64,000 nucleotides of DNA, taken from contig NZ_VWSF01000023.1 of NCBI RefSeq assembly GCF_008629685.1, forward strand, positions 1 through 64,000, in the 5' to 3' direction. Shown here piece after piece: positions 1 to 64,000 of the stretch; the stretch's first letter is position 1; each line of letters begins with the position of its first letter. The stretch is from Adhaeribacter rhizoryzae. Its GTDB lineage: Bacteria > Bacteroidota > Bacteroidia > Cytophagales > Hymenobacteraceae. The position numbers and the translations under genes are program-made. The notes beneath the pieces are model-generated. The model did no database searches. It worked only from the letters and a program-made list of their open reading frames with translations, and was not told where the DNA came from.

Positions 1-2
1 TT

Positions 3-71
3 TTGCGCGGTTGGAATTACTTCCAGCATATCTTGCACGGGTGGACCCTGGCCCAAAAATTTGTGTCCTAA
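3..71 (+). CDS. C-terminal end of an unidentified protein (partial)
   Basis: The window opens inside an open frame that ends at TAA 69-71. The visible 22 residues are rich in Trp, His and Phe (RGWNYFQHILHGW) and look coding, but they are too few to name a family. The other two forward frames also stay open for a similar distance, so the choice of this frame rests on residue composition only. No terminator-like hairpin was seen in the 200 bp that follow. Confidence 0.35.
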   Translation: MRGWNYFQHILHGWTLAQKFVS

Positions 72-271
72 TCGTAGCCCTAATTTAGGGAAGGTGCCCG
101 GAGGGCGGAAGGGTTAAGCTACTTCAGCAGAAAAGCAGCTCCGGCAAAAGCGAAACAGACTGCAAAAGTACCACAGCATAACAAAGCATCTTGAGCGCAC
201 AGCAAAGAACCTTAATTTTAAAATAATGCCTGAACAGCCCTCCTATGGAATAATGAGTATATGAATTGGTA

Positions 272-646
272 TTACTTATTACTTATCGAGTCTAAAGCTG
301 CGGTTGATTTTTGGGTGCGGCGCCCTTTGGCTTGTTGTATTAACCGTTGTTTATAGGGCCTGACATTGCCGTAAATCTCAAAAACCCTATCGCGTTTAAA
401 AACAATTAAACTGCTGTCGGGATAAACCCAAAATAACAGAAAGCGGTCCCGTTGCGGGGTGTATGCTGCGGTTGGTTCAACCGAAGCCACGTAGCCACCA
501 CTGTATCAGGGCTTGACCAATATTTTTACTACTTCTTTCTTTTTCATGCCAACTTTTGCGCTAAAAGCCACTGGCTCGGGTTGGTGGCAAGCTGAAAATA
601 GCAGGTTTATTATTAAAACAAGAATACAAAAGCCTTTACAGCGCAT
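272..646 (-). pseudogene. small lipoprotein, BamE/SmpA-like, with in-frame TGA
   Basis: From ATG at 644-646 the frame gives a lipoprotein signal (about 18 residues ending LLFSAC, acylated Cys20), then the stretch GMKKKEVVKILVKP, which resembles the G-M-x-x-x-E-V-x-x-x-L-G-x-P signature of BamE/SmpA-type envelope lipoproteins. TGA at 506-508 (codon 47) interrupts it. The same frame then stays open for 77 more codons to the stop at 272-274 and reads like ordinary protein (YSGGYVASVEPTAAY, later FEIYGNVRPY). A late GTG at 488-490 could restart translation but would give a protein without export signal. It starts 22 bp after the cation-efflux gene and probably closes that operon. The break is either a real nonsense mutation or a sequence error; the family call is tentative. 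Confidence 0.6.
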
Positions 647-667
647 TTACAGGACAAATATTTATTT

Positions 668-1615
668 TTATTCCGGGAGTTCTTTAACCGGGGTAAGCAC
701 TACTTCGTGCAGTTGCCAGTTAATATTTTTAATTTCTTGGGCCGCCTCTATCATGTTCTGGGTAAGGTTAATATCTTCGGCGGGTACTATAAAAGCTTCG
801 CCCATATAAATATGGCCTTCTTCCCGTAACCTTATTCTTACATCCCGCACCCAGGTTTTTCGGGCCAGGTGCTCCCGTACTAAATGCAGCAAGGGGTCGG
901 TTTCCTGGTTATTAACGGTTTTGGGTTCCTGGTTCATCAGGTCTACCACGGCTTGTTTTAAATTCTTGTAACCATCGTGCAATATATCCAGCGATATTAA
1001 AGCGGCGGCGGCGGCATCGGCCCACCATAAACCAAAACCAATAGCCAGAATACCCACAATGGCTGCAAAAGCCGTCATCCAGTCGGCTTTGTTCATTTCG
1101 GCATCGGTGTAGAGGTTTTTTTCGTGTAATTTTTCAGCCAGGGGTAACTTTATACGGCCTAATATTACCGCCGGAACAGAACTGTACAGCAAAGCCGCAA
1201 TCATTAGATAACCCAGCCAGAACGATTTGCCAAATAAGGTAACCATGCCAATAGTGGGGCGTTCCTGCATGATTAAGGTCATGAGAGAGTCGGTAATCAG
1301 GAAGGCGCCAACGGTAAAAAGCGCCAGCGAACTACACAAATACGCAATGCTCACAACCCGGTGGTACCCATACGGAAATTCATTCGTAGGTTTCCGGTAG
1401 AATATTTTAGAAGCAATTAAAAATGAAACCGAGGGCGTAAGGCTAAGCAAATCTTCGAACCAGGCCGTTTTCATGGCCTGCGAATTGCCCATGGTCAGGT
1501 ACATTAACACTACAGTAGAAAGGAGGTGAAAAATGGTTATCCATTCCAGCTTTTTGGCTTTTTCAAAGTCCTTTTGCAGTTCCGGCGGATATTCAAAATT
1601 TTCGATTGGTTTCAC
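668..1615 (-). CDS. cation diffusion facilitator family transporter
   Basis: Predicted inner-membrane divalent cation/proton antiporter, 315 residues, close to the usual CDF length. Hydrophobic segments lie at about 25-43, 53-70, 88-110, 130-152, 180-198 and 201-214. Candidate metal ligands are acidic: Glu54/Asp55 in the second segment, and Asp178 and Asp200 around the fifth. The usual H/D-xxx-D site is therefore Asp-rich, which in this family often goes with iron or manganese rather than zinc; that is inference. A soluble C-terminal domain of about 90 residues (from 225) carries the typical VRDVRIRLREEGHIY-type strand and would form the cytoplasmic dimer domain. Its ATG overlaps the stop of the upstream solute-binding-like gene by 4 bp, so the two are translationally coupled. 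Confidence 0.82.
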   Translation of the reverse strand: MKPIENFEYPPELQKDFEKAKKLEWITIFHLLSTVVLMYLTMGNSQAMKTAWFEDLLSLTPSVSFLIASKIFYRKPTNEFPYGYHRVVSIAYLCSSLALFTVGAFLITDSLMTLIMQERPTIGMVTLFGKSFWLGYLMIAALLYSSVPAVILGRIKLPLAEKLHEKNLYTDAEMNKADWMTAFAAIVGILAIGFGLWWADAAAAALISLDILHDGYKNLKQAVVDLMNQEPKTVNNQETDPLLHLVREHLARKTWVRDVRIRLREEGHIYMGEAFIVPAEDINLTQNMIEAAQEIKNINWQLHEVVLTPVKELPE

Positions 1616-2079
1616 GGAGTGGTAATTTTTTTAAGTTTTTCTTTTTGCAGGTGTAAATATTTTTCCAGTTGCAGCACAAAAGCGTTTTCGCCTTTTAGAA
1701 CGGCCATTACATACTTCTTTTTTTCCTTTTCCAGGTAAGGCTTGGAAAAAGATATTTTCTTTTTCCATTCGTTTTTAGCCGTGAGGCCACCAATAACCAG
1801 GTGCAACTCTTTCTTTTCCAGGCGCTCAAATAAGTCTTGTTCCGAATCGTTTTGCCATTGTACCCGGGCATTTAGTTCGGCTGCAAATTCTTTTACTAAC
1901 TGGGCTTCGATGCCGGTTGGTTCTTGTGGGGTGTTTATTACCCAGGGCGGATTTTCGGTATAACCCACTACTAAGGTGCCATTACGTACTTTTTCCAGGG
2001 TTTTATCCGGGTCCTGCGGATAATTATCGCAACCAACTAATAGCCAAATTCCCAGCCAAAACAGCTTTATTCTATTCAT
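1612..2079 (-). CDS. short periplasmic solute-binding-like lipoprotein (SBP family 3)
   Basis: The start is placed at the Met that begins MNRIKLFWLGIWLLVGC, a lipoprotein signal with acylated Cys17; a Met 7 codons upstream gives a worse signal. The mature part contains GTLVVGYTENPPWV, GIEAQLVKEFAAELNARV and FSKPYLEKEKKKYVMAVLKG, the typical course of lobe 1 of family 3 amino acid/ion binding proteins, followed directly by a C-terminal return helix. At 155 residues it lacks most of lobe 2 (the family usually has 230-260). It overlaps the cation-efflux gene by 4 bp, so it may sense or deliver a ligand for that transporter. Whether it still binds anything is unknown. Confidence 0.65.
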   Translation of the reverse strand: MNRIKLFWLGIWLLVGCDNYPQDPDKTLEKVRNGTLVVGYTENPPWVINTPQEPTGIEAQLVKEFAAELNARVQWQNDSEQDLFERLEKKELHLVIGGLTAKNEWKKKISFSKPYLEKEKKKYVMAVLKGENAFVLQLEKYLHLQKEKLKKITTP

Positions 2080-2277
2080 ATTATACTTAACCAAAAGCAT
2101 TTTAAATTAGCCAATAGGTATATACGAAAGATTAAATAAATTGGAGATAACCCCGCCTAAGGCTATTAGGTAAAATAGTTAATAAAGAATAAACCGGCGA
2201 GGCCAACTAAGGAGCGTACTTGTAACAACTTTACTTGCTTGTTTCTTAAGTTTGTACCTGTTTTTAAATTAATTACA

Positions 2278-2649
2278 ATGATTAAAGCCATTAAAATTTA
2301 CACCGGTCCGGACAGACATACCAAGGTTGCATACGGTTCGGTAACAGAAGATTATTTAACCGACGCGGTTTCGGTAAGGTTTAAAACGACGCCGCCGCAT
2401 GGTACCTACGACTGGCATCCGGCTCCGACCACGCAGTACGTAGTTACGCTATCGGGTACGCTGGAATTCGAAACTTTTACCGGCGAAAAATTCATCCTGC
2501 GGCCTGGTAACGTGCTGATTGCCATGGACACGACTGGTTCCGGGCATAAATGGCGTTTGATTGATGACCAACCCTGGGTGCGGGTGTATGTGGCATTTAA
2601 GGCTGATGCCGAAATTAATTTTGTTCCGGACGAAGATGGTAATATTTAA
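2278..2649 (+). CDS. cupin domain protein
   Basis: A 123-residue single-domain cupin. The start is set at ATG 2278; an upstream in-frame Met at 2239 would add 13 residues not typical of the family and would start upstream of a -7-like element. Conserved cupin features visible are the first-motif His/Pro region (TYDWHPAPTTQYVVTLSG), the middle GTLEFETFTGEKFILRPGNV strand-turn, and a second motif ending in GSGHKW. Cupins of this size bind a metal through His residues or are non-enzymatic sensors. The substrate cannot be told. A -7-like TAAGTTTG lies at 2247-2254. It is divergent from the solute-binding/efflux operon. Confidence 0.7.
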   Translation: MIKAIKIYTGPDRHTKVAYGSVTEDYLTDAVSVRFKTTPPHGTYDWHPAPTTQYVVTLSGTLEFETFTGEKFILRPGNVLIAMDTTGSGHKWRLIDDQPWVRVYVAFKADAEINFVPDEDGNI

Positions 2650-2764
2650 AAGCGCAGCAGATGTGATAGGTTAAGAATTGTTTCTGCCAATTATTATTGT
2701 GAAAAATTCAGCACTGAATGTAAATTGCCAATATATATTCCTTTCAGAAGCATAGAACCAACTA

Positions 2765-3904
2765 GTGCGAAACAAACTCTTATTATTTGCAATCCTGCTG
2801 TTGGCAGGGCAAGCGGTGCAGGGCCAAAAAAACAAGCCCATTGATGCGAAGGCTACCCGCCAAACCAAAAACTTGTACCGCAACCTGCTTAAATTATCTG
2901 ATAAGCACACCTTGTTTGGGCACCAGCATGCCACCGAGTACGGGCACGGTTGGTCCGGCGACAAAAACCGTTCAGATGTAAAATCGGTTACCGGCTCGCA
3001 TCCGGCCGTAGTAGGAGTAGATTTAAGCGGCTTTTCGGGCCGACCACCGGAAGCTATTAAACGCGCAAAAGACAATCTGCGCCAAAACGTAATAGATACT
3101 TATAACCGGGGCGGCGTAACCACTGTCGCCTGGCATTTTTCTAATCCGGTATCGGGCGGTGGATTTTACTGGAAAGATTCGGTTTCGCTGCCAGCCGTTA
3201 AATATATTATTCCGGGCGGCGAAGCCCACGCGCAATACAAAGAAATATTGCGCGGTATCGGGGAGTGGGCCCACAGCATCCGGGGTAAGGATGGCAAATT
3301 GGTACCCCTGATTTTCCGGCCTTACCACGAGTTCGATGGGGGCTGGTTCTGGTGGGGCAAACCCCATACTTCGGCCGATGAATTTAAAAGTTTATGGCGC
3401 TTTACCGTAACTTACCTCCGCGACAGCCTGCAAGTACACAATTTTATTTATGCTTTTTCGCCGGATAATAGGTTTAATTCCGAAGAAGAATTTCTGGAAC
3501 GTTACCCCGGCGATGAATGGGTAGACATGGTGGGCATGGACAACTACGCCGATTACGGCCGTGACCGCTACGACATTGAAACAGGCGCCCGCAAACTCAA
3601 AATTGTTTCGGATTATGCCCTGAAAGCTGGCAAACTGGCGGCTTTTACCGAAACTGGTCTGGAATCAATTCCGGATACAACCTGGTGGACGAATACGCTT
3701 TTAAAGGCTATGCAATCGCATAAAATGCGTTTGGCTTATGTGCTGGTCTGGCGCAACGATACCCGCAGTTCTACCCATTATTATGCGCCATACCCGGGCC
3801 ATAGCAGCGTACCCAATTTTATAAAATTCTACCAGGACCCGTATACCTTATTCGAAAACGACTTAAAGCGTATTTACCGCCGGAAAATTCTGGGAATATT
3901 TTAG
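2765..3904 (+). CDS. secreted glycoside hydrolase family 26 (beta-mannanase type)
   Basis: A 379-residue secreted enzyme with a GTG start chosen because it gives a complete signal peptide (MRNKLLLFAILLLAGQAVQG, cleavage near residue 20). The GH26 hallmark PYHEFDGGWFWWG carries the acid/base Glu189, and FTETGLE carries the nucleophile Glu296. The early HQHATEYG and the WHFSNP segment are also typical of the family. GH26 enzymes mostly hydrolyse internal beta-1,4 links in mannans in the periplasm or outside the cell. No carbohydrate-binding module or sorting domain is present. It stands alone, with a terminator-like hairpin just after it, and no SusC/D pair is nearby, so this is not a classical PUL in this window. 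Confidence 0.9.
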   Translation: MRNKLLLFAILLLAGQAVQGQKNKPIDAKATRQTKNLYRNLLKLSDKHTLFGHQHATEYGHGWSGDKNRSDVKSVTGSHPAVVGVDLSGFSGRPPEAIKRAKDNLRQNVIDTYNRGGVTTVAWHFSNPVSGGGFYWKDSVSLPAVKYIIPGGEAHAQYKEILRGIGEWAHSIRGKDGKLVPLIFRPYHEFDGGWFWWGKPHTSADEFKSLWRFTVTYLRDSLQVHNFIYAFSPDNRFNSEEEFLERYPGDEWVDMVGMDNYADYGRDRYDIETGARKLKIVSDYALKAGKLAAFTETGLESIPDTTWWTNTLLKAMQSHKMRLAYVLVWRNDTRSSTHYYAPYPGHSSVPNFIKFYQDPYTLFENDLKRIYRRKILGIF

Positions 3905-3942
3905 ATAGAAATATTAGGTCCGCTATAAACTTCCTTTCTCTG

Positions 3943-3973
3943 GCACGGATTTACTGCCGTGCTTTTATTTTTT
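3943..3973 (+). terminator. rho-independent terminator after GH26 gene
   Basis: GCACGG at 3943-3948 pairs with CCGTGC at 3957-3962 around an 8-base loop, followed by a T-rich run. It lies 39 bp after the GH26 stop. Confidence 0.7.
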
Positions 3974-4119
3974 CTAAAGAGAAAACTTTGAATAGCCGGG
4001 TAGGAGGATAATATTTAAATAAACCTTAGCTCCTTTTAAGATAGCGGTTAAAAGCTTAAAAATATATAGCAGGTAAGGCCCGGAAGTATATCCGCGCCAT
4101 AGAACTAACACAAGTTTTT

Positions 4120-4587
4120 TTAACTATTGAAATGGTAAAGGAAGGTTATAATGCCGGTAAAAGCGGGTTTGGGCTGGTCTTTAATTTCCATGTTAACCTC
4201 AAGTTGGGCTTTGGCAATACCGCGTAAATTTTTCAGCGAAATTAATTTGGCCCGCAAACGCACCTGGCTATTTACCGTTACAGCTTGGTTAAACCGCAAT
4301 TCTTCAATGCCATAATTTACCTGCATTTTTAAGTTGCCAATGGCTACAATTTGCCCCCAAAGGTACGGCAGCAGCGAAACCGTTAAATAACCGTGGGCTA
4401 TGGTATTCCCGAACGGCGTTTCTGCTTTAGCCCGTTCCTGATCCAGATGAATCCATTGATGATCCAAGGTAGCATCGGCAAATTTGTTTATTTGTTCCTG
4501 GGTAATGGTGTGGTATTCCGAAACACCCAGTTCAGCGCCTTCAAACTGCTGAAATTCGGCGAAACTATTTATCTGCTGTAAGCTCAT
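4120..4587 (-). CDS. MaoC family dehydratase (R-specific enoyl-CoA hydratase type)
   Basis: A single hot-dog domain of 155 residues. The start is set at the Met beginning MSLQQINSFAEFQQF; a further upstream Met would add 24 residues of hydrophobic, AT-rich sequence with no family match. The catalytic dyad region is clear: ADATLDHQWIHLD followed by FGNTIAHGYLTVSLLP, which holds the conserved Asp and His of hydratase 2 enzymes. These enzymes hydrate or dehydrate acyl-CoA thioesters in the cytosol, in fatty acid oxidation or polyhydroxyalkanoate precursor supply. It is transcribed alone. Confidence 0.85.
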   Translation of the reverse strand: MSLQQINSFAEFQQFEGAELGVSEYHTITQEQINKFADATLDHQWIHLDQERAKAETPFGNTIAHGYLTVSLLPYLWGQIVAIGNLKMQVNYGIEELRFNQAVTVNSQVRLRAKLISLKNLRGIAKAQLEVNMEIKDQPKPAFTGIITFLYHFNS

Positions 4588-4734
4588 ATACAAACATAGC
4601 AATTTAAATATTACAATTTTTAAATTTAAGTTTTTACTTTTAAAGGAAACCTGTAGCAAAGCTGGCTTACCCGAACCGAACCCCTATAGAATTAGTTTAT
4701 TACCTAAAATATAAAGCCGACACGCATTAATTAA

Positions 4735-4992
4735 ATGATAGAATATCCCTTATTTAACCGGCTTCCTTCCTGGAGCCAGGTAGAAGTTTTAACCAATAAA
4801 GGAACGGTGGTTGCCCAACGAAACCATAAAGACTGGCATATTACCCTTTATACCTTAAATAATTTTTTTGTAGAATTATGGGAAAAGCCAAATCTCGAAA
4901 TTATTGGTTCTTTTCATAGTTCGGTAAACCCGATGGCCATTCTGGAGCCGTATACCCAGGATATTCAAATAGAAGATTTCTACAGTTTCTAA
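4735..4992 (+). CDS. small conserved-looking protein, unknown function
   Basis: 85 residues, acidic and aromatic-rich, no signal peptide or membrane segment. I do not recognise it as a named family, but it has a relative in this window at 53411-53671: both begin with F-(N/E)-R-L-P, share an N-F-F-V-E-L-W or D-F-F-A-E-I-W core (this copy NNFFVELWEKP), and near the end match at LEPYTQDIQIEDF versus LEPYLSHINISEL. That two diverged copies keep the same length and landmarks argues that this is a real gene family. Confidence 0.65.
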   Translation: MIEYPLFNRLPSWSQVEVLTNKGTVVAQRNHKDWHITLYTLNNFFVELWEKPNLEIIGSFHSSVNPMAILEPYTQDIQIEDFYSF

Positions 4993-5092
4993 GCTTTTGC
5001 TTTAGCCTTTGCAACTTCTTTTCTAAACCAAATTGCGTTTAAGCGGTAATAAATAATATTCTGAATTTAATTACACTTATACAGCTTAGATA

Positions 5093-6043
5093 ATGGCAAA
5101 AATAACAAAAGCGGCCTATTTCGAAGAATTTGGTTCGTTAGAGAAGATTAAGGTGGGTAGTTTGCCCGTGCCGGAATTAAAAGAAGGCGAAGTACTGGTG
5201 CAGGTAAAAGCAGCCGGTATTAACCCGGTAGATGCCGCCGTGCGGGAAGGATATTTAAATTCTTTTATTCCGGTGATTTTTCCGGCTATACCGGGTTGGG
5301 ATGTTGCCGGTGTGGTGGTAGACCGGGGTTATAGTGCCCGCCGGTTTAAGCCCGGCGATGAAGTTTATGCTTACGCCCGCCGACCCATGGTGCAGAACGG
5401 TACCTTTGCCGAGTACCTGGTTATTCCGGAAAGTTACCTGGCCTTGCGGCCGCAGCAAATTACTTGGGAAGAAGCCGCCGGCATTCCGCTGGTTGGCTTA
5501 ACAGCCTATCAATCTTTGTTCGATGCCGGAAATTTGCAGGCCAATCAATCGGTTTTAATATTGGGCGCTTCGGGCGGGGTTGGTTCTTTGGGAATTCAAC
5601 TGGCTAAAGCCAAAGGCGCAACTGTAATTGGGGTAGCCACCCGCAAAAACCACGACCACATGTGCAGCCTGGGCGCCGACCATACCCTGGATTATAACAA
5701 TGACCTAATAGCCGAAGCCGTAAAAGAAATATTGCCGGACGGCGTTGATTTAATATTTGACTGCGCCAGCGGCGAAACCTTGCAGCAAAGTTTACCCGCC
5801 CTTAAAGCAGGTGGCAAACTGGTTTCTATTTTAAACCGGGGCGAAAACCTGCCGCCCGATTTAAATTTTGAGTACGTTTTTGTAGAGCCTAATTCTGCGC
5901 AGTTAACTATTTTGTAGGAGCTGGCAGATGCCGGACAGTTAAAAGTACCGGTAAGTAAAACCTTCTCCCTCGACCAAACCCAGGAAGCCTTCCGGCAAAT
6001 CGAGTCTCATCATACCAAAAGTAAAGTTATTATTACCCCTTAA
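5093..6043 (+). pseudogene. MDR-family NADP-dependent quinone oxidoreductase, in-frame TAG
   Basis: A zinc-independent medium-chain dehydrogenase/reductase (alcohol dehydrogenase-like N domain, then a Rossmann domain with LGASGGVGSLGIQLAKAKG at about residue 157). TAG at 5915-5917 stops it at codon 275. Directly after, in the same frame, ELADAGQLKVPVSKTFSL, then EAFRQIESHHTKSK and VIITP to TAA at 6041-6043 supply exactly the missing C-terminal end, giving the usual length of about 316 residues. One base change (for example CAG to TAG) explains it. The truncated 274-residue product lacks the last strands of the catalytic domain and is probably inactive, unless this is a sequencing error. Confidence 0.8.
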
Positions 6044-6078
6044 ATAAATATTAAAAGACAAATATTTTTAGAATAAAG

Positions 6079-6175
6079 CAATCCACCCATGTCATTCAGG
6101 AGAATTCATAGAATTCCAGAGGAAACTATTTGGCTACCTGCTCATAGTTTCCTCCTAAATGGCAGGAGTGGATTG
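6079..6175. repeat. intergenic palindrome, loop family copy A
   Basis: Outer arms CAATCCAC (6079-6086) and GTGGATTG (6168-6175) enclose an imperfect stem GTCATTCAGG...CCTAAATGGC with a small side hairpin (GAATTC-ATA-GAATTC) in the left arm and the loop TTGGCTACCTGCT at 6130-6142. It lies between convergent genes. The same loop with other stems recurs at 8786 and 27178, and in reversed form at 37583. Confidence 0.8.
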
Positions 6176-6219
6176 TTTAAACCGCTTTTTAAAATATTAT
6201 ATCATTATTATTTGGGTAC

Positions 6220-6336
6220 TGCGCTTAAAATATTGCCATCATCTTGAGCTTGTCGAAATAGCTAAATTTCACTTTACATTGCTGTTATAGATCCTTCGAC
6301 AAGCTCAGGATGACAGATAAAGTACACTTAAGCGCA
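6220..6336. repeat. intergenic palindrome, second family (CTTGTCGAA type)
   Basis: TGAGCTTGTCGAA pairs with TTCGACAAGCTCA (ends at 6257 and 6307), and outer arms TGCGCTTAA (6220-6228) and TTAAGCGCA (6328-6336) extend the hairpin. Palindromes with this core are common scattered repeats in many bacterial genomes. Together with copy A it fills the 318-bp gap between the MDR pseudogene and the phosphatase; nothing else is seen there. Confidence 0.7.
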
Positions 6337-6361
6337 GGATCTGCTTAATATTATTATCACA

Positions 6362-7486
6362 TTATTTATTCGTAGCCGTTAAATTTTCCGGTGTCAGGGC
6401 GCTGCTGATTATTTCACCAACGGGCCTTTCTGCCAGATAATTTATGCCTAATAAAGTAGCCACTGTTTTTGCTACCTGGTTGGTATAATGTTGCTGTGGT
6501 TGTTTCATTTCGCCAAAAGCGGGGGTATCCGGACCAATTACCATAAACCAGGTTTGGTCGGCTTCGGCAACGTTGGCCCCGTGGTTGCGCCAGGTTCCGT
6601 TGCCATTGCCGCGGCCGTGGTCGGTGGTAATAAGTAAGGTCGTTTTGTTTTTGTATTTGGGCGAGCGCTGCACCCAGGTCCAGAGGTCTTTTATAAACGC
6701 ATCGGTTTGGTGCGCCGATTTCAGATACGCATCGTAGTGGCCACCGTGGGCAAAATCGTCAGTTTCGCCGTAGGCAATGTACACCAAACGCGGGCTGTTT
6801 TTCTTTAAATATTCCAGCGCGTAATGGTGGGTAAAGGCATCCAGGCGCACACTACCCCAGGGGCTGGGTATTTGGGTTTGCAATTGGTTCAGAAACTTTT
6901 CCCGGTCGGTCAGGCGCAAGTCTTCGGCCGTAGCAAAACCAGCGTTTACTGGTATACCAGACCGCTTGGCATTAATTATAAACGGAAAAACATCCCAGGA
7001 ACCAAAGGCCGCTACTTTTTTCCGGAAGCCTTTTTGCTCGTTAATAAATTCCAGCACCGTCCGGTTCGGATTATCTTTTTTATCGTTGCTGTTAATGCGT
7101 TCATCGTCGGCGAAGCCGGTTAATATTTCGCTATAGCCGGGGTAAGAAAAACGGTGCTGATTGCTTACGTTTACCAAATTCTGGTGCTGGCGATTTCCGT
7201 AAAGCTGGCCTTCTTTGGCCAATGTACCCCAAATAAACGGCAGTAATTTTTGCCGGCGCACGAGTAAGTCATCGTCCCAGAATAATTTTTTTAAAGCGTC
7301 CCGGTCCTCCACATAATCTTTATCCCGGATTAAATCGGCATCAGCCCCGGTAAAAAGTTCGCGCCATCTAAAACCATCGAGCGTTATTAAAATGACGTTT
7401 TCGGTTTTAAGCTTTTGCTGCGCCAGCGCAGGCCGACTGAAGAAACTTATTAAAATTAGTAAGGCAAACAAAATACGAAAGTGCAT
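6362..7486 (-). CDS. secreted alkaline phosphatase-superfamily hydrolase
   Basis: 374 residues with a signal peptide (cleavage after ALA near residue 22). It has the alkaline phosphatase/sulfatase-superfamily fold markers: ILITLDGFRWRELF near the N terminus (first metal Asp), SYPGYSEILTG (candidate Ser/Thr nucleophile region), YGETDDFAHGG and ITTDHGRG (Asp and His metal ligands). These place it with nucleotide pyrophosphatase/phosphodiesterase-like or phosphoglycerate-mutase-like periplasmic enzymes that use two zinc ions. The substrate cannot be told from the sequence. It is a single transcription unit facing two palindromic repeats at its 3' end. Confidence 0.8.
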   Translation of the reverse strand: MHFRILFALLILISFFSRPALAQQKLKTENVILITLDGFRWRELFTGADADLIRDKDYVEDRDALKKLFWDDDLLVRRQKLLPFIWGTLAKEGQLYGNRQHQNLVNVSNQHRFSYPGYSEILTGFADDERINSNDKKDNPNRTVLEFINEQKGFRKKVAAFGSWDVFPFIINAKRSGIPVNAGFATAEDLRLTDREKFLNQLQTQIPSPWGSVRLDAFTHHYALEYLKKNSPRLVYIAYGETDDFAHGGHYDAYLKSAHQTDAFIKDLWTWVQRSPKYKNKTTLLITTDHGRGNGNGTWRNHGANVAEADQTWFMVIGPDTPAFGEMKQPQQHYTNQVAKTVATLLGINYLAERPVGEIISSALTPENLTATNK

Positions 7487-7967
7487 GTTCTTGTGGGGGT
7501 ATATGGGTTTAGTTAGTTGGTCTTGTTATACGGAAAATATAGCTATAAATATATAGAAGATGTGAAATAATATTTGCTTTTAAACCTGCCTCCGGATTTA
7601 GGAGGCTACCTGTTCTGGCGCCGGAAAATTCTTCCAAGTAATTATTTAAGTTGGCAGCCTGCCTGTGTACAATCCTCGGAAAAGTTGTTACTTAAATTTT
7701 TACTTTTAATTTCATTTTAATAAGCTGGTTCTATATTCGCAGCCAATTAAAGAGAACCAGTAAATTAAAAATAAAAAGAAAAATTTAAAACAAAACAGTC
7801 AGGTTGGTTTAAAACCACTTAAGTAAGGTAAAGAAAAAGTGCCTGTTATTTGCAGAATATTTTTCATTAACAGCCCCTTAATACATCGGGAACAATATTA
7901 GCCCGAACCAGCCAGAACTAATATTTTTTAATCTTTTATAAATTTTATTAAACGAAAATAACAGCCC
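7487..7967. other. gene-free divergent promoter region
   Basis: 481 bp between the phosphatase and carbonic anhydrase starts. The only structure seen is a small hairpin CCTCC (7589-7593)/GGAGG (7601-7605) directly followed by GGCTACCTGTT, which resembles the loop of the palindrome family and may be a degenerate copy. No clear -7 element was found. Confidence 0.5.
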
Positions 7968-8594
7968 ATGTACGTACATTCGAAAGAAAATCAAAGTAAG
8001 CTTAGTCCCGAAACAGCTTTTAAATATTTACAGGAAGGAAACGCCCGTTTTGTGCAGAACTTGCGCGCCAACCGCAACCTGTTGCAGCAGGTAAACGAAA
8101 CCCGCGACGGACAATTTCCTTTTGCTACTATTCTGAGCTGTATGGATTCCCGGACTTCCGCCGAGCTTATTTTTGACCAGGGTTTAGGCGATATTTTCAG
8201 TATCCGGGTGGCCGGTAATGTATTAAACGAAGATATTTTGGGGAGCATGGAGTTTGCGACCAAAGTAGTAAATACCAAAATTATAGTAGTGCTGGGCCAT
8301 ACCAAATGCGGTGCTATTGTAGGGGCCTGCAACGATGTAAAACTGGGCAACCTCACCCAGCTTTTAGATAAAGTTAAACCGGCCATAGAACACGAAACTA
8401 CCACCCAAACCGATAGACACGGCAAAAATCCGGAGTTTGTAAAAAACGTAACCGAAATAAACGTGCACTTAACTATTCAGAAAATTAAGGAAGAGAGCCC
8501 GATTATTGCGGAACTGGTACAGGATGGCCAGATTAAAATTGTGGGCGGATTGTACGATGTAGATAACGGTAAGGTAGATTTTTTTGAAGAATAA
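7968..8594 (+). CDS. beta-class carbonic anhydrase
   Basis: 208 residues, the usual length of bacterial beta carbonic anhydrases. Zinc ligands and the catalytic dyad are visible: Cys58, Asp60 and Arg62 in SCMDSR, then His111 and Cys114 in LGHTKCGAI. It interconverts CO2 and bicarbonate in the cytosol (no signal peptide). Followed by a strong bidirectional-looking terminator. No partner transporter is next to it, so a role in carboxylation supply or pH is only inferred. Confidence 0.93.
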   Translation: MYVHSKENQSKLSPETAFKYLQEGNARFVQNLRANRNLLQQVNETRDGQFPFATILSCMDSRTSAELIFDQGLGDIFSIRVAGNVLNEDILGSMEFATKVVNTKIIVVLGHTKCGAIVGACNDVKLGNLTQLLDKVKPAIEHETTTQTDRHGKNPEFVKNVTEINVHLTIQKIKEESPIIAELVQDGQIKIVGGLYDVDNGKVDFFEE

Positions 8595-8604
8595 AATTGC
8601 TTAG

Positions 8605-8660
8605 GCTGGGTTTTCAACTTAAAACAATTTTTTAGTTTTAAGTTAAAAACCCGGCTTTTT
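8605..8660. terminator. long-stem terminator after carbonic anhydrase
   Basis: GGGTTTTCAACTTAAAAC pairs with GTTTTAAGTTAAAAACCC across a T-rich loop, with T-runs on both sides, just 14 bp after the carbonic anhydrase stop. Confidence 0.75.
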
Positions 8661-8754
8661 GGTACCACCCCAATATTTAACTTTACCGGATTAGAACCTT
8701 CGCGTAACGATAAATAACTGATATTCTACAAGTATATCAATAAGTGGTTTAAGT

Positions 8755-8831
8755 AATTCATATCTGTCATTCAGGAGGAAACTATTTGGCTACCTGCTAA
8801 ATAGGTTCCTCCTGAATGACAGGGGTGAATT
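8755..8831. repeat. intergenic palindrome, loop family copy B
   Basis: Stem CTGTCATTCAGGAGGAAACT pairs with GGTTCCTCCTGAATGACAG (one mismatch), outer arms AATTCA/TGAATT, loop TTGGCTACCTGCT at 8786-8798. It lies between convergent genes. Confidence 0.85.
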
Positions 8832-8882
8832 CCTTAGAATAATAATTTGCTTTATTGTTTAACTAAACCCTTACAACTGTAA

Positions 8883-9779
8883 CTAAACCCTTGCAATTGG
8901 TTTTTCGGGTAAGGCTAGTAAGGGCAGGGCGGCATGGAAAACCAACTCCTCGGTAACACTGCTGTGAAAAAGCGAATACCAAAAGCCATGCGTGTGAATG
9001 CCTACCGCCAGTAAATCTGCCGGATGCTCTTTTAAATAATTTTCTAAACCCTGGGCTACGGTTTCGCCGGTGCGTTTTACTAATTGCAACTGATGCTCCG
9101 GAAAGCGGGTGCGCAATTCCGATAAAATTAATTCTTCGTTTATAAGTTCGGGTTTGTTTTGGCTAACAATATGCACCAGCGTAATTTGAGCCCCAAAAGG
9201 TTGGGCAAAAGTTAGTAACTGGTTTAGGTATATTGCGGTTTCGTTTTCGAGGTCGGCGGCAAATACAATGCGGTGGGGCGCGGTAAAACGGGCTTCGGAC
9301 GGAATAGCTAGCACCGGTACGCCGTGGGTTTCTTTTATAACCGAAGCGGTGTTGGTGCCAACCAGGCGGTCCAGAAACGAATTAGCGCCTTTCGTACCCA
9401 TTATTATTAAATCAACTTGCTCTTCCCGCACCAGGTCGGCTATATTGCCGGTTAAAGAACCATATTTAAAAACGGTTTTAACCGGAATGTGAAATTGCCT
9501 GTCCTGCAGTATTTGTTCGGCTAAGCTGTTTAATTTTTCCTGTTGCATCCGTTCCATTTCGGGCTCCGGAAAACCAACGCCCGGGTACAAAGGGGTAGCG
9601 CCTATGCCAATATCGCCGGCGCCGGCAGCATAAATATTAGCACCGGCATAATTAATTGGTAACTCCGCATTATGAAAAAGAATAATTTGGCCTTGCGCGA
9701 ACCGGGCTAGTTGAACGGCATAAGCAAGCGCATTAGCCGCGTTATCAGAAAAATCGGTGGGGACCAGTATGTTTTTCAT
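8883..9779 (-). CDS. tandem-domain universal stress protein
   Basis: 298 residues with two USP domains. Domain 1 begins KNILVPTDFSDNAANAL and carries the ATP-binding loop MGTKGANSFLDRLVGTN (G-x2-G-x9-G-x pattern). Domain 2 starts near residue 148 and ends with GIHTHGFWYSLFHSSVTEEL, a relaxed version of the loop. It is a cytosolic protein of the UspA group that binds ATP and helps survival under stress; its exact role is unknown. Three such tandem USPs occur in this window (also 26133 and 30991). Transcribed alone. Confidence 0.9.
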   Translation of the reverse strand: MKNILVPTDFSDNAANALAYAVQLARFAQGQIILFHNAELPINYAGANIYAAGAGDIGIGATPLYPGVGFPEPEMERMQQEKLNSLAEQILQDRQFHIPVKTVFKYGSLTGNIADLVREEQVDLIIMGTKGANSFLDRLVGTNTASVIKETHGVPVLAIPSEARFTAPHRIVFAADLENETAIYLNQLLTFAQPFGAQITLVHIVSQNKPELINEELILSELRTRFPEHQLQLVKRTGETVAQGLENYLKEHPADLLAVGIHTHGFWYSLFHSSVTEELVFHAALPLLALPEKPIARV

Positions 9780-9856
9780 AATTGATGCCGGTTTGTGCTA
9801 TAAATATAGCTTATTTATATATACTACGCAGCCCGGTTGAAGCGGTTTACTTTGGT

Positions 9857-10093
9857 TTAGCCGGTAGTTCGGTTTTGTTGCCGTATTGTTTTCAGGTAGA
9901 GCGTTTCTACCTTTTGGCGGGCCCAGGGCGTTTTGCGTAAAAACTGTAAACTCGATTTTACGCTTGGTTCGTGGTTAAAGCTGTTTATCCTAATTTTATG
10001 ACCCAACTCGTCCCAGCCGTAATAATTTACTAAGTAAACCAAAATTGCTTCCAGGGTTTTACCGTGCAGGGGGTTATTCTTTTGTTCTTCCAT
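9857..10093 (-). CDS. VF530 family (DUF2132) small protein
   Basis: 78 residues matching the small DUF2132/VF530 family: [33 protein letters not shown] and [20 protein letters not shown] are its conserved blocks. The family has a helical fold and is described as putatively DNA-binding; no biological role is established. It starts 18 bp after the methyltransferase stop and is likely co-transcribed with it. Confidence 0.85.
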
Positions 10094-10111
10094 GTTAAGC
10101 TACAATATTCA

Positions 10112-11164
10112 TTATTCAGGTTTACGGGCCGAAATTAAATTATAGTCGAGCAGGGTAGGAATATTTTCTCTGGCAGGAATTAAAACGGCTTGGGTAAACC
10201 ACGCACGATGCTCCTGGCGGCTGTAAATACGGCCTTTGGTGCCGGTGAAAAGCATTACCGAATAATCGGTCGCCGCCAAGGGCCCGTCTAAAGTATCGTT
10301 CAGAAAAGCATCGTGTACCCACAACTCGCCGCCGGGTTTTAAAGCTTTGGCAAACTTTTGCGTTAAGCTAATACAGGTTTCGGTGGGCCAATCGTGGAAG
10401 AGGCTGGCGGCTAAAAGTAAATCAGTTTGGGGCAGTTCATCGTGCAGCATATCGCCGGCCATAAATTTAACCCGCTCGCGTACACCCGCCGCGTTGTTCC
10501 GGCCGCTTTGGCAAAATGTATTCAATAGTTCCTGGGCTACTTTCAGCACTTCGGGCCGGTCGAAAACCGTGGCAGTTGCTTCGGGATTGGCCAGCAGCCA
10601 CTCGTAGGTATAAAAGCCGGTTCCGGCCGCTACATCCAGTAAATGCCCGTTGCTTTGAGTTAGTTTTTCAGCTACGACCGGCGCTAAATATTCGGCCCGG
10701 CCAGCTAAAGCTAAAGTCAGGAAGCGGGCGGCTTCCGGGTCATCCATTGGCGAAGGCGCGTCGCCGTCTTTTACGTAAGTTACGCCGTGTGTGGTATCGG
10801 TTGGCCCGTCGTGGCGTAAGAATTGGGTTAAGGCCAGCACGCCCGGGTCGTTTTTTTCTAAGCCGGTATAACCAATCAGGTTGGGTTGCTGGTTTTGGGT
10901 TAAATATTGCCCCAGCGGTGTTAAGGTTAAGTTACCTTCAGAATTATAAGCCAGCATTTCCATGGCACACAGCGCCGGAAATACAACCATAGCCGGCCGT
11001 TCTTTTAAACCTAATTGCTGCGCTAAATCTGTAAAGGAAAGCGGCCCGTTTTGCAACGCTTCAAAAACCGGAATATGATGGACAGCAGCAATTAAAATGC
11101 GGGAACCAGCCATGGCGCGTAAGTGGCGGGTAATAGGAGCAAGGTCTAAAGAAGGTGTTGGCAT
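10112..11164 (-). CDS. O-methyltransferase family 2 (SAM-dependent)
   Basis: 350 residues with the two-part plan of class II O-methyltransferases: an N-terminal winged-helix dimerisation domain (residues about 10-100, FTDLAQQLGLKERPAM) and a C-terminal Rossmann domain with SAM motif I LLDVAAGTGFYTYEW. DLLLAASLFHDWP contains the His/Asp pair expected at the active site. Close relatives methylate hydroxyl groups of small aromatic or polyketide molecules. No other secondary metabolism gene is adjacent, so the substrate is unknown. Confidence 0.85.
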   Translation of the reverse strand: MPTPSLDLAPITRHLRAMAGSRILIAAVHHIPVFEALQNGPLSFTDLAQQLGLKERPAMVVFPALCAMEMLAYNSEGNLTLTPLGQYLTQNQQPNLIGYTGLEKNDPGVLALTQFLRHDGPTDTTHGVTYVKDGDAPSPMDDPEAARFLTLALAGRAEYLAPVVAEKLTQSNGHLLDVAAGTGFYTYEWLLANPEATATVFDRPEVLKVAQELLNTFCQSGRNNAAGVRERVKFMAGDMLHDELPQTDLLLAASLFHDWPTETCISLTQKFAKALKPGGELWVHDAFLNDTLDGPLAATDYSVMLFTGTKGRIYSRQEHRAWFTQAVLIPARENIPTLLDYNLISARKPE

Positions 11165-11228
11165 GAATATTTTTTGGTTGTTAAGAAGCTTTCTTTTAGG
11201 TAATGTTTTCTGTTAAATAGGTCTCTCT

Positions 11229-11622
11229 TGTCATTCTGGGAATCCAAGGATTCCGGGAGGAACCTATTTGGCCTATTCATGGCCGCTGGCTACCAGGAAA
11301 TCAAAATACGGATTCATTATTTTATCAATTCTATTTTCTTTTCCCGGCTCATATCTTTAATTTCCTTTTCTCGCTCAATTGCCATATTTACATCACGGAA
11401 TCTTTCGTAATAAACTAATTTATAACAGTAGAACTTACCGGCAAATGTGTTGGCTTCGCCTTAATTATTGAAATGTTGTTGTAGCCTGGTTTGTAAATTA
11501 TTAATTATACCTGTATACAAAACAGTCCTTTTCGGGTTTGTTGTAATGTATACAAAGTAGTTGCCTTTAACCATAGTAGCAACCTACCTTGAATAGGCCA
11601 AATAGTTTCCTCCTGAATGACA
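11229..11622. mobile_element. palindromic repeat split by a 310-bp cargo (GIY-YIG relic)
   Basis: Left arm 11229-11279 (TGTCATTC... side hairpin GGAATCC-AA-GGATTCC ...GGAGGAACCTATTTGGCC TATTCA) and right arm 11590-11622 (TGAATAGGCCAAATAG TTTCCTCCTGAATGACA) are inverted repeats of the same sequence family as the compact palindromes elsewhere in the window. Instead of the 11-13 base loop there are about 310 bp holding a reverse-strand GIY-YIG gene. Just inside the left arm is CTGGCTACC, a piece of the usual loop. It fills the gap between the methyltransferase and the GNAT gene. Confidence 0.7.
11317..11574 (-). pseudogene. GIY-YIG nuclease family protein, in-frame TAA
   Basis: From ATG 11572-11574 the frame reads MVKGNYFVYITTNPKRTVLY, then TG at once, the first GIY-YIG element (Y-F-V-Y-I ... 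L-Y-T-G), then LQTRLQQH with the catalytic-type Arg. TAA at 11461-11463 replaces codon 38. In the same frame it continues with KFYCYKLVYYERF, DVNMAIEREKEIKDMSREKK (conserved Glu region) and ends at TAA 11317-11319. The total of 85 codons matches small single-domain proteins of the UPF0213/COG2827 type. It sits inside the arms of a palindromic repeat. Confidence 0.8.
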
Positions 11623-11697
11623 AAATTGAACCAACTTAGCTTCTTCTTTCCTGTTTTAACAGCAATTACTAAGTTTAGGAGAAACTTTTAATATTTA

Positions 11698-12174
11698 TTA
11701 TTTTTCTTTTTCCTGTTCTGAATTTATAACCTTGGTCATTAAATGGCGGTCGTGGTCGCGGAAGCCGAATTTGTGGTAAAGGGCTTTACCGGCTTGGTTG
11801 TGGCGTTCGGCTTCGAGGTGTAAAACTTGCAGGCCAAGTGCTTTTGCTTGCTCCAGGGCGTAGCTTAATATTTGCGTACCCAAACCCCGGCCGCGAAAAT
11901 TTTCTTTCAAATAAAATTCATCCAGAAAAGCAATCTTACCGCCAAATTCAAAACTGTAACAAAAAGTAAAAGCCAGGTAACCTATGGCTTCAGCTTCCGG
12001 CGCGGGTTTAATTACCCAAATAATGCCCAATGCCGGCGTTTGCAAAAAGTGCCGCATTACGCCTTCGGCTTTGGGGTGGTTAAACGGGTAATGGTCGATG
12101 GCGTAAAATGCTTCCTGCAAATCCAGCAAGGCAGATAGATGCGCCGGGGTAGCTATTTCGTAATGTACATTCAT
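11698..12174 (-). CDS. GNAT family N-acetyltransferase
   Basis: 158 residues forming one GNAT domain. Motif A with the acetyl-CoA pyrophosphate-binding loop is clear: YLKENFRGRGLGTQIL (R/Q-x-x-G-x-G). Motif B follows as GLQVLHLEAERHNQAGKALYH with the usual KFGF turn. The acceptor (amine, peptide or small molecule) cannot be predicted. Single gene, divergent from the acetyl xylan esterase. Confidence 0.88.
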   Translation of the reverse strand: MNVHYEIATPAHLSALLDLQEAFYAIDHYPFNHPKAEGVMRHFLQTPALGIIWVIKPAPEAEAIGYLAFTFCYSFEFGGKIAFLDEFYLKENFRGRGLGTQILSYALEQAKALGLQVLHLEAERHNQAGKALYHKFGFRDHDRHLMTKVINSEQEKEK

Positions 12175-12331
12175 TATTTAAAACTTAGCGCCCGAAGGTA
12201 CATAACCAACCGGTTTATTTGGCAAAAATAGTGGCTGCTTTAAATTTTTTGCCGAATTGCTTACATCCTTAACCTAAAATCCTTATCATTAAGGCCTATA
12301 TCTAAATATTTAATTAATTACATACCACCAC

Positions 12332-13675
12332 ATGCTAAAAAAAAATATGCTGCTGCCTTCGCGGTTTCTGTTGATGAGTTTGCTCCTGCTCTTGTCGGCC
12401 CAGGTAGGTTTCGGTCAGATTCAGAAAAGTTACATTCAGGTGCAGGTTACGCCCGACCATTCTAACTGGCTGTACAAACCCGGCGAACCGGTTAAATTTC
12501 GGGTAGCGGTTACGCAATCGGGGGTGCCGGTGCCAACTGCCACGGTGCGATATAATATTATGCCCGAAAAAATGAAGCCTGTAAAAACGGGCACCTTGCA
12601 GCTCACCAACGGCGAAGCATTATTAGATGGCGGCACCATGCCGGCCGCCGGCTTTTTACGCTGCGACGTTTTTGCGACTTTAGACGGCAAAGAATACAAA
12701 GGCCTGGGTACCGCCGCCTTTGACCCCATGAATATTCAACCAACCGTAAAATTGCCCGCCGATTTTTCGCAGTTCTGGGAAAAGGGCAAAGCCGATTTAG
12801 CCGCTGTTCCCATGGATGCTCGCATGACCTTAATGCCCGAGCGCTGCACCGAAAACGTAAATGTGTACCACGTAAATTTGCAAGGCTTTGGTAAATCGCG
12901 GTTGTATGGCATTTTGTGCGTACCGAAAAAAGAAGGCAAATATCCCGCCTTGCTACAGGTGCCGGGCGCGGGTATCCGGCCTTATGGCGGCGATATAGGC
13001 CATGCCGAAAAAGGCGTAGTTACCTTCCAGATTGGCATCCACGGCATTCCGGTAGATATGCCCCAGGATGTTTACAACAACTTGTCGGCGGGGGCTTTAA
13101 GCAACTACCCGGCGTTTAACCTCGAAAACAAAGACCGGTATTATTACAAGCGCGTTTATTTAAACTGTGTGCGGGCCGTAGATTTTCTGGCGAGTTTGCC
13201 CCAGGTAAATAATAACCAAATGAGTGTAATGGGCGGCAGCCAGGGCGGCGCTTTATCTATTGTAACGGCCGCGCTCGATAATCGCATTAAATATTTGGTG
13301 GCTTTTTACCCCGCTTTATCCGATATGACCGGTTACCTGAACGGCCGCGCTGGCGGCTGGCCGCATTTATTCGCCGAAAATAATAACCGCGTACACGAAA
13401 CACCCGATAAAATTAATACGGTAGGCTACTACGATGTGGTAAATTTTGCCCGCTATGTAAAAGTGCCCGGTTTTTATTCCTGGGGTTACAACGACGAAAC
13501 TTGTCCGCCAACCTCGTATTATTCGGCTTACAATGTAACAAAAGCGCCCAAAGATTTATTTGTAGTACCCGAAACCGGCCACTGGACTTACCCCGAGCAA
13601 TACGAAAAAGCAGATGCCTGGCTAATGCCGAAACTGGTGAAAGAAGAACCTGCAAAAACAAAATCGAAGAAGTAA
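12332..13675 (+). CDS. secreted acetyl xylan esterase / cephalosporin-C deacetylase type
   Basis: 447 residues with a signal peptide ending VGFG-Q near residue 29. An immunoglobulin-like N-terminal region (about 30-130) precedes an AXE1-type alpha/beta hydrolase domain. Catalytic residues visible are Ser303 in MGGSQGGALS, Asp388 in GYNDETCPP and His417 in ETGHWTYP. Family members remove acetyl groups from xylan or xylo-oligosaccharides in the periplasm. It complements the GH26, GH5-like and GH28 enzymes in this window in plant polysaccharide use, although they are not clustered. Confidence 0.88.
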   Translation: MLKKNMLLPSRFLLMSLLLLLSAQVGFGQIQKSYIQVQVTPDHSNWLYKPGEPVKFRVAVTQSGVPVPTATVRYNIMPEKMKPVKTGTLQLTNGEALLDGGTMPAAGFLRCDVFATLDGKEYKGLGTAAFDPMNIQPTVKLPADFSQFWEKGKADLAAVPMDARMTLMPERCTENVNVYHVNLQGFGKSRLYGILCVPKKEGKYPALLQVPGAGIRPYGGDIGHAEKGVVTFQIGIHGIPVDMPQDVYNNLSAGALSNYPAFNLENKDRYYYKRVYLNCVRAVDFLASLPQVNNNQMSVMGGSQGGALSIVTAALDNRIKYLVAFYPALSDMTGYLNGRAGGWPHLFAENNNRVHETPDKINTVGYYDVVNFARYVKVPGFYSWGYNDETCPPTSYYSAYNVTKAPKDLFVVPETGHWTYPEQYEKADAWLMPKLVKEEPAKTKSKK

Positions 13676-13773
13676 AGGCTATTAATTGAAGCAGCAAAAG
13701 CTATTATTTGGCTTACTAGCAAGCCGTTAATTTAAGTTTGCTGTTAAGTTTGTTGTGTATGCTACATTCTGCC

Positions 13774-13806
13774 CTGGCTGTGTCTTTTGACCAGCCAGTT
13801 TTTTTT
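13774..13806 (+). terminator. terminator after acetyl xylan esterase
   Basis: CTGGCTG (13774-13780) pairs with CAGCCAG (13792-13798), followed by eight T. It lies between convergent genes. Confidence 0.75.
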
Positions 13807-13811
13807 AATCT

Positions 13812-14309
13812 TTAGTTGTTCTCCCTAACGTTATTTGTTTCAGCTTGCTGAGCTAATATTTTTTTTAACAGCACAATTTGCCCCAGGTGGTAGTGAGTAT
13901 GTTCGATAACCCCGTGAATATTCCGGTAATAATTACCATACTGTTCCTCGGTAAAAGTTTCCCAAAGTTTACTTTCGGGTAAAGCTTGCACCAACGTGGC
14001 AAATTTTTCCGCATCATTCCAGGTTTTATTTAATAAAGCTTCCCAATCTTCCTGCGACTGGATGGGCGACAGGTCAAAACTATATTTATCTTTGGCATTT
14101 AGCGGTTCGCCTTGTAACACCTTCAAGACGGCACTCACATAATAATTAACATGAAAAACCAGGGCCGCAATGGTGTTTAAATCATAAACCTTGGTGGTGG
14201 CTTGTTGCCAATCTACCTCGGCCAGGCTGTCTTTCAGGTTTACGTCAGTCCAGTTTCCGCCAAAATGAATTTCCCGGAAGTGCATCGCTATTTGTTCTGT
14301 TAACTTCAT
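13812..14309 (-). CDS. DinB-like four-helix protein (DUF1572 type)
   Basis: 165 residues, all helical, with spaced His residues typical of the DinB/YfiT metal-binding superfamily: FHVNYY in helix 2 and HTHYHLGQIVLLK in the last helix. Members bind a divalent metal; some are bacillithiol- or mycothiol-dependent transferases, most have no known role. Single gene; the region upstream to 14452 is AT-rich. Confidence 0.8.
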   Translation of the reverse strand: MKLTEQIAMHFREIHFGGNWTDVNLKDSLAEVDWQQATTKVYDLNTIAALVFHVNYYVSAVLKVLQGEPLNAKDKYSFDLSPIQSQEDWEALLNKTWNDAEKFATLVQALPESKLWETFTEEQYGNYYRNIHGVIEHTHYHLGQIVLLKKILAQQAETNNVRENN

Positions 14310-14452
14310 GAAAGTATATGTTTTAACCTCCTAACCTTTATAGGTCTTATGTATAAAAACTATAGTATTTAGTGCTACTTGATATTATACCGAGACTAAG
14401 TTTGTTAAAAACATGAGACTTAGGGAAACCATAGTCTGTCCAGTGTTTTATT

Positions 14453-16165
14453 TCAAATGATTAGTCTGGTTTTTTTAAATTTCTCTATTAATTCACTCTT
14501 TTTATTTTTTGGCAGTATTCCACTTGATAAACCATTTAAAATATATTTACCTATAAGTTCAATATTATCATTTGAAAAAACATTTATGGAATAAAACTCT
14601 CCTTCTTTAAGTACTATTTCAGAATCATGAATGTTGCCGTTCACAATGACTTGATTAATAAGTGTAACTTCTTGTTCTAACTCAGCTACAATTACCTCAA
14701 AAACGCCATCTGGTACTTTTATGTATTCTTTATTAAACTGATTTGGGAGTACATTAAATATTTCTCCTTGGTACTTTAGCTTACCGTTTTTAACAAAAAA
14801 TAAGTGTGGGCAACTACCAAATAGCCAATGCCTATTTAGCCAATAAATATTACCAAACGAGAAGTCGTGAATTAAAGAAGTAATCTCCTGATTTTTATTT
14901 TCTATAATTATTTTTTTGGGGATAAAGCTTGGGCCAATGAATTCAATATTTGGGCTTTCTTCTAATGCACCTAGTTTTAAATGCTGAACTTGATTAGGGA
15001 CGTAAGTATAAGAAACTAGGTCACTATTTGATTCTGATAATTCCTTAAACTCACTTAGGAACAAGCCGATTGGGATTATGATATTTTGACCAGGTTCAAT
15101 CAGGAACTTAGGGAAATTAGTAAATTCATTTACCTCTAAATTCTCTTTTTTATAAAGGACTCCATCATTAGCGATAGACTCTAAAGATTTAAGCCGTATA
15201 GGTGAATTAGAAATATTCTTTAGAACTAAGAATTGAGCATATAATGGCCGAACAATAAACAGCTCTTGAAAATTTTCTGCCCCTGCACATTCACTTTCAT
15301 AACAAGTTCTAATTTCGCTTATTCTATTTTCAGATATCCTATTTTTCAGGAGAAATTGTGAGATATTGTCTGATTTTAACGTTAATTTTATCTCTTCACG
15401 ATTAGGAGTTCGTCTATGATAGAAGAACTGGTATTCATCTTCATCGTTTGGTATAGATTTAGCGTCAGGGAACTCAATGAGATAATGTTCTTTGTCGATT
15501 ACTAAGGATTTCTCTATTTCAGTATGTCTGTATTGTTGTTTTCCAATTATAGAACGTAAGAATTTGAGAGTTCTATTCTCAAATAAGAGTGGGTTTTCGA
15601 ATGGGAAATGAGATAGGTTGTTCTGAGATATTTCTTTTATGATGCTAAATTCGCTAGTTATTAAAAACTTAGCCCCAATCACCTCACTATTTAAAAATGA
15701 GATTTCTGGTAAAAATTTTCTGTCTATAATATACTCTATTTCATTATGACTTAGACATTTAATTTTAGAAGCAAGTCGTTTGTGTCCCCAGGTCTCAATT
15801 GCAATTTTCTTATACTTCTTTCTTAACGCGTCAACAAAATTTTCTACTTCACCAATTAGGGTGTCATTTGTGATATAAACAAATTTAAGTACATCATCCC
15901 AATTTGCTAAACATCCAATTAAGTCTTCTTCGATTTTATTTTTTGTAAGCTTTGCACTTTCTCCTCTGGTGGCATGAGCTTGAAAGAAAATGCGAGAAAC
16001 ATAGCAGTATCCATCATTTTTCATATCTCCTTTTCTTCCTCCTGCCCGAACGGGCGTGTAGTCCTCAGGATAGAGGGTAATTAACAGCCTGTCACAGAAA
16101 TCTTGAAAGTAGTAATACTCTAATGATTTGATATAATCATCTATGATTTTAGGATCGTAGTTCAA
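14453..16165 (-). CDS. AT-rich large protein with Mrr-like nuclease signature (candidate defence gene)
   Basis: 570 residues, not a family I can name. Residues about 1-150 carry a pattern seen in PD-(D/E)xK restriction-like enzymes: GRKGDMKNDGYCYVSRIFFQ with Asp47, Asp51 and Gln62, then a helix (KLTKNKIEEDL) and KFVYITND followed by VDALRKKYKKIAIETWGH. The G-D-x-K-x-D-G-Y ... Q-x-x-A layout matches nuclease domains of phage-defence proteins in which the usual Lys is replaced. The remaining 420 residues look like mixed sheet and are unassigned; WLFGSCPHLFF near residue 457 is distinctive. Base use is clearly more A/T-rich than that of the neighbours, which suggests transfer. It is a single gene. 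A 9-bp inverted repeat lies 28 bp before its start. Confidence 0.7.
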   Translation of the reverse strand: MNYDPKIIDDYIKSLEYYYFQDFCDRLLITLYPEDYTPVRAGGRKGDMKNDGYCYVSRIFFQAHATRGESAKLTKNKIEEDLIGCLANWDDVLKFVYITNDTLIGEVENFVDALRKKYKKIAIETWGHKRLASKIKCLSHNEIEYIIDRKFLPEISFLNSEVIGAKFLITSEFSIIKEISQNNLSHFPFENPLLFENRTLKFLRSIIGKQQYRHTEIEKSLVIDKEHYLIEFPDAKSIPNDEDEYQFFYHRRTPNREEIKLTLKSDNISQFLLKNRISENRISEIRTCYESECAGAENFQELFIVRPLYAQFLVLKNISNSPIRLKSLESIANDGVLYKKENLEVNEFTNFPKFLIEPGQNIIIPIGLFLSEFKELSESNSDLVSYTYVPNQVQHLKLGALEESPNIEFIGPSFIPKKIIIENKNQEITSLIHDFSFGNIYWLNRHWLFGSCPHLFFVKNGKLKYQGEIFNVLPNQFNKEYIKVPDGVFEVIVAELEQEVTLINQVIVNGNIHDSEIVLKEGEFYSINVFSNDNIELIGKYILNGLSSGILPKNKKSELIEKFKKTRLII

Positions 16166-16192
16166 TTTTAAAGATTTTGCTCAACTGCAGAA

Positions 16193-16215
16193 TATATACA
16201 CCCTTTGTGTATATA
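16193..16215. promoter_or_regulatory. perfect inverted repeat before the 570-codon gene
   Basis: TATATACAC (16193-16201) and GTGTATATA (16207-16215) form a perfect 9-bp dyad with a 5-base spacer, 28 bp upstream of the 570-residue gene start. It could be an operator or a 5'-UTR hairpin; the sequence cannot decide. The rest of the 16166-16487 gap holds the ccoNO promoter. Confidence 0.45.
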
Positions 16216-16395
16216 CCGCCAATATTCCTAGCTAAAAAGTAAGTGACAATATAGTTAGGTTTTATTTAACAGAACAAAAGTCAAGAATTAATATTTCATT
16301 CGTCTATCTAAGGTTAAACTAGCTTGATGAAAGCTTAATTATCCTAACGTTCCAGAAAATTTAGGTAGAAACCAACTATTCCCCATCACCCCTCC

Positions 16396-16461
16396 CTGAC
16401 AACAATCAGCCCCAGAAATGACCTACGTCATCTTTCTCCCAGTGCTTTCTGGCGAATTTTG
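16396..16461 (+). promoter_or_regulatory. ccoNO promoter: tandem Crp/Fnr-type sites plus -7 element
   Basis: Distal dyad CTGAC-AACA-ATCAG at 16396-16409; proximal dyad ATGAC-CTAC-GTCAT at 16418-16431 (offset 22 bp); -7-like GAATTTTG at 16454-16461. The 5-4-5 layout is that of Crp/Fnr-family operators. If transcription starts a few bases after the octamer, the proximal site is centred near -41.5 and the distal near -63.5. The ccoG (23143) and USP (26024) promoters show the same geometry. Confidence 0.75.
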
Positions 16462-16487
16462 AACCGTAAAAATTCAAAAGAGCACTT

Positions 16488-18671
16488 ATGTTACTCGAAA
16501 CATTACCAAAAGAAAAGAAAGTAGTTCCGCCGGGCGCACCGGCCGTGGATTCCTTTTACTACGACAACAAAATAGTCCGCAACTTTGCCTTTGCCTCCGT
16601 GGGTTGGGGCTTGGTGGCCATGCTGGTGGGGGTTATTGTGGCGTTCCAGTTGGCCAACCCGGCCATGAACATGGGCACCGAATACACCACCTTTGGGCGG
16701 ATAAGGCCATTGCACACCAACGCGGCCATTTTTGCGTTTGTGGGCAACGGTATTTTTATGGGCGTTTATTACGCGCTGCAACGTTTGTGTAAAACCCGGA
16801 TGTATTCCGATTTACTGAGCAAAATTCACTTCTGGGGCTGGCAGCTTATTATTGTGGCCGCGGCTATTACGCTGCCCCTGGGTTTTACCACTTCCAAAGA
16901 ATACGCTGAACTGGAATGGCCCATTGATATTGCCATTACGGTAATCTGGGTAATATTTGGCTGGAACATGTTCGGGACCATTTTACAACGCCGCGAACGC
17001 CATTTGTACGTAGCTATTTGGTTCTTTATTTCTACGTTCTTAACGGTAGCGGTGCTGCACCTGGTTAATTCATTCGAGATTCCGGTGTCTTTCCTGAAAA
17101 GTTATTCGGGTTATGCGGGGGTGCAGGATGCATTGGTGCAGTGGTGGTACGGCCACAACGCGGTGGCTTTCTTTTTAACCACGCCTTACCTGGGCCTGAT
17201 GTATTACTTTTTGCCCAAAGCGGCTAACCGCCCGGTGTATTCGTACCGCTTATCTATTATTCACTTCTGGGCGCTGATATTTATTTACATCTGGGCTGGT
17301 CCGCACCACTTGTTATATACTGCCTTACCCGACTGGGCACAATCTTTAGGCGTAGTTTTCTCGATTATGTTGCTGGCACCCAGCTGGGGTGGTATGATTA
17401 ACGGTTTATTAACCCTGCGCGGTGCCTGGGACAAAGTAGCCGAAAGCCCGGTGCTGAAATTTATGGTGGTAGCGATTACAACTTACGGGATGGCCGTATT
17501 CGAAGGTCCCATGCTGTCTTTGAAAAATGTAAACGCCATTGCGCACTTCACCGACTGGATTGTAGCGCACGTACACGTAGGTACATTGGGCTGGAACGGT
17601 TTCTTAACTTTTGGCGTGCTGTACTGGTTAATCCCGCGCATTTTCCAAACCAAATTGTACTCCAATAAACTCGCTAATACCCACTTCTGGTTAGGTACGC
17701 TGGGTATCCTGTTCTACGCTATTCCTATGTACTGGGCCGGCTTTACCCAAGGTTTAATGTGGAAACAGTTTACCGCCGAAGGTACGCTGCAATACCCGAA
17801 CTTCCTCGAAACGGTGTTCCAGATTATCCCGATGTATTATTTGCGCGGTATTGGTGGTGCCATGTATTTGCTGGGTGCCTTTGTAATGGCCTACAACCTG
17901 TTCAAAACTGTTCGTCAGGGCGAATTATTAGCCGACGAAGTAGCCCATGCTGCCCCAATTCAGAAATTGCCGAAAGGCGCCAAATTAGATGGCCACTGGC
18001 ACCGTTGGATTGAGCGTCGTCCGATTCAGTTAGCCGTTTGGGCAACCGTAGCCATCCTGATTGGTGGTTTAATCGAGATGATTCCGACTTTCCTGATTGA
18101 GTCTAATGTGCCTACCATCAGCAGCGTGAAACCTTATACTTCTTTGGAATTACAAGGCCGCGACGTGTATATCAAAGAAGGCTGTAACAACTGTCACTCG
18201 CAAATGGTGCGTCCGTTCCGCTCCGAAACCGAACGTTACGGCGAATATTCTAAAGCCGGTGAATTCGTGTACGACCGGCCGTTCCTGTGGGGTTCTAAAC
18301 GTACTGGTCCGGATGTGCACCGGGTAGGAGGTAAGTATCCGCACTCCTGGCACTACAACCACATGATAGACCCTACCACCATGTCGCCGGGTTCTATTAT
18401 GCCGCCGTACCCCTGGTTAGCCGAGAAAGACCTGGATATTTCGGACACCTCGGATAAAATTCATGCGATGCGCCGGATGGGTGTACCATACTCGGAACAG
18501 TACGAGAAAAATGCCAACGACCACCTGATGACGCAAGCGAAAGAAATTGCCGCCGAACTCGGGAAAGAAGGCATCGAAGTTAAACCCGAAAAAGAAATAG
18601 TGGCTTTAATTGCTTACTTGCAACGCCTGGGTACCGACATTAAAGCCAAAGAAGAAGTAGCAGAAAAATAG
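16488..18671 (+). CDS. ccoNO: cbb3-type cytochrome c oxidase subunits I and II fused (CcoNO)
   Basis: 727 residues. Residues about 25-480 are CcoN: twelve or so membrane segments and the heme-copper His ligands (for example WWYGHNAV and GPHHLLYTALPDW, later DWIVAHVHVGTLGW). From about 510 it continues into CcoO: one membrane anchor (AVWATVAILIGGLIEMIPTF), a c-type heme site EGCNNCHSQMVRPF with Cys566, Cys569 and His570, and the axial Met region SPGSIMPPYPWL. The fused form is common in Bacteroidota. This is the catalytic core of the high-affinity terminal oxidase that reduces O2 and pumps protons in the inner membrane. It heads the operon with ccoQ and ccoP and has an Fnr-like tandem operator upstream. 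Confidence 0.97.
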   Translation: MLLETLPKEKKVVPPGAPAVDSFYYDNKIVRNFAFASVGWGLVAMLVGVIVAFQLANPAMNMGTEYTTFGRIRPLHTNAAIFAFVGNGIFMGVYYALQRLCKTRMYSDLLSKIHFWGWQLIIVAAAITLPLGFTTSKEYAELEWPIDIAITVIWVIFGWNMFGTILQRRERHLYVAIWFFISTFLTVAVLHLVNSFEIPVSFLKSYSGYAGVQDALVQWWYGHNAVAFFLTTPYLGLMYYFLPKAANRPVYSYRLSIIHFWALIFIYIWAGPHHLLYTALPDWAQSLGVVFSIMLLAPSWGGMINGLLTLRGAWDKVAESPVLKFMVVAITTYGMAVFEGPMLSLKNVNAIAHFTDWIVAHVHVGTLGWNGFLTFGVLYWLIPRIFQTKLYSNKLANTHFWLGTLGILFYAIPMYWAGFTQGLMWKQFTAEGTLQYPNFLETVFQIIPMYYLRGIGGAMYLLGAFVMAYNLFKTVRQGELLADEVAHAAPIQKLPKGAKLDGHWHRWIERRPIQLAVWATVAILIGGLIEMIPTFLIESNVPTISSVKPYTSLELQGRDVYIKEGCNNCHSQMVRPFRSETERYGEYSKAGEFVYDRPFLWGSKRTGPDVHRVGGKYPHSWHYNHMIDPTTMSPGSIMPPYPWLAEKDLDISDTSDKIHAMRRMGVPYSEQYEKNANDHLMTQAKEIAAELGKEGIEVKPEKEIVALIAYLQRLGTDIKAKEEVAEK

Positions 18672-18703
18672 AAAAAGCAAAAGGTAAGTTTTAGTTTTTT
18701 GAA

Positions 18704-18742
18704 TGAGGCTCCTCCTGGGTAAAACCAGGAGGAAACCTTGAA
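18704..18742. other. intra-operon hairpin between ccoNO and ccoQ
   Basis: GGCTCCTCCTGG and CCAGGAGGAAACC form a GC-rich stem with a short TAAAA-type loop in the 123-bp gap between ccoNO and ccoQ. There is no T-run directly after it, so it looks like an mRNA stability or processing element rather than a terminator. Confidence 0.5.
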
Positions 18743-18794
18743 AATTAAATTTCCTGAAGCGTTACCCCGAACCCCTTTAAACTAATAAAAAACC

Positions 18795-18992
18795 ATGTAT
18801 AAAAATATTCTGCAATCCATAGCCGGCATCGAAATATACCCCATTATTTCCTTTGCCATCTTCTTCGGGTTCTTCCTTTGCCTGATTCTGTACGTGATTC
18901 TGGTAGATAAAAATCTGGTGAAAAACATGAGCGAACTGCCGCTCCAGAACGATGAAGATTCACTGCCAAAAGAAGGAGTTTACCGGTCATGA
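18795..18992 (+). CDS. ccoQ: cbb3 oxidase subunit CcoQ-like
   Basis: 65 residues with one membrane segment (about 15-38, IISFAIFFGFFLCLILYVIL) and a short charged tail. Its size, topology and position between CcoNO and CcoP identify it as the CcoQ/subunit IV position, which helps stabilise the complex in other bacteria. Its stop overlaps the ccoP start by 4 bp. Confidence 0.85.
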   Translation: MYKNILQSIAGIEIYPIISFAIFFGFFLCLILYVILVDKNLVKNMSELPLQNDEDSLPKEGVYRS

Positions 18993-20188
18993 AAACACTT
19001 ACCAATCAATTTAAAAACTTTGTGCTGGCGGCAGCATTTGCCGTATCCTTGCCGGGCCTTGCCCAGGACCATGTAGCTGCCGGAAAAAAAGTATTTACCG
19101 ATAATTGCGCTGCCTGCCATAGCCTGGATGCCCAGGTAGTTGGGCCGGCTTTGAAAGGCGTAACCGAGCGCCGCGACGAAGCCTGGGTGAAGAACTTTAT
19201 TAAAAACTCAACTAAATTAATCCAGAGCGGCGATAAAGAGGCGGTGGCTTTGTTCGAGAAATTCAACAAAACCCAAATGCCGGCTTTCGAAGGCAGCCTT
19301 TCCGAAGAGCAAGTAACTTCGGTAGTAGCCTACCTGGCTAACCCCGGCGAAGCTGCTCCGGCTGAGGCCGCTGCCCCGGCAACAGATAACAAAGCCACGG
19401 CGGCGGCTTCGGTTCCGGCACCTGAATTTAATTTGCAGGCGATAGATCCTATTTTGCTGGTGCTGGTGTCTTTTGCGCTTATTTTATTATTGGTAATACT
19501 GGGGTTTGGCCTGATTATTTTAAAGCAGGTTTCCCCGCTGCTGGCTAAAGTTTACGAGAAGCCAGCGTACCAAAATTCGTTCATGGCCCGTTTGGTAGCC
19601 ATGTTCCAGGGCGAGGGCCAGCTTTTTGTTAAGAAAGACAAGAACATTATTATGGAAGGCCACGATTACGACGGCATCCATGAGTTCGACAACGACTTGC
19701 CGCCTTGGTGGAGATATTTATTTTACGCAACGGTGGTTTTTAGTTTGGTGTACGTAGTTAACTACCACGTAATGGGCGGTAAATTACAGGATGCTGAATA
19801 CGAAGCCGAAATGCAAACTGCTGCCCTGTTGCACCCGCCCACCGAAGAAGGTAGCATCAACGAAAAAACCGATTATAAAGTGTTAACCGATGCTGGCGCT
19901 TTGGAAAAAGGGAAAACTGCTTACCTGCAAAACTGCGCGGCCTGCCACGGCCAGGAAGCCGAAGGTAAAATTGGCCCTAACTTAACCGACGAGTACTGGC
20001 TGCACGGTGGTGAGGTAAACGAAATATTTAAAACCATCAAATTTGGGATAACCGAAAAAGGCATGGTAGCCTGGAATGGCAAACTCTCTAAAGACCAGAT
20101 ACTGGAAGTGAGCAGTTATATATTAAGCTTACAAGGTTCTAACCCGGCCGGTGCTAAAGAGCCGCAAGGCGAGAAGGTAACCAAGTAG
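18989..20188 (+). CDS. ccoP: cbb3 oxidase diheme subunit CcoP with extra N-terminal cytochrome c domain
   Basis: 399 residues. A signal peptide is followed by a class I cytochrome c domain (Cys40-Ala-Ala-Cys43-His44, axial Met near TQMPAF). Then come an Ala/Pro-rich linker, a membrane segment (about 153-175), the CcoP N-terminal signature DNDLPPWWRYLFYATVVFS with a second membrane segment, and a C-terminal cytochrome c domain with Cys316, Cys319 and His320. Ordinary CcoP has two hemes in one C-terminal region; here one heme domain has been moved to, or added at, the N terminus. The protein carries electrons from the donor cytochrome to CcoO. Confidence 0.92.
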   Translation: MKTLTNQFKNFVLAAAFAVSLPGLAQDHVAAGKKVFTDNCAACHSLDAQVVGPALKGVTERRDEAWVKNFIKNSTKLIQSGDKEAVALFEKFNKTQMPAFEGSLSEEQVTSVVAYLANPGEAAPAEAAAPATDNKATAAASVPAPEFNLQAIDPILLVLVSFALILLLVILGFGLIILKQVSPLLAKVYEKPAYQNSFMARLVAMFQGEGQLFVKKDKNIIMEGHDYDGIHEFDNDLPPWWRYLFYATVVFSLVYVVNYHVMGGKLQDAEYEAEMQTAALLHPPTEEGSINEKTDYKVLTDAGALEKGKTAYLQNCAACHGQEAEGKIGPNLTDEYWLHGGEVNEIFKTIKFGITEKGMVAWNGKLSKDQILEVSSYILSLQGSNPAGAKEPQGEKVTK

Positions 20189-20220
20189 TTTTGAGTTTTT
20201 AACCCTAAGTAGCTTGTTTT

Positions 20221-20255
20221 AGCCCTTCCTTAATAATTTTAAGGAAGGGCTTTTT
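20221..20255 (+). terminator. terminator of the ccoNOQP operon
   Basis: AGCCCTTCCTTAA (20221-20233) and TTAAGGAAGGGCT (20239-20251) form a perfect 13-bp stem followed by a T-run. The rest of the gap to 20525 shows only a lone GTCATTCTGG at 20356, possibly half of a lost palindrome. Confidence 0.9.
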
Positions 20256-20525
20256 GCTTGTAAAAAATACTCTCAGTTTAAGAAAATATTTCCTTTTTAC
20301 CTTAGTAACTGATGTTACGCAAAAATTTAAATAATATAGTTCAAGTAACCCACTTTTGTCATTCTGGATACCTAAATTTAATTTTGCCCTACCTATTGCT
20401 TAACATTAGTTATTAATTCTAGGGTAGAAGATAAATAAATTCTGCCTATATTAGCTTGTACTAAGTTGTTGTATTTCAGGGTGTATGAAGTACCTAACAA
20501 AGCCGAACCTGTTTTAAAAATAAAG

Positions 20526-21692
20526 ATGAATCAATTACGCTTTATTTTAATCCTTTTGGTATACCCGCTTTTAAATGTATACGGCCAAACTCAGCCCGGT
20601 AAAAAGCCTATTTTGGCTAATAGTAATATTTGGACCCAAGCCAGGTTAGCTGCGTTTGAGAAAGAAATAGAAAACTTACGCCAGCAACATCATATTCCAG
20701 GTTTATCGGTTGGTATTGTAAAAGATAAACAATTGGCCTGGCAGAAAGGCTTTGGCTATGCAGATGTGGCGCAAAAAATTATACCCGACGAACATACCGT
20801 ATATCAAATTGCTTCGGTAACCAAAACTTTTGGTTCTATTTTGCTGATGCAGCAAGTAGAAAAGGGTAAAGTAAGTTTGGATGATCCAATTGCCAAATAC
20901 AATATTAATTTAGGCGCCCGCTGGGGCAGCGATGAACGGATTAAAGTAAAGCATTTGCTCACGCATACGGCCATGGGTAATTCCCTGAATGCGTTTAAAC
21001 CAGGCTACACCTTCCGCTACAACGGAGACTGGTATAACCGTTTAGGCTTGGTAATAGAAAAGGCGGCGGGCCAACCGTTTGGCGAAATATTGCTGCAAAA
21101 TATTATCCGGCCGCTTGGCTTACAAAATACCGTTCCGAGTACAGACGATAGCATTAATTTTAAATTAACCGGTTACAACCCGGAAGTTTTTAAAACCAAA
21201 GTAGCCAAACCTTATGATTGGCAGAAAAAGCAACTGGTTCCCGTGCAATATACTTATGGTTTTGGTCCGGCGGCCGGCCTGATGAGCAGTGTAGCAGACC
21301 TGGCCGTTTACGCCAATGCCTTAGATGAACAACAATTTTTGCTGCCCCAAACCTGGGAAAAGGTATTTACACCTTTTGTAACCCCTAAAGGAAAAGAAAT
21401 TCAATACGGACTGGGCTGGTACGTGAAAAATTATAAAGGCGTAAAGGTGGCGTGGCATACAGGTTGGTGGACCGGCTACTCGGCTTTATTTATCCGGGTT
21501 CCGGAGCAAGCGCTTACCTTTATTGTGCTGGCCAATTCTCAGGATTTAAGCCGGCCCTTTTACCACGTGGTGCAACCAATACCGGGCATCGGCTTCTTTA
21601 ATCCCTTGCGTTCCAACCTTAACAAAAACTTGCTGGCCTCCGATTTTGCCAAAGCCTTCTTTCAGTATTTTATAGAAGAAAAAGAGAATTAA
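20526..21692 (+). CDS. secreted serine hydrolase, class C beta-lactamase family
   Basis: 388 residues from ATG 20526, chosen because it begins a clean signal peptide (MNQLRFILILLVYPLLNVYG). Active-site motifs are SVTK with Ser97 and Lys100, the second motif region FRYNGDWYNRLG (Tyr conserved, the usual third residue Asn is Gly), and the KTG-equivalent WHTGWWTGYSA. This group contains esterases, D-aminopeptidases and penicillin-binding-like proteins more often than true beta-lactamases. The substrate is unknown. It does not belong to the oxidase operon, because a terminator lies between. Confidence 0.87.
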   Translation: MNQLRFILILLVYPLLNVYGQTQPGKKPILANSNIWTQARLAAFEKEIENLRQQHHIPGLSVGIVKDKQLAWQKGFGYADVAQKIIPDEHTVYQIASVTKTFGSILLMQQVEKGKVSLDDPIAKYNINLGARWGSDERIKVKHLLTHTAMGNSLNAFKPGYTFRYNGDWYNRLGLVIEKAAGQPFGEILLQNIIRPLGLQNTVPSTDDSINFKLTGYNPEVFKTKVAKPYDWQKKQLVPVQYTYGFGPAAGLMSSVADLAVYANALDEQQFLLPQTWEKVFTPFVTPKGKEIQYGLGWYVKNYKGVKVAWHTGWWTGYSALFIRVPEQALTFIVLANSQDLSRPFYHVVQPIPGIGFFNPLRSNLNKNLLASDFAKAFFQYFIEEKEN

Positions 21693-22010
21693 ACAAGTCA
21701 TTCGCGAAGGTAAGAGAAGGCTCTCCTTTGACGGCGTCGGGCGGAATTAATTTAATTTTTTATATGGAATAGCCTTTATACTATTGAGTATTATAACCTG
21801 GTAGGCCATTATTTCTGAAAACCTTCTCTATATTATATTTCAAGGATATTACTTTTGAAAATAATTAATCCTTAGGTGAGAACCTGGGCTATCTTCTTTT
21901 CGGTAAGCTTTATTAAAGAATATTAAACTTACCGGAAAAAAGGCCTAAGATGGGAACCCATCAAAATAATTATAGCCAAAGTTGCTCCCAAGAGATTACC
22001 TTATCAGGCG
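21693..22010. other. convergent intergenic region with hairpin
   Basis: 318 bp between convergent genes. CTTTTCGGTAAG (21896-21907) pairs with CTTACCGGAAAAAAG (from 21928) around a 20-base AT-rich loop and is the likely bidirectional terminator. Nothing else was seen. Confidence 0.5.
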
Positions 22011-23036
22011 CTATTTCACAAATGCTGCTTTAGCCACATAATCGTAAGACTTCCTGACTGATTCTAGTTGTGAAGGAGATGCACTGGTGGCCGGGTTAGG
22101 GTATTCCAACTCTACATAATATTTTTCTAAGCCTCCGGTAGCATAACCAACCGTAAAAATGTTTTCGAAATTCATAAATCCAGTCGAGCCCAGAACGTCT
22201 CTGTCTTTGATGTGCAGGAAGGGAAAGCGCCCCGGGTACCGCCGGAAATAAACAACGGGATCACACTGGCCCATTACTGCCCAATACACATCCATTTCAA
22301 AGAATACCAGGCTGGGCTCAGTATTGGTCAAGAGAAAATCATAGAAAATTTCGCTGGGGTAACTGTTCTGGGTAATTTCCATTTCCGGCGACCAATCTTC
22401 ACCGCGCTTTGCCCCAATCCGTTTAAATTCCTGACTATGGTTATGGTAGCCCCACCGCATTTTGGCCTCTTTGGCTAGTTGCCCGGTTTGATTAAAAATA
22501 TCGCAAACCAGTTTAGCATCATCCAGCGTGTTTATGAGGGGCATAGCAGGCTGCACCATTACCGGCACACCTAGCTCCTGATGATCGGCTATAGCCCTTT
22601 TCCAGAATTCAAGTATAGCCTTGGTATTTTCCCGGGTATAGGTTTCAATCTGGATGCTGCGCTCTCCTTTACCGGTTCCTCCGCCATCACCAAATTTGTA
22701 AAGGCTTTTCAGCGGCGGCTCCAGATGAGAACTGGTTGGTTCCAGACCAATGTCGTCTAACAACTTTCGGTAATCTTTTAACGAATAGCCAAGAACAGAA
22801 CCTTTTTTGTCCTGCTGTTCATAGCCATACAGTTCTACATGCGAGAAGCCAATTTTCTTCAGGGCTGTTAACGAACCTACCATGTCTTGCTTCAACTGGA
22901 GGCGAATAGAATAAGTCTGAATCCCGATTTTCTTTTGCCTAGGAGCACTGGCAGCACCTAATACATTGTTCTCTGAAAGCATTCCTGCAGCCGCAAGTGC
23001 TGTTACGTTTTTAAGGAAATTTCTTCTTTTGTACAT
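22011..23036 (-). CDS. Tat-exported sugar phosphate isomerase/epimerase-like TIM barrel
   Basis: 341 residues from the Met that starts MYKRRNFLKNVTALAAAGM, a twin-arginine signal. A longer open frame exists upstream, but it runs through the ccoG operators and is not accepted. The fold is the AP-endonuclease-2 type TIM barrel (IGIQTYSIRLQLKQDM, FSHVELYGYE, GYHNHSQEF, FFEMDVYW, HIKDRD), with the metal-binding Glu/Asp/His residues of xylose-isomerase-like enzymes. Many Bacteroidota have Tat-exported members with unknown sugar substrates. It is divergent from ccoG, with 232 bp between the starts. Confidence 0.85.
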   Translation of the reverse strand: MYKRRNFLKNVTALAAAGMLSENNVLGAASAPRQKKIGIQTYSIRLQLKQDMVGSLTALKKIGFSHVELYGYEQQDKKGSVLGYSLKDYRKLLDDIGLEPTSSHLEPPLKSLYKFGDGGGTGKGERSIQIETYTRENTKAILEFWKRAIADHQELGVPVMVQPAMPLINTLDDAKLVCDIFNQTGQLAKEAKMRWGYHNHSQEFKRIGAKRGEDWSPEMEITQNSYPSEIFYDFLLTNTEPSLVFFEMDVYWAVMGQCDPVVYFRRYPGRFPFLHIKDRDVLGSTGFMNFENIFTVGYATGGLEKYYVELEYPNPATSASPSQLESVRKSYDYVAKAAFVK

Positions 23037-23142
23037 AGGCGTGTGGGGGTAAGTGGCGGTAAGGCTAAGGTAATAATAAATAGACAATGTTCTAAGGTGA
23101 TTATTATGGATTATCAGATTACTATAAATCAATATTCCTCCC

Positions 23143-23208
23143 TGATTAAGATCAGCCGGCATTATGATCGCCGTCATGTTTATTCGGCAGCGCAATTCAG
23201 ATTTTTGT
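23143..23208 (+). promoter_or_regulatory. ccoG promoter: tandem Crp/Fnr-type sites plus -7 element
   Basis: Distal dyad CTGAT-TAAG-ATCAG at 23143-23156; proximal dyad ATGAT-CGCC-GTCAT at 23165-23178 (offset 22 bp); -7-like GATTTTTG at 23201-23208, beginning 23 bp after the proximal site ends. The distal site shares the flank CCTCCCTGA...ATCAGCC with the ccoNO promoter. The start codon lies 60 bp after the octamer. Confidence 0.75.
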
Positions 23209-23268
23209 AAAGTTAAAAACCACAATCGCGGCAGGTAATTACCCAACGCAAACAAAATCTAAACTAAA

Positions 23269-24669
23269 ATGAGCCACGTTGCAACCGATACTGACCACTT
23301 CCGCGACTCGGTATCTACAGTAGATAAAGAAGGGAAACGGGTGTGGCTTTACCCCAAAAAACCATCCGGAAAATATTACAATGCCCGTAAACTGGTAAGC
23401 TATGGTTTACTCACCATTCTGTTTGCGGTACCGTTCCTGAAAATTAATGGCTTGCCGGTGCTCATGCTCAACTTCCCGGCCCGTAAGTTTATTATTTTCG
23501 GACAAATATTCTGGCCCCAGGATTTCTTTATCCTGCTGCTGGCCTTTTTAACCCTGGTGGTATTTATTATTTTGTTTACGGTAATTTACGGCCGGGTTTT
23601 CTGCGGCTGGGTTTGCCCCCAGACAATTTTCATGGAAATGGTTTTCCGCCGCATCGAATATTTTATTGAAGGCGACTACAACAAACAAAAAGCCCTGAAC
23701 AAAGCCCCCTGGACCCGCGAGAAAATTCTGAAAAAAGGCACCAAACACACCATCTTCCTGGCTATTTCTTTCCTGATTGCCAACCTGTTTTTGGCTTATA
23801 TTATTGGCATAGATGAGTTAAAAGTTATTGTGCTGGATTCGCCGCTGAACCACCTGGTGGGTTTGGGTACGCTGCTGGTTTTTGCCGGTATCTTTTACTG
23901 GGTGTATGCCAGCTTCAGGGAGCAGGTTTGTACCATTGTTTGCCCGTACGGCCGCTTACAAGGCGTAATGATGGATAAAAAAACCACCGTTATTGCCTAC
24001 GATTTTGTGCGTGGCGAGCCCCGCGAGAAACAGCGTAAAGGCCAGGAGCGTACCGCCGGCGACTGTATAGATTGCCACCAGTGCGTGCAGGTTTGCCCCA
24101 CCGGTATCGATATCCGGAACGGCACCCAACTGGAATGTATTAATTGTACCGCTTGCATCGATGCCTGCAACAACATTATGGACCTGATAAACAAGCCGCA
24201 AGGCTTAATCCGCTACGACTCCATGGAAGGCATTGAAAAAGGAGAGAAGTGGAAATTAAATGCCCGGATTAAAGGCTACAGTGCAGTGTTGTTAATTCTG
24301 GTGGGAATATTAATAACGCTGCTGGTAACCCGCAGCAACGTAGATGCCACCATTTTGCGCACGCCGGGCATGTTGTTCCAGAAAAACGATAAAGGTGATA
24401 TTGTAAACCTGTATAATATTTCGGTTATCAATAAAACCAACGAAGAAATGCCCATTACCTTAAAATTATTGGAACCGGCGCAAGGCACGATTCAGGTAGT
24501 AAAAAACAACTTAATACTACCCAAACAAGGCATTACCGAAGGTGTTTTCTTAGCCGAAATTCCGGCCCAATATTTAACCGGCATTAATTCCGAAATAGAA
24601 GTAGGGGTTTACAGCCGCGGAAAACTGATTGCCGTGGAAAAAACCAAGTTTATGGGTCCGGCCAAATAA
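23269..24669 (+). CDS. ccoG: cytochrome c oxidase accessory protein CcoG (FixG/RdxA)
   Basis: 466 residues. The N-terminal membrane domain (segments at about 43-62, 85-107, 160-182, 197-212) includes YGRVFCGWVCPQTIF and IVCPYGRLQGVM. Two 4Fe-4S ferredoxin motifs follow: Cys266, Cys269, Cys272, Cys276 and Cys290, Cys293, Cys296, Cys300. A further membrane segment and an immunoglobulin-like C-terminal domain complete the usual FixG plan. CcoG takes part in copper handling for cbb3 oxidase assembly; it is described as reducing Cu(II). It is followed by ccoH and a UreH-like exporter with gaps of 26 and 1 bp, forming one operon. Confidence 0.95.
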   Translation: MSHVATDTDHFRDSVSTVDKEGKRVWLYPKKPSGKYYNARKLVSYGLLTILFAVPFLKINGLPVLMLNFPARKFIIFGQIFWPQDFFILLLAFLTLVVFIILFTVIYGRVFCGWVCPQTIFMEMVFRRIEYFIEGDYNKQKALNKAPWTREKILKKGTKHTIFLAISFLIANLFLAYIIGIDELKVIVLDSPLNHLVGLGTLLVFAGIFYWVYASFREQVCTIVCPYGRLQGVMMDKKTTVIAYDFVRGEPREKQRKGQERTAGDCIDCHQCVQVCPTGIDIRNGTQLECINCTACIDACNNIMDLINKPQGLIRYDSMEGIEKGEKWKLNARIKGYSAVLLILVGILITLLVTRSNVDATILRTPGMLFQKNDKGDIVNLYNISVINKTNEEMPITLKLLEPAQGTIQVVKNNLILPKQGITEGVFLAEIPAQYLTGINSEIEVGVYSRGKLIAVEKTKFMGPAK

Positions 24670-24695
24670 TTTAATAAATAAGAAATTTAATCCGA

Positions 24696-25172
24696 ATGAA
24701 TACTCCAACAGTTAATTCCAGAAAGAGTGGGTGGTTTTTACCCTATGTTATTACGGGCGCTTTTATCTGTTTTATGAGCTACATTATTTTCTTTGTTACG
24801 CAGGCCATGCGCTCCGAAGTAAATCTGGTGAGCAAAGATTATTACCAGCAGGAACTGGATTACCAGAAACATATTGAAGTAATGAACCGCACGGCTGCCC
24901 AAAACCAAGCGGTAACTGTGGCGGCACCAGCCGGTACCAATCAGGTAATTTTAAATATGGCGGTAGAGGCTAACGAGAAAATTACCGGCACCATTAATTT
25001 TTTTCGTCCTTCCGATGGTTCCCAGGATTTTCAGGTGCCGTTAAAACTAAACGAATCGCAAAACCAGGTTCTGAATACCGAAAAACTATCGAAAGGCTTG
25101 TGGCGCGTTAAAGTTAATTACAACCGGGGCAACCAGCATTATTACAACGAAACGCAAATAACGCTGCAATAA
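24696..25172 (+). CDS. ccoH: FixH/CcoH family assembly protein
   Basis: 158 residues with one N-terminal membrane segment (about 13-34) followed by the typical EVNLVSKDYYQQELDYQKHI stretch and a periplasmic sheet domain. This is the Bacteroidota form of FixH/CcoH, an inner-membrane protein needed for stable cbb3 assembly. Its position directly after ccoG supports the call. Stop codon and next start are one base apart. Confidence 0.88.
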   Translation: MNTPTVNSRKSGWFLPYVITGAFICFMSYIIFFVTQAMRSEVNLVSKDYYQQELDYQKHIEVMNRTAAQNQAVTVAAPAGTNQVILNMAVEANEKITGTINFFRPSDGSQDFQVPLKLNESQNQVLNTEKLSKGLWRVKVNYNRGNQHYYNETQITLQ

Positions 25173-25173
25173 A

Positions 25174-25887
25174 ATGGTTTGGGCAGGTTTTTTAATGGGC
25201 TTACTGGGTAGTTTCCATTGCCTGGGTATGTGCGGACCAATTGCCGTGGCTTTACCCGTTGGCAAAGGCTCGGGCTGGCAGTTTGTTGCGGGCCGCTTGT
25301 TGTACAACGGCGGCCGCATTATTACCTACGCGGGTTTGGGTTTAGTTGCCGGAGCATTTGGGCAATCGTTGCAATTAGTAGGCATTCAGCAATTAGTTTC
25401 TATTGTGGCTGGCGTGTTAATATTAATATTGGCCGTTATGCCCGCCCTTATCTCCCGGCCTTTGGGAAATATACCTTTTATTCAAAAAACCTTGTTCTGG
25501 GTCCGGAAGACCTTTGCTAAATATTACCAGAAACAAAATTTATTATCGTTGCTGGTGGTGGGTTTGCTGAACGGTTTGCTGCCCTGCGGCTTTGTATATA
25601 TTGCCTTGGCCGGTGCCATCGCCATGAAAACTTTGCCTTTAGCAATGACCTACATGGCTTTATTTGGCCTGGGCACATTGCCTATGATGTTGCTGGTTTC
25701 TTTATCCGGCAAATTAATTAAACCCCAAACCCGATTTTTCTTTAAAAAAGCAGTGCCCTATATGGCCTGCATCATCGCCTGTTTATTTATTCTGCGCGGC
25801 CTGAACTTAGGTATTCCGTACGTAAGCCCTAAAGCGCAGGCCACCACGTCGCACCACGTAACCATGGCGTGTTGTCATAAGAAGTGA
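25174..25887 (+). CDS. UreH-like/TauE-family membrane protein with His/Cys tail (metal export or oxidase assembly)
   Basis: 237 residues with six or so membrane segments. The first begins FLMGLLGSFHCLGMCGPIAV, whose H-C-x3-C is characteristic of the UreH-domain group of the LysE/DsbD-like superfamily, found beside ccoG/ccoH in many genomes. The repeat half starts near YQKQNLLSLLVVGLLNGLLP-C-G-F. The last residues form a metal-binding-looking tail (SHHVTMACCHKK). The location suggests a role in copper delivery to the cbb3 oxidase; that is inference from context. Usual ccoI (copper ATPase) and ccoS genes are absent here. Confidence 0.8.
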   Translation: MVWAGFLMGLLGSFHCLGMCGPIAVALPVGKGSGWQFVAGRLLYNGGRIITYAGLGLVAGAFGQSLQLVGIQQLVSIVAGVLILILAVMPALISRPLGNIPFIQKTLFWVRKTFAKYYQKQNLLSLLVVGLLNGLLPCGFVYIALAGAIAMKTLPLAMTYMALFGLGTLPMMLLVSLSGKLIKPQTRFFFKKAVPYMACIIACLFILRGLNLGIPYVSPKAQATTSHHVTMACCHKK

Positions 25888-26018
25888 TTAGTTGTTAGTT
25901 GTTAGTGGGTAGCAGTGAATTGGAAGAAAAGAATAGCTATGAATATTTTTTATCCGGATTTTTTACAAACCATACAGAACAACTAACAACTAATTACTAA
26001 CAACTAACAACTAACCCC
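25886..26018. repeat. TTAGTTGTTAG-type inverted repeat
   Basis: ATTAGTTGTTAGTTGT (25887-25902) pairs with ACAACTAACAACTAAT (25979-25994); a second complementary block ACTAACAACTAACAACTAAC follows at 25997-26016 and could pair instead. It lies directly after the UreH-like gene and may act as its terminator or be a repeat. Confidence 0.6.
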
Positions 26019-26023
26019 TAACC

Positions 26024-26089
26024 ATGATAAAAATCAATTTTTTGGTTGATGTTGGTCGTGGGAAGGCAGGTTTAACGCCCTTACATTTA
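26024..26089 (+). promoter_or_regulatory. USP promoter: tandem Crp/Fnr-type sites plus -7 element
   Basis: Distal dyad ATGAT-AAAA-ATCAA at 26024-26037; proximal TTGAT-GTTG-GTCGT at 26046-26059 (weaker right half; offset 22 bp); TACATTTA at 26082-26089 matches TAnnTTTG at all but the last base and begins 23 bp after the proximal site ends. Same geometry as the ccoNO and ccoG promoters. Confidence 0.65.
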
Positions 26090-26132
26090 CAGTAGAATTA
26101 TAAAACCCTGCTCCCAACTAATAGTTAACATC

Positions 26133-27017
26133 ATGAAAAATATATTAGTCATAACCGATTTATCGCAGGAAGCCCTACCGGTACTGCAATTTGCGAATAA
26201 GCTGGCGGCCAAAGCCGATGCTGAAATTGTACTGTTGCACTGTTTGGAATCTGAGGCGTTAACCGCTACTAACGAAAACCGGGCTTTGTCGCGGTTACGG
26301 AATTTTGCCGGACGTTTGCATCAGCAATACCCCAAAGTAAACGCTACGGTGGTACACAACGAATGTGTGGTAAGATCGGGTTCTTTGGTAAGCTCGGTGC
26401 AGGATTTGGTGCAGGATTACCGCATTAATTTAATCTTAATGGCGGCCCCTTATGCCGCTGATGAAACGGAGAACACCCAATTCTTTCAGGCTTTTTTAGA
26501 ACGGGTAAATTGCCCTATTTTATTGGTGCCGGCGCAAGGAGATATAAAAACCTTTAACCGTATTAGCTACGCTGCCGACTTCACCAGGTTGGATATGAGC
26601 ATGTTAAAACGAATAATTTCTTTTGCCCGGTTATATGAGGCAAATCTGGATTTGGTTCATGTTTATCAAAAGCAGCAACGGCCTTATTTGGCGCAGTACA
26701 AGAAAGCCTTAAGCCAGTTGTGCGTAGAAGTAACTTACGATAAAATCAATTTTTTCCTGCTCGAAGAAGATGATAAATTGGAAGGTATCAACGATTTTGC
26801 CGAACAGCGGGAAGCCGATTTACTTGTAATTGCCACCCCCGACGAGAACCTGGTTAAACGTTTATATAGCCAAAAATACCTGAAAACCGACGCCTATCAC
26901 CTGCATATACCCACTATTATTTACCCCGAAGGAAACGGCATAATTTGCTCTGCCCATTGTCCGGTTTGTACCCTCGATAAACAAAGAAAGCATAACCTGG
27001 AATTGGTTGCTCTATAA
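26133..27017 (+). CDS. tandem-domain universal stress protein with Cys-rich tail
   Basis: 294 residues, two USP domains. Domain 1 starts KNILVITDLSQEALPVLQFA. The ATP loop G-x2-G-x9-G is missing in both halves (LILMAAPYAADETEN; LLVIATPDENLVKRLYSQ), so nucleotide binding is doubtful. The C terminus has CSAHCPVCTLD, a C-x3-C-x2-C cluster that could bind a metal or respond to redox and that I do not know from ordinary USPs. Its promoter carries the same tandem Fnr-like sites as the cbb3 genes, which ties it to low-oxygen conditions. A terminator follows. Confidence 0.85.
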   Translation: MKNILVITDLSQEALPVLQFANKLAAKADAEIVLLHCLESEALTATNENRALSRLRNFAGRLHQQYPKVNATVVHNECVVRSGSLVSSVQDLVQDYRINLILMAAPYAADETENTQFFQAFLERVNCPILLVPAQGDIKTFNRISYAADFTRLDMSMLKRIISFARLYEANLDLVHVYQKQQRPYLAQYKKALSQLCVEVTYDKINFFLLEEDDKLEGINDFAEQREADLLVIATPDENLVKRLYSQKYLKTDAYHLHIPTIIYPEGNGIICSAHCPVCTLDKQRKHNLELVAL

Positions 27018-27051
27018 AAATAACAATGTATTAGTTTAGTAGTTTGGGTAA

Positions 27052-27081
27052 AAGCGGCGTAATTCTTGTGCCGCTTTTTTG
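27052..27081 (+). terminator. terminator after USP
   Basis: AGCGGC (from 27053) pairs with GCCGCT around AATTCTTGT, followed by a T-run. It lies 36 bp after the USP stop. Confidence 0.8.
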
Positions 27082-27150
27082 TTTAGCAAGCATACTTATA
27101 CAATTGTAAAACAATGACGGCGCTTTTAATTAAAGCAAAACTGTACCTCC

Positions 27151-27238
27151 CACCACGGTCATTCTGAAAGAATCTTATTGGCTACCTGCTGATAAGATTC
27201 TTTTGGAATTCTTCGAATTCTACAGAATGACCGTGGTG
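27151..27238. repeat. intergenic palindrome, loop family copy C
   Basis: Outer stem CACCACGGTCATTCTG/CAGAATGACCGTGGTG, inner stem AGAATCTTAT/ATAAGATTCT, side hairpin GAATTC-TTC-GAATTC in the right arm, loop TTGGCTACCTGCT at 27178-27190. The loop is identical to copies A and B but the inner stem is a different sequence that is still self-complementary. It lies between convergent genes; the rest of the gap to 27403 is AT-rich with nothing recognised. Confidence 0.85.
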
Positions 27239-27403
27239 AGTAGATATTCGGTTATAATTATTTTATTTTCTTAAAGCGCCATTCCTGCTAAATATTGGTA
27301 TAAAATCTAAAGTAAAATATTTAAAAATAATACTTTCTGATTATTAAGATTATAGGTAGTTTATTGAATAATTTACTTTAAATAAGATAAGTTAAATTCA
27401 AAC

Positions 27404-27880
27404 CTAAAAAGTAGCGGTAAATTTACTCTCGGGGTTGTCTAGTTTGGTGCTTTTGCGATTGCCGTTAACCGTTATGTGCACCATGTTGGTCTGGGAATCG
27501 TGCTCGGCAAAAAGTACACTGTTTTCTATTTGAATTTGTTTTATGCGACTTACCTGGGGCACTTCCAGATAACACCAGGCCGCATCCTGTTCAATCTCAA
27601 AACCTAAATATTTTAAGTTAACCGGTTTGCCGTTTACCTGTAATTGCAGGTGCTTTGTTAAATATTGGTTTAACACTTGGTCTACCCGGTTCTTATCGGC
27701 GGGCTTTAAAATATCTAACTGGGTTTTAGATTGCTTTTCCAGGGCTACTTCTAAATCGTTAAAAAATATTTTAGTGCTTATTTCCAGACTTTTGGTTTTC
27801 TGGTTGTGGTTCACCTCCGTTACGCTTACATAAAACGGGTGCAAAAAAGTTAAAAGATATATTAAAAATAGATTTAACAT
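27404..27880 (-). CDS. DUF6702 family protein
   Basis: 158 residues, a signal peptide-like start (LNLFLIYLLTFLHPFYVSVT) with the characteristic HPFYVSVTEVNHN just after it, then EISTKIFFNDLEVALEK and a sheet-rich rest. This matches the small Bacteroidota family labelled DUF6702, usually found next to HupE-like and M1 peptidase genes as here. Function unknown. It is divergent from the HupE-like gene, with 66 bp between starts. Confidence 0.8.
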   Translation of the reverse strand: MLNLFLIYLLTFLHPFYVSVTEVNHNQKTKSLEISTKIFFNDLEVALEKQSKTQLDILKPADKNRVDQVLNQYLTKHLQLQVNGKPVNLKYLGFEIEQDAAWCYLEVPQVSRIKQIQIENSVLFAEHDSQTNMVHITVNGNRKSTKLDNPESKFTATF

Positions 27881-27946
27881 CTGAATTATATTTTTTAAAG
27901 AACGTCAAAAAAACTAATTTTGTGCCAAGTTAAATAAAAGTTCGCG

Positions 27947-28528
27947 TTGCAGGATTTTCCTTTATATTTTCAGCTGGGTATTACGCATATTCTGGATTGG
28001 CAAGGCTACGATCACATCTTGTTTGTAATGGCGCTTTGTGGCGTTTATGGCTGGCAAGATTGGCGAAAACTGCTGATTCTGGTAACGGCTTTTACCGTTG
28101 GCCACTCGCTTACCTTAGCGCTTAGCGTCTTCAACCTGATTCCGGTTTCGGTAAGCCTCATCGAATTTTTAATTCCCGTAACAATTGTAATTACCAGTTT
28201 GGTAAATATTCTGCGCAAAAACCAAAATAAAAGCAGTTGGCTGCTGACTTACCTGCTCACGCTACTGTTTGGATTAATTCATGGTATGGGTTTTTCGAAC
28301 TATCTTAAAAGCTTGTTGGGCAGCCAGGTAGCCGGGCCGTTGCTGGCTTTTAATGTGGGTTTAGAGGTGGGGCAACTCGCCATTGTTTTTATAACCTTAA
28401 CCCTTTCTTTTCTGGTTTTAAACGGGTTCCGGGCTTCGCGCCGCGAGTGGAATCTTTTTTTGTCTTCGGCTATCTTCGGAATTGCCTTAACTATGTCCTT
28501 GGAGCGCTTGGGCGCTTTGTTTTCTTAA
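27947..28528 (+). CDS. HupE/UreJ-like membrane protein
   Basis: 193 residues, about six membrane segments, TTG start. The fingerprint ITHILDWQGYDHILFVMAL, GHSLTLALS and LIHGMGFSNYL is that of the HupE/UreJ_2 group, His residues of which are thought to bind nickel or another metal. A perfect -7 element TAATTTTG lies at 27914-27921. It precedes the M1 peptidase by 14 bp in one operon. In Bacteroidota this gene is not linked to hydrogenase or urease, so the metal-transport role is inference from the family. Confidence 0.82.
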   Translation: MQDFPLYFQLGITHILDWQGYDHILFVMALCGVYGWQDWRKLLILVTAFTVGHSLTLALSVFNLIPVSVSLIEFLIPVTIVITSLVNILRKNQNKSSWLLTYLLTLLFGLIHGMGFSNYLKSLLGSQVAGPLLAFNVGLEVGQLAIVFITLTLSFLVLNGFRASRREWNLFLSSAIFGIALTMSLERLGALFS

Positions 28529-28542
28529 TCGCTAAATTGTTC

Positions 28543-30900
28543 ATGAACAAACAAATTGTTTCGCTTTTACTATTATTTGGTTTGGGAACTGCTGCCAGCG
28601 CCCAGCACCAAAATAACCCGGGCTCTAATCACGGCAATAAATTTGAGCAGTTGGGTACCCTGATGCACGACCCGAATGTGTACCGGTCGGCTTCTGGTGC
28701 GCCTGGGCCCAGGTATTGGCAGCAACGCGCCGACTACGAAATTGATGTAGAGCTCGACGATGCCAAACAACAAATTACCGGCTCCGAAACAATTACCTAC
28801 TTTAACAATTCGCCGGACCCGCTTACGTATATTTGGCTGCAACTCGACGAAAACGAGCACGACCCCAAAGGCGACAACCAGAAAATTAACGGTAGCCAGA
28901 TGAAGGAAAAAATGTCGGTTAGCGATTTGCGGAATATTACCGGCCACGGGCAGGATTTGGGGGTGAAAATTAAAAAAGTAACCGATGGTGCCGGCAAAGC
29001 GCTCCAATACACCATTAACCAAACTATGATGCGGGTAGAAGTGCCCAATACCCTGAAACCCGGCGAGCGTTTCCGGTTTAAGGTAGATTGGTCTTATAAA
29101 ATACCCGACCGCATGACGGTAGGTGGCCGCGGCGGATTAGAATATTTTGCCGAAGATGATAATTACCTGTATACCATTACGCAGTGGTACCCGCGTTTGG
29201 CCGTTTATTCCGATTTTCAGGGTTGGCAAAACAAACAGTTTACCGGTAGCGGCGAATTTGCCTTAACCTTCGGTAATTTTAAAGTAAATATTACGGCTCC
29301 CGCCGACCATGTAATAGGAGCAACCGGCGAGTGCCAGAACTACAGCCAGCTTTTAACTTCGGCACAATTAAAGCGCTGGAACCAGGCCCAAACCGCTAAA
29401 GCCCCCGTAGAAATTGTTACGTTGGCCGAAGCCCGGCAAGCCATGAAAGCCAAAGCCCAGAAAAAGAAAACCTGGACCTACGCCGCCCAAAACGTACGGG
29501 ATTTTGCTTTTGTTTCCAGCCGCCGCTTGGTTTGGGATGCCATGGCTACGAACATCGAAGGCAAAAAAGTAATGGCCATGTCGTACTACGGGCCGGAAGC
29601 TTACCCGCTTTACAATAAATATTCTACCAAAGTGGTAGCCCATACGTTACAGTCTTATTCCAAGCACAGTATTCCGTACCCGTACCCGGTGGCTATTTCG
29701 GTGGAAGCCAATAATGGCATGGAGTACCCCATGATTTGCTTTAACTACGGCCGCGCCGAAAAAGACGGTACGTATTCCGAAGCGACTAAATACGGCATGA
29801 TTGGCGTAATTATTCACGAAGTAGGCCACAACTTCTTCCCGATGATTGTGAACTCCGACGAGCGCCAGTGGACCTGGATGGACGAAGGCCTGAACACCTT
29901 TTTACAATATTTGGCTGAATTGGAATGGGACGTTAATTTCCCGTCGCAGCGCGGTCCGGCCCATAAAATTGTGGATTACATGAAGCTTCCGAAAGACCAG
30001 TTGGAGCCCATCATGACCAACTCCGAAAACATTATCCGGTTCGGACCCAATGCTTACGCCAAACCGGCTACTGCCCTGAATATTCTGCGCGAAACAGTAA
30101 TGGGCCGCGAGTTGTTCGATTATGCATTTAAAGAATATTCCCGCCGCTGGGCCTTTAAACACCCTACGCCCGCCGATTTTTTCCGGACCATGGAAGATGC
30201 ATCGGCCGTTGATCTGGATTGGTTCTGGCGCGGTTGGTTCTACGGCACCGATGTGGTTGATATTTCCATTGCGGGTATGCGCTATTTCCGGTTAGATACC
30301 AAAAATCCGGAAACAGAAAATATTCAGGCGCGTAACAACGCCGAAAAAGAAGCCCGCAATATTAGCCAGCAACGTAACCGCGAAGCCGGTATAAAAACGG
30401 CCATTGCCCAGGATACCAGTTTACAAGACTTTTATAATAAATGGGACCGTTACGCGGTTACAGCTTCTTCACAAGCCGAATTCCAGAAGTTCTACAATTC
30501 CCTGTCGAAAGAACAACAGGCATTTTATACAACTAAAAACTATTTTTACGAGGTAGAATTTAAAAATATTGGCGGTTTGGTAATGCCTATTATTCTGGAA
30601 TGGACGTATGCCGATGGCTCAACCGAAACTGAAAAAATACCGGCTTATATCTGGCGTAAAAATGAGGTACAGGTAACCAAGGTTTTTGCCAAGAGCAAAG
30701 AAGTAAAAAGTGTGAAACTCGATCCTTTCCGCGAAACGGCTGATATTGACGAAACCAATAACGCCTGGCCACGCGAGCACGTACCGTCTAAATTTGAGCT
30801 GTTTAAAGAACAACGTTTACCCCGCGGTTCTTCCGGCGGCCAGAACCCCATGCAACTGAATCGCCAGAATCAAAGTAATCCGGCTTCCGGCACCAACTAA
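28543..30900 (+). CDS. secreted M1 family metallopeptidase
   Basis: 785 residues from ATG 28543, which begins a signal peptide (MNKQIVSLLLLFGLGTAASA). The zinc site is H-E-V-G-H with His425, Glu426 and His429, plus Glu448 in WMDEGLN, an exact HExxH-x18-E spacing. The exopeptidase G-x-M-E-x-P motif appears as NNGMEYPMICFNYG. M1 enzymes are aminopeptidases; this Bacteroidota branch is periplasmic or surface-associated and degrades peptides. Co-transcribed with the HupE-like gene. A terminator follows at 30935-30972. Confidence 0.92.
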   Translation: MNKQIVSLLLLFGLGTAASAQHQNNPGSNHGNKFEQLGTLMHDPNVYRSASGAPGPRYWQQRADYEIDVELDDAKQQITGSETITYFNNSPDPLTYIWLQLDENEHDPKGDNQKINGSQMKEKMSVSDLRNITGHGQDLGVKIKKVTDGAGKALQYTINQTMMRVEVPNTLKPGERFRFKVDWSYKIPDRMTVGGRGGLEYFAEDDNYLYTITQWYPRLAVYSDFQGWQNKQFTGSGEFALTFGNFKVNITAPADHVIGATGECQNYSQLLTSAQLKRWNQAQTAKAPVEIVTLAEARQAMKAKAQKKKTWTYAAQNVRDFAFVSSRRLVWDAMATNIEGKKVMAMSYYGPEAYPLYNKYSTKVVAHTLQSYSKHSIPYPYPVAISVEANNGMEYPMICFNYGRAEKDGTYSEATKYGMIGVIIHEVGHNFFPMIVNSDERQWTWMDEGLNTFLQYLAELEWDVNFPSQRGPAHKIVDYMKLPKDQLEPIMTNSENIIRFGPNAYAKPATALNILRETVMGRELFDYAFKEYSRRWAFKHPTPADFFRTMEDASAVDLDWFWRGWFYGTDVVDISIAGMRYFRLDTKNPETENIQARNNAEKEARNISQQRNREAGIKTAIAQDTSLQDFYNKWDRYAVTASSQAEFQKFYNSLSKEQQAFYTTKNYFYEVEFKNIGGLVMPIILEWTYADGSTETEKIPAYIWRKNEVQVTKVFAKSKEVKSVKLDPFRETADIDETNNAWPREHVPSKFELFKEQRLPRGSSGGQNPMQLNRQNQSNPASGTN

Positions 30901-30934
30901 TATTCGCAATATTTAGATAGACTTGAATTAAAAG

Positions 30935-30972
30935 AAGCAGCGTTTGTATCTTTTACGAACGCTGCTTTTTTT
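30935..30972. terminator. bidirectional terminator between M1 peptidase and USP
   Basis: AGCAGCGTT pairs with AACGCTGCT around GTATCTTTTACG, with A-rich sequence before and T-run after, so it can serve both convergent genes. Confidence 0.85.
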
Positions 30973-30990
30973 ATACCAATATTTTGGGTC

Positions 30991-31857
30991 TTACCAATAG
31001 GTATTGTGTTTCAGTTCTGGTTGGCCGTAATAGGGGTGGGCGGGCAACGACAGAAGCGGAAACTGGGCCTCCAGCGCCAATTGCCGGGTTATACTCTTAT
31101 GAAAAAAATCTTCCAGAAAGTTGCGCTCGTGCATGGCCACTGCCAATAATTGAATATTATTTTGCACTACAAATTCCTGCAAACCTTTTACCACATTGTT
31201 TTCTTTTATTTGATTAATGTGCAGGTTATACTCCGGAAATTCCTTTTGCATGTAATACAAAGCCTGGGCATCGGTAATGGTTTTTAACTGCCGCTCGCTT
31301 TTAATATTTACCACATATACTTCGGCCTTTAACGATTCCGAAATATTGAATAGCTGGTGCAATAATTGCCTTTCATCAGATTGAAAATCAGAAGCGTATG
31401 CAATGCGTTGTATAGGCGTGTAAGTAGTGGCTGGCGGAATAATGAGCACGGGGCAAATAGCCGTTTTAATAAATGAAACGGTGTTGGTACCAACAAATTT
31501 GGTCATTAAGTTAGACGCACCTTTGGTACCCATTACCACCAAATCAACCTGGTTATTTTTTATTGCCCGGTTCAGAACCAAACTCAGGTTGCCCACTAAG
31601 CACAGCGTTTGAATAGGCTCATTTAAATTAAACTGTTCTTGCAATAATTGCGCTTGTTGCTGCAGTTGCTGCTCACTTTTTCTGATAATTGCCGGGTCCG
31701 TATCCAGCACCATCGTACTTTCGGCAATGGCTACCTGGTTGGTTTCGGTGTGCAGCAGTATTAATCCGGCGCTGGTTGCTCTAGCTAACTGCGCCGCAAA
31801 ATTAGCGGCAGCAATGGCATTTTCGGAAAAGTCGGTAGGAACAAGAATTTTTTTCAT
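30991..31857 (-). CDS. tandem-domain universal stress protein
   Basis: 288 residues. Domain 1 starts KKILVPTDFSENAIAAANFA and has a complete ATP loop (VMGTKGASNLMTKFVGTNTV). Domain 2 is degenerate at the loop (AVAMHERNFLEDFFHKSITR). It resembles the USP at 8883-9779 more than the one at 26133, and shares with it the VGTNT-x-S-x-I-K signature. No Fnr-type site was found upstream. Transcribed alone. Confidence 0.9.
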   Translation of the reverse strand: MKKILVPTDFSENAIAAANFAAQLARATSAGLILLHTETNQVAIAESTMVLDTDPAIIRKSEQQLQQQAQLLQEQFNLNEPIQTLCLVGNLSLVLNRAIKNNQVDLVVMGTKGASNLMTKFVGTNTVSFIKTAICPVLIIPPATTYTPIQRIAYASDFQSDERQLLHQLFNISESLKAEVYVVNIKSERQLKTITDAQALYYMQKEFPEYNLHINQIKENNVVKGLQEFVVQNNIQLLAVAMHERNFLEDFFHKSITRQLALEAQFPLLSLPAHPYYGQPELKHNTYW

Positions 31858-32164
31858 TATTTATATTTTTGTGCAGAACCCTTGGCTTGCATAATTCAAA
31901 AACTTAGGCCTAATAATTTAATAAGTTAATACGCATTTTCAGGCAGTAATGCTTCCGTCGTAAATTATTTGTGCAGTTGGCCACCGTCAGAGATTAAGGT
32001 AATTAGAATCAGCATACTTCCATTACAATTAAGCAGCTAAAAAACCGAAATAAATTTAGTTAAAGTAGTTGTTACACTGGTGCCAAGATTCAACAAAGAA
32101 TAATATTTTACTGACAAATATTTTCTCTTACTTTTAAGGCGCTAAATTCTTGCCCTAAATAATT
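31858..32164. other. gene-free divergent region
   Basis: 307 bp between the USP and GH5-like starts, AT-rich. I see no convincing dyad, -7 element or small gene. Confidence 0.5.
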
Positions 32165-33349
32165 ATGCCATCAGCCATACGCAGCTTTTTAACCTGTTTT
32201 TTACTAAGTATTTCCTTATCGGTTTGGGCGCAGCGGCCCATCTGGACGAAAGAACAAGCCAATGCCTGGTACGCCAAGCAACCCTGGCTCGTAGGCTGCA
32301 ACTACTCGCCTTACAACGCTATAAACCAACTGGAAATGTGGCAGACCGAAACTTTTGATTTAGCTACCATAGATAAAGAACTTGCCTGGGCCGAAAGCTT
32401 GGGTTTTAATACCCTGCGGGTTTTCCTGCACGACCAGTTGTGGGTACAAGATGCCGAAGGCTTTAAAAAACGCATCGATCAGTTTTTAAATATTGCCCAA
32501 AAACATAAAATCAAGCCCATGTTTGTATTGTTTGATTCCTGCTGGGACCCGTTTCCGCACTTGGGTAAACAACACGAACCCGTACAAGGACTGCATAACT
32601 CGGGTTGGGTACAAGGGCCGGGTGCCGATGTGCTGAAAGACCCCGCCAAACAAGCTTACCTGAAAGGCTATGTGGAAGGCATTGTTTCGCATTTTAAAGA
32701 TGATGGGCGTATTCTGGCCTGGGATGTTTGGAACGAGCCGGATAACATGAACAATTCCAGTTATTTTAGGTGGGAACCTACGAACAAAGTAGAATTGGTA
32801 ACCCGGTTGCTGCCGCAAGTTTTCACCTGGACATTCAGCGCTAACCCCACGCAACCTGTAACCTGCGGCATCTGGAACGGCGATTGGTCTACGCCCGAAA
32901 AATTAAATCCGCTGCAAAAAATAATGGTCGAGAACTCCGATGTAATTTCTTTTCATAACTACGACGATGCCCCGGAGTTTGAAAAACGGGTAAAATGGCT
33001 GCAGCAATACGGCCGGCCGCTGTTATGCACCGAGTACATGTCCAGAGGAAATAAAAGTACTTTCCAGGGTTCTTTACCGGTTGCTCAAAGATACAAAGTA
33101 GCCGCGTATAACTGGGGTTTCGTGGCAGGCAAAACCAATACCATTTACCCCTGGGATTCTTGGCAAAAGCCGTACCCCAAAGAACCGGAACTGTGGTTTC
33201 ATGATATTTACCGGGCCAACGGCGAACCTTACCGCACCGAAGAAGTAACGCTGATTCGGGAGCTAACCCAGGTAAATGCCAAAAACAGCCAGCAAAGGCC
33301 GCTACAAACCCGGCCGAAGAAAAAACAGAAGGCTGCCGCGCAACGATAA
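32165..33349 (+). CDS. secreted glycoside hydrolase, cellulase (GH5) clan
   Basis: 394 residues, signal peptide ending SVWA-Q near residue 22. TIM-barrel glycosidase with VGCNYSPYNAINQLEMW near the N terminus, acid/base Glu191 in DVWNEPDN and nucleophile Glu290 in LLCTEYMSRG, the order and spacing of clan GH-A. It reads like the GH5-like enzymes annotated as cellulase or beta-xylosidase/mannosidase in Bacteroidota; the sugar specificity cannot be told. The C-terminal 25 residues are basic (RPKKKQKAAAQR). The RidA gene follows 58 bp later and may be in the same transcript. Confidence 0.87.
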   Translation: MPSAIRSFLTCFLLSISLSVWAQRPIWTKEQANAWYAKQPWLVGCNYSPYNAINQLEMWQTETFDLATIDKELAWAESLGFNTLRVFLHDQLWVQDAEGFKKRIDQFLNIAQKHKIKPMFVLFDSCWDPFPHLGKQHEPVQGLHNSGWVQGPGADVLKDPAKQAYLKGYVEGIVSHFKDDGRILAWDVWNEPDNMNNSSYFRWEPTNKVELVTRLLPQVFTWTFSANPTQPVTCGIWNGDWSTPEKLNPLQKIMVENSDVISFHNYDDAPEFEKRVKWLQQYGRPLLCTEYMSRGNKSTFQGSLPVAQRYKVAAYNWGFVAGKTNTIYPWDSWQKPYPKEPELWFHDIYRANGEPYRTEEVTLIRELTQVNAKNSQQRPLQTRPKKKQKAAAQR

Positions 33350-33407
33350 TCAGCAAAGCAATTTTAAATATTATTTTTCCGAATAGTTAACGTTTAAATA
33401 TTTCATC

Positions 33408-33869
33408 ATGACTCCCGAAAACAACCTGGCCAAACTAAATATTATTTTACCACCGGCGCCTAAACCACTTGGCGTGTACAAGCCTTTGCTGCTCGATGGC
33501 AAATATTGCTATGTGTCGGGCCACGGCACGGTACAAACCGATGGCAGCCTGATTATGGGCCGGATAGGACAGGACCTTACGCCCGAAGAGGGCAAACTGG
33601 CCGCTCGCCAGGTGGGGTTGGCTATTCTGGCTACGCTTAAAAGCAATTTAGGTACTTTAAACCGGGTAAAGCGGGTAATTAAAGTATTGGGTATGGTAAA
33701 CTGCGTACCCGAATTTCAAAAACATCCTTTCATAATTAACGGCTGCAGCGAGTTGTTCGCCGAAATCTGGGGCGAAGAAAACGGTATTGGGGTTCGCAGT
33801 GCGGTAGGCATGGGCTCTTTGCCCGATAATATTCCGGTAGAAGTAGAGGCTTTGTTTGAGTTAATTTAA
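33408..33869 (+). CDS. RidA family protein (long form)
   Basis: 153 residues, the longer YjgF/RidA type with LPPAPKPLGVYKPLLLDGKY at the N terminus, YVSGHGTVQTDG and the C-terminal signature GVRSAVGMGSLPDNIPVEVE carrying the conserved Arg. RidA proteins hydrolyse reactive enamine/imine intermediates made by PLP enzymes. That fits its position 16 bp before a PLP-dependent D-amino acid aldolase. First gene of a four-gene catabolic run to 37455. Confidence 0.9.
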   Translation: MTPENNLAKLNIILPPAPKPLGVYKPLLLDGKYCYVSGHGTVQTDGSLIMGRIGQDLTPEEGKLAARQVGLAILATLKSNLGTLNRVKRVIKVLGMVNCVPEFQKHPFIINGCSELFAEIWGEENGIGVRSAVGMGSLPDNIPVEVEALFELI

Positions 33870-33885
33870 AATATAAAATTAGTTT

Positions 33886-35004
33886 ATGCAGGATGTTGGC
33901 AATGAGTGGTTTATACTGAACAATATTCAGGCTATAGATACGCCGGCGCTGGTGGTATATCCGGAGCGGGTTAAAGAAAATATTCGGCTGTTAAAGAGTA
34001 TGGTATCTGGCGTGGAATGGCTGCGGCCCCACGTAAAAACGCACAAGATGGCCGAAGTAAGCCAAATGCTTTTGGCGGCCGGTATAACTAAATTTAAATG
34101 CGCCACCATTGCTGAGGCCGAAATGCTCGGGATGGCCAGTGCACCCGATGTACTGTTGGCTTACCAACCTGTGGGCCCGAAAATTGCCAGGCTGCAACAG
34201 CTAACCCAAACTTACCCCAATACCCAATTCAGTTGTTTAGTAGATAATCCGGTAACGGCAGCGGCAATTGGCGAAATATTTGCAAAATCTGGCCGGGAGT
34301 TGCCGGTTTTTATTGATTTAAACGTGGGCATGAACCGGACCGGCATTCAGCCAGGACCTACTGCTTTAGCGCTTTACGTTACGTGCCACAGAACGGCCGG
34401 TATAAAACCAATCGGTTTGCATGCCTACGATGGCCATATACGCGATACCGATTTATCGGACCGGAAAGAGAAAAGCGATGCAGCCTTTGCTCCGGTGGAA
34501 GAATTAGTGAACGAAATATTAAACAAAGGCTTACCTAAACCAATATTGGTGGTCGGTGGTACACCTACTTTTCCCATTCATGCCTTGCGGCCCAGTGTTG
34601 AGTGCAGCCCCGGTACGTTTATTTTCTGGGATTGGGGTTATAGCCAACTTTTGCCCGAGCAACAATTTAATTTTGCGGCGCTGGTCTTAACCCGGGTCAT
34701 TTCCAAGCTAGATGATGAAACCTTGTGCCTTGACCTGGGACATAAATCCGTAGCGGCTGAGAATCCTTTTCCGAGGGTAATATTTTTAAATGCGCCGGAT
34801 GTGCAAGCAATTGGGCAAAGCGAAGAACATTTTGTAGTAAAAGTAAATGCTGCGAATAATTACCAGGTAGGCGATGTATTTTACGGCGTTCCCATTCATA
34901 TTTGCCCAACCTGTGCCTTGTACGAACAAGCTTATGTAGCCGAAGTCGGCGCCATTAAAACCACCTGGCAAGTAATATCGCGCAACCGTTTCATAACTGT
35001 TTAA
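33886..35004 (+). CDS. D-threonine aldolase-like PLP enzyme
   Basis: 372 residues, alanine racemase-type N-terminal barrel with the PLP lysine Lys51 in RPHVKTHKMAEV, and C-terminal D-serine dehydratase-like domain with the metal-binding HICPTCALYE (His and Cys). These fold type III enzymes cleave or dehydrate D-3-hydroxy amino acids such as D-threonine with a divalent metal. The neighbours RidA (imine clean-up), M19 dipeptidase and M20 peptidase support a D-amino acid or modified peptide breakdown route. Gap to the next gene is 8 bp. Confidence 0.9.
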   Translation: MQDVGNEWFILNNIQAIDTPALVVYPERVKENIRLLKSMVSGVEWLRPHVKTHKMAEVSQMLLAAGITKFKCATIAEAEMLGMASAPDVLLAYQPVGPKIARLQQLTQTYPNTQFSCLVDNPVTAAAIGEIFAKSGRELPVFIDLNVGMNRTGIQPGPTALALYVTCHRTAGIKPIGLHAYDGHIRDTDLSDRKEKSDAAFAPVEELVNEILNKGLPKPILVVGGTPTFPIHALRPSVECSPGTFIFWDWGYSQLLPEQQFNFAALVLTRVISKLDDETLCLDLGHKSVAAENPFPRVIFLNAPDVQAIGQSEEHFVVKVNAANNYQVGDVFYGVPIHICPTCALYEQAYVAEVGAIKTTWQVISRNRFITV

Positions 35005-35012
35005 GAAGAATT

Positions 35013-36092
35013 ATGTTTATTGTAGATGCACACCTCGATTTGGCCATGAACGCCATGGAGTGGAACCGGGATTTACGTCAGTCGGTGAACAAAATACGCG
35101 AAAGGGAAGCCGGTAAAACCGATTTGCCGGACCGGGGCAAAGGTACCGTGGCTTTCCCGGAATTGCGCCAGGGTAATATTGGGTTGGTAGTAGCTACCCA
35201 GATTGCCCGCTTTGTAGCCCCTGATAACCCTTTGTCCGGTTGGCACTCCCCCGAGCAAGCCTGGGCCCAAACCCAGGCCCAACTAGCCTGGTACCGCGCC
35301 ATGGAAGAAGCCGGCGAACTGGTGCAAATTAAAGATTTATCCGGGTTAGATAATCACCTAAATTTATGGCAACAAGCTACTGTTACCGAAAGTAAACCAA
35401 TAGGTTATATTTTAAGTCTGGAAGGCGCCGATTCTATTATTACGCCGGGCCATTTAGAACGGGCTTATGCCCAGGGTTTGCGGGCCGTGGGTTTAGCGCA
35501 TTATGGTCCGGGCCGGTACGCCAATGGCACCGATGCCACCGGTGGTCTAGGGCCGCAGGGCAAAGAATTATTAAAAGAAATGGAACGCCTGAATATTATT
35601 CTGGATGCTACCCACCTTTGCGACGATAGTTTCTGGGAAGCGCTAAACCATTTTAACGGGCCGGTTTGGGCCAGCCACAATAATTGCCGTTCTATTGTAA
35701 ACCACAACCGCCAGTTTTCCGATGAACAAATACGGGAATTAATAAACCGGGGCGCGGTAATTGGCAGTGTTATGGATGCCTGGATGGTCGTGCCGAACTG
35801 GGAAAGAGGCAAATCTACCCCTGAGGGCCTTAATTGTAATCTAGGCAAAGTGCTGGACCACCTGGATCATATTTGCCAACTAGCCGGCAACACCAACCAC
35901 GTAGGAATTGGGTCTGACCTGGATGGCGCTTTTGGTAAAGAACAAAGCCCTTACGACTTAGAAACCATTTCGGATTTGCAGAAAATTCCGGCTTTATTAT
36001 CCAAACGCGGTTATTCTGAGGCTGATATCCAGAATATTATGCACGGCAACTGGCTGCAGTTTTTGCGCCAAACCTGGGGCGCTTCGTCATAA
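35013..36092 (+). CDS. membrane dipeptidase (peptidase M19)
   Basis: 359 residues, amidohydrolase-type barrel. The first metal site is VDAHLDLAMNA (His and Asp); the bridging Glu is in LSLEGADS, further His in DATHLCDDSFW and WASHNNCRSI, and Asp near GIGSDLDGAFG. No signal peptide, so probably cytosolic. M19 enzymes cleave dipeptides, and many accept a C-terminal D-residue, which matches the D-threonine aldolase-like gene upstream. Confidence 0.92.
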   Translation: MFIVDAHLDLAMNAMEWNRDLRQSVNKIREREAGKTDLPDRGKGTVAFPELRQGNIGLVVATQIARFVAPDNPLSGWHSPEQAWAQTQAQLAWYRAMEEAGELVQIKDLSGLDNHLNLWQQATVTESKPIGYILSLEGADSIITPGHLERAYAQGLRAVGLAHYGPGRYANGTDATGGLGPQGKELLKEMERLNIILDATHLCDDSFWEALNHFNGPVWASHNNCRSIVNHNRQFSDEQIRELINRGAVIGSVMDAWMVVPNWERGKSTPEGLNCNLGKVLDHLDHICQLAGNTNHVGIGSDLDGAFGKEQSPYDLETISDLQKIPALLSKRGYSEADIQNIMHGNWLQFLRQTWGASS

Positions 36093-36147
36093 TCTTCGGC
36101 TCAGCCAAAATATTTAAATCTACTGCTTAACCTTTTATGTGGCTTTT

Positions 36148-37455
36148 ATGTGGCGTTTCCGGAATATTGCTAAGTTAAATATTATCCTAGGTGCCCTTGC
36201 TTTTGGTTCGGCGGCTAATCTGCAAGCGCAGCAACTATCGGCAACGGAGAAAAAAATATTGGCCACCGTAACGCAAAATATGCCTGCCACCGAAAAGTTG
36301 CTGGAACAAGTGGTAAATATTAACAGCGGCACCCTGAATGTAGCGGGGGTAAAGGAAGTTGGCAATGTTTTCGGAAAAGAGTTAACCAGTTTAGGATTTA
36401 CTACTACTTGGCTGCCAATGCCAGATTCGATGCGTCGGGCCGGCCATTTGGTAGCGCAACGAAAAGGCCATAAAGGGAAAAAACTCTTACTGCTGGGCCA
36501 CCTCGATACCGTTTTCGAACCCGACATGCCACCCAACCCTTACCAGCGACTGAATGACTCTACTGCTACCGGGCAGGGTGTGAACGATATGAAGGGCGGC
36601 GATGTGGTAATTATTGCGGCTTTAAAAGCGTTAGCGGCCCACGGCCTGCTTAAAAATACCGCTATTACGGTTTACTTTACCGGCGACGAAGAAAATTCGG
36701 GCAAACCCACCCGCATTAGCCGGCAAGATTTTATTAACCGGGCCAAAGAAAGCGAGGTAGCCCTGGCTTTTGAATATGCTGCTGATTTGCATACGGTAGC
36801 TACGGCCCGGCGGGGTTCGAGTAGTTGGGAATTACAGGTTACCGGACAACAGCGCCATTCTTCCACTATTTTTAGTTCAGATGCTGGCTATGGCGCAATA
36901 TTCGAAGCTTCCCGTATTTTAAACGATTTTCGCAAAAAATTAAGCCAGGAAAAATACTTAACTTTTAGTCCGGGGCTGGTGGCGGGCGGTACCGAAGTTA
37001 AAATGGGCAACGGCCGGGCCGAAGCAATCGGGAAAACCAATATTATTGCACCCCAGGTAAAAGTGTCCGGCGATTTACGGTTTTTAACGGAAAATCAGAA
37101 AGAAAAAGCCCGCACCCACATGAAAGAAATTGTTGCCCAACATTTACCCGGTACCAGCGCGCAAATTACTTTTTCGGATGGCATACCCGCCATGGAACCC
37201 ACTAAAGCAAATATTCAGTTGGCCCGATTGGTAAGTGATATTAGCGAAGATATGGGATTGGGCAAAGTTAAAGCCGGTGACCCCGGTGCAAGAGGTGCCG
37301 GCGATATTTCTTATATAGCGGCTTACGTTCCTGGTTTAGATGGATTAGGCGTTACCGGCAAAGGTGCGCATGCGCCCGGCGAAACCATCAACTTAAAAGA
37401 ATTGCCCTTGTTAATTCAACGAACAGCGCTGCTGCTTTACCGTTTAACCAGATAA
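36148..37455 (+). CDS. secreted M20 family metallopeptidase
   Basis: 435 residues from ATG 36148 (a GTG three codons earlier is possible). Signal peptide ends LQAQQ near residue 30. Di-zinc ligands are visible in LLGHLDTVFEP (His, Asp), GVNDMKGG (Asp) and GDEENSGKP (Glu pair), and the final His in GKGAHAPGE. The lid domain begins at WELQVTGQQRHSS. This is the carboxypeptidase G2-like branch. Being exported, it may feed peptides or amino acid derivatives into the cytosolic M19/aldolase route. Confidence 0.9.
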   Translation: MWRFRNIAKLNIILGALAFGSAANLQAQQLSATEKKILATVTQNMPATEKLLEQVVNINSGTLNVAGVKEVGNVFGKELTSLGFTTTWLPMPDSMRRAGHLVAQRKGHKGKKLLLLGHLDTVFEPDMPPNPYQRLNDSTATGQGVNDMKGGDVVIIAALKALAAHGLLKNTAITVYFTGDEENSGKPTRISRQDFINRAKESEVALAFEYAADLHTVATARRGSSSWELQVTGQQRHSSTIFSSDAGYGAIFEASRILNDFRKKLSQEKYLTFSPGLVAGGTEVKMGNGRAEAIGKTNIIAPQVKVSGDLRFLTENQKEKARTHMKEIVAQHLPGTSAQITFSDGIPAMEPTKANIQLARLVSDISEDMGLGKVKAGDPGARGAGDISYIAAYVPGLDGLGVTGKGAHAPGETINLKELPLLIQRTALLLYRLTR

Positions 37456-37558
37456 ATAATATATAAGTGTTAGCCAGAAAGCTGCTTTTTAAAATATTAT
37501 TTAACTGCCCGAATATCTAAAAACTAAAAGGCAGCAATATTTATGAAGCAATCCAAAC

Positions 37559-37617
37559 CTGTCATTCAGGAGGAAACTATTTAGTAGATAGCCAAATAGT
37601 TTCCTCCTGAATGACAG
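37559..37617. repeat. intergenic palindrome, loop family copy D (inverted)
   Basis: A perfect 24-bp stem (37559-37582 with 37594-37617, starting CTGTCATTCAGGAGGAAACT) around the 11-base loop AGTAGATAGCC, whose reverse complement GGCTATCTACT differs from the common loop core GGCTACCTGCT at two positions. This copy is therefore in the opposite orientation. The rest of the 37456-37762 gap is AT-rich and holds the promoter of the next gene. Confidence 0.88.
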
Positions 37618-37762
37618 CGATAGGCTCCTTAGACTCACGATATATTTATAAGGATAATTATGCGTAAATTCAGAAAATAAATATTAATTCGTTTAACATA
37701 AATTTCAGATAATAAATGCATAAAATGATTTAGTCTAAAGTTAAGTTTAAGGAGAAACGCTA

Positions 37763-38824
37763 ATGAAAAAATTGCTTGGTACCTGTTTGTTTTGGTTTAT
37801 TTTAATGGGTTCAGCCTGGGCCCAGCAACCAAAAGCCAGGCCCCCCGGAACGGCATTGCAGCAGAAAAATATGGTGCAAGCAGCGCAAGCTTTTTTAAAT
37901 TCCCTAACCACTGACCAACAACAGAAAGCAGTTTTTACTTTTACCGATGAGGAACGATTTAATTGGCATTATGTGCCCAAGCAACGGCAAGGTTTGTGGC
38001 TGAAAGACATGACTGCGCAGCAACGAAAATTAGCTATGGCCTTGTTGCAGGTACCCTTAAGCGAGCAAGGCTACGGTAAAGCCAAAGCCATTATAGAACT
38101 GGAAGTTATTTTAAAAGCATTAGAAAATCGCCCACCCGAAGACACTTACCGCGATCCGGATAAATATTACTTTTCTTTTTTCGGTAAACCTGCTGCCCAG
38201 GAACCTTGGGGCTGGCGCGTAGAAGGCCACCATTTATCTTTAAATTTTTCATCGGTGACTGGCAAAGTAGTTTCGCAAACGCCTGCTTTTATGGGTTCCA
38301 ATCCGGCTATTGTGCCAAACGGCCCGCATAAAGGCAAACAAATATTAAAACAGGAAGCTGACCTGGGATTTGCTTTGCTGCATTCTTTTTCGGCGGAGCA
38401 ACTCCAAAAAGTAATAATCTCGGAAAAAGCACCCAACGAAATATTAACCGGTAATGCCCGCAAAGCTATGCTGGAAAAACCAGTCGGAATTTTATACACC
38501 GAAATGACGCCTGCCCAGCAGAAAATATTTAACCAATTGCTGCAAACGTACCTGCAAATCTACCGGCCAGATTTGGCAAAGGCTTTAAATCAAAAAGTAG
38601 AAAAAGCAGGCCTGCATAACATGTATTTTACCTGGGCCGGCAGCAAAGAACCAGGTTTAGGCAACGCGCACTATTACCGCATTCATAGCCCGGTAATATT
38701 AATAGAATACGACAACTCCCAGAATAATGCAAACCATGTACACACCGTGGTACGCGATTTAACCAACGATTTTGGGGAAGATGCGCTGCAATCGCATTAC
38801 CAGAAACATCAGCATAAAAAATAA
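37763..38824 (+). CDS. secreted DUF3500 domain protein
   Basis: 353 residues with a signal peptide (MKKLLGTCLFWFILMGSAWA) and one DUF3500 domain. Conserved landmarks are FTDEERFNWHYVP, RDPDKYYFSFFGKP, WGWRVEGHHLSLNFS and a C-terminal YYRIHSPVILIEYDNSQ with NHVHTV. The His/Asp-rich core suggests a metal site, but no activity is established for the family. Single gene, preceded by AAGGAG as a good ribosome-binding site. Confidence 0.85.
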   Translation: MKKLLGTCLFWFILMGSAWAQQPKARPPGTALQQKNMVQAAQAFLNSLTTDQQQKAVFTFTDEERFNWHYVPKQRQGLWLKDMTAQQRKLAMALLQVPLSEQGYGKAKAIIELEVILKALENRPPEDTYRDPDKYYFSFFGKPAAQEPWGWRVEGHHLSLNFSSVTGKVVSQTPAFMGSNPAIVPNGPHKGKQILKQEADLGFALLHSFSAEQLQKVIISEKAPNEILTGNARKAMLEKPVGILYTEMTPAQQKIFNQLLQTYLQIYRPDLAKALNQKVEKAGLHNMYFTWAGSKEPGLGNAHYYRIHSPVILIEYDNSQNNANHVHTVVRDLTNDFGEDALQSHYQKHQHKK

Positions 38825-39079
38825 TTATTTGCGGGTTGTAAGTAGCCTTTTAAAATTTTAGCCCACCGGATTTAGATAATTATATTTATTTAAAGTAATT
38901 GGGCGGCTAAATACAATTAAATTATCTCTTTATTTTCATCCAAAATAAAGGATTAGGAGTAATATATTAATAATTAAATTATATAAAACTATAGCTAAGC
39001 AGGCTTGTTTAACTCTCTGATTTTTAAATTTATATAAGGTTGATTTTACCAACTTTTCAGTTGATTATTTTAATTAACT

Positions 39080-40000
39080 ATGAAATATAAAATACTGGTT
39101 TATGTAATTATAGCGGCTTTATTAGGTTTTTTCCTGATGCTGGCTACTTGTGTCAGGCGCATAGATACCAGCCCTAAACCGGACGAAGCGGCTAAGACTA
39201 CTACCAAGGAGAAACCTGGCGCCCGCACCATTTTTACCGGCAGCGAACATTTACTATTGGGTAACCCGAGTAATGCTACCGCCGAGGAAAGCAATTTTAA
39301 TAATTATTTGCTGGACAAACCGCAGTTTGCAATTTCTTACAGCCGCGACCGGGGTATTCCTAACTGGGTTAGCTGGCACGTAAACCGCGACTGGATGGGC
39401 GATGCGCCCCGGCAAGATAATTTCCGGACCGATACAACCTTGCCCACCGGTTGGTACAAGGTAAATACCTACGCTTATTCCGGTAGTGGTTTCGATAGGG
39501 GGCATAATTGTCCTTCCGCCGATCGCTCCAACACCCCGGAAGATAATACAGCCACTTTTTTAATGACCAATATTATTCCGCAGGCTCCTACGCATAACCG
39601 CGAAACCTGGGGCAATATGGAAGAATATATCCGGACCTTAATAGAACAAGGCGGCCAGGAATGCTATATTATAATGGGAAGCTACGGCAAAGGTGGTACG
39701 GGCAGTAATGGGTTTAAAGAAACCATTGCGGGCGGCAAGATTACGGTGCCCGCTCAAATCTGGAAAGTGGTGGTGGTTATTCCGGAGGGCGACGACGATG
39801 GTAACCGCATTAACCAGCAAACCCGGGTAATTGCCGTAAATACGCCCAATACCAATAATGCTAACCCCGATTGGGCTACTTACCTGACTACCGTTGATGC
39901 CATTGAAGCGGCTACCGGTTATGATTTACTCTCGGCCTTGCCCGACGAAATTGAACAAATTATTGAGGCGAAAGTAGATGCCGGTCCGGAGCGGCGGTAA
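39080..40000 (+). CDS. DNA/RNA non-specific endonuclease (NucA type), exported or membrane-anchored
   Basis: 306 residues. The N terminus has one hydrophobic segment ending MLATC (Cys24), which could be a lipoprotein site or a membrane anchor. The nuclease domain carries the DRGH motif (Asp139-Arg-Gly-His142) in FDRGHNCPSADRSN, and the metal Asn region NIIPQAPTHNRETW. Enzymes of this type cut DNA and RNA without sequence preference using Mg. The next gene, 41 bp later, looks like a NuiA-type inhibitor, so this is likely a toxin-like nuclease with its antidote. Confidence 0.92.
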   Translation: MKYKILVYVIIAALLGFFLMLATCVRRIDTSPKPDEAAKTTTKEKPGARTIFTGSEHLLLGNPSNATAEESNFNNYLLDKPQFAISYSRDRGIPNWVSWHVNRDWMGDAPRQDNFRTDTTLPTGWYKVNTYAYSGSGFDRGHNCPSADRSNTPEDNTATFLMTNIIPQAPTHNRETWGNMEEYIRTLIEQGGQECYIIMGSYGKGGTGSNGFKETIAGGKITVPAQIWKVVVVIPEGDDDGNRINQQTRVIAVNTPNTNNANPDWATYLTTVDAIEAATGYDLLSALPDEIEQIIEAKVDAGPERR

Positions 40001-40041
40001 TATTTTTCTGAGTTATTGTTAAAAATTTATACATTTCTTCC

Positions 40042-40464
40042 ATGTCGGAAACAAATGCAGCAGCCGTAGATACTTTTATGCAGAATTTGCAGGAACGCTG
40101 CGAAGGCTTGTTTTATATGAGCGAAAGCGAATATCCGCTGGAGCCTTTTATTTTTGAAGTACCGGACGCAGCTGCCATAACCAATGCTGAGGTGCTAAAA
40201 TTAGCCGGGCAGCCGCAGGAATCTTTCTTAGAAGTGGTGGATTTACCTTATTTTTTGCGTAACCAAACCGCCGATGTTCCCGATGCCGATGAATTTATAC
40301 AGGATATAACAAGGCGTTTCCGGGAATTACAAACTTACATGCAAGCGCAATTGCCCGATGTAAAAGTATACCGGATTGGTAAACACGAAGTTCAGGTGTA
40401 TGCTTTAGGTAAACTAAACCAAACCCAATTAGCCGGTTTTAAAACAGTATCTGTAGAAACCTGA
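40042..40464 (+). CDS. nuclease A inhibitor (NuiA) family protein
   Basis: 140 residues, acidic, no signal peptide. FYMSESEYPLEPFIFE followed by FLRNQ and a helical RFRELQTYMQAQLPDVKVYRIG matches the NuiA family, whose Anabaena member binds and blocks the NucA nuclease. It directly follows a NucA-type nuclease gene on the same strand. It would protect the cytosol from enzyme that has not yet been exported. Confidence 0.82.
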   Translation: MSETNAAAVDTFMQNLQERCEGLFYMSESEYPLEPFIFEVPDAAAITNAEVLKLAGQPQESFLEVVDLPYFLRNQTADVPDADEFIQDITRRFRELQTYMQAQLPDVKVYRIGKHEVQVYALGKLNQTQLAGFKTVSVET

Positions 40465-40810
40465 AATTTATTTAGCTTTAAATCAGCCGCCGCTAAATAT
40501 TTATAATATTCCTCCCAAATAATATTTCAGCGATAAACGAAATCTCTGAATTGGTGTAGTTTTTAAGTGATTACACCCGCCCTGCCGGAAAATAATAATT
40601 ACATCTTGGCTAAAAATATAAAAAAAATATATTACTTTAATTCAATATTATTTTAACTTCCTTTTCCCGGAGGTTTTTTTATTTTGTACCCTGGTTTTTG
40701 AATTTACAAGGTAAATATTATTTATTCAAGTACCCGGAACCAGCACCTCCCTTTACTTACATTTTATTCTTGATTCTTTGCATTTCCAGCGTTCAAAAAA
40801 TTGAATTTGT
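40465..40810. other. promoter region of the FAD oxidoreductase cluster
   Basis: 346 bp, AT-rich. An imperfect dyad TTCAGCGAT/ATCTCTGAA spans 40526-40550. No small gene was seen. Confidence 0.4.
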
Positions 40811-42565
40811 ATGAAAACAAAGGTGGCAATTTTGGGTGGCGGGGTAGCGGGTATGAGTGCTGCGCACGAGCTGGCGGAGCGTGGATTTTCAGTTGAGGTT
40901 TACGAAAAGCAACCGCGTTATGTGGGTGGCAAAGCCCGCAGCGTAGATGCCGAAAATACCGGCCGGGACGGTCGCCCGGATTTGCCGGGAGAACACGGGT
41001 TTCGGTTTTTTCCGGGGTTTTACAAACACGTAACCGATACCATGAAACGAATTCCGTTTAATAATAATTTAAATGGCGTATTCGATAACCTGGTTATGAC
41101 CGAAAGGGTAATGCTCGCCCGCTTTGGTAAAATGCCCATTTCGGATATTGTGAACTTCCCCAAAAGCAAAGCCGATTTAAATGCTTTAATTCAGGTACTG
41201 CAGCACGCAGATTTTGGCTTAACCAAAGAAAACGAGGTGCTTTTTGCCGATAAAATCTGGCAATTACTAACCAGCAGTTACGAAAGGCGCCAGCAGGTTT
41301 ATGAGCGCATTGGCTGGTGGCAATACATGGAAACCGACCAGCAGTGCGGCGACCAAAATCCGTGCCCTTATGAAGAATATTGTGTAGGCGGGCTCACGCA
41401 TTCCTTGGTGGCGGCCCAGCCCAAATTAATGAGTACCAAAACCGGGGGCGATATTCTGTTGCAGTTAATGCTCTTGATGGCCAACCCCGAAGGCCAAACC
41501 GATCGGGTTTTAAACGGCCCCACCAACGATGTCTGGCTTTTACCGTGGTTAAAGCACCTGCAAAGTATGGGGGTGCAATATTTTCATCACCATATAACCC
41601 ACGAATTTATTTGCGATGCCCATACTAATAAAATAACCGGTGTGCGGGTAAAAGATCTGGAAACCGAAACGTTAAAAACAATTCAAGCCGATTATTACAT
41701 TGCTGCCATGCCGCTCGAAAGAATGGCTCCGTTGGTAAACAAAGAGATGCTGACCGCCGACAGTACCTTAGCTTTTTTGAAAGATCTTAGCCAAAAACAC
41801 GAGCACAGCCTGAATTGGATGAATGGCATTCAATATTATTTAAACCAGGATGTACCCCTGAATAAAGGCCATATTATTTTTATTGATTCGCCGTGGGCCG
41901 TTACAGCAATATCGCAGGTACAATTCTGGAAAGGTTTTGATTTAAGTAAGTACGGCAATGGTCAGGTAAAAGGTATTTTGTCGGTAGATGTATCGGATTG
42001 GTTTACGCCGGGGCTTAATGGCAAAACAGCCCGCGACTGTACTTTAGAAGAAATAAAAGATGAAGTTTGGGCGCAAATGGAAAAAAGCCTGAACGTAAAC
42101 GGGCAGAGATTAATAGATCGCAGCATGGTACTGGATTGCCACATAGATTGCGATATTTCGGAAGAAGCGCGGGCAGTTGGTAATTCGTTTGCGGCCATGC
42201 ATAATGCCGAACCCTTGCTGGTGAATACTGCTAATTCCTGGAGTATGCGTCCGGAAGCCACCACTGGTATAAAAAATTTATTTCTGGCTTCTGATTACGT
42301 GCGCACCTTTACCGATTTGGCTACCATGGAAGGCGCCAATGAAGCTGCCCGCCGCGCCGTAAACGGCATAATTGCCCAAACCAAGGCAAATGTACCTTAT
42401 TGTAAAATCTGGAACCTGCACGAACCAGGAGTTTTAGCTGTGCTGCGGTGGCTCGACAAAAAGCGCTACGAAAAAGGGCTGCCCTGGACTGATGAAACAC
42501 CTTGGTTGTTTAAATTATTGCACGAAGCTAATTACCTGTATCATAAACTTACCGGTTTTAAATAA
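40811..42565 (+). CDS. FAD-dependent oxidoreductase, phytoene desaturase/hydroxysqualene dehydroxylase-like
   Basis: 584 residues. The FAD-binding start is VAILGGGVAGMSAAHELAER, followed by VYEKQPRYVGGKARS and PGEHGFRFFPGFYKHV, a signature of the amine oxidase/carotenoid desaturase superfamily branch that includes HpnE-like dehydroxylases. The C-terminal FAD contact is NLFLASDYVRTFTDLATMEG. CGDQNPCPYEEYC is an unusual Cys-rich insertion near residue 178. It precedes a Pyr4-like membrane protein by 17 bp, which suggests joint work on an isoprenoid or steroid-like lipid; this is inference. Confidence 0.83.
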   Translation: MKTKVAILGGGVAGMSAAHELAERGFSVEVYEKQPRYVGGKARSVDAENTGRDGRPDLPGEHGFRFFPGFYKHVTDTMKRIPFNNNLNGVFDNLVMTERVMLARFGKMPISDIVNFPKSKADLNALIQVLQHADFGLTKENEVLFADKIWQLLTSSYERRQQVYERIGWWQYMETDQQCGDQNPCPYEEYCVGGLTHSLVAAQPKLMSTKTGGDILLQLMLLMANPEGQTDRVLNGPTNDVWLLPWLKHLQSMGVQYFHHHITHEFICDAHTNKITGVRVKDLETETLKTIQADYYIAAMPLERMAPLVNKEMLTADSTLAFLKDLSQKHEHSLNWMNGIQYYLNQDVPLNKGHIIFIDSPWAVTAISQVQFWKGFDLSKYGNGQVKGILSVDVSDWFTPGLNGKTARDCTLEEIKDEVWAQMEKSLNVNGQRLIDRSMVLDCHIDCDISEEARAVGNSFAAMHNAEPLLVNTANSWSMRPEATTGIKNLFLASDYVRTFTDLATMEGANEAARRAVNGIIAQTKANVPYCKIWNLHEPGVLAVLRWLDKKRYEKGLPWTDETPWLFKLLHEANYLYHKLTGFK

Positions 42566-42582
42566 TTTAATCCCGAAATATT

Positions 42583-43260
42583 ATGCAAAATCAATTTGTG
42601 AACACAGTTGATTATTCCCTGACAGAGCTTATAACTTTTGGGGTAGGCTGTTTCTGCTGGATTATGGTATATTTTTATACCTTAAAAAACATTAAACAAA
42701 AGCAATTTATTGAAATACCGCTATTTACAGTTTGCGGCAATATTATATGGGAGTTTTTGTGGAGTTGGGTTTTTGATACCAACATGGGTGGTCTTTTTCA
42801 ATGGGGTTACCGCATTTGGTTTTTTATGGATTGTATTATTGTTTACGGTTTATTCCGGTACGGCTATAAACAAATCTCTATTCCTGCCTTCCGCGAAAAT
42901 GCCAGAGCTTTAATATTTTTTACCATGCTGGCGTGGCTGCCGGTTTTGTACTTCTACATTAAAAATTATGATGCGCCTATTAGCCACATGGGCGCTTACT
43001 CCGGCTATATATTAAATGTCATGATTTCGGCTTTATACATTCCGTTGGTATTCCGGTTACAGGATTGGAAAATGTTTTCTTACCCGGCCGCCTGGTTTAA
43101 AGCCGTTGGTAATTTGCTCATCAATATTTTCTGCTTTCTGCATTTCACCGACTGGTTTTTGCTGTCGCTGTGTGTGCTAACCAGCATTTTAGATGTATAT
43201 TATATTTACATGTTCCAAATGGCCCGCAAAAAAATACCTGCGCAACATGTTTTTAACTAA
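42583..43260 (+). CDS. seven-helix membrane protein, Pyr4-like terpene cyclase candidate
   Basis: 225 residues, about seven membrane segments (near 18-35, 45-63, 76-92, 107-125, 138-157, 174-190, 192-212). Glu57 in GNIIWEFLW and Asp204 in SILDVYYIYMFQMARKK sit where the integral-membrane terpene cyclases (Pyr4/PaxB type) have their catalytic acids, and Asp83 in WFFMDCIIVYG is also typical. Such enzymes cyclise prenylated or epoxidised isoprenoids. The adjacent FAD oxidoreductase fits that chemistry. Its end overlaps the histidine kinase start by 14 bp. The function is a hypothesis; it could be a different small membrane family. Confidence 0.6.
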   Translation: MQNQFVNTVDYSLTELITFGVGCFCWIMVYFYTLKNIKQKQFIEIPLFTVCGNIIWEFLWSWVFDTNMGGLFQWGYRIWFFMDCIIVYGLFRYGYKQISIPAFRENARALIFFTMLAWLPVLYFYIKNYDAPISHMGAYSGYILNVMISALYIPLVFRLQDWKMFSYPAAWFKAVGNLLINIFCFLHFTDWFLLSLCVLTSILDVYYIYMFQMARKKIPAQHVFN

Positions 43261-44677
43261 TAATGCGAGTTTGCATAAACTGTTTGGTTTTACCGGGCTC
43301 GAACCAACCGAGCTCAACAAAAGAATGTCGCTTATACAATTAGGGGCTTTAACGGTAATTTGTGGTACCATTTATTGCCTGATGTATATTGCGCTGGGTT
43401 ACTCCAATATGGCTTATCCTTGTCTCATTTATATTGGCATCTACTTTGTAAATTTTATTATTTTCTTAAAAACCAAAAACTATAATTATTACCAGGCTAC
43501 CCAACCTTTCCTGATTTTACTAGCCATTATTGTTAACCACATCGTCATTGGTAATTTTGTTGATAGCAGCGCTGTTATTTTTGCCAGTTTGTTAGCGCCG
43601 GTTATTGCTTTAACTTTCGCCAGTCAGAAAACGGCCCAGGTTTACTATTACCTTTTTTTGGTATCGGTAATTATAGCCGGCCTCTGGGATTTGTTTTTAG
43701 CAGCACCGGGCCCTAAACTTCCGGCAGCTATATATACCATTTTTTTCATAAACAATATTATTGCGGTAGGCTCTATTATTTACTTTTTAATAAATGGTTT
43801 TCTAAACAAAAACCTGAAACTGCAAGCCGAACTGCAGGAATCGCTGGCCAATTTAAAGCTTACGCAATCGCAGTTAATTCAATCTGAGAAAATGGCTTCT
43901 TTGGGCGTTTTAACCGCCGGTATAGCGCACGAAATTCAAAACCCGCTCAACTTTGTAAATAATTTTTCGGAGGTAAGTACCGAAATGTTAAAAGAATTAA
44001 AAGAAGAAAAACAGAAAGCAATCCGGGACTTAGATTACGAACAGGAATTGTTAAACGATATTGAGCAAAATCTAATTAAAATTATTCACCATGGCAAACG
44101 GGCCGATGCCATTGTAAAAGGTATGTTGCTGCATTCGCGGTCGAGTACCGGCAAAAAAGAACTCACCGATATCAATGCTTTAGCCGAAGAATATTTGCGG
44201 TTGAGTTACCACGGTTTGCGCGCCAAAGACAAATCTTTTAACGCCCGTTTGGTTAATGATTTTGATCCTCAATTGGGCAGCATTGAGGTAATTCCACAGG
44301 ATTTGGGTAGGGTACTGCTTAATTTATTTAATAATGCTTTTTACGCTACGCATGATAAACAGCAAAAGCAAAACAGCAGTTACCAGCCCGAAGTAAGGGT
44401 ATCCACCAAAAAGAAAAATAATTATGTAGAAATAAAAGTGCGGGATAACGGCAACGGTATTCCCGAACATGTGCGTCAGAAAATATTTCAGCCATTTTTT
44501 ACCACCAAACCCACCGGGCAGGGTACCGGCTTAGGCTTGTCTTTGAGCTACGATATTATTACCAAAGCCCACAACGGCGAAATAAATCTGCAAACAGAAG
44601 AAGGAGAATTTACCGAGTTTACGATAACGCTACCAGTTAATGTTAATATAAATACCAAAACCAATCTCACCCTTTAA
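43247..44677 (+). CDS. membrane sensor histidine kinase
   Basis: 476 residues from ATG 43247, which overlaps the upstream gene by 14 bp. Six membrane segments (about 35-190) form the sensor; a short coiled coil follows (LQAELQESLANLKLTQSQLI). The HisKA-type phosphoacceptor is in KMASLGVLTAGIAHEIQNPL (His of AHEIQNP). HATPase boxes are NLFNNAFYAT (N), DNGNGIPEHVRQKIF (G1), FFTTKPTGQGTGLGLSLS (F/G2). The genes downstream include two response regulators, likely partners. Confidence 0.92.
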   Translation: MFLTNNASLHKLFGFTGLEPTELNKRMSLIQLGALTVICGTIYCLMYIALGYSNMAYPCLIYIGIYFVNFIIFLKTKNYNYYQATQPFLILLAIIVNHIVIGNFVDSSAVIFASLLAPVIALTFASQKTAQVYYYLFLVSVIIAGLWDLFLAAPGPKLPAAIYTIFFINNIIAVGSIIYFLINGFLNKNLKLQAELQESLANLKLTQSQLIQSEKMASLGVLTAGIAHEIQNPLNFVNNFSEVSTEMLKELKEEKQKAIRDLDYEQELLNDIEQNLIKIIHHGKRADAIVKGMLLHSRSSTGKKELTDINALAEEYLRLSYHGLRAKDKSFNARLVNDFDPQLGSIEVIPQDLGRVLLNLFNNAFYATHDKQQKQNSSYQPEVRVSTKKKNNYVEIKVRDNGNGIPEHVRQKIFQPFFTTKPTGQGTGLGLSLSYDIITKAHNGEINLQTEEGEFTEFTITLPVNVNINTKTNLTL

Positions 44678-44688
44678 ACCCCAAAGCT

Positions 44689-45081
44689 ATGGCAATTACT
44701 CCCAACACCCCCGGCATTCATCATATTGCGCTGCGTTGCCGCGATATAGCCGTTACAAAAGAATTTTACCAAAATATTATTGGCCTCCAACTGGCTTTAG
44801 ATACCCCCGACCTGATTGGTTTTGTAGCAGGTTCGGTATTCGTGGTATTTAAAAAAGCAGAGCCGGTACATCCGGAAGATAAAACATTTACGCCTTTTAA
44901 TATTGGCCTCGACCACATTGCCCTGGCTTGCGAGAACGAAGATGAGCTAAAACGATTTGCTCAGGGTTTGGCCGATGCAGGCGTTGAGAATACCGGCGTA
45001 AAGCTGGATGAAACACTGCAAAAATTATATGTAGCTTTTAAAGATCCGGACAGAATTCAGTGGGAGTTTTACATGGTCTAA
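44689..45081 (+). CDS. VOC family protein (glyoxalase/dioxygenase fold)
   Basis: 130 residues, two beta-alpha-beta3 repeats. Metal ligands typical of the family are His in GIHHIALRCRD, a His in IGLDHIALAC and Glu in WEFYMV. Members are glyoxalase I, fosfomycin-resistance or extradiol dioxygenase-like enzymes; the substrate cannot be told. It lies 11 bp after the histidine kinase inside an apparent signalling operon. Confidence 0.85.
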   Translation: MAITPNTPGIHHIALRCRDIAVTKEFYQNIIGLQLALDTPDLIGFVAGSVFVVFKKAEPVHPEDKTFTPFNIGLDHIALACENEDELKRFAQGLADAGVENTGVKLDETLQKLYVAFKDPDRIQWEFYMV

Positions 45082-45148
45082 GCTTAATATTTATGATTAA
45101 CCCACCAGCATTAAAATGAGTTTAATTTAAAACAAAGGCTGTATTTAT

Positions 45149-45526
45149 ATGAAAATATTGGTAGTAGACGATGAGCCCGATGTACAGCCTTTGTTTCTGC
45201 AAAAATTTCGGAAAGAAATTAGGAGCGGCGAATTAGACTTTTCCTTTGCCCTCTCCGGCGAAGAAGCCGAATTGTATTTGCAGGACCATGATTCAGAAGT
45301 AGTGCTAATATTATCGGATATAAATATGCCCGGCATGAGCGGGTTAGATCTGCTGCGGCACATCAGGCAAAAACATACCAGCGCACCGCCCGCTATTATG
45401 ATGATAACAGCCTACAGCGACCAGGATAATTTCCGGCAAGCCATGGAATTGGGCGCAGACGATTTTTTGACCAAACCCCTGGATTTTAATATATTAAAAG
45501 ATAAACTTCGTAATGTAACTTGCTGA
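45149..45526 (+). CDS. single-domain response regulator
   Basis: 125 residues, REC domain only. Acidic pocket VVDDEPD, phosphoacceptor Asp57 in LSDINMPGMSG, switch Thr in MITAYSD and Lys in FLTKPLD. It shares the unusual LQKFRKEI after the acidic pocket with the next gene, so the two probably arose by duplication. Stop and next start overlap by one base (TGATG). Confidence 0.93.
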   Translation: MKILVVDDEPDVQPLFLQKFRKEIRSGELDFSFALSGEEAELYLQDHDSEVVLILSDINMPGMSGLDLLRHIRQKHTSAPPAIMMITAYSDQDNFRQAMELGADDFLTKPLDFNILKDKLRNVTC

Positions 45527-46569
45527 TGGCAAAAATATTGGTGGTTGATGATGAAGCAGATTTGGAAATGCTCATTAAACAAAAATTCAGGAAGAAGATT
45601 AGGGAAAATGCTTACGAGTTTCTGTTTGCCCGCAATGGTGTAGATGCCATGGTTAAGGTAAAAGAAAACCCCGATTTGGATATAGTGCTGAGCGACATTA
45701 ATATGCCCGAAATGGATGGCTTAACTTTATTAACCAAAATTCCGGAAGAAAACCCTATTCTCAAATCGGTCATTGTATCGGCTTACGGCGACATGGAAAA
45801 TATCCGGACGGCCATGAACCGCGGCGCCTTCGATTTTGTGTGCAAACCGGTAAATTTTGAAGATTTAGAATTGACTATGGAAAAAACGGTGCAACATGTA
45901 AACCAATTGCGCCAAACCATAAAAGCCATTAAAGAAAATAATATTTTAAAGATGTACGTAGACGAGAATGTGCTGAATTTTATGACCCATCAGGAATTTG
46001 AAAACAGCCTCCTCGCTAACGAAACCATAGAGGCTACGGTGTTATATATTGATATATGCGGTTTTACCGGTATCACCGAAAAAGTACCAGCCAATACGGT
46101 AATTACCATTTTAAATAAATTTTTCGACCTGATGGTAAAAGAAATTATTGCGCAAAATGGCTACATAGATAAATTTATGGGCGATGCCGTAATGGCTGTT
46201 TTCCGGGGTAAATATCACCTGGACCAAGCCATAGATGCGGCGCTGGCGGTCAGATCTTATTTTGATGCGGCCGAAGAAATTAAATTTGAAGATTTTGTTT
46301 TTAAACCTTTTGTATCTATTGGCTTAAACGCCGGCGAAATGGTATCGGGTAATATTGGTTCAGTTTCGCTCCGCCGCCTCGATTATACTGTTATCGGCGA
46401 TGCCGTAAATGTGGCGCAGCGCTTACAATCTATTGCTAAACCCGGCCAGATTGTAACCACCAAACACATTTATCAAAAAGCTAAAGAATCTTTTAGTTTC
46501 CGGGAAATAGGAGAGGTGAGCCTTAAAAATAAAGCCCAACCACTCACTATTTATGAAGTATTAGCGTAA
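45526..46569 (+). CDS. response regulator with class III adenylate/guanylate cyclase domain
   Basis: 347 residues. REC domain at 1-120 with Asp57 in LSDINMPEMDG and Lys in VCKPVNFEDLE; a helical linker; cyclase domain from about 165 with metal Asp in VLYIDICGFTGITE and GDAVMAVF, and a C-terminal DYTVIGDAVNVAQRLQSIA. The last motif resembles classic class III cyclases, with Asp at the base-recognition place that favours adenine (inference). It would convert a phosphorylation signal from the kinase into cAMP. Crp/Fnr-type sites elsewhere in the window are possible readers, but no link is shown. Confidence 0.9.
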   Translation: MAKILVVDDEADLEMLIKQKFRKKIRENAYEFLFARNGVDAMVKVKENPDLDIVLSDINMPEMDGLTLLTKIPEENPILKSVIVSAYGDMENIRTAMNRGAFDFVCKPVNFEDLELTMEKTVQHVNQLRQTIKAIKENNILKMYVDENVLNFMTHQEFENSLLANETIEATVLYIDICGFTGITEKVPANTVITILNKFFDLMVKEIIAQNGYIDKFMGDAVMAVFRGKYHLDQAIDAALAVRSYFDAAEEIKFEDFVFKPFVSIGLNAGEMVSGNIGSVSLRRLDYTVIGDAVNVAQRLQSIAKPGQIVTTKHIYQKAKESFSFREIGEVSLKNKAQPLTIYEVLA

Positions 46570-46588
46570 GTTAATTTTTGAAATAGAA

Positions 46589-48040
46589 TTATTGTTTAAC
46601 TGCTGCGGATACGGTTGTTGGTTTTCCGTTTATGGTTACCTTTTCAAAAAAAATATCTTTTACATTAGAGAATTTATAAGGCTTTTGCACGTTTTTAATT
46701 TCTACATTCTCTAATTTTATATTTTGGACCGGCGATTCTTTGTAGCCTTCCAGCAATACACCCACTTTGCCGCCGTTTTCTACTACCATATTTTTTACTT
46801 CTATATTCCGGATGGTGGGTACAAAAGCGCCCGAATCTTCGTAAAACATGGTGGCAATAATTACCTGTTCTTTAACCTGGCCTACCTTAATATTGCGCAT
46901 ATAAATATTTTCGACAATGCCGCCGCGGGCTGAACTGGTTTTAATGCGTAGCGCTCTATCCAACAAAGGGCTATTCATGGTGCAGCCTTCCGCAAAAATA
47001 TTGCGGGCACCGCCAGATATTTCGCTCCCAATTACCACGCCGCCGTGGCCGTTAGCCATCGAGCACCCCTGAATAATAATATTCTCACTCGGTACATTTA
47101 TGCGGCGGCCATCGGCATTGCGCCCCGATTTAATGGCAATGCAATCGTCGCCGGTGTTAAAGAAGCAATCTTTTATGAGTACATTTTTGCACGATTCGGG
47201 GTCGCAGCCGTCGGAGTTAGGGCCCTGACTTTCTACGGTTACTTTTTCAATGGTTACATTGGTGCAGAGTACCGGGTTTAAAATCCACATCGGCGAGTTT
47301 ATAAAGGTTACGCCTTGTATCAGTACATTCTGGCAGCGGTAAGGCTGTACAAACTGCGGCCGCAGGTAAAAACCTGGTCCAAACCTCCGATCACGTACCG
47401 GCACATTTTCTTCGGCCATCCGGAATAAAGCAGCGCGTTTGTCTGGGTCGGTTTGGTTGGGAGTGCCTGGTTTATAGCCGTAGTGTTGCTGGCCTTTCCA
47501 GGGCCACCAGTTGGTTTCGTTAGCGCCGCCATCTAAGGTGCCTTCGCCGGTAATGGCAATATTTTTTTGTTCGAAAGCGTAAATCAACGGCGAGTAATTC
47601 ATGAGTTCCACGCCTTCCCAGCGGGTATAAACCAATGGTAAATAATCGTCGGGCTTCGTTGAAAAAGAAATGCGGGCCTCTTTTACCACGTGCAGGTTTA
47701 CATTACTTAACAAATGAATGGGGCCTGTATAATAATTTCCGGCCGGCACCAGCACCCGGCCACCGCCCGCTTGGTTACAAGCCGCAATCGCTTTCCGGAA
47801 GGCTTCGGTACAATTGGTTTTGCCATCGCCCACTGCGCCATAGCTAGTAATTACAAAATCTTTCTCTGGAAATTCCGGCGCCTTAATTTCTTTTAAAATA
47901 GCGGCTGCTTGCTCCCAGGGATCATTGTTTTGCCCGGAAGCTACCGGTTCTTTTGTGCTTTTACCCGGCTGGCAAGCGCAGACAACTATTAAGAGCAGAA
48001 GCAATGCGCCACTCCAAACCTTATTTTCAGGTAATTTCAT
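46589..48040 (-). CDS. glycoside hydrolase family 28 (polygalacturonase) lipoprotein
   Basis: 483 residues. A lipoprotein signal ends VVCAC with acylated Cys23. The right-handed beta helix carries the GH28 active-site series NSDGCDPESC, NTGDDCIAIKSGR, NGHGGVVIGSE and RIKTS. The enzyme hydrolyses galacturonan or related pectin links at the cell surface or in the periplasm. KDFVITSYGAVGDGKTNCTE is the typical start of the helix. The VOC gene upstream on the same strand is 26 bp away. Confidence 0.93.
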   Translation of the reverse strand: MKLPENKVWSGALLLLLIVVCACQPGKSTKEPVASGQNNDPWEQAAAILKEIKAPEFPEKDFVITSYGAVGDGKTNCTEAFRKAIAACNQAGGGRVLVPAGNYYTGPIHLLSNVNLHVVKEARISFSTKPDDYLPLVYTRWEGVELMNYSPLIYAFEQKNIAITGEGTLDGGANETNWWPWKGQQHYGYKPGTPNQTDPDKRAALFRMAEENVPVRDRRFGPGFYLRPQFVQPYRCQNVLIQGVTFINSPMWILNPVLCTNVTIEKVTVESQGPNSDGCDPESCKNVLIKDCFFNTGDDCIAIKSGRNADGRRINVPSENIIIQGCSMANGHGGVVIGSEISGGARNIFAEGCTMNSPLLDRALRIKTSSARGGIVENIYMRNIKVGQVKEQVIIATMFYEDSGAFVPTIRNIEVKNMVVENGGKVGVLLEGYKESPVQNIKLENVEIKNVQKPYKFSNVKDIFFEKVTINGKPTTVSAAVKQ

Positions 48041-48065
48041 TTAAAATAATATTAAGCTAATAACA

Positions 48066-48482
48066 TTAGTGTAAAGCATTTAAATTATTCTCGACCGCCG
48101 TTAGCATGGGTTTGCCTCTTTTGCATAACTGAATTGCCAAACCCCAGGGGTCGCGCAGCATCACTAAATGCGAACCATCTTCCAGTCGCTGGTCCGATAC
48201 CAGGGTTGCGCCAGCCGCCACCAACCGTTCTTTGTCTTCGTCGGGGGCCGGCGATACAAAAGCCAAGTGCACCAACAACGGGTTCATGGTTCGGTAGGGT
48301 GGTACTTCGTCGGCCGGATTTAAATAAATTTCAACCATAATCCGGCCACTATCGTCGGCCATAAAAGTGGCAAAAGGCGCTACTGTGGCTTGCCTTACTA
48401 TCTGCAAACCCAGGTTGGTAACATACCAGTCCGCCATGGCAAGCGGGTTTTCTACGTTCAGGGCAAAATGTTCTAGCTTCAT
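48066..48482 (-). CDS. VOC family protein (glyoxalase-like)
   Basis: 138 residues. MKLEHFALNVENPLAMADWY begins the first module with a metal-type His; HLAFVSPAPDED and MLRDPWGLAIQLCKRGKP form the second with its conserved Asp-Pro-x-Gly. Function within the VOC superfamily is unknown. It precedes the GH28 gene in the same direction and could be co-transcribed. Confidence 0.85.
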   Translation of the reverse strand: MKLEHFALNVENPLAMADWYVTNLGLQIVRQATVAPFATFMADDSGRIMVEIYLNPADEVPPYRTMNPLLVHLAFVSPAPDEDKERLVAAGATLVSDQRLEDGSHLVMLRDPWGLAIQLCKRGKPMLTAVENNLNALH

Positions 48483-48645
48483 AGGTGCGCTAAATATAGT
48501 CCGAAATGGTGAATTAACAGTTAAAGAACTAAATATTAATACTATCCGGCAAAAGATGAAAAAATTAGTTAGAGTAGTTTGAGTTATTTAGAAAAACTCC
48601 GTTAGAAAAGGTGCGTACGATAATTTTATTATTAATAATAGCTGC

Positions 48646-49509
48646 ATGAAAATTGGATTTATTGGTTTGGGTATAATGGGCAGCCGCATGGCCGCTAACT
48701 TAATTAAAGCTGGTCATGACCTGGTAGTTTATAACAGAACAGCCAGCAAAGCCGAACCGCTGGTAGCAATTGGCGCGAAACAAGTTGCTTCGCCCGAAGA
48801 AGTAGCCCGGGAATGCCGCTTAATATTTACCATGCTGTCCACCCCCGAGTCGGTAGAAGAAGCTGCTGTTGGCGCGCAGGGATTTCTCAGGGCCTTACCC
48901 GGTAATTCGCTTTGGGTAGATTGCAGCACCGTTAATCCTTCTTTTACGCTTAAAATGGCGGCGGTCGCACATAAAATGGGGCATCGGTTTATAGATGCGC
49001 CAGTTGCCGGATCGTTGGTGCCCGCCGAAAAAGGGGAGTTATTGTTTTTAGTAGGAGGCGATGCTGCGGATATAAACCAGGTACAGGAATTATTTAATAT
49101 TATGGGGCGGGCTATCGTGCATGTAGGGCCGGTTGGACAAGGTACCAGCATGAAAATGGTAAACAACATGCTACTGGCGCAGGCAATGGTTGCCTTTGCC
49201 GAAGCGCTGCATTTAGGCACTGCTTTAGGAATATCGGAAGAAATGCTTTGCCAGACTTTGCTAAATGGGCCAACAGCCGCGCCTTTTTTAAAACTTAAAC
49301 AAGCTAAACTGCTAAACCGCGACTTTAGCCCAGAATTTCCACTGGAGTGGATGCATAAAGATTTGCATTTGGCGGGCTTAACGGCTTATGAGCAGGGCGT
49401 GCCTTTACCTGCTTTACACATGGCGAAAGAAATATATGCTTTAGCCAAGCAAAAAGGATTAGGACCAGAAGATTTTTCCGCTGTTTACCGGTTAATAGAA
49501 AAAGAATAA
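48646..49509 (+). CDS. 3-hydroxyisobutyrate dehydrogenase family NAD(P) oxidoreductase
   Basis: 287 residues, full family length. Rossmann start IGFIGLGIMGSRMAANLIKAG, substrate motif FIDAPVAGSLVPAEKG (D-A-P-V-S/A-G), and catalytic Lys in GQGTSMKMVNNMLLAQ. The group includes 3-hydroxyisobutyrate, tartronate semialdehyde and glyoxylate/succinic semialdehyde reductases. A succinic semialdehyde/glyoxylate reductase-like role is possible. Single gene. Confidence 0.92.
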   Translation: MKIGFIGLGIMGSRMAANLIKAGHDLVVYNRTASKAEPLVAIGAKQVASPEEVARECRLIFTMLSTPESVEEAAVGAQGFLRALPGNSLWVDCSTVNPSFTLKMAAVAHKMGHRFIDAPVAGSLVPAEKGELLFLVGGDAADINQVQELFNIMGRAIVHVGPVGQGTSMKMVNNMLLAQAMVAFAEALHLGTALGISEEMLCQTLLNGPTAAPFLKLKQAKLLNRDFSPEFPLEWMHKDLHLAGLTAYEQGVPLPALHMAKEIYALAKQKGLGPEDFSAVYRLIEKE

Positions 49510-49830
49510 TTAAAACTAAATTGGGTTTGTACTTAAATGGAGCGGTGAGTCTTTTGCTGATTAGACAAATTACAAAATTAGAGTAAGCTCCGGCGCATAC
49601 TTGAACCCATGGGTAATAATATTTGTAAATGAAACAAGTGTATTTTTTATGTTAAATAACATTTTTAGAATCAGAGCTCTATAATATTTAGCTTGTAATA
49701 TTATAATGTAAAAGGAGGGAGTCTGGTATAACTAAGATGTTCTTGCTACTAATGCATGCAACTAATTTAAGCCATGTCAAAGTTTTAAGAAGTAACTTCT
49801 TCTTACAGTTTATCTCAATGGTTTAATACC
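49510..49830. other. AT-rich intergenic region
   Basis: 321 bp between convergent genes. I see no gene, repeat or clear terminator. Confidence 0.5.
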
Positions 49831-50013
49831 TTATGCTTTTCGGTTCGGCTTATTTTTAGACTGTTGCATTTCTTTCTCAAACCTGATAAAAGCTTCCATT
49901 AATTCTTTTAATTCCAATGCTTCTGGTGTATGCGGTTGCGCATTTGCTAATTGCTCCAAACGTTTTGCGGCCTGTTGATATTCAATTTGGCTGCCTAATA
50001 TCCTAAAATACAT
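49831..50013 (-). CDS. 60-residue protein resembling the N-terminal part of HigA-type antitoxins
   Basis: 60 residues, helical and charged. EYQQAAKRLEQLANAQPHTP followed by EALELKELMEAF resembles the N-terminal segment of HigA/HTH antitoxin proteins (D-Y-x-x-A-x-x-R-I-E-x-L ... P-x-T-P-E-x-x-E-L). The HTH part is missing and no toxin gene is next to it, so this is either a remnant or a small stand-alone protein. The match is by eye only. Confidence 0.5.
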   Translation of the reverse strand: MYFRILGSQIEYQQAAKRLEQLANAQPHTPEALELKELMEAFIRFEKEMQQSKNKPNRKA

Positions 50014-51224
50014 TTCTTACTAACTTCTCCCAAACTAACGGTTTTACGAAAATGCTGAATAATTAAAATACTTAAACACCTAAGGATAAATGCTGATTTT
50101 TTACTTTAATAATAAGAAGTCAGCACAATTGCAGCAGCAACACTGTTACTAAGCAAAGCTGTTAAAGCTGAAATAATAACAGGTAGATTTTATACAATAA
50201 GTATTCCTAAAATCGCCCTTATTTTTAAACAGGTAAGTGCTATTTTCTCAAAATAGGTAAACGCAACAATTAGACCATTAATATTCTTATAAGCCACCAG
50301 GCCGAAATGAAAATTGTTTCTGTTCAAAGGTGATTAGTAAAGATTGAGTTATAAAGCTTTTGCAGCTTTATTAAAAAGGCTACCAGTACCATTAGAAATA
50401 TTCATCCCTTCTCGGCAATATTTATGCAGTAAATTAATAGGAGCATATATTAGCTACTGGTTGTAAATAGCACTTAAATTTTAAATAGTTTAAGATTAAC
50501 CTTAAAGCATTTAAAAAAAGCTTTAAAGAGCAAATTAAAGCCTATAAAGTTATAGCGCTAATATCAACTTTAATGCCTTATTAGCTGATTATGTGGATAA
50601 AACGAGTTATTAACATAATCAACTTAAAGTAAAGAAACTCTAGAAAAAGCCGATGATTTAATTAACCAATCTTAAATATTATTCATATCTTATAAATAAT
50701 TAATTATTCTTATAAACATAATAAGTATATAAAATGAGAAATAGTTATCTTATGTTTATTGAGTAAAGCTATTTAGTTTTTATTCTTACAAAGCAGTAAG
50801 ATTATGCAATAAGAATAGCCAATGTTTAATAAACTAAGCTTTTTATTTAAGGTACAGCTTAGTCTTCTTCTATTGACTAGTATAGTTGTGTTTTTGTGAT
50901 GCGCGTTAGATTGAATAATCAGTACTTAAATTAAGAAGCTGTTTAACATTTAGATAATTGGAGAAAACCGCTGCCCTTGCTGTGTGTTTTCACCAGCAAG
51001 TAGTCTGTCGGAAGCTTTAAAATTGGCGGTAATAACACAGTCAATCGCAGCTTATTCTGTTTGAAACCGAAATACCAAACAGCTTCTAATTTAATTTTTT
51101 TGATGATTTCATTTATTAAAAAAGAAAGAAAAAACAGATAAGTTTTACTAGTTGCCTGTATTCTTCAGAAAATCTTAGCTTTGTTAAATAATAAAAAAGA
51201 ACCAGTTTTTAGTTTGGAAATAAT
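50014..51224. other. 1.2-kb AT-rich gene-free region with anmK promoter
   Basis: No gene longer than small random frames was found. A less AT-rich patch at 50950-51085 reads on the reverse strand as short coding-like pieces (VWYFGFKQNK; and, in another frame, AIDCVITANFKASDRLLAGE) that could be relics of a broken gene; I cannot name it. Near the right end, TTG (51152-51154), 21 bp, and TAGCTTTG (51176-51183) make a good Bacteroidota promoter for anmK. Confidence 0.5.
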
Positions 51225-52424
51225 ATGAGCAATAGCCTGGAGCATTTATACCAAATAAGTAAGAAGAATAAACGCGTAATTATTGGTTTAATGTCGGGGA
51301 CTTCTTTAGATGGTTTGGATATTGCGCTGTGTGCAGTTGAAGGAAGTGGATTAAATACCCAATTAAAACTACTGCAGTTTAACACGGTTCCGTATACCGA
51401 CGATCTGAAACATAAGATTAAGAATATTTTTTCTAAAAGACAGGTTGATTTGGAGCAGGTTTGTATTTTAAATGCGTACTTAGGCTCCTTTCACGCCGAT
51501 TTAATTCTGAAAAGTCTTCTACAATGGAATATTCGGCCGGCAGAAGTAGACCTTATTGCTAGTCATGGGCAAACTATTTACCACGCGCCGGCAGCTTTAC
51601 ACGGCTTGCCGGGCTGGCCCAATGCTACGCTCCAAATTGGAGATGGTGATCACTTGGCCGTAAAAACCGGAATTATTACCGTAAGCGATTTTCGGCAAAA
51701 ACATATTGCGGCGGGCGGTGAAGGAGCCCCATTGGCTGTATACGGCGATTATTTGCTGTTTTCGCAAAATGGTCAGGACCGCATTATGCTAAACATTGGC
51801 GGCATTGCCAACTATACTTATTTGCCGGGCGATTTAGATGCGAAACGCGTGTTTTCAACGGATGTTGGTCCCGGAAACACCATCATGGATGCGTACATGC
51901 AGCACCAGTTCCGCGATAAATATTATGATAAAGATGGTGAACTGGCCGCCAGCGGAACATATAACCAGGAGCTAGTAGCAGCTTTGCTTGATAATGAATT
52001 TTTCCGGCAGCCATTTCCTAAAACTACTGGCCCCGAATTATTTAATTTAGAATATCTTAAAACGGCCCAACAAACAGCAAATTGCCAAAACTTAAGTGCG
52101 GCTAATATAATGGCTTCATTAAACCGGTTTTCGGCAGTTGGTATTGCCACCGCTATCCGGGAAACCATTAAAGGGGGTACTGGGGCAATTTATATTAGCG
52201 GTGGTGGGATGCATAACCGCTTGTTGCAGCAAAATTTACAAGAGTTATTACCGCAATTTACCCTATCGCCGCTAACGGAATTAGGTGTAAATCCGGATGC
52301 GAAAGAAGCTGTTTTGTTTGCAGTGCTGGCCAACGAATGTATCGCTAACCAGAATTTAGATTTAGATTTTGGTAATCCTAAAATACCTACAATCCGGCTG
52401 GGTAAAATCAGTTTACCCGATTAA
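51225..52424 (+). CDS. anmK: anhydro-N-acetylmuramic acid kinase
   Basis: 399 residues. The diagnostic N terminus GLMSGTSLDGLDIALC is present, with further blocks LIASHGQTIYHAP, DFRQKHIAAGGEGAPLA, NIGGIANYTYLPG, DVGPGNTIMDAYM and YISGGGMHN. AnmK phosphorylates and opens 1,6-anhydro-MurNAc released from peptidoglycan, giving MurNAc-6-phosphate for cell-wall recycling in the cytosol. No murQ or nagK is near. A TTG-N21-TAGCTTTG promoter lies just upstream. Confidence 0.95.
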   Translation: MSNSLEHLYQISKKNKRVIIGLMSGTSLDGLDIALCAVEGSGLNTQLKLLQFNTVPYTDDLKHKIKNIFSKRQVDLEQVCILNAYLGSFHADLILKSLLQWNIRPAEVDLIASHGQTIYHAPAALHGLPGWPNATLQIGDGDHLAVKTGIITVSDFRQKHIAAGGEGAPLAVYGDYLLFSQNGQDRIMLNIGGIANYTYLPGDLDAKRVFSTDVGPGNTIMDAYMQHQFRDKYYDKDGELAASGTYNQELVAALLDNEFFRQPFPKTTGPELFNLEYLKTAQQTANCQNLSAANIMASLNRFSAVGIATAIRETIKGGTGAIYISGGGMHNRLLQQNLQELLPQFTLSPLTELGVNPDAKEAVLFAVLANECIANQNLDLDFGNPKIPTIRLGKISLPD

Positions 52425-52703
52425 GGGCCTTTGATATTTAAGCAGCCTTTAAAAAAACTAGCAGCAAGGTAGATTTTGTATAGGCTTAAATTAAACCTAT
52501 TTCAAAACTTTCAGAATAGATTACGTTATAACTTATTGGAGTTAAATATTGCCGAAAAGGTAACTTAGTTCCCCGCCTAAGTTTAGGAGAGATTAGGGGT
52601 GGTTGTTTTTCTTAGCTTAATTTCCGGCAAGTTCTGTCGCTGGCTATATTTACAAACAATCAGAATGAACAAGAAACAAGATTATGCAACCAACCGGTAA
52701 TTT

Positions 52704-53021
52704 TCACCATAGATTCTCATTATTAGCAGAATCCGAAGCAAAACCATTTTCCGGAGAGTAAGGAGTGCCTTTACCTTCCAGGTGATTTTGAATATTCAGG
52801 TGCAGTTTTAGTTTATCTAATGCTAAAAACTCAGCCCACTGTTGCTGGTCGTCTAGGCTCATCCTGTCCACCAAATCTGGTAGTGCAATACTATTTTGCT
52901 GGGCAATAATCTCCATTAAAAATGGATCAGATTCCAGCAAATATTTTATTTTAATGCGAAAATAACCATTTAACTCATTGTACCGGGCAACATCCCACTT
53001 ATCTAAATTATTAGGCTCCAT
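52704..53021 (-). CDS. hypothetical helical protein, 105 residues
   Basis: Not recognised. It is helical and acidic (ARYNELNGYFRIKIKYLLES, LVDRMSLDDQQQWAEFLALD), without signal peptide or membrane segment, and ends in a polar, probably disordered tail. Codon use looks like that of ordinary genes here. The flanking gaps contain nothing recognised. Confidence 0.6.
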   Translation of the reverse strand: MEPNNLDKWDVARYNELNGYFRIKIKYLLESDPFLMEIIAQQNSIALPDLVDRMSLDDQQQWAEFLALDKLKLHLNIQNHLEGKGTPYSPENGFASDSANNENLW

Positions 53022-53410
53022 ATGCTGGTTTTATGCATTTGCTACCGAAAAGTTACTTTCGGGTGCATAATTATCTCAGAATATTGTACAAGAGCTGCAA
53101 AGCAAAATATTAAGATACCTAGTAACGCACAAGCAACAAGTGCTTAAAAATATTAAAATCTTTACTGCTTAGCGTTTAAACAATATTTATTCGTTCGGCG
53201 TTTATTAACGCCGAAATATACTGTTTGTGTTACCCGGAAAAATCCTAATTAGTGATGCGCAACAAAGTTTAGTTTAACCTGATTCAGTTAAGCAGCGTGC
53301 TTTTAATTATCAGCAAACCTGAATTCAGCCTATGTAAATTCATAAAATCAAGTTAAATAAATTTGTTAACAACAAGGGGCAAGGCTGTTCTATTAATAGA
53401 AAGTATTTAT
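53022..53410. other. gene-free region
   Basis: 389 bp, AT-rich, between two reverse-strand small genes. GTTCGGCGTTTATTAACGCCGAA near 53192-53214 is a small hairpin (TTCGGCGTT/AACGCCGAA) that may end transcription of the 53671 gene. Confidence 0.5.
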
Positions 53411-53671
53411 TTAATCATAATGTTCGGTTAAAAGCTCACTAATATTAATATGGCTTAAATAAGGCTCTAAACATTTGGTACTGGTAAATGCTCTTACCAT
53501 TGAAACACTCTGTTCTTCGGGGTCTAACCATATTTCAGCAAAGAAGTCTTGCAGGTGATACAAACATACATTATGTCTTCTGCCAAACCGGATACCTAAC
53601 TGGTTTCCCTCATTCCACACTAGCTGTAACCGCTCCTCAAGCGGTAAACGCTCAAATACTTGTAAATTCAT
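53411..53671 (-). CDS. small conserved-looking protein, paralogue of 4735-4992
   Basis: 86 residues from the Met starting MNLQVFERLPLEERLQLVW; an upstream Met would add 19 hydrophobic residues absent from the relative. It shares with the protein at 4735-4992 the F-x-R-L-P start, DFFAEIWLDPEE versus NFFVELWEKPNL, and LEPYLSHINISEL versus LEPYTQDIQIEDF. Function unknown; probably a small single-domain cytosolic protein. Confidence 0.65.
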   Translation of the reverse strand: MNLQVFERLPLEERLQLVWNEGNQLGIRFGRRHNVCLYHLQDFFAEIWLDPEEQSVSMVRAFTSTKCLEPYLSHINISELLTEHYD

Positions 53672-54077
53672 GATGCAATATAAAAATACAATTTTGATTT
53701 CAAAAACTACTTTATTGATTTTGTGCAAAAAAATTTTTGACCTATTAACAATTAAAATTATAAATACCTGTAATAAAGCAACTTATATATAATTTTAAAT
53801 TTATAAAATTTTGATAAAATACAAATAGTATATATTTAGCAAACCAGATAATGCAATGTTTATATAAAAAATATTATATATCTTAACTTTTTTTTCTAAC
53901 GCAGTTAAACCTGATTTTACGCGCTTATATGCTTTGTAAGGTTTAATCTGCTTGCGCTACCAATATTTATTAAGTGCTTGGCTTTACTACTTAACTAAGC
54001 TTTTAGCCCTAATTCTTAATAAATATTTGGTTGCTTGTACAAGATTGTTTTTCCTGAAAAATCAGGTTATGCGTGTA
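53672..54077. other. very AT-rich gene-free region
   Basis: 406 bp. A 66-codon forward frame begins at 53952, but it runs antisense through a more plausible small gene and is composed mainly of Leu and Tyr from AT-rich DNA, so it is not called. Confidence 0.45.
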
Positions 54078-54194
54078 TTAGTCTTCGCGGTTCTTCTTTT
54101 TTACTTTACTCCAATTATCATCCAGTTCCCAAACGGCAATTGCAACTACTAGTAATGCTATTATTATATAATTCATTTCTAATATTTCTTTCAT
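54078..54194 (-). CDS. 38-residue single-span membrane protein
   Basis: ATG at 54192-54194, stop at 54078-54080. Residues about 9-24 are a membrane segment (YIIIALLVVAIAVWEL) followed by a charged tail (DDNWSKVKKKNRED). AAGG lies 3 bases before the start as a weak ribosome-binding site. The hydrophobic-then-charged layout is typical of real small membrane proteins, but at this length chance cannot be excluded. Confidence 0.4.
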   Translation of the reverse strand: MKEILEMNYIIIALLVVAIAVWELDDNWSKVKKKNRED

Positions 54195-54561
54195 AACCTT
54201 ACAACTTATGATTCAAAAGTAGATGCCCAAAATGAAGATTAGATGAAATTGCCGGTAGTTTTAAAATAAATTCTCTTTATTTAAAGGTTTTTTCTGGTAC
54301 AGAAATTTGTATATGGTCTTTAAATATTAAAATTTCGGTTGCCAGAATTGCTTTTTAGAAGGGGCTTTAAAGATAATAACCAATAATTATCTTTAAAGAA
54401 AGTAAATATGGTAAGCCTTAAGTTGCTTCTTGATTTTGTGAATTTTTGTATGTTTTAAAAAATTATTAATATTAAATCGGGTTTATTTAAATTATTTAAA
54501 ACAATTGGTTTATTTTTGAAAGATATTGTTTTCTAATTTAGGAGATATTTAGGTTTTTAGC
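54195..54561. other. promoter region of the GH63-like gene
   Basis: 367 bp, AT-rich. A perfect -7 element TATTTTTG lies at 54511-54518, and TTTAGGAG just before the start is a good ribosome-binding site for the glucosidase. No -33 TTG at normal distance is seen. Confidence 0.45.
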
Positions 54562-57195
54562 ATGCCAGAAAAGATGGGAATTAAAGAATACGAAAGGTTA
54601 CAACAATCGCCTAATAATCGCAACTGGAAATTCTGGGGGCCTTACTTATCGGAGCGCCAGTGGGGCACAGTACGCGAAGATTATAGCCCGGATGGCAATG
54701 CCTGGAGTTTTATTACCCACGATATGGCCCGTAGTAATGCTTACCGTTGGGGCGAAGAAGGTATTGCCGGCTTTTGCGACGAAAAACAAATTCTTTGTTT
54801 GGCGCCGGCTTTCTGGAACGGGCAGGATAGTATGCTAAAAGAACGGCTTTTTGGTTTAACCAATGCGCAAGGCAACCACGGCGAAGATGTAAAAGAATTA
54901 TATTACCACCTCGATTCTTCCCCCACCCATTCTTATTGTAAATACCTGTACAAATATCCGCAGGTGGCTTTCCCTTACGATGAGTTAGTAGAAAGAAACA
55001 AACGTACCCGTCTGGAGCTCGAGTATGAAATATTAGATACCGGCATTTTCGACGATAAAAAATACTTTGATATTTATATAGAGTATGCCAAGGCTGATAT
55101 GAACGATATTCTGATGAAGATTACCGTTCATAACCGCGGACCGGAAGAAGCGGACATTCATGTTTTGCCGCACTTGTGGTTTAGGAATTATTGGAAGCAC
55201 AATGCCAATTATACCCGGCCTAATATTACTTCGTATTCTGACAACTGCATAAAAACCACATCGCAGCGGATCGGCGTATTTTACCTGTACCACGAAAAAG
55301 GCGAACAGCTGTTTTGTAACAACGAAACCAATAACCAGCGCATTTATAATGGCCAGAATGAATTACCTTATGTAAAAGATGGCATTAATAATTATGTATT
55401 AGGTGGGCAATCAACCATCAATCCGGCTAAAGAAGGTACCAAGTCGGCTATTTGGTTTACCGAAAAAATAGCGGGTGGCAAATCCAAAGTTTTCCGGATA
55501 CGGTTAAAACGCAACCGCATAGAAGACCCTTGGGGTGATTTTGATGAATTGTTCTTAAAACGGCAGGCCGAAACCATGAGCTATTATAAAGAGTTTGTTA
55601 TTCCGGATAAACTCTCGGCGGTGCACAAAAAACTGGTACGAAGCTCTTTTGGCGGCTTGCTCTGGACCAAACAATTTTATTACCTGGATGTACACAAATG
55701 GCTGAACGGCAGTATGCAGGAAACAGCCCCGCATCGGCAGTACAAGCGTAACACCGAGTGGCAGCACCTGACTAACCGGAATGTTATTTCGATGCCGGAT
55801 AAATGGGAATACCCCTGGTACGCGGCCTGGGATTTGGCTTTTCATACAACCACCTTTGCCCACGTAGATGCCAATTTTGCTAAACAGCAGTTGTTGCTGA
55901 TGCTCCGGGAATATTATATGCACCCGAATGGCCAGATACCCGCCTACGAATGGAATTTCAGCGATGTAAATCCGCCGGTACATGCCTGGGGCGTTTGGGA
56001 AGTTTACACCACCGATAAGAAAAAGACCGGCGTTCCGGATTGGGACTTTTTAGAACGGGCTTTTCAGAAGTTGCTCATGAACTTTACCTGGTGGGTAAAC
56101 CAAAAAGACGTGAACGGCATTGACTTGTTTGAAGGAGGCTTCCTGGGGCTGGATAATATTGGGGTATTCGACCGTAACCACATGCCGCCCGGCATTAAAA
56201 ATTTGCAGCAAGCCGATGCTACCAGTTGGATGGCCATGTTCTCGTTAAATATGCTGCGTATGTCGTTGGAACTGGCTAAACGCAACCCGGCTTACGAAGA
56301 ATCGGCTGCTAAATTTTTCCGGCATTTCCTTAGCATTGGCTGGGCTATGGATAATATTGGCGAAAAGAATATTTCGCTCTGGGACGATGAAGATAATTTC
56401 TACTACGATGCTGTACAGTTAGATAACGGTAAAAGTCAGCGACTTAAGATAAGATCTTTGGTGGGGCTTATTCCGTTACTGGCCGTTGAAATTATTAACA
56501 GCAGCACCTTCGACCAAATGCAGGAATTTAAGCGGCGGGCCGTTGGTATTATTCGCACCCGGCCTGATCTGGCCCAGTTAATTTCGCACATTGAAGCCAA
56601 AAACGAAGCCGGTAACCATTTATTCTCGGTTATGCGGGGCTTCCGGCTAGAACACGTTTTAAAACGATTATTAGATGAAGGAGAGTTTCTGTCGGATTAT
56701 GGCATTCGCTCTTTATCTAAATATCACCAGGAAAACCCGTACGTATTTAACTACCAGGGTAACCAGCACAGTATTAATTATGAACCCGGCGAAAGTTCTA
56801 CTTCTATGTTTGGCGGTAATTCTAACTGGCGCGGACCTATCTGGTTGCAAATGAATTATTTGATTATTCAGGCCCTCCGGAAATATTACCGCTATTACGG
56901 CGATGCTTACGTGTACGAATTCCCGACCGGTTCGGGCGTAAAGTTAAACCTGAAACAAATTGCCCGGGAACTCACCAAGAGAGTATTAAAAATATTCGAG
57001 AAAAACGAAGCTGGCCGGTACCAGTACCAAGGCGATCATCCGCTCTTATCTACCGACGAGCACTTTAAAGAACACCATTTATTTTATGAGTTTTTCAACG
57101 GCGATACCGGGTTAGGTTTAGGCGCTTCGCACCAAACCGGCTGGACAGCTTTAATAGCTAACCTGTTAATAGAACTAGAAGAAGAAGGCGTTTAA
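54562..57195 (+). CDS. MGH1-like / GH63 family glucosidase
   Basis: 877 residues, no signal peptide, so cytosolic. The start ERLQQSPNNRNWKFWGPYLS, ERQWGTVREDYS and FCDEKQILCLAPAFWNGQD are typical of the large bacterial proteins annotated as glucosidase of the mannosylglycerate hydrolase (MGH1)/GH63 group. The (alpha/alpha)6 barrel follows with YPWYAAWDLAFHTTTFAHVD (candidate acid Asp) and later NWRGPIWLQMNYLIIQALRK. Known relatives hydrolyse alpha-glucosides such as mannosylglycerate or glucosylglycerate, or trim glucans. No partner gene lies next to it. Confidence 0.87.
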   Translation: MPEKMGIKEYERLQQSPNNRNWKFWGPYLSERQWGTVREDYSPDGNAWSFITHDMARSNAYRWGEEGIAGFCDEKQILCLAPAFWNGQDSMLKERLFGLTNAQGNHGEDVKELYYHLDSSPTHSYCKYLYKYPQVAFPYDELVERNKRTRLELEYEILDTGIFDDKKYFDIYIEYAKADMNDILMKITVHNRGPEEADIHVLPHLWFRNYWKHNANYTRPNITSYSDNCIKTTSQRIGVFYLYHEKGEQLFCNNETNNQRIYNGQNELPYVKDGINNYVLGGQSTINPAKEGTKSAIWFTEKIAGGKSKVFRIRLKRNRIEDPWGDFDELFLKRQAETMSYYKEFVIPDKLSAVHKKLVRSSFGGLLWTKQFYYLDVHKWLNGSMQETAPHRQYKRNTEWQHLTNRNVISMPDKWEYPWYAAWDLAFHTTTFAHVDANFAKQQLLLMLREYYMHPNGQIPAYEWNFSDVNPPVHAWGVWEVYTTDKKKTGVPDWDFLERAFQKLLMNFTWWVNQKDVNGIDLFEGGFLGLDNIGVFDRNHMPPGIKNLQQADATSWMAMFSLNMLRMSLELAKRNPAYEESAAKFFRHFLSIGWAMDNIGEKNISLWDDEDNFYYDAVQLDNGKSQRLKIRSLVGLIPLLAVEIINSSTFDQMQEFKRRAVGIIRTRPDLAQLISHIEAKNEAGNHLFSVMRGFRLEHVLKRLLDEGEFLSDYGIRSLSKYHQENPYVFNYQGNQHSINYEPGESSTSMFGGNSNWRGPIWLQMNYLIIQALRKYYRYYGDAYVYEFPTGSGVKLNLKQIARELTKRVLKIFEKNEAGRYQYQGDHPLLSTDEHFKEHHLFYEFFNGDTGLGLGASHQTGWTALIANLLIELEEEGV

Positions 57196-57564
57196 CAGAA
57201 GGAATATTATGAAAATAGCAATACAGCACCTGAGGCTGCTTGCTGGCAATAATTAAGAGAAGGTTAGATCTTGGTAAAATGAATAAAAAGAAATTGGTTT
57301 AATTAAAACAATATTTATATTTTAATATTTATATTTGCCTATTATTAAGCTGTTTAGAAAACAAAGCTTAAAATATATTATAAATATTAAAAAAACAATA
57401 GTAGAAGATAAGCCAAATTAAAGTTTTATGTTGTAGATTTGGCATCTCATCAGGTCTTACGAAAACAAAGAGTCAATTATCCTGTTTTTGAATAAAATAT
57501 AGCCTGCTAAATAGAATTTATATAAGAACTAAACCTACCACCATTTATTCCATATTTCACCTTT
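57196..57564. other. AT-rich gene-free region
   Basis: 369 bp. A -7-like TATATTTG at 57330-57337 is the only signal noted. Confidence 0.4.
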
Positions 57565-57813
57565 ATGTTGTTTTTGCAAAATATTAAGTTAGTAATTGTT
57601 TGTATTTGCATTTCTACCGCTTTAGGACATACTGTTAACCAAGCCTTAGGCATTTTTTGGAGCCTGGGTTATTTTGCCGGGTTTTTGCTGGCTAACGTTT
57701 ACCACACCGATAGAGATTCTTTATCTATGCCAATGTCGTTTGCTATTACCCCTTATACGTGTAGTGAGGTAGTCGTGAGCTTGCTCGACAAATTATTTCA
57801 GTTAGATAAATAA
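57565..57813 (+). CDS. small membrane protein, unknown
   Basis: 82 residues with two hydrophobic segments (about 7-20 and 28-46; GIFWSLGYFAGFLLANVY) and a C-terminal part with SFAITPYTCSEVVVSLLDKL. Not recognised. Codon use is ordinary and the region is otherwise AT-rich, which supports a real gene, but there is no clear ribosome-binding site. Confidence 0.45.
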   Translation: MLFLQNIKLVIVCICISTALGHTVNQALGIFWSLGYFAGFLLANVYHTDRDSLSMPMSFAITPYTCSEVVVSLLDKLFQLDK

Positions 57814-58010
57814 TTTATTTCTTTACTTATTTTAATAAATGCTTCGGATTTATCCGGAACAGGCTAGGCTTGCCTGAATAGGTAAAGTGTGCTTTGGAAT
57901 ACTTCCACTAAAGCAATAATAGCGGCTACCAAGGTGGTAAATAAGCGTAATATTTTGTTGGCCAGTATTTTTCTATTTACAGTAATATACACTATTCAGT
58001 AGTAATAAGC

Positions 58011-58086
58011 CTATTCAGATAATTCCCCGGTAAATTATCTGAATAGTTTTTGAAATATTTTTTATCAAAAACTATTCAGATAATTT
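58011..58086. terminator. two mutually exclusive hairpins after the ABC permease gene
   Basis: CTATTCAGATAATT occurs at 58011-58024 and 58072-58085; its complement AATTATCTGAATAG at 58033-58046 can pair with either. The right-hand pairing is longer: 22 bp perfect, 58032-58053 with 58065-58086, 11-base loop. It sits 11 bp beyond the permease stop codon. Confidence 0.75.
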
Positions 58087-58096
58087 AATTTTCAGG

Positions 58097-60523
58097 CTAT
58101 TCGCTCCGGAGGCTTTTCACCGGATTCATTAGCGCGGCCTTAATTGCCTGATAACTTACGGTTAAAATGGTAATGGCCAAAGCCCCTACGCAGGGTAGTA
58201 TTATAAAAACAGGCGTAATCTCGGTGTGATATTCGTACTTTGCCAGCCAATTACGCATTACCAAATGACTGATAGGAATAGCAATTAAACAGGCAAGGAG
58301 CACCAAAGCGGCAAACTCTTTTATTTGCATATACCAAAGATTGGAAACACTTGCGCCCAGCACTTTTCGAATGCCAAATTCTTTGGTGCGTTGTTCTGCT
58401 ACAAAAGAGGCCAAACCAAACAAACCCAAACACGAAATAAATATTGCAATTACAGAAAAGAGCCCGGCTAATGTACCAATGCGCTCTTCCTGGCTAAATT
58501 TTTGGGCATATTCTTCGTCTACAAACTTGTAATCGAAAAGAGCGGCGGGAACAATATTTTTAAATATTGCTTCTATTTTGGGCAAAGCCACGCTGGCACT
58601 TACCGCCGGATTTATTTTAATATGCAATACCTTTGAGGCATCTTCCGCATCAATAAAATATATGGTGGGCTGCACGGGCTGAAAAGGAGATTCCATCACC
58701 ATGTTTTTAACTACCCCTATAATAGTCTTGGTCCACTTTTTTTCGCCGGTTTCGTCCACATCGGTGAGTTTTTGCCCTATTGGATCTGTAAAGCCCATAT
58801 ATTGTACCGCCGCCTGGTTGATGATGATGGCATCTGTGGAATCAGAAGCTAAGGCGCTGGAAAAATCGCGGCCAGCCACTACTTCCCAACTTACCGTTTT
58901 GCCGTACTCGGGCGTTATCTTACATCTGGCAAACGCTGCATCAAGGGTTGGGTCTTTGCCCAGCCATTCATATCCGCCGGTTATGTTCCATACGGCAGTA
59001 ACGGGACTAGACGAACTGGCCACTTGCGCTACCACGCCGCTCCGCATTAATTCGGTTTGCAGTACCTTTTGTTTACCTTTAAAACTGGGATCGCTCATAT
59101 CCAGGGTTAATAAATTTTGCTTGTCGTAGCCAATAGGCCGGTTGCGGGCGTGCTGAATTTGCCCATATACCACCAGCGTACCCGAAATTAATACCACTGA
59201 AACCGTAAACTGAACCACCACCATCACTTTGCGGGGCAGGGTAGCCGTACGCCCGGACTTTATTACGCCTTTTAAAACTTTTACCGGCTGAAAAGAAGAT
59301 AAATATAAAGCGGGGTACAAGCCGGCCACACAACCGGTTAATAAAATAAACAGCAGGCTTATGCCCCAAAAAGCTAGATTACTAAACGGAAAGGCTATAT
59401 TTTTATCGGCTAGCTGGTTAAAAGGCTGTTGTACGAACCAAAGCAGCAAAAGCGCAATCGCAAAAGCCATTACCACCACCAAATAAGATTCACTTAAGAA
59501 TTGCCGGATTAATTGTTTTTTACCGGCGCCGATAGCTTTACGAACACCTACTTCCTTGGCGCGGGTAGAAGAACGGGCGGTACTTAAATTTATAAAATTG
59601 ATACAAGCCAGCAGCAATACAAAAACTCCCACAATGCCAAAGAGCCAGACATAAGTAATTCGTCCGCCAGCGGGTTTTCCATTCTCAAATTCAGAATATA
59701 AGTGCCAACTGCTCATGGGAATTAACTGCACAAAAGGTTTATTCTTTTCCATTGTTTTAAAAAAGTCCTTCGGTACATGCTGGTAATAGAGGTTTTTGAT
59801 GGCGGCATTAGCGGCGGCTAAATTGGTGGTGGGCTGTAGTTGTACATACACCTTAACGGTCCGGTTATCCCAGTCGGTGGCACTTTCTTTCATCCAATCT
59901 GCATAAGATACCAATAAAGGCCAGGGCAGGAAAAAACTGATTTCGCTAAATTGGCTGTTCTGGGGAATATCTGCATAAACCCCGGTTACGGTCACTTCCA
60001 ATAAGTTATCAATTCTTAACCGTTTATGCATGGGATCTTCGTTGCCAAAAATAGTCTTGGCCGTTGATTGGGAAAGAACAACCGAATAGGGATCCCGCAA
60101 ACTTTGGTAGTTGCCTTGCAGCATGTTGAGGGAAAGCATTTCCAGGGCGCTTTCTTGTATAAACTGTCCTTTTTGGCTAAACTTTTTATCTGCTGTTGCC
60201 ACGGTATAATCTCCGGCCTCAAAGGCCATTGCAACAGACTTGAAATAATGCGGATAGTTTTCCTGGAGGGTTGTGCCTACCGGGTACTGCAAATCAAAGG
60301 AACCTTCAACTGCTGAGCTTTGCGGATTAATATTACCGCCCCAAACCTGGGCAATAGAATCGTAATTTTTATGGTAGGTATTAAAAGATAATTCATCCCA
60401 AATCCATAACCCAATAAGCATAGTTACCAGCATGCCCACCGATAAGCCACAAATATTAATAAAGGAATAAGCTTTGTTTCGGATGAGGTTGCGAAAAGCA
60501 GTGGTGAGATAATTACGAAGCAT
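58097..60523 (-). CDS. FtsX/MacB-type ABC transporter permease
   Basis: 808 residues with the Bacteroidota double-FtsX plan. An N-terminal membrane helix (about 20-42, after LRNYLTTAFRNLIRNKAYSF) and periplasmic MacB-like core precede FtsX domain 1 (about 285-420, with ARSSTRAKEVGVRKAIGAG). A second periplasmic domain and FtsX domain 2 (about 680-800, with EFGIRKVLGASVSNLWY) follow. Such permeases pair with a separate LolD/MacB ATPase, not present here. They act in stress response, antimicrobial peptide or lipoprotein handling rather than import. Single gene with an unusual hairpin pair at its 3' end. Confidence 0.92.
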   Translation of the reverse strand: MLRNYLTTAFRNLIRNKAYSFINICGLSVGMLVTMLIGLWIWDELSFNTYHKNYDSIAQVWGGNINPQSSAVEGSFDLQYPVGTTLQENYPHYFKSVAMAFEAGDYTVATADKKFSQKGQFIQESALEMLSLNMLQGNYQSLRDPYSVVLSQSTAKTIFGNEDPMHKRLRIDNLLEVTVTGVYADIPQNSQFSEISFFLPWPLLVSYADWMKESATDWDNRTVKVYVQLQPTTNLAAANAAIKNLYYQHVPKDFFKTMEKNKPFVQLIPMSSWHLYSEFENGKPAGGRITYVWLFGIVGVFVLLLACINFINLSTARSSTRAKEVGVRKAIGAGKKQLIRQFLSESYLVVVMAFAIALLLLWFVQQPFNQLADKNIAFPFSNLAFWGISLLFILLTGCVAGLYPALYLSSFQPVKVLKGVIKSGRTATLPRKVMVVVQFTVSVVLISGTLVVYGQIQHARNRPIGYDKQNLLTLDMSDPSFKGKQKVLQTELMRSGVVAQVASSSSPVTAVWNITGGYEWLGKDPTLDAAFARCKITPEYGKTVSWEVVAGRDFSSALASDSTDAIIINQAAVQYMGFTDPIGQKLTDVDETGEKKWTKTIIGVVKNMVMESPFQPVQPTIYFIDAEDASKVLHIKINPAVSASVALPKIEAIFKNIVPAALFDYKFVDEEYAQKFSQEERIGTLAGLFSVIAIFISCLGLFGLASFVAEQRTKEFGIRKVLGASVSNLWYMQIKEFAALVLLACLIAIPISHLVMRNWLAKYEYHTEITPVFIILPCVGALAITILTVSYQAIKAALMNPVKSLRSE

Positions 60524-61164
60524 AGCAGTTTAGGTAATCTAGCGTGGAAGACTAATCTGCTAAAAGACTAACAAACGATTTGCCAATGAACAGAAAGGGC
60601 AAACAGCGCACGTTTAAGCTACTTTTTGCGAATAGGATATTAAAAGGTTGTATTAAAACCGGACAGTACAGTGTTCAATTTTGAGTCATTTTAAGATAAG
60701 TAGAATACCTGAACCTTGGTTTTGCCTGAAAAAATTAGCCGTTATAGCGCTTCTTTTTAGTTTCCTATTAAGCAATACACAAATAAACAGATATTGGCAG
60801 GTAACTGTATTTTCTCTGGTAACCGAATGCTCCGCTGCTAAATAATCCGTATTCCCGAAGCCATAAACCCACTCAAAACGACCATTAACTGAATATTTAA
60901 GGCGTTCATTAATATTTACCTGGCTGCTGCGTTTGGGGGAACAACTTTTTTAATAAATATTGAGGAAGGAGCTATAAAAAGTAACTTAAAACTCATCTTG
61001 TTACTTTAAAATCCGTTTTAAGAGAATTGTTTTGGAGTTCGGCTCTATTTAAGCCTGCTAAACCTAAAGCAGTAAAGTTCATTTAAAAGATTTAGCATAA
61101 AAGCGTTTAAAGAATGAACAATTTATAATTATTGATCTACTTTTGTAAATAATTTATTAGAAAT
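60524..61164. other. gene-free divergent region with mqo promoter
   Basis: 641 bp between the permease and mqo starts. TACTTTTG at 61138-61145 is a perfect -7 element 19 bp before the mqo start. A reverse-strand stretch near 60700-60930 stays open for about 70 codons without a start codon and with no family I know; I do not call it. Confidence 0.45.
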
Positions 61165-62682
61165 ATGGTTAAACACGATAATTCTTTTGAAGAATATCCG
61201 GATGTGGTTTTAATAGGAGCGGGTATCATGAGTGCTACGCTTGGTATGTTATTAAAAGAATTGCAGCCAGATATTACCATTGAAATTTTTGAGCGTTTGG
61301 ATGTGGCTGCGGCCGAAAGTTCAGATGCCTGGAATAATGCCGGCACCGGCCACTCGGCTTTTTGTGAGTTAAATTACACACCCGAAAAAGCCGACGGTAC
61401 CATTGATACTTCCAAAGCAGTTAAAATTGCCGAGTCGTTTGAAGAATCGCGGCAATTTTGGGCTTACCTCATTCAGCAAAATCTCATAAAATTACCCGAA
61501 ACTTTTATCCGGAGTATTCCGCACATGAGTTTTGTATGGGGCGAGGATAATGTACGCTATTTAAAAAACCGGCACAAAGCGCTTACCCAATGCCACTTGT
61601 TTAAAGGCATGCAATATTCTGAAACCCCGGAACAACTGGAGCAATGGATACCCTTGGTAATGGAAGGCCGCAACCACTCGGAAAAAGTAGCGGCAACCCG
61701 CATGGAAATTGGCACCGATGTTAACTTTGGTGCGCTTACCCGTTGTATGTTTAATAACCTGCAGGAATCTAGCGGGGTACATTTACACTTTGGGCAAGAA
61801 GTACGTAAGCTTAGAAAGCGGGAAGATGGCTTGTGGCACCTGAAAATAAAAGAGCTGGCTACCGGCGAAAAGCGCAAAATAAAAGCCAAGTTTGTGTTTA
61901 TAGGTGCCGGTGGTGGTTCTTTGCCTTTGTTGCTGAAATCCGATATTCCGGAAGGAAAAGGCTTTGGTGGTTTCCCGGTAAGTGGCCAGTGGCTGGTTTG
62001 TACCAATCCTGAAGTTATTGAGCGGCACCAGGCCAAAGTTTACGGCAAAGCCTCCGTAGGTTCGCCGCCTATGTCGGTTCCGCACTTAGACACCCGGATT
62101 ATTAACGGCAAAAAAGCGCTGCTTTTTGGGCCTTACGCCGGCTTTTCTACTAAATTCTTAAAGAGCGGTTCTTTTATGGATTTACCTTTATCCATTAAAG
62201 CCAATAACCTGCGGCCCATGCTCATTGCAGGTATCAAAAATATTCCGCTTACACGTTACCTGATAAACGAAGTACGGCAATCGGCCACCGACCGGTTGGC
62301 CTCGTTGCGGGCGTTTGTACCCCAAGCCCGGATGGAAGATTGGAAACTGGAAGTGGCTGGCCAGCGGGTGCAGGTAATTAAAAAACACCCCACCGAAGGT
62401 GGCATTCTGGAATTTGGTACCGAAGTTGTAAGTGCGGCCGATGGTTCTATTGCAGCCTTATTAGGCGCTTCGCCGGGGGCATCCACGGCTGTTTCTATTA
62501 TGATTAGCCTGCTGGAACGTTGCTTTAACGACCAGTTTAATTCTCCAGCCTGGCAAGCCAAATTAAAGCAAATGATTCCGTCTTATGGTAAATCGCTGGC
62601 CAAAGATCCGCAGTTATTAGAAGAAGTAAGAACCATGACGAGTGAGGTGCTGGGCCTTACCGAAGTAGAGAAAGTTAAATAA
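61165..62682 (+). CDS. mqo: malate:quinone oxidoreductase
   Basis: 505 residues, normal Mqo length. FAD-binding start [20 protein letters not shown], then the family signature [43 protein letters not shown] and the C-terminal [20 protein letters not shown]. Mqo is a peripheral membrane flavoprotein that oxidises malate to oxaloacetate and passes electrons to the quinone pool, so it feeds the respiratory chain whose cbb3 oxidase is encoded at 16488-20188. Single gene with its own -7 element. Confidence 0.96.
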
Positions 62683-62710
62683 ATTAAGCAGTAAAGTTGA
62701 ATAAATAATA

Positions 62711-62757
62711 GCCCCGGAATAGCGATAATAAGTTTTATCTCTTTCCAGGGCTTTTTT
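62711..62757 (+). terminator. terminator after mqo
   Basis: GCCCCGGAA pairs with TTCCAGGGC (one mismatch), followed by a T-run. It lies 28 bp after the mqo stop. Confidence 0.65.
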
Positions 62758-62819
62758 ATTGTCTTATTATGCCAATGCTCTTAACGGAATTCCATAAATA
62801 ACCTGTTTCTGGTTAACTT

Positions 62820-63240
62820 TTGAAAGATTCCATCTTTCAATGCTTTGGTGCTAACTATCTTCAGAAGCCTAAGTTTGCTCCCGGCCGCAGGGCCCCGTTT
62901 GGTCATTCGGGCTGCTCATCTTTCCTTTCCTCGTACCTCGGAATGCTGCGCACCGGAAATCTGAAAGGCCCTCATCGCCCAAACTGCTGTAGTTTGCTCC
63001 GTAGCATCAGCTACTCCTTAAAATAAATCTTTGTTATGCGTAGAGTTAGCGTAGCGCTCTACGCATTTTTAGGAAAGCCAATCTTGGATTGGCGTATCAA
63101 ATAATACATTAATAAAAACACTTATGCGCTTAATCGCAGCACCATCTTGGATAATGGAATGGCCTATTCCCCTCCTTGGAGGCAGTAGGGGTGGGTTTAG
63201 GCTTTTAATATTATTCCATGCTCCTTAATGCGCCATAATG
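62820..63240. repeat. repeat-rich intergenic block with GC-rich core and hairpins
   Basis: 62862-63025 is clearly more G/C-rich than its surroundings but shows no credible gene. Hairpins follow: TGCGTAGAG/CTCTACGCA (63037-63045, 63057-63065, then T5), and GCCAATC-TT-GGATTGGC (63077-63093). CCCCTCCTTGGAGGCAGTAGG (within 63169-63192) with AGGGGTGGG belongs to a palindrome type common in Bacteroidota intergenic DNA. The whole block looks like stacked dispersed repeats. Confidence 0.55.
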
Positions 63241-63281
63241 AATTAATATTATATTGCTTTATGCTACAGGTTAGGTCAATA

Positions 63282-63605
63282 TTATTGCCATAACGCCTGC
63301 GTATGCAATTCAAAAGCTACCAATTTACTCCAGGCTACCCGCACCGCTTTATGTTGACTGCGAACTGTTAAAATAAATATATCCGGGTCGCTAAAGTTTA
63401 AAAGAAAATCGCCGTGCCGGCCTTCAACAAAAAAAGTGCCTTCAAAAATAAACCTAATCGGCATGCCTTTAGCCGGTGTAAAAACTTCGCAATCTTTGCC
63501 GGAGGGCTGCAAAAATGGTTTTAAAAAGGGCAATAATTTACTTTTCCAGGTATCTCTATCCATGCTCAATTGGTATAAACCAGTACATCCTAATTTATTT
63601 GCCAT
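63282..63605 (-). CDS. hypothetical protein, 107 residues
   Basis: Not recognised. Sheet-type pattern without signal peptide: FTPAKGMPIRFIFEGTFFVE, DFLLNFSDPDIFILTVRSQH, VRVAWSKLVAFELHTQ. Codon use is ordinary. The gap to the next gene (63606-63794) shows nothing notable. Confidence 0.6.
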   Translation of the reverse strand: MANKLGCTGLYQLSMDRDTWKSKLLPFLKPFLQPSGKDCEVFTPAKGMPIRFIFEGTFFVEGRHGDFLLNFSDPDIFILTVRSQHKAVRVAWSKLVAFELHTQALWQ

Positions 63606-63794
63606 TTGGATTATTTTAGGATTGTATCTGTAGCCTTCTTACGGGATTAAACAAGAAAAGGCAAGCCCAAAATAATTTTTTTACAGAGGCAGCATATTGA
63701 ATAAAGCTTTACAGCAAGGGTTGATTGCAATATATAGGTTAGAGCTTGTTTAAGAACCTTCAGAATAAAATAAGAATAAGGCGCTTCTGCCGGA

Positions 63795-64000
63795 TTAAAC
63801 TTTCTCCGGTATATTGTCTGCGCGTTTAATCAGGCTATTCAGGTGCGCATCCAGGTTTACTTTGGCCGATTCGGCTTTTAAGCCCTGCAATATTTCCTGA
63901 CCAGCTTCTTCGTGGCTTAGTTTATTTAAATATTGGGTAATCAGGTGCAGGGCCTGAAAGTCTTTTTCTTGCCACTGCGGTTGCTGGTATATTTTTTCTT
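63795..64000 (-). CDS. C-terminal part of an unidentified protein (partial)
   Basis: The stop codon is at 63795-63797 and the frame is open to the window edge (67 residues visible). The sequence is helical and Gln/Lys/Leu-rich (FQALHLITQYLNKLSHEEAG, VNLDAHLNSLIKRADNIPEK). It looks like a genuine coding end, but no family is recognisable. The start lies beyond the window. Confidence 0.6.
   Translation of the reverse strand, partial: EKIYQQPQWQEKDFQALHLITQYLNKLSHEEAGQEILQGLKAESAKVNLDAHLNSLIKRADNIPEKV

Follow-up and report, generated by a model that had tools for sequence, protein, structure and literature searches.

Which regulator, if any single one, reads the promoters of a cbb3 oxidase locus in a Bacteroidota genome that share an operator of fixed design? 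We have addressed this question in a window (the whole stretch of DNA analysed, 64,000 nt) from the soil bacterium Adhaeribacter rhizoryzae (Hymenobacteraceae, Bacteroidota; assembly GCF_008629685.1, contig NZ_VWSF01000023.1, positions 1 to 64,000, forward strand). The genes concerned, with the matches that identify them, are the following.

16488..18671, + strand: ccoNO, fused cbb3 oxidase subunits I/II, 727 aa (Pfam COX1 and FixO; NCBIfam bifunctional subunit I/II, above cut-off)
18989..20188, + strand: ccoP-type cytochrome c subunit, 399 aa (Pfam Cytochrom_C, Cytochrome_CBB3 and FixP_N)
23269..24669, + strand: ccoG, FixG-type assembly protein, 466 aa (Pfam Fer4_18 and FixG_C; NCBIfam ccoG, above cut-off)
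24696..25172, + strand: ccoH/FixH, 158 aa (Pfam FixH)
25174..25887, + strand: DsbD_2-type membrane protein, 237 aa, continuing the ccoG run (Pfam DsbD_2)
26133..27017, + strand: universal stress protein (USP), 294 aa (Pfam Usp)

The promoters of ccoNO, ccoG and the USP gene contain these elements.

16396..16409, + strand: ccoNO distal dyad CTGACAACAATCAG (sequence; genome pattern search; kept in family ccoNO promoters, see below)
16418..16431, + strand: ccoNO proximal dyad ATGACCTACGTCAT (sequence; genome pattern search; family ccoNO promoters)
16454..16461, + strand: ccoNO −7-like octamer GAATTTTG, 23 bp past the proximal dyad (sequence; distance 23 dominant elsewhere)
23142..23155, + strand: ccoG distal dyad CTGATTAAGATCAG (sequence; genome pattern search)
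23164..23177, + strand: ccoG proximal dyad ATGATCGCCGTCAT (sequence; genome pattern search)
23200..23207, + strand: ccoG −7-like octamer GATTTTTG (sequence; octamer-distance count in the genome)
26024..26037, + strand: USP distal dyad ATGATAAAAATCAA (sequence; genome pattern search)
26046..26059, + strand: USP proximal dyad TTGATGTTGGTCGT, with one core mismatch (sequence; genome pattern searches)
26082..26089, + strand: USP −7-like octamer TACATTTA, last base A versus G in the consensus (sequence; octamer-distance count)

At all three promoters the two dyads, which fit one consensus, TGAYnnnnRTCA, are offset by 22 bp (about two turns), and the octamer follows 23 bp past the proximal dyad. The −7 consensus of primary Bacteroidota promoters is TAnnTTTG. 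The first-pass annotation had claimed this offset and this distance, and direct reading bears it out; the dyad positions it gave for ccoNO and the USP gene stand, while its ccoG dyads started one base too high. Its broader proposal is supported: the promoters of the cbb3 oxidase, of an assembly gene and of USPs have in common a tandem operator of Crp/Fnr type, which keeps a set distance to a −7-like element of Bacteroidota type. The dyad centres would lie near −41.5, a position that fits class II activation, and near −63.5, where a second dimer could bind.

The strict tandem pattern TGAYNNNNRTCA-N10-TGAYNNNNRTCR has four matches in the whole genome (6,518,791 bp), and three of these are the ccoNO, ccoG and USP promoters; the same pattern read backwards as a control has none. 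With up to two mismatches allowed (last base A), 26 tandem places were found versus three control places. The octamer nAnnTTTR stands exactly 23 bp on, on at least one side, at 18 of the 26 and is absent from the other eight; over the 52 orientations it appears at distance 23 in 19 cases, and no other distance between 8 and 44 has more than two. Many random hits of this geometry, against which the first-pass annotation had advised checking, are thus not present, and the design that it had described for three promoters holds at each of them and extends more widely, to about 18 places. The genes behind the tandem places are low-oxygen genes, encoding among others NO reductase, cytochrome c, globin and universal stress proteins as well as proteins of haem synthesis. 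As part of the best explanation, the three sites in the window would be promoters of a genome-wide low-oxygen regulon.

The operator and its geometry, read here from sequence, are also conserved. Dyads and octamer are kept in 90 of 91 ccoNO promoters of the family, with a dyad offset of 22 in 79 and of 23 in 11, the longer offset being that of genus g4 and of three further genomes in the family; the octamer distance remains 23, and loss of the dyads from relatives that retain the genes was not seen. Between genomes the dyad cores are 98% alike and the later spacer 33%. In the octamers of the 90 promoters the A and TTTG are invariant, the first base being G (69), C (19) or T (2).

The likeliest reader appears to be a receiver-Crp fusion protein without Fe-S cysteines, whose gene adjoins that of a FixL-like haem-PAS kinase. 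The best two HTH_Crp_2 matches in the genome are such fusions, the paralogous copies C31 and C12 (two lesser candidates were set aside, C7 being under cut-off with a reading frame that is GntR-like by eye, and C1 partial). C12 contains Pfam Response_reg, a cNMP_binding effector domain and HTH_Crp; C31 is placed in the Crp/Fnr family by HTH_Crp_2, by FNR and CRP chains and by an NCBIfam Fnr-like match. The two fusions score 90 and 71 bits, short of the curated NCBIfam FixK cut-off of 300 (the receiver is fused here, and FixK is a stand-alone protein), and lie far below the curated Fnr and Crp cut-offs as well. The phospho-acceptor Asp and the conserved Lys of the receiver are present in 82/82 aligned fusions; the recognition helix is of the FNR-like ExxSR type in 77 and ExxIR in five, C12 among them. 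The dyad is likewise close to TTGATnnnnATCAA of Fnr, and the targets overlap. Unlike Fnr, each fusion has two cysteines only (at 55 and 302 in C31, at 52 and 234 in C12) and lacks the Fe-S cysteine set, as by reading do all five HTH_Crp_2 matches in the genome; oxygen sensing would then fall to the kinase. The earlier suggestion of one oxygen-responsive Crp/Fnr-family regulator is thereby modified: the best candidate belongs to that family, but it is this fusion and not a directly oxygen-sensing Fnr.

A total of 448 relatives of the fusion were found, and locus counts cover the best 80 named loci. Each of the 80 has a PAS kinase gene beside the fusion gene and in the same orientation, and in 76 the kinase contains the haem His/Arg motif. 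In the A. rhizoryzae genome the PAS domain of the C31-side kinase matches the solved FixL haem domain 1dp6 (E 1.8e-29) and that of the C12-side kinase matches 8js5 (E 1.6e-38); by reading, both have a His and, 20 residues later, an Arg. In FixL, the proximal His and the O2-contact Arg bind haem and O2, according to an excerpt of PMC10765370. Unlike rhizobial FixL, the C31 kinase is far below the curated NCBIfam FixL cut-off (168 versus 850 bits), and we therefore call it FixL-like only.

We consider it probable that the tandem promoters form a low-oxygen regulon read by the receiver-Crp fusion once phosphorylated by the adjoining FixL-like kinase. Falling oxygen would lead the haem-PAS kinase to phosphorylate the adjacent regulator, which would combine FixJ and FixK in one chain (N-terminal receiver, C-terminal Crp/Fnr part); a fusion dimer at the proximal dyad could act as a class II activator near −41.5, with a second dimer near −63.5. 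Binding by the fusion, phosphorylation by the kinase, low oxygen as the signal and activation as the effect are the four elements that we infer. Two Crp-family dimers would be expected per promoter, as at known two-site Crp/Fnr promoters (class II with an upstream dimer, or class III). In known class III promoters the spacing is varied and often wider; the pair described here, by contrast, abuts at 22 (or 23) bp, almost invariantly across genera.

The FixL-FixJ-FixK system of rhizobia and Caulobacter, as outlined in an excerpt of PMC4999443, comprises a haem-PAS kinase, a response regulator and a Crp/Fnr-type activator without an Fe-S cluster, with cbb3 and haem genes as targets, and as far as that outline goes all of these features have counterparts here. 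In contrast to that system, the receiver is here part of the Crp/Fnr protein, which leaves no place for FixJ acting on the fixK gene; in addition, the operators are tandem and the promoters have a putative Bacteroidota −7 element. A well-known oxygen circuit thus seems to be present, probably in a shortened form in which two rhizobial regulators are merged in one protein. No description of cbb3 control by such a circuit in Bacteroidota was found in the open-access literature searched; the locus offers a testable one.

Domain make-up and gene pairing are joined by co-occurrence, again at the level of sequence. Of the 103 genomes of the family that encode the fusion, 95 have tandem sites, versus 4 of the 17 that do not encode it, and ccoNO is confined to genomes with the fusion (91/91). 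The idea that tandem sites merely accompany the gain and loss of cbb3 is weakened by the 29 family genomes in which ccoNO has no match (nine of them identified by elimination): tandem sites are still present in 9 of the 12 that have the fusion versus 4 of the 17 that lack it (p = 0.008, a guide only because genomes share ancestry). Three members of the family, G014, G058 and G071, have the fusion but no dyad pair at any spacing searched. In the phylum sample, promoter matches were found in 30 of 43 genomes with the fusion versus 15 of 253 without; 12 of the 13 fusion-bearing genomes with no match belong to one family (f7).

The tandem geometry with octamer recurs in 24 of 29 loci of relatives; over 58 orientations in relatives, the octamer is at distance 23 in 29 cases and at any other distance in at most two. 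The same design surrounds the fusion gene in mostly Sphingobacteriaceae loci; a design peculiar to Hymenobacteraceae is rejected. Only four strict pairs at offset 22 lie around the fusion genes of the best 80 named loci, because the proximal dyad is weaker there; a promoter of the tandem design stands upstream of the fusion gene itself in 42 of these 80, counted from the true gene starts (distance 44 left out).

The 15 phylum genomes that have promoter matches without the fusion imply that it is not the sole reader in nature. In genomes of this kind, 10 of 12 regulators examined have the Fnr-like cysteine set (CxxC plus a Cys 102 residues after the first Cys). The conserved operator appears to work with one oxygen sensor or another according to lineage, and of the earlier idea that the tandem site is the design of one regulon and regulator, the fixed design survives and the tie to one regulator type does not. 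A tentative extension, which we hold possible though not favoured, is that the operator is older than the sensor and is read as one unit by a REC-Crp tetramer, its architecture having passed between Fe-S Fnr and a FixJ/FixK fusion driven by a haem kinase. Phosphorylated receivers would pair between two neighbouring REC-Crp dimers and fill the tandem site cooperatively, with the strong distal site recruiting a dimer to the weaker proximal one. The cue for a strong distal and a weak proximal site came from the promoters in the mostly Sphingobacteriaceae loci.

Besides reading by the fusion, it is conceivable, though unlikely, that the two dyads are read by different Crp/Fnr proteins (two fusion paralogues, or the fusion and another protein), integrating for example oxygen and nitric oxide. 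The dyads do differ in detail, position 10 being A in 90/90 distal and G in 73/90 proximal dyads of the ccoNO promoters, the two fusion paralogues of the genome differ in their helices, and NO reductase is among the targets; yet both dyads fit one consensus, and both persist although the fusion is present as a single copy in most of the family genomes that have it. Reading by C34 (a 215-aa Crp/Fnr protein) or another Crp/Fnr protein alone is more doubtful still. The FNR-like ExxSR helix of C34 is suited to a TGA half-site, but its relatives occur in 62 of 120 family genomes and only four of six genera; tandem sites are present in genera g4 and g5, which have no C34 relative, while G006, G053, G068 and G088, which have one and lack the fusion, contain no strict tandem site. 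This distribution rejects C34 as the sole reader. Chance or base composition can be dismissed as the origin of the geometry: a single dyad specifies few bases, and chance alone would give about three of the 26 places found with mismatches allowed, but the control counts given above refute it, as does the absence of both geometries from all of 20 × 91 shuffled stretches. The spacing yields a rule for predicting targets: dyad, 22 or 23, dyad, 23, octamer.

All six dyads (TGAYnnnnRTCA) and all three octamers that the first-pass annotation had reported at the promoters of ccoNO, ccoG and the USP gene at 26133 were found when the window sequence was read, and the geometry claimed for them is true of all three promoters: 22 bp from the distal to the proximal dyad (the offset) and 23 bp from the end of the proximal dyad to the −7-like octamer (the distance). 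The dyad coordinates were right for ccoNO and USP and one base too high for ccoG, where the dyads start at 23142 and 23164. The weakest of the three is the USP promoter, with TCG as the proximal half-site and A as the last octamer base. Further places in the window are as follows.

23036, leader-like ATG, the probable start of the gene divergent from ccoG; the ccoG dyads precede it (read by eye)
up to 23255, reach of the frame of this divergent gene if a TTG start is taken (ORF listing)
31978-32011, tandem place with two mismatches ahead of another USP gene, which runs on the minus strand (30991-31857); an octamer at 23 was found on neither side, so the place is perhaps due to chance

The expectation that random matches of the same geometry are few was borne out in the 6.52 Mb genome of A. 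rhizoryzae, in which the window belongs to contig C16. The strict tandem pattern, used with the last base relaxed to R, occurs at four places, three of them the window promoters, versus none in the reversed control. With up to two mismatches there are 26 tandem places versus 3 control places; thus chance would account for about three of the 26. At 18 of the 26 places, one side or both have the octamer nAnnTTTR exactly 23 bp past the proximal dyad; when distances from 8 to 44 were scanned, 19 of 52 orientations had it at 23 and at most two at any other distance. The eight places without an octamer include C22:1297 and C13:32940, which share one stretch that is oppositely oriented at the two and lies next to genes that are nearly identical; it is probably a duplicated segment. 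Contig C22 (64.8 kb) carries eight of the 26 places, next to genes for USP, NO reductase and cytochrome c, and looks like a low-oxygen gene cluster.

Targets were counted at the octamer-positive places of this genome. Besides ccoNO, ccoG and the USP of the window, they comprise four more USPs (two of them on C22, the others on contigs C12 and C15, one apiece), a hemA-type glutamyl-tRNA reductase, a globin, a 2-hydroxyacid dehydrogenase, a radical-SAM protein (hemN-like by reading), a NorB-type NO reductase and a cytochrome c; two target genes on contig C11 were assigned by eye reading only. On its far side, the globin site faces a copper-type P-ATPase, and the octamer there (TAATATTG) falls outside the rule. 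No Pfam match at E 1e-5 was obtained at L022:687, L022:11700, L024:5879 and L032:7405. The FixK/FnrN regulons of Alphaproteobacteria include cco, hemN and nitrogen-oxide genes, and it is in these that the target set overlaps with them (PMC4999443).

The dyads could have been lost in relatives that keep the gene; they were not. In the upstream DNA of all 91 family matches of ccoNO (90 relatives and the window), both dyads, with at most two core mismatches over the pair, and an octamer at 23 are present in 90, the sole exception being a partial gene match (genome G062). The offset is 22 in 79 of the 90 and 23 in 11 (eight genomes of genus g4, and G073, G077 and G093). A free search over offsets of 14-30 and distances of 15-31 returned 22/23 in 78, 23/23 in 11 and 26/23 in one, and neither 22/23 nor 23/23 ever arose in 20 rounds of shuffling these stretches. 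Between genomes, likeness is 98% in the dyad cores versus 33% in the later spacer. The CTTTT 3′ of the proximal dyad is also conserved (each base in 77 to 82 of 90) and may be a −33 element. Of 29 other tandem loci of relatives, 24 have the octamer at 23 on one or both sides.

As to the regulator, HTH_Crp_2 has five matches in the A. rhizoryzae genome, four above the cut-off, and the two top ones, on C31 and C12, are proteins of ∼355 aa each. By Pfam, the C12 protein consists of a receiver, cNMP_binding and HTH_Crp_2; the C31 protein has a receiver and Fnr/Crp matches in other comparisons. The C31 fusion gene overlaps by 4 bases the end of a gene for a 395-aa kinase, and the C12 fusion gene is the last of a four-gene run, the first of which encodes a kinase with two PAS stretches. 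Each of the two kinases gives matches to solved FixL haem domains and has, at the haem/O2-binding places of FixL, a His and, 20 residues later, an Arg; the corresponding residues of FixL bind haem and O2 (PMC10765370). Against curated FixL, the C31 kinase reaches 168 bits, below the cut-off of 850, and both fusions are under the curated Fnr, Crp and FixK cut-offs, so ‘FixL-like’ and ‘FixJ/FixK fusion’ denote likeness, not membership. Each fusion has two Cys, and the Fnr Cys set is absent. One scan of named genome contigs gave 448 relatives of the C31 fusion; the best 80 come from Adhaeribacter, Pedobacter, Desertivirga, Daejeonella, Parapedobacter, Mucilaginibacter, Sphingobacterium and others. 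A PAS kinase adjoins the fusion on the same strand in all 80, with the His/Arg motif in 76. Together with the two A. rhizoryzae fusions, 82 of 82 keep the receiver Asp and Lys, and the helix reads ExxSR in 77 and ExxIR in five.

Sites and fusion occur together. Among 120 family genomes the strict tandem pattern is found in 99 (reversed control, 3) and the fusion (E 1e-40) in 103; the sites are present in 95 of 103 genomes with the fusion versus 4 of 17 without it (Fisher 4e-9, a guide only, as the genomes are related). All 91 family genomes with ccoNO have the fusion. Five of the eight fusion genomes that lack a strict 22-bp pair have 23-bp pairs (G004, G010, G015, G081 and G093); G014, G058 and G071 have no dyad pair at any gap from 0 to 30. 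The distribution over family genomes of a further Crp/Fnr protein of A. rhizoryzae (contig C34, 215 aa) does not follow the tandem sites. Among 296 genomes of the phylum, a pattern of strict distal dyad, proximal TCA and octamer at 23 is found in 45 (reversed control, 1), and the fusion (E 1e-35) is matched in 62, full-length in 43 and only partially in 19. Promoter matches occur in 30 of 43 genomes with the fusion versus 15 of 253 without it, a count in which distant fusions may be missed since the protein search scored six candidates per genome. Family f7 accounts for 12 of the 13 fusion genomes without a promoter match.

The 15 genomes with a promoter match and no fusion were searched with the Crp part of the fusion, and 13 gave a match. 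In 10 of twelve loci fetched, the regulator carries CxxC at its N-terminal end and, 102 residues past its first Cys, a further Cys, which is the spacing of E. coli Fnr; those in the other two have no Cys. In one genome (G390) a promoter match lies directly behind a CxxC-type Crp/Fnr gene on its contig C23, and on its contig C12 a further match follows a second gene of Crp type. Given such Fnr-like Cys proteins in promoter-bearing genomes without the fusion, the tandem architecture is not exclusive to the fusion.

The 80 named fusion loci (the best 80 of 448) are mostly from Sphingobacteriaceae by title. Near the fusion, 99 of 430 orientations of strict dyads have nAnnTTTG at 45 (22 + 23), 17 have it at 23 and at most seven at any other distance. 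The proximal site was left out of this selection; in the 95 distinct cases that have an octamer at 45 it reads T in 91, G/A in 45/50 and A in 91, then T, C and A in 74, 74 and 64, so that judged by its bases it is real but weaker. Seven proteins downstream of these promoters were run, and they are ccoNO, three cases of 2-hydroxyacid dehydrogenase, one of which is open only in part, a FixL-like kinase, a Crp/Fnr protein that stands alone, and a protein of 593 aa that has no Pfam match. In 42 of the 80 loci such a promoter precedes the fusion gene by no more than 5.5 kb on the same strand, which suggests autoregulation.

In A. rhizoryzae, it is most likely the receiver-Crp fusion that would fill both dyads: the O2-free kinase would phosphorylate its receiver, dimers would occupy the distal and proximal dyads, and the proximal dimer would contact RNA polymerase in the class II manner. 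Strong distal sites, weak proximal sites and near-constant spacing are consistent with cooperative filling by neighbouring dimers; that receivers pair between these dimers is conjecture. In searches of an open-access library, no listed paper describes, by title or abstract, a receiver-Crp fusion with FixL or this promoter in Bacteroidota. Strong induction of cbb3 at low oxygen is described for a flavobacterium (PMC9723704), in a paper whose main text contains no word beginning with Fnr or Crp.

The 593-aa protein is conserved between Pedobacter boryungensis (L078:4988-6769) and A. rhizoryzae (L035:6008-7789, contig C50), with 51% identity over 566 residues; neither Pfam nor NCBIfam gave a match for the one copy run. 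The loci L078 and L119 each have a protein of this size, behind a tandem promoter, at the head of a run with the kinase and the fusion, and the A. rhizoryzae gene adjoins a tandem place (C50:185919) where the octamer is absent. Conserved too is a second promoter-like stretch, TGATCTATATCAAGTTTTTACTTATTTCTAATCAATG, which is longer, has another proximal sequence and fits the same pattern; it is near-identical in G140, G144, G323 and G339 and similar in G168, G366 and G291.
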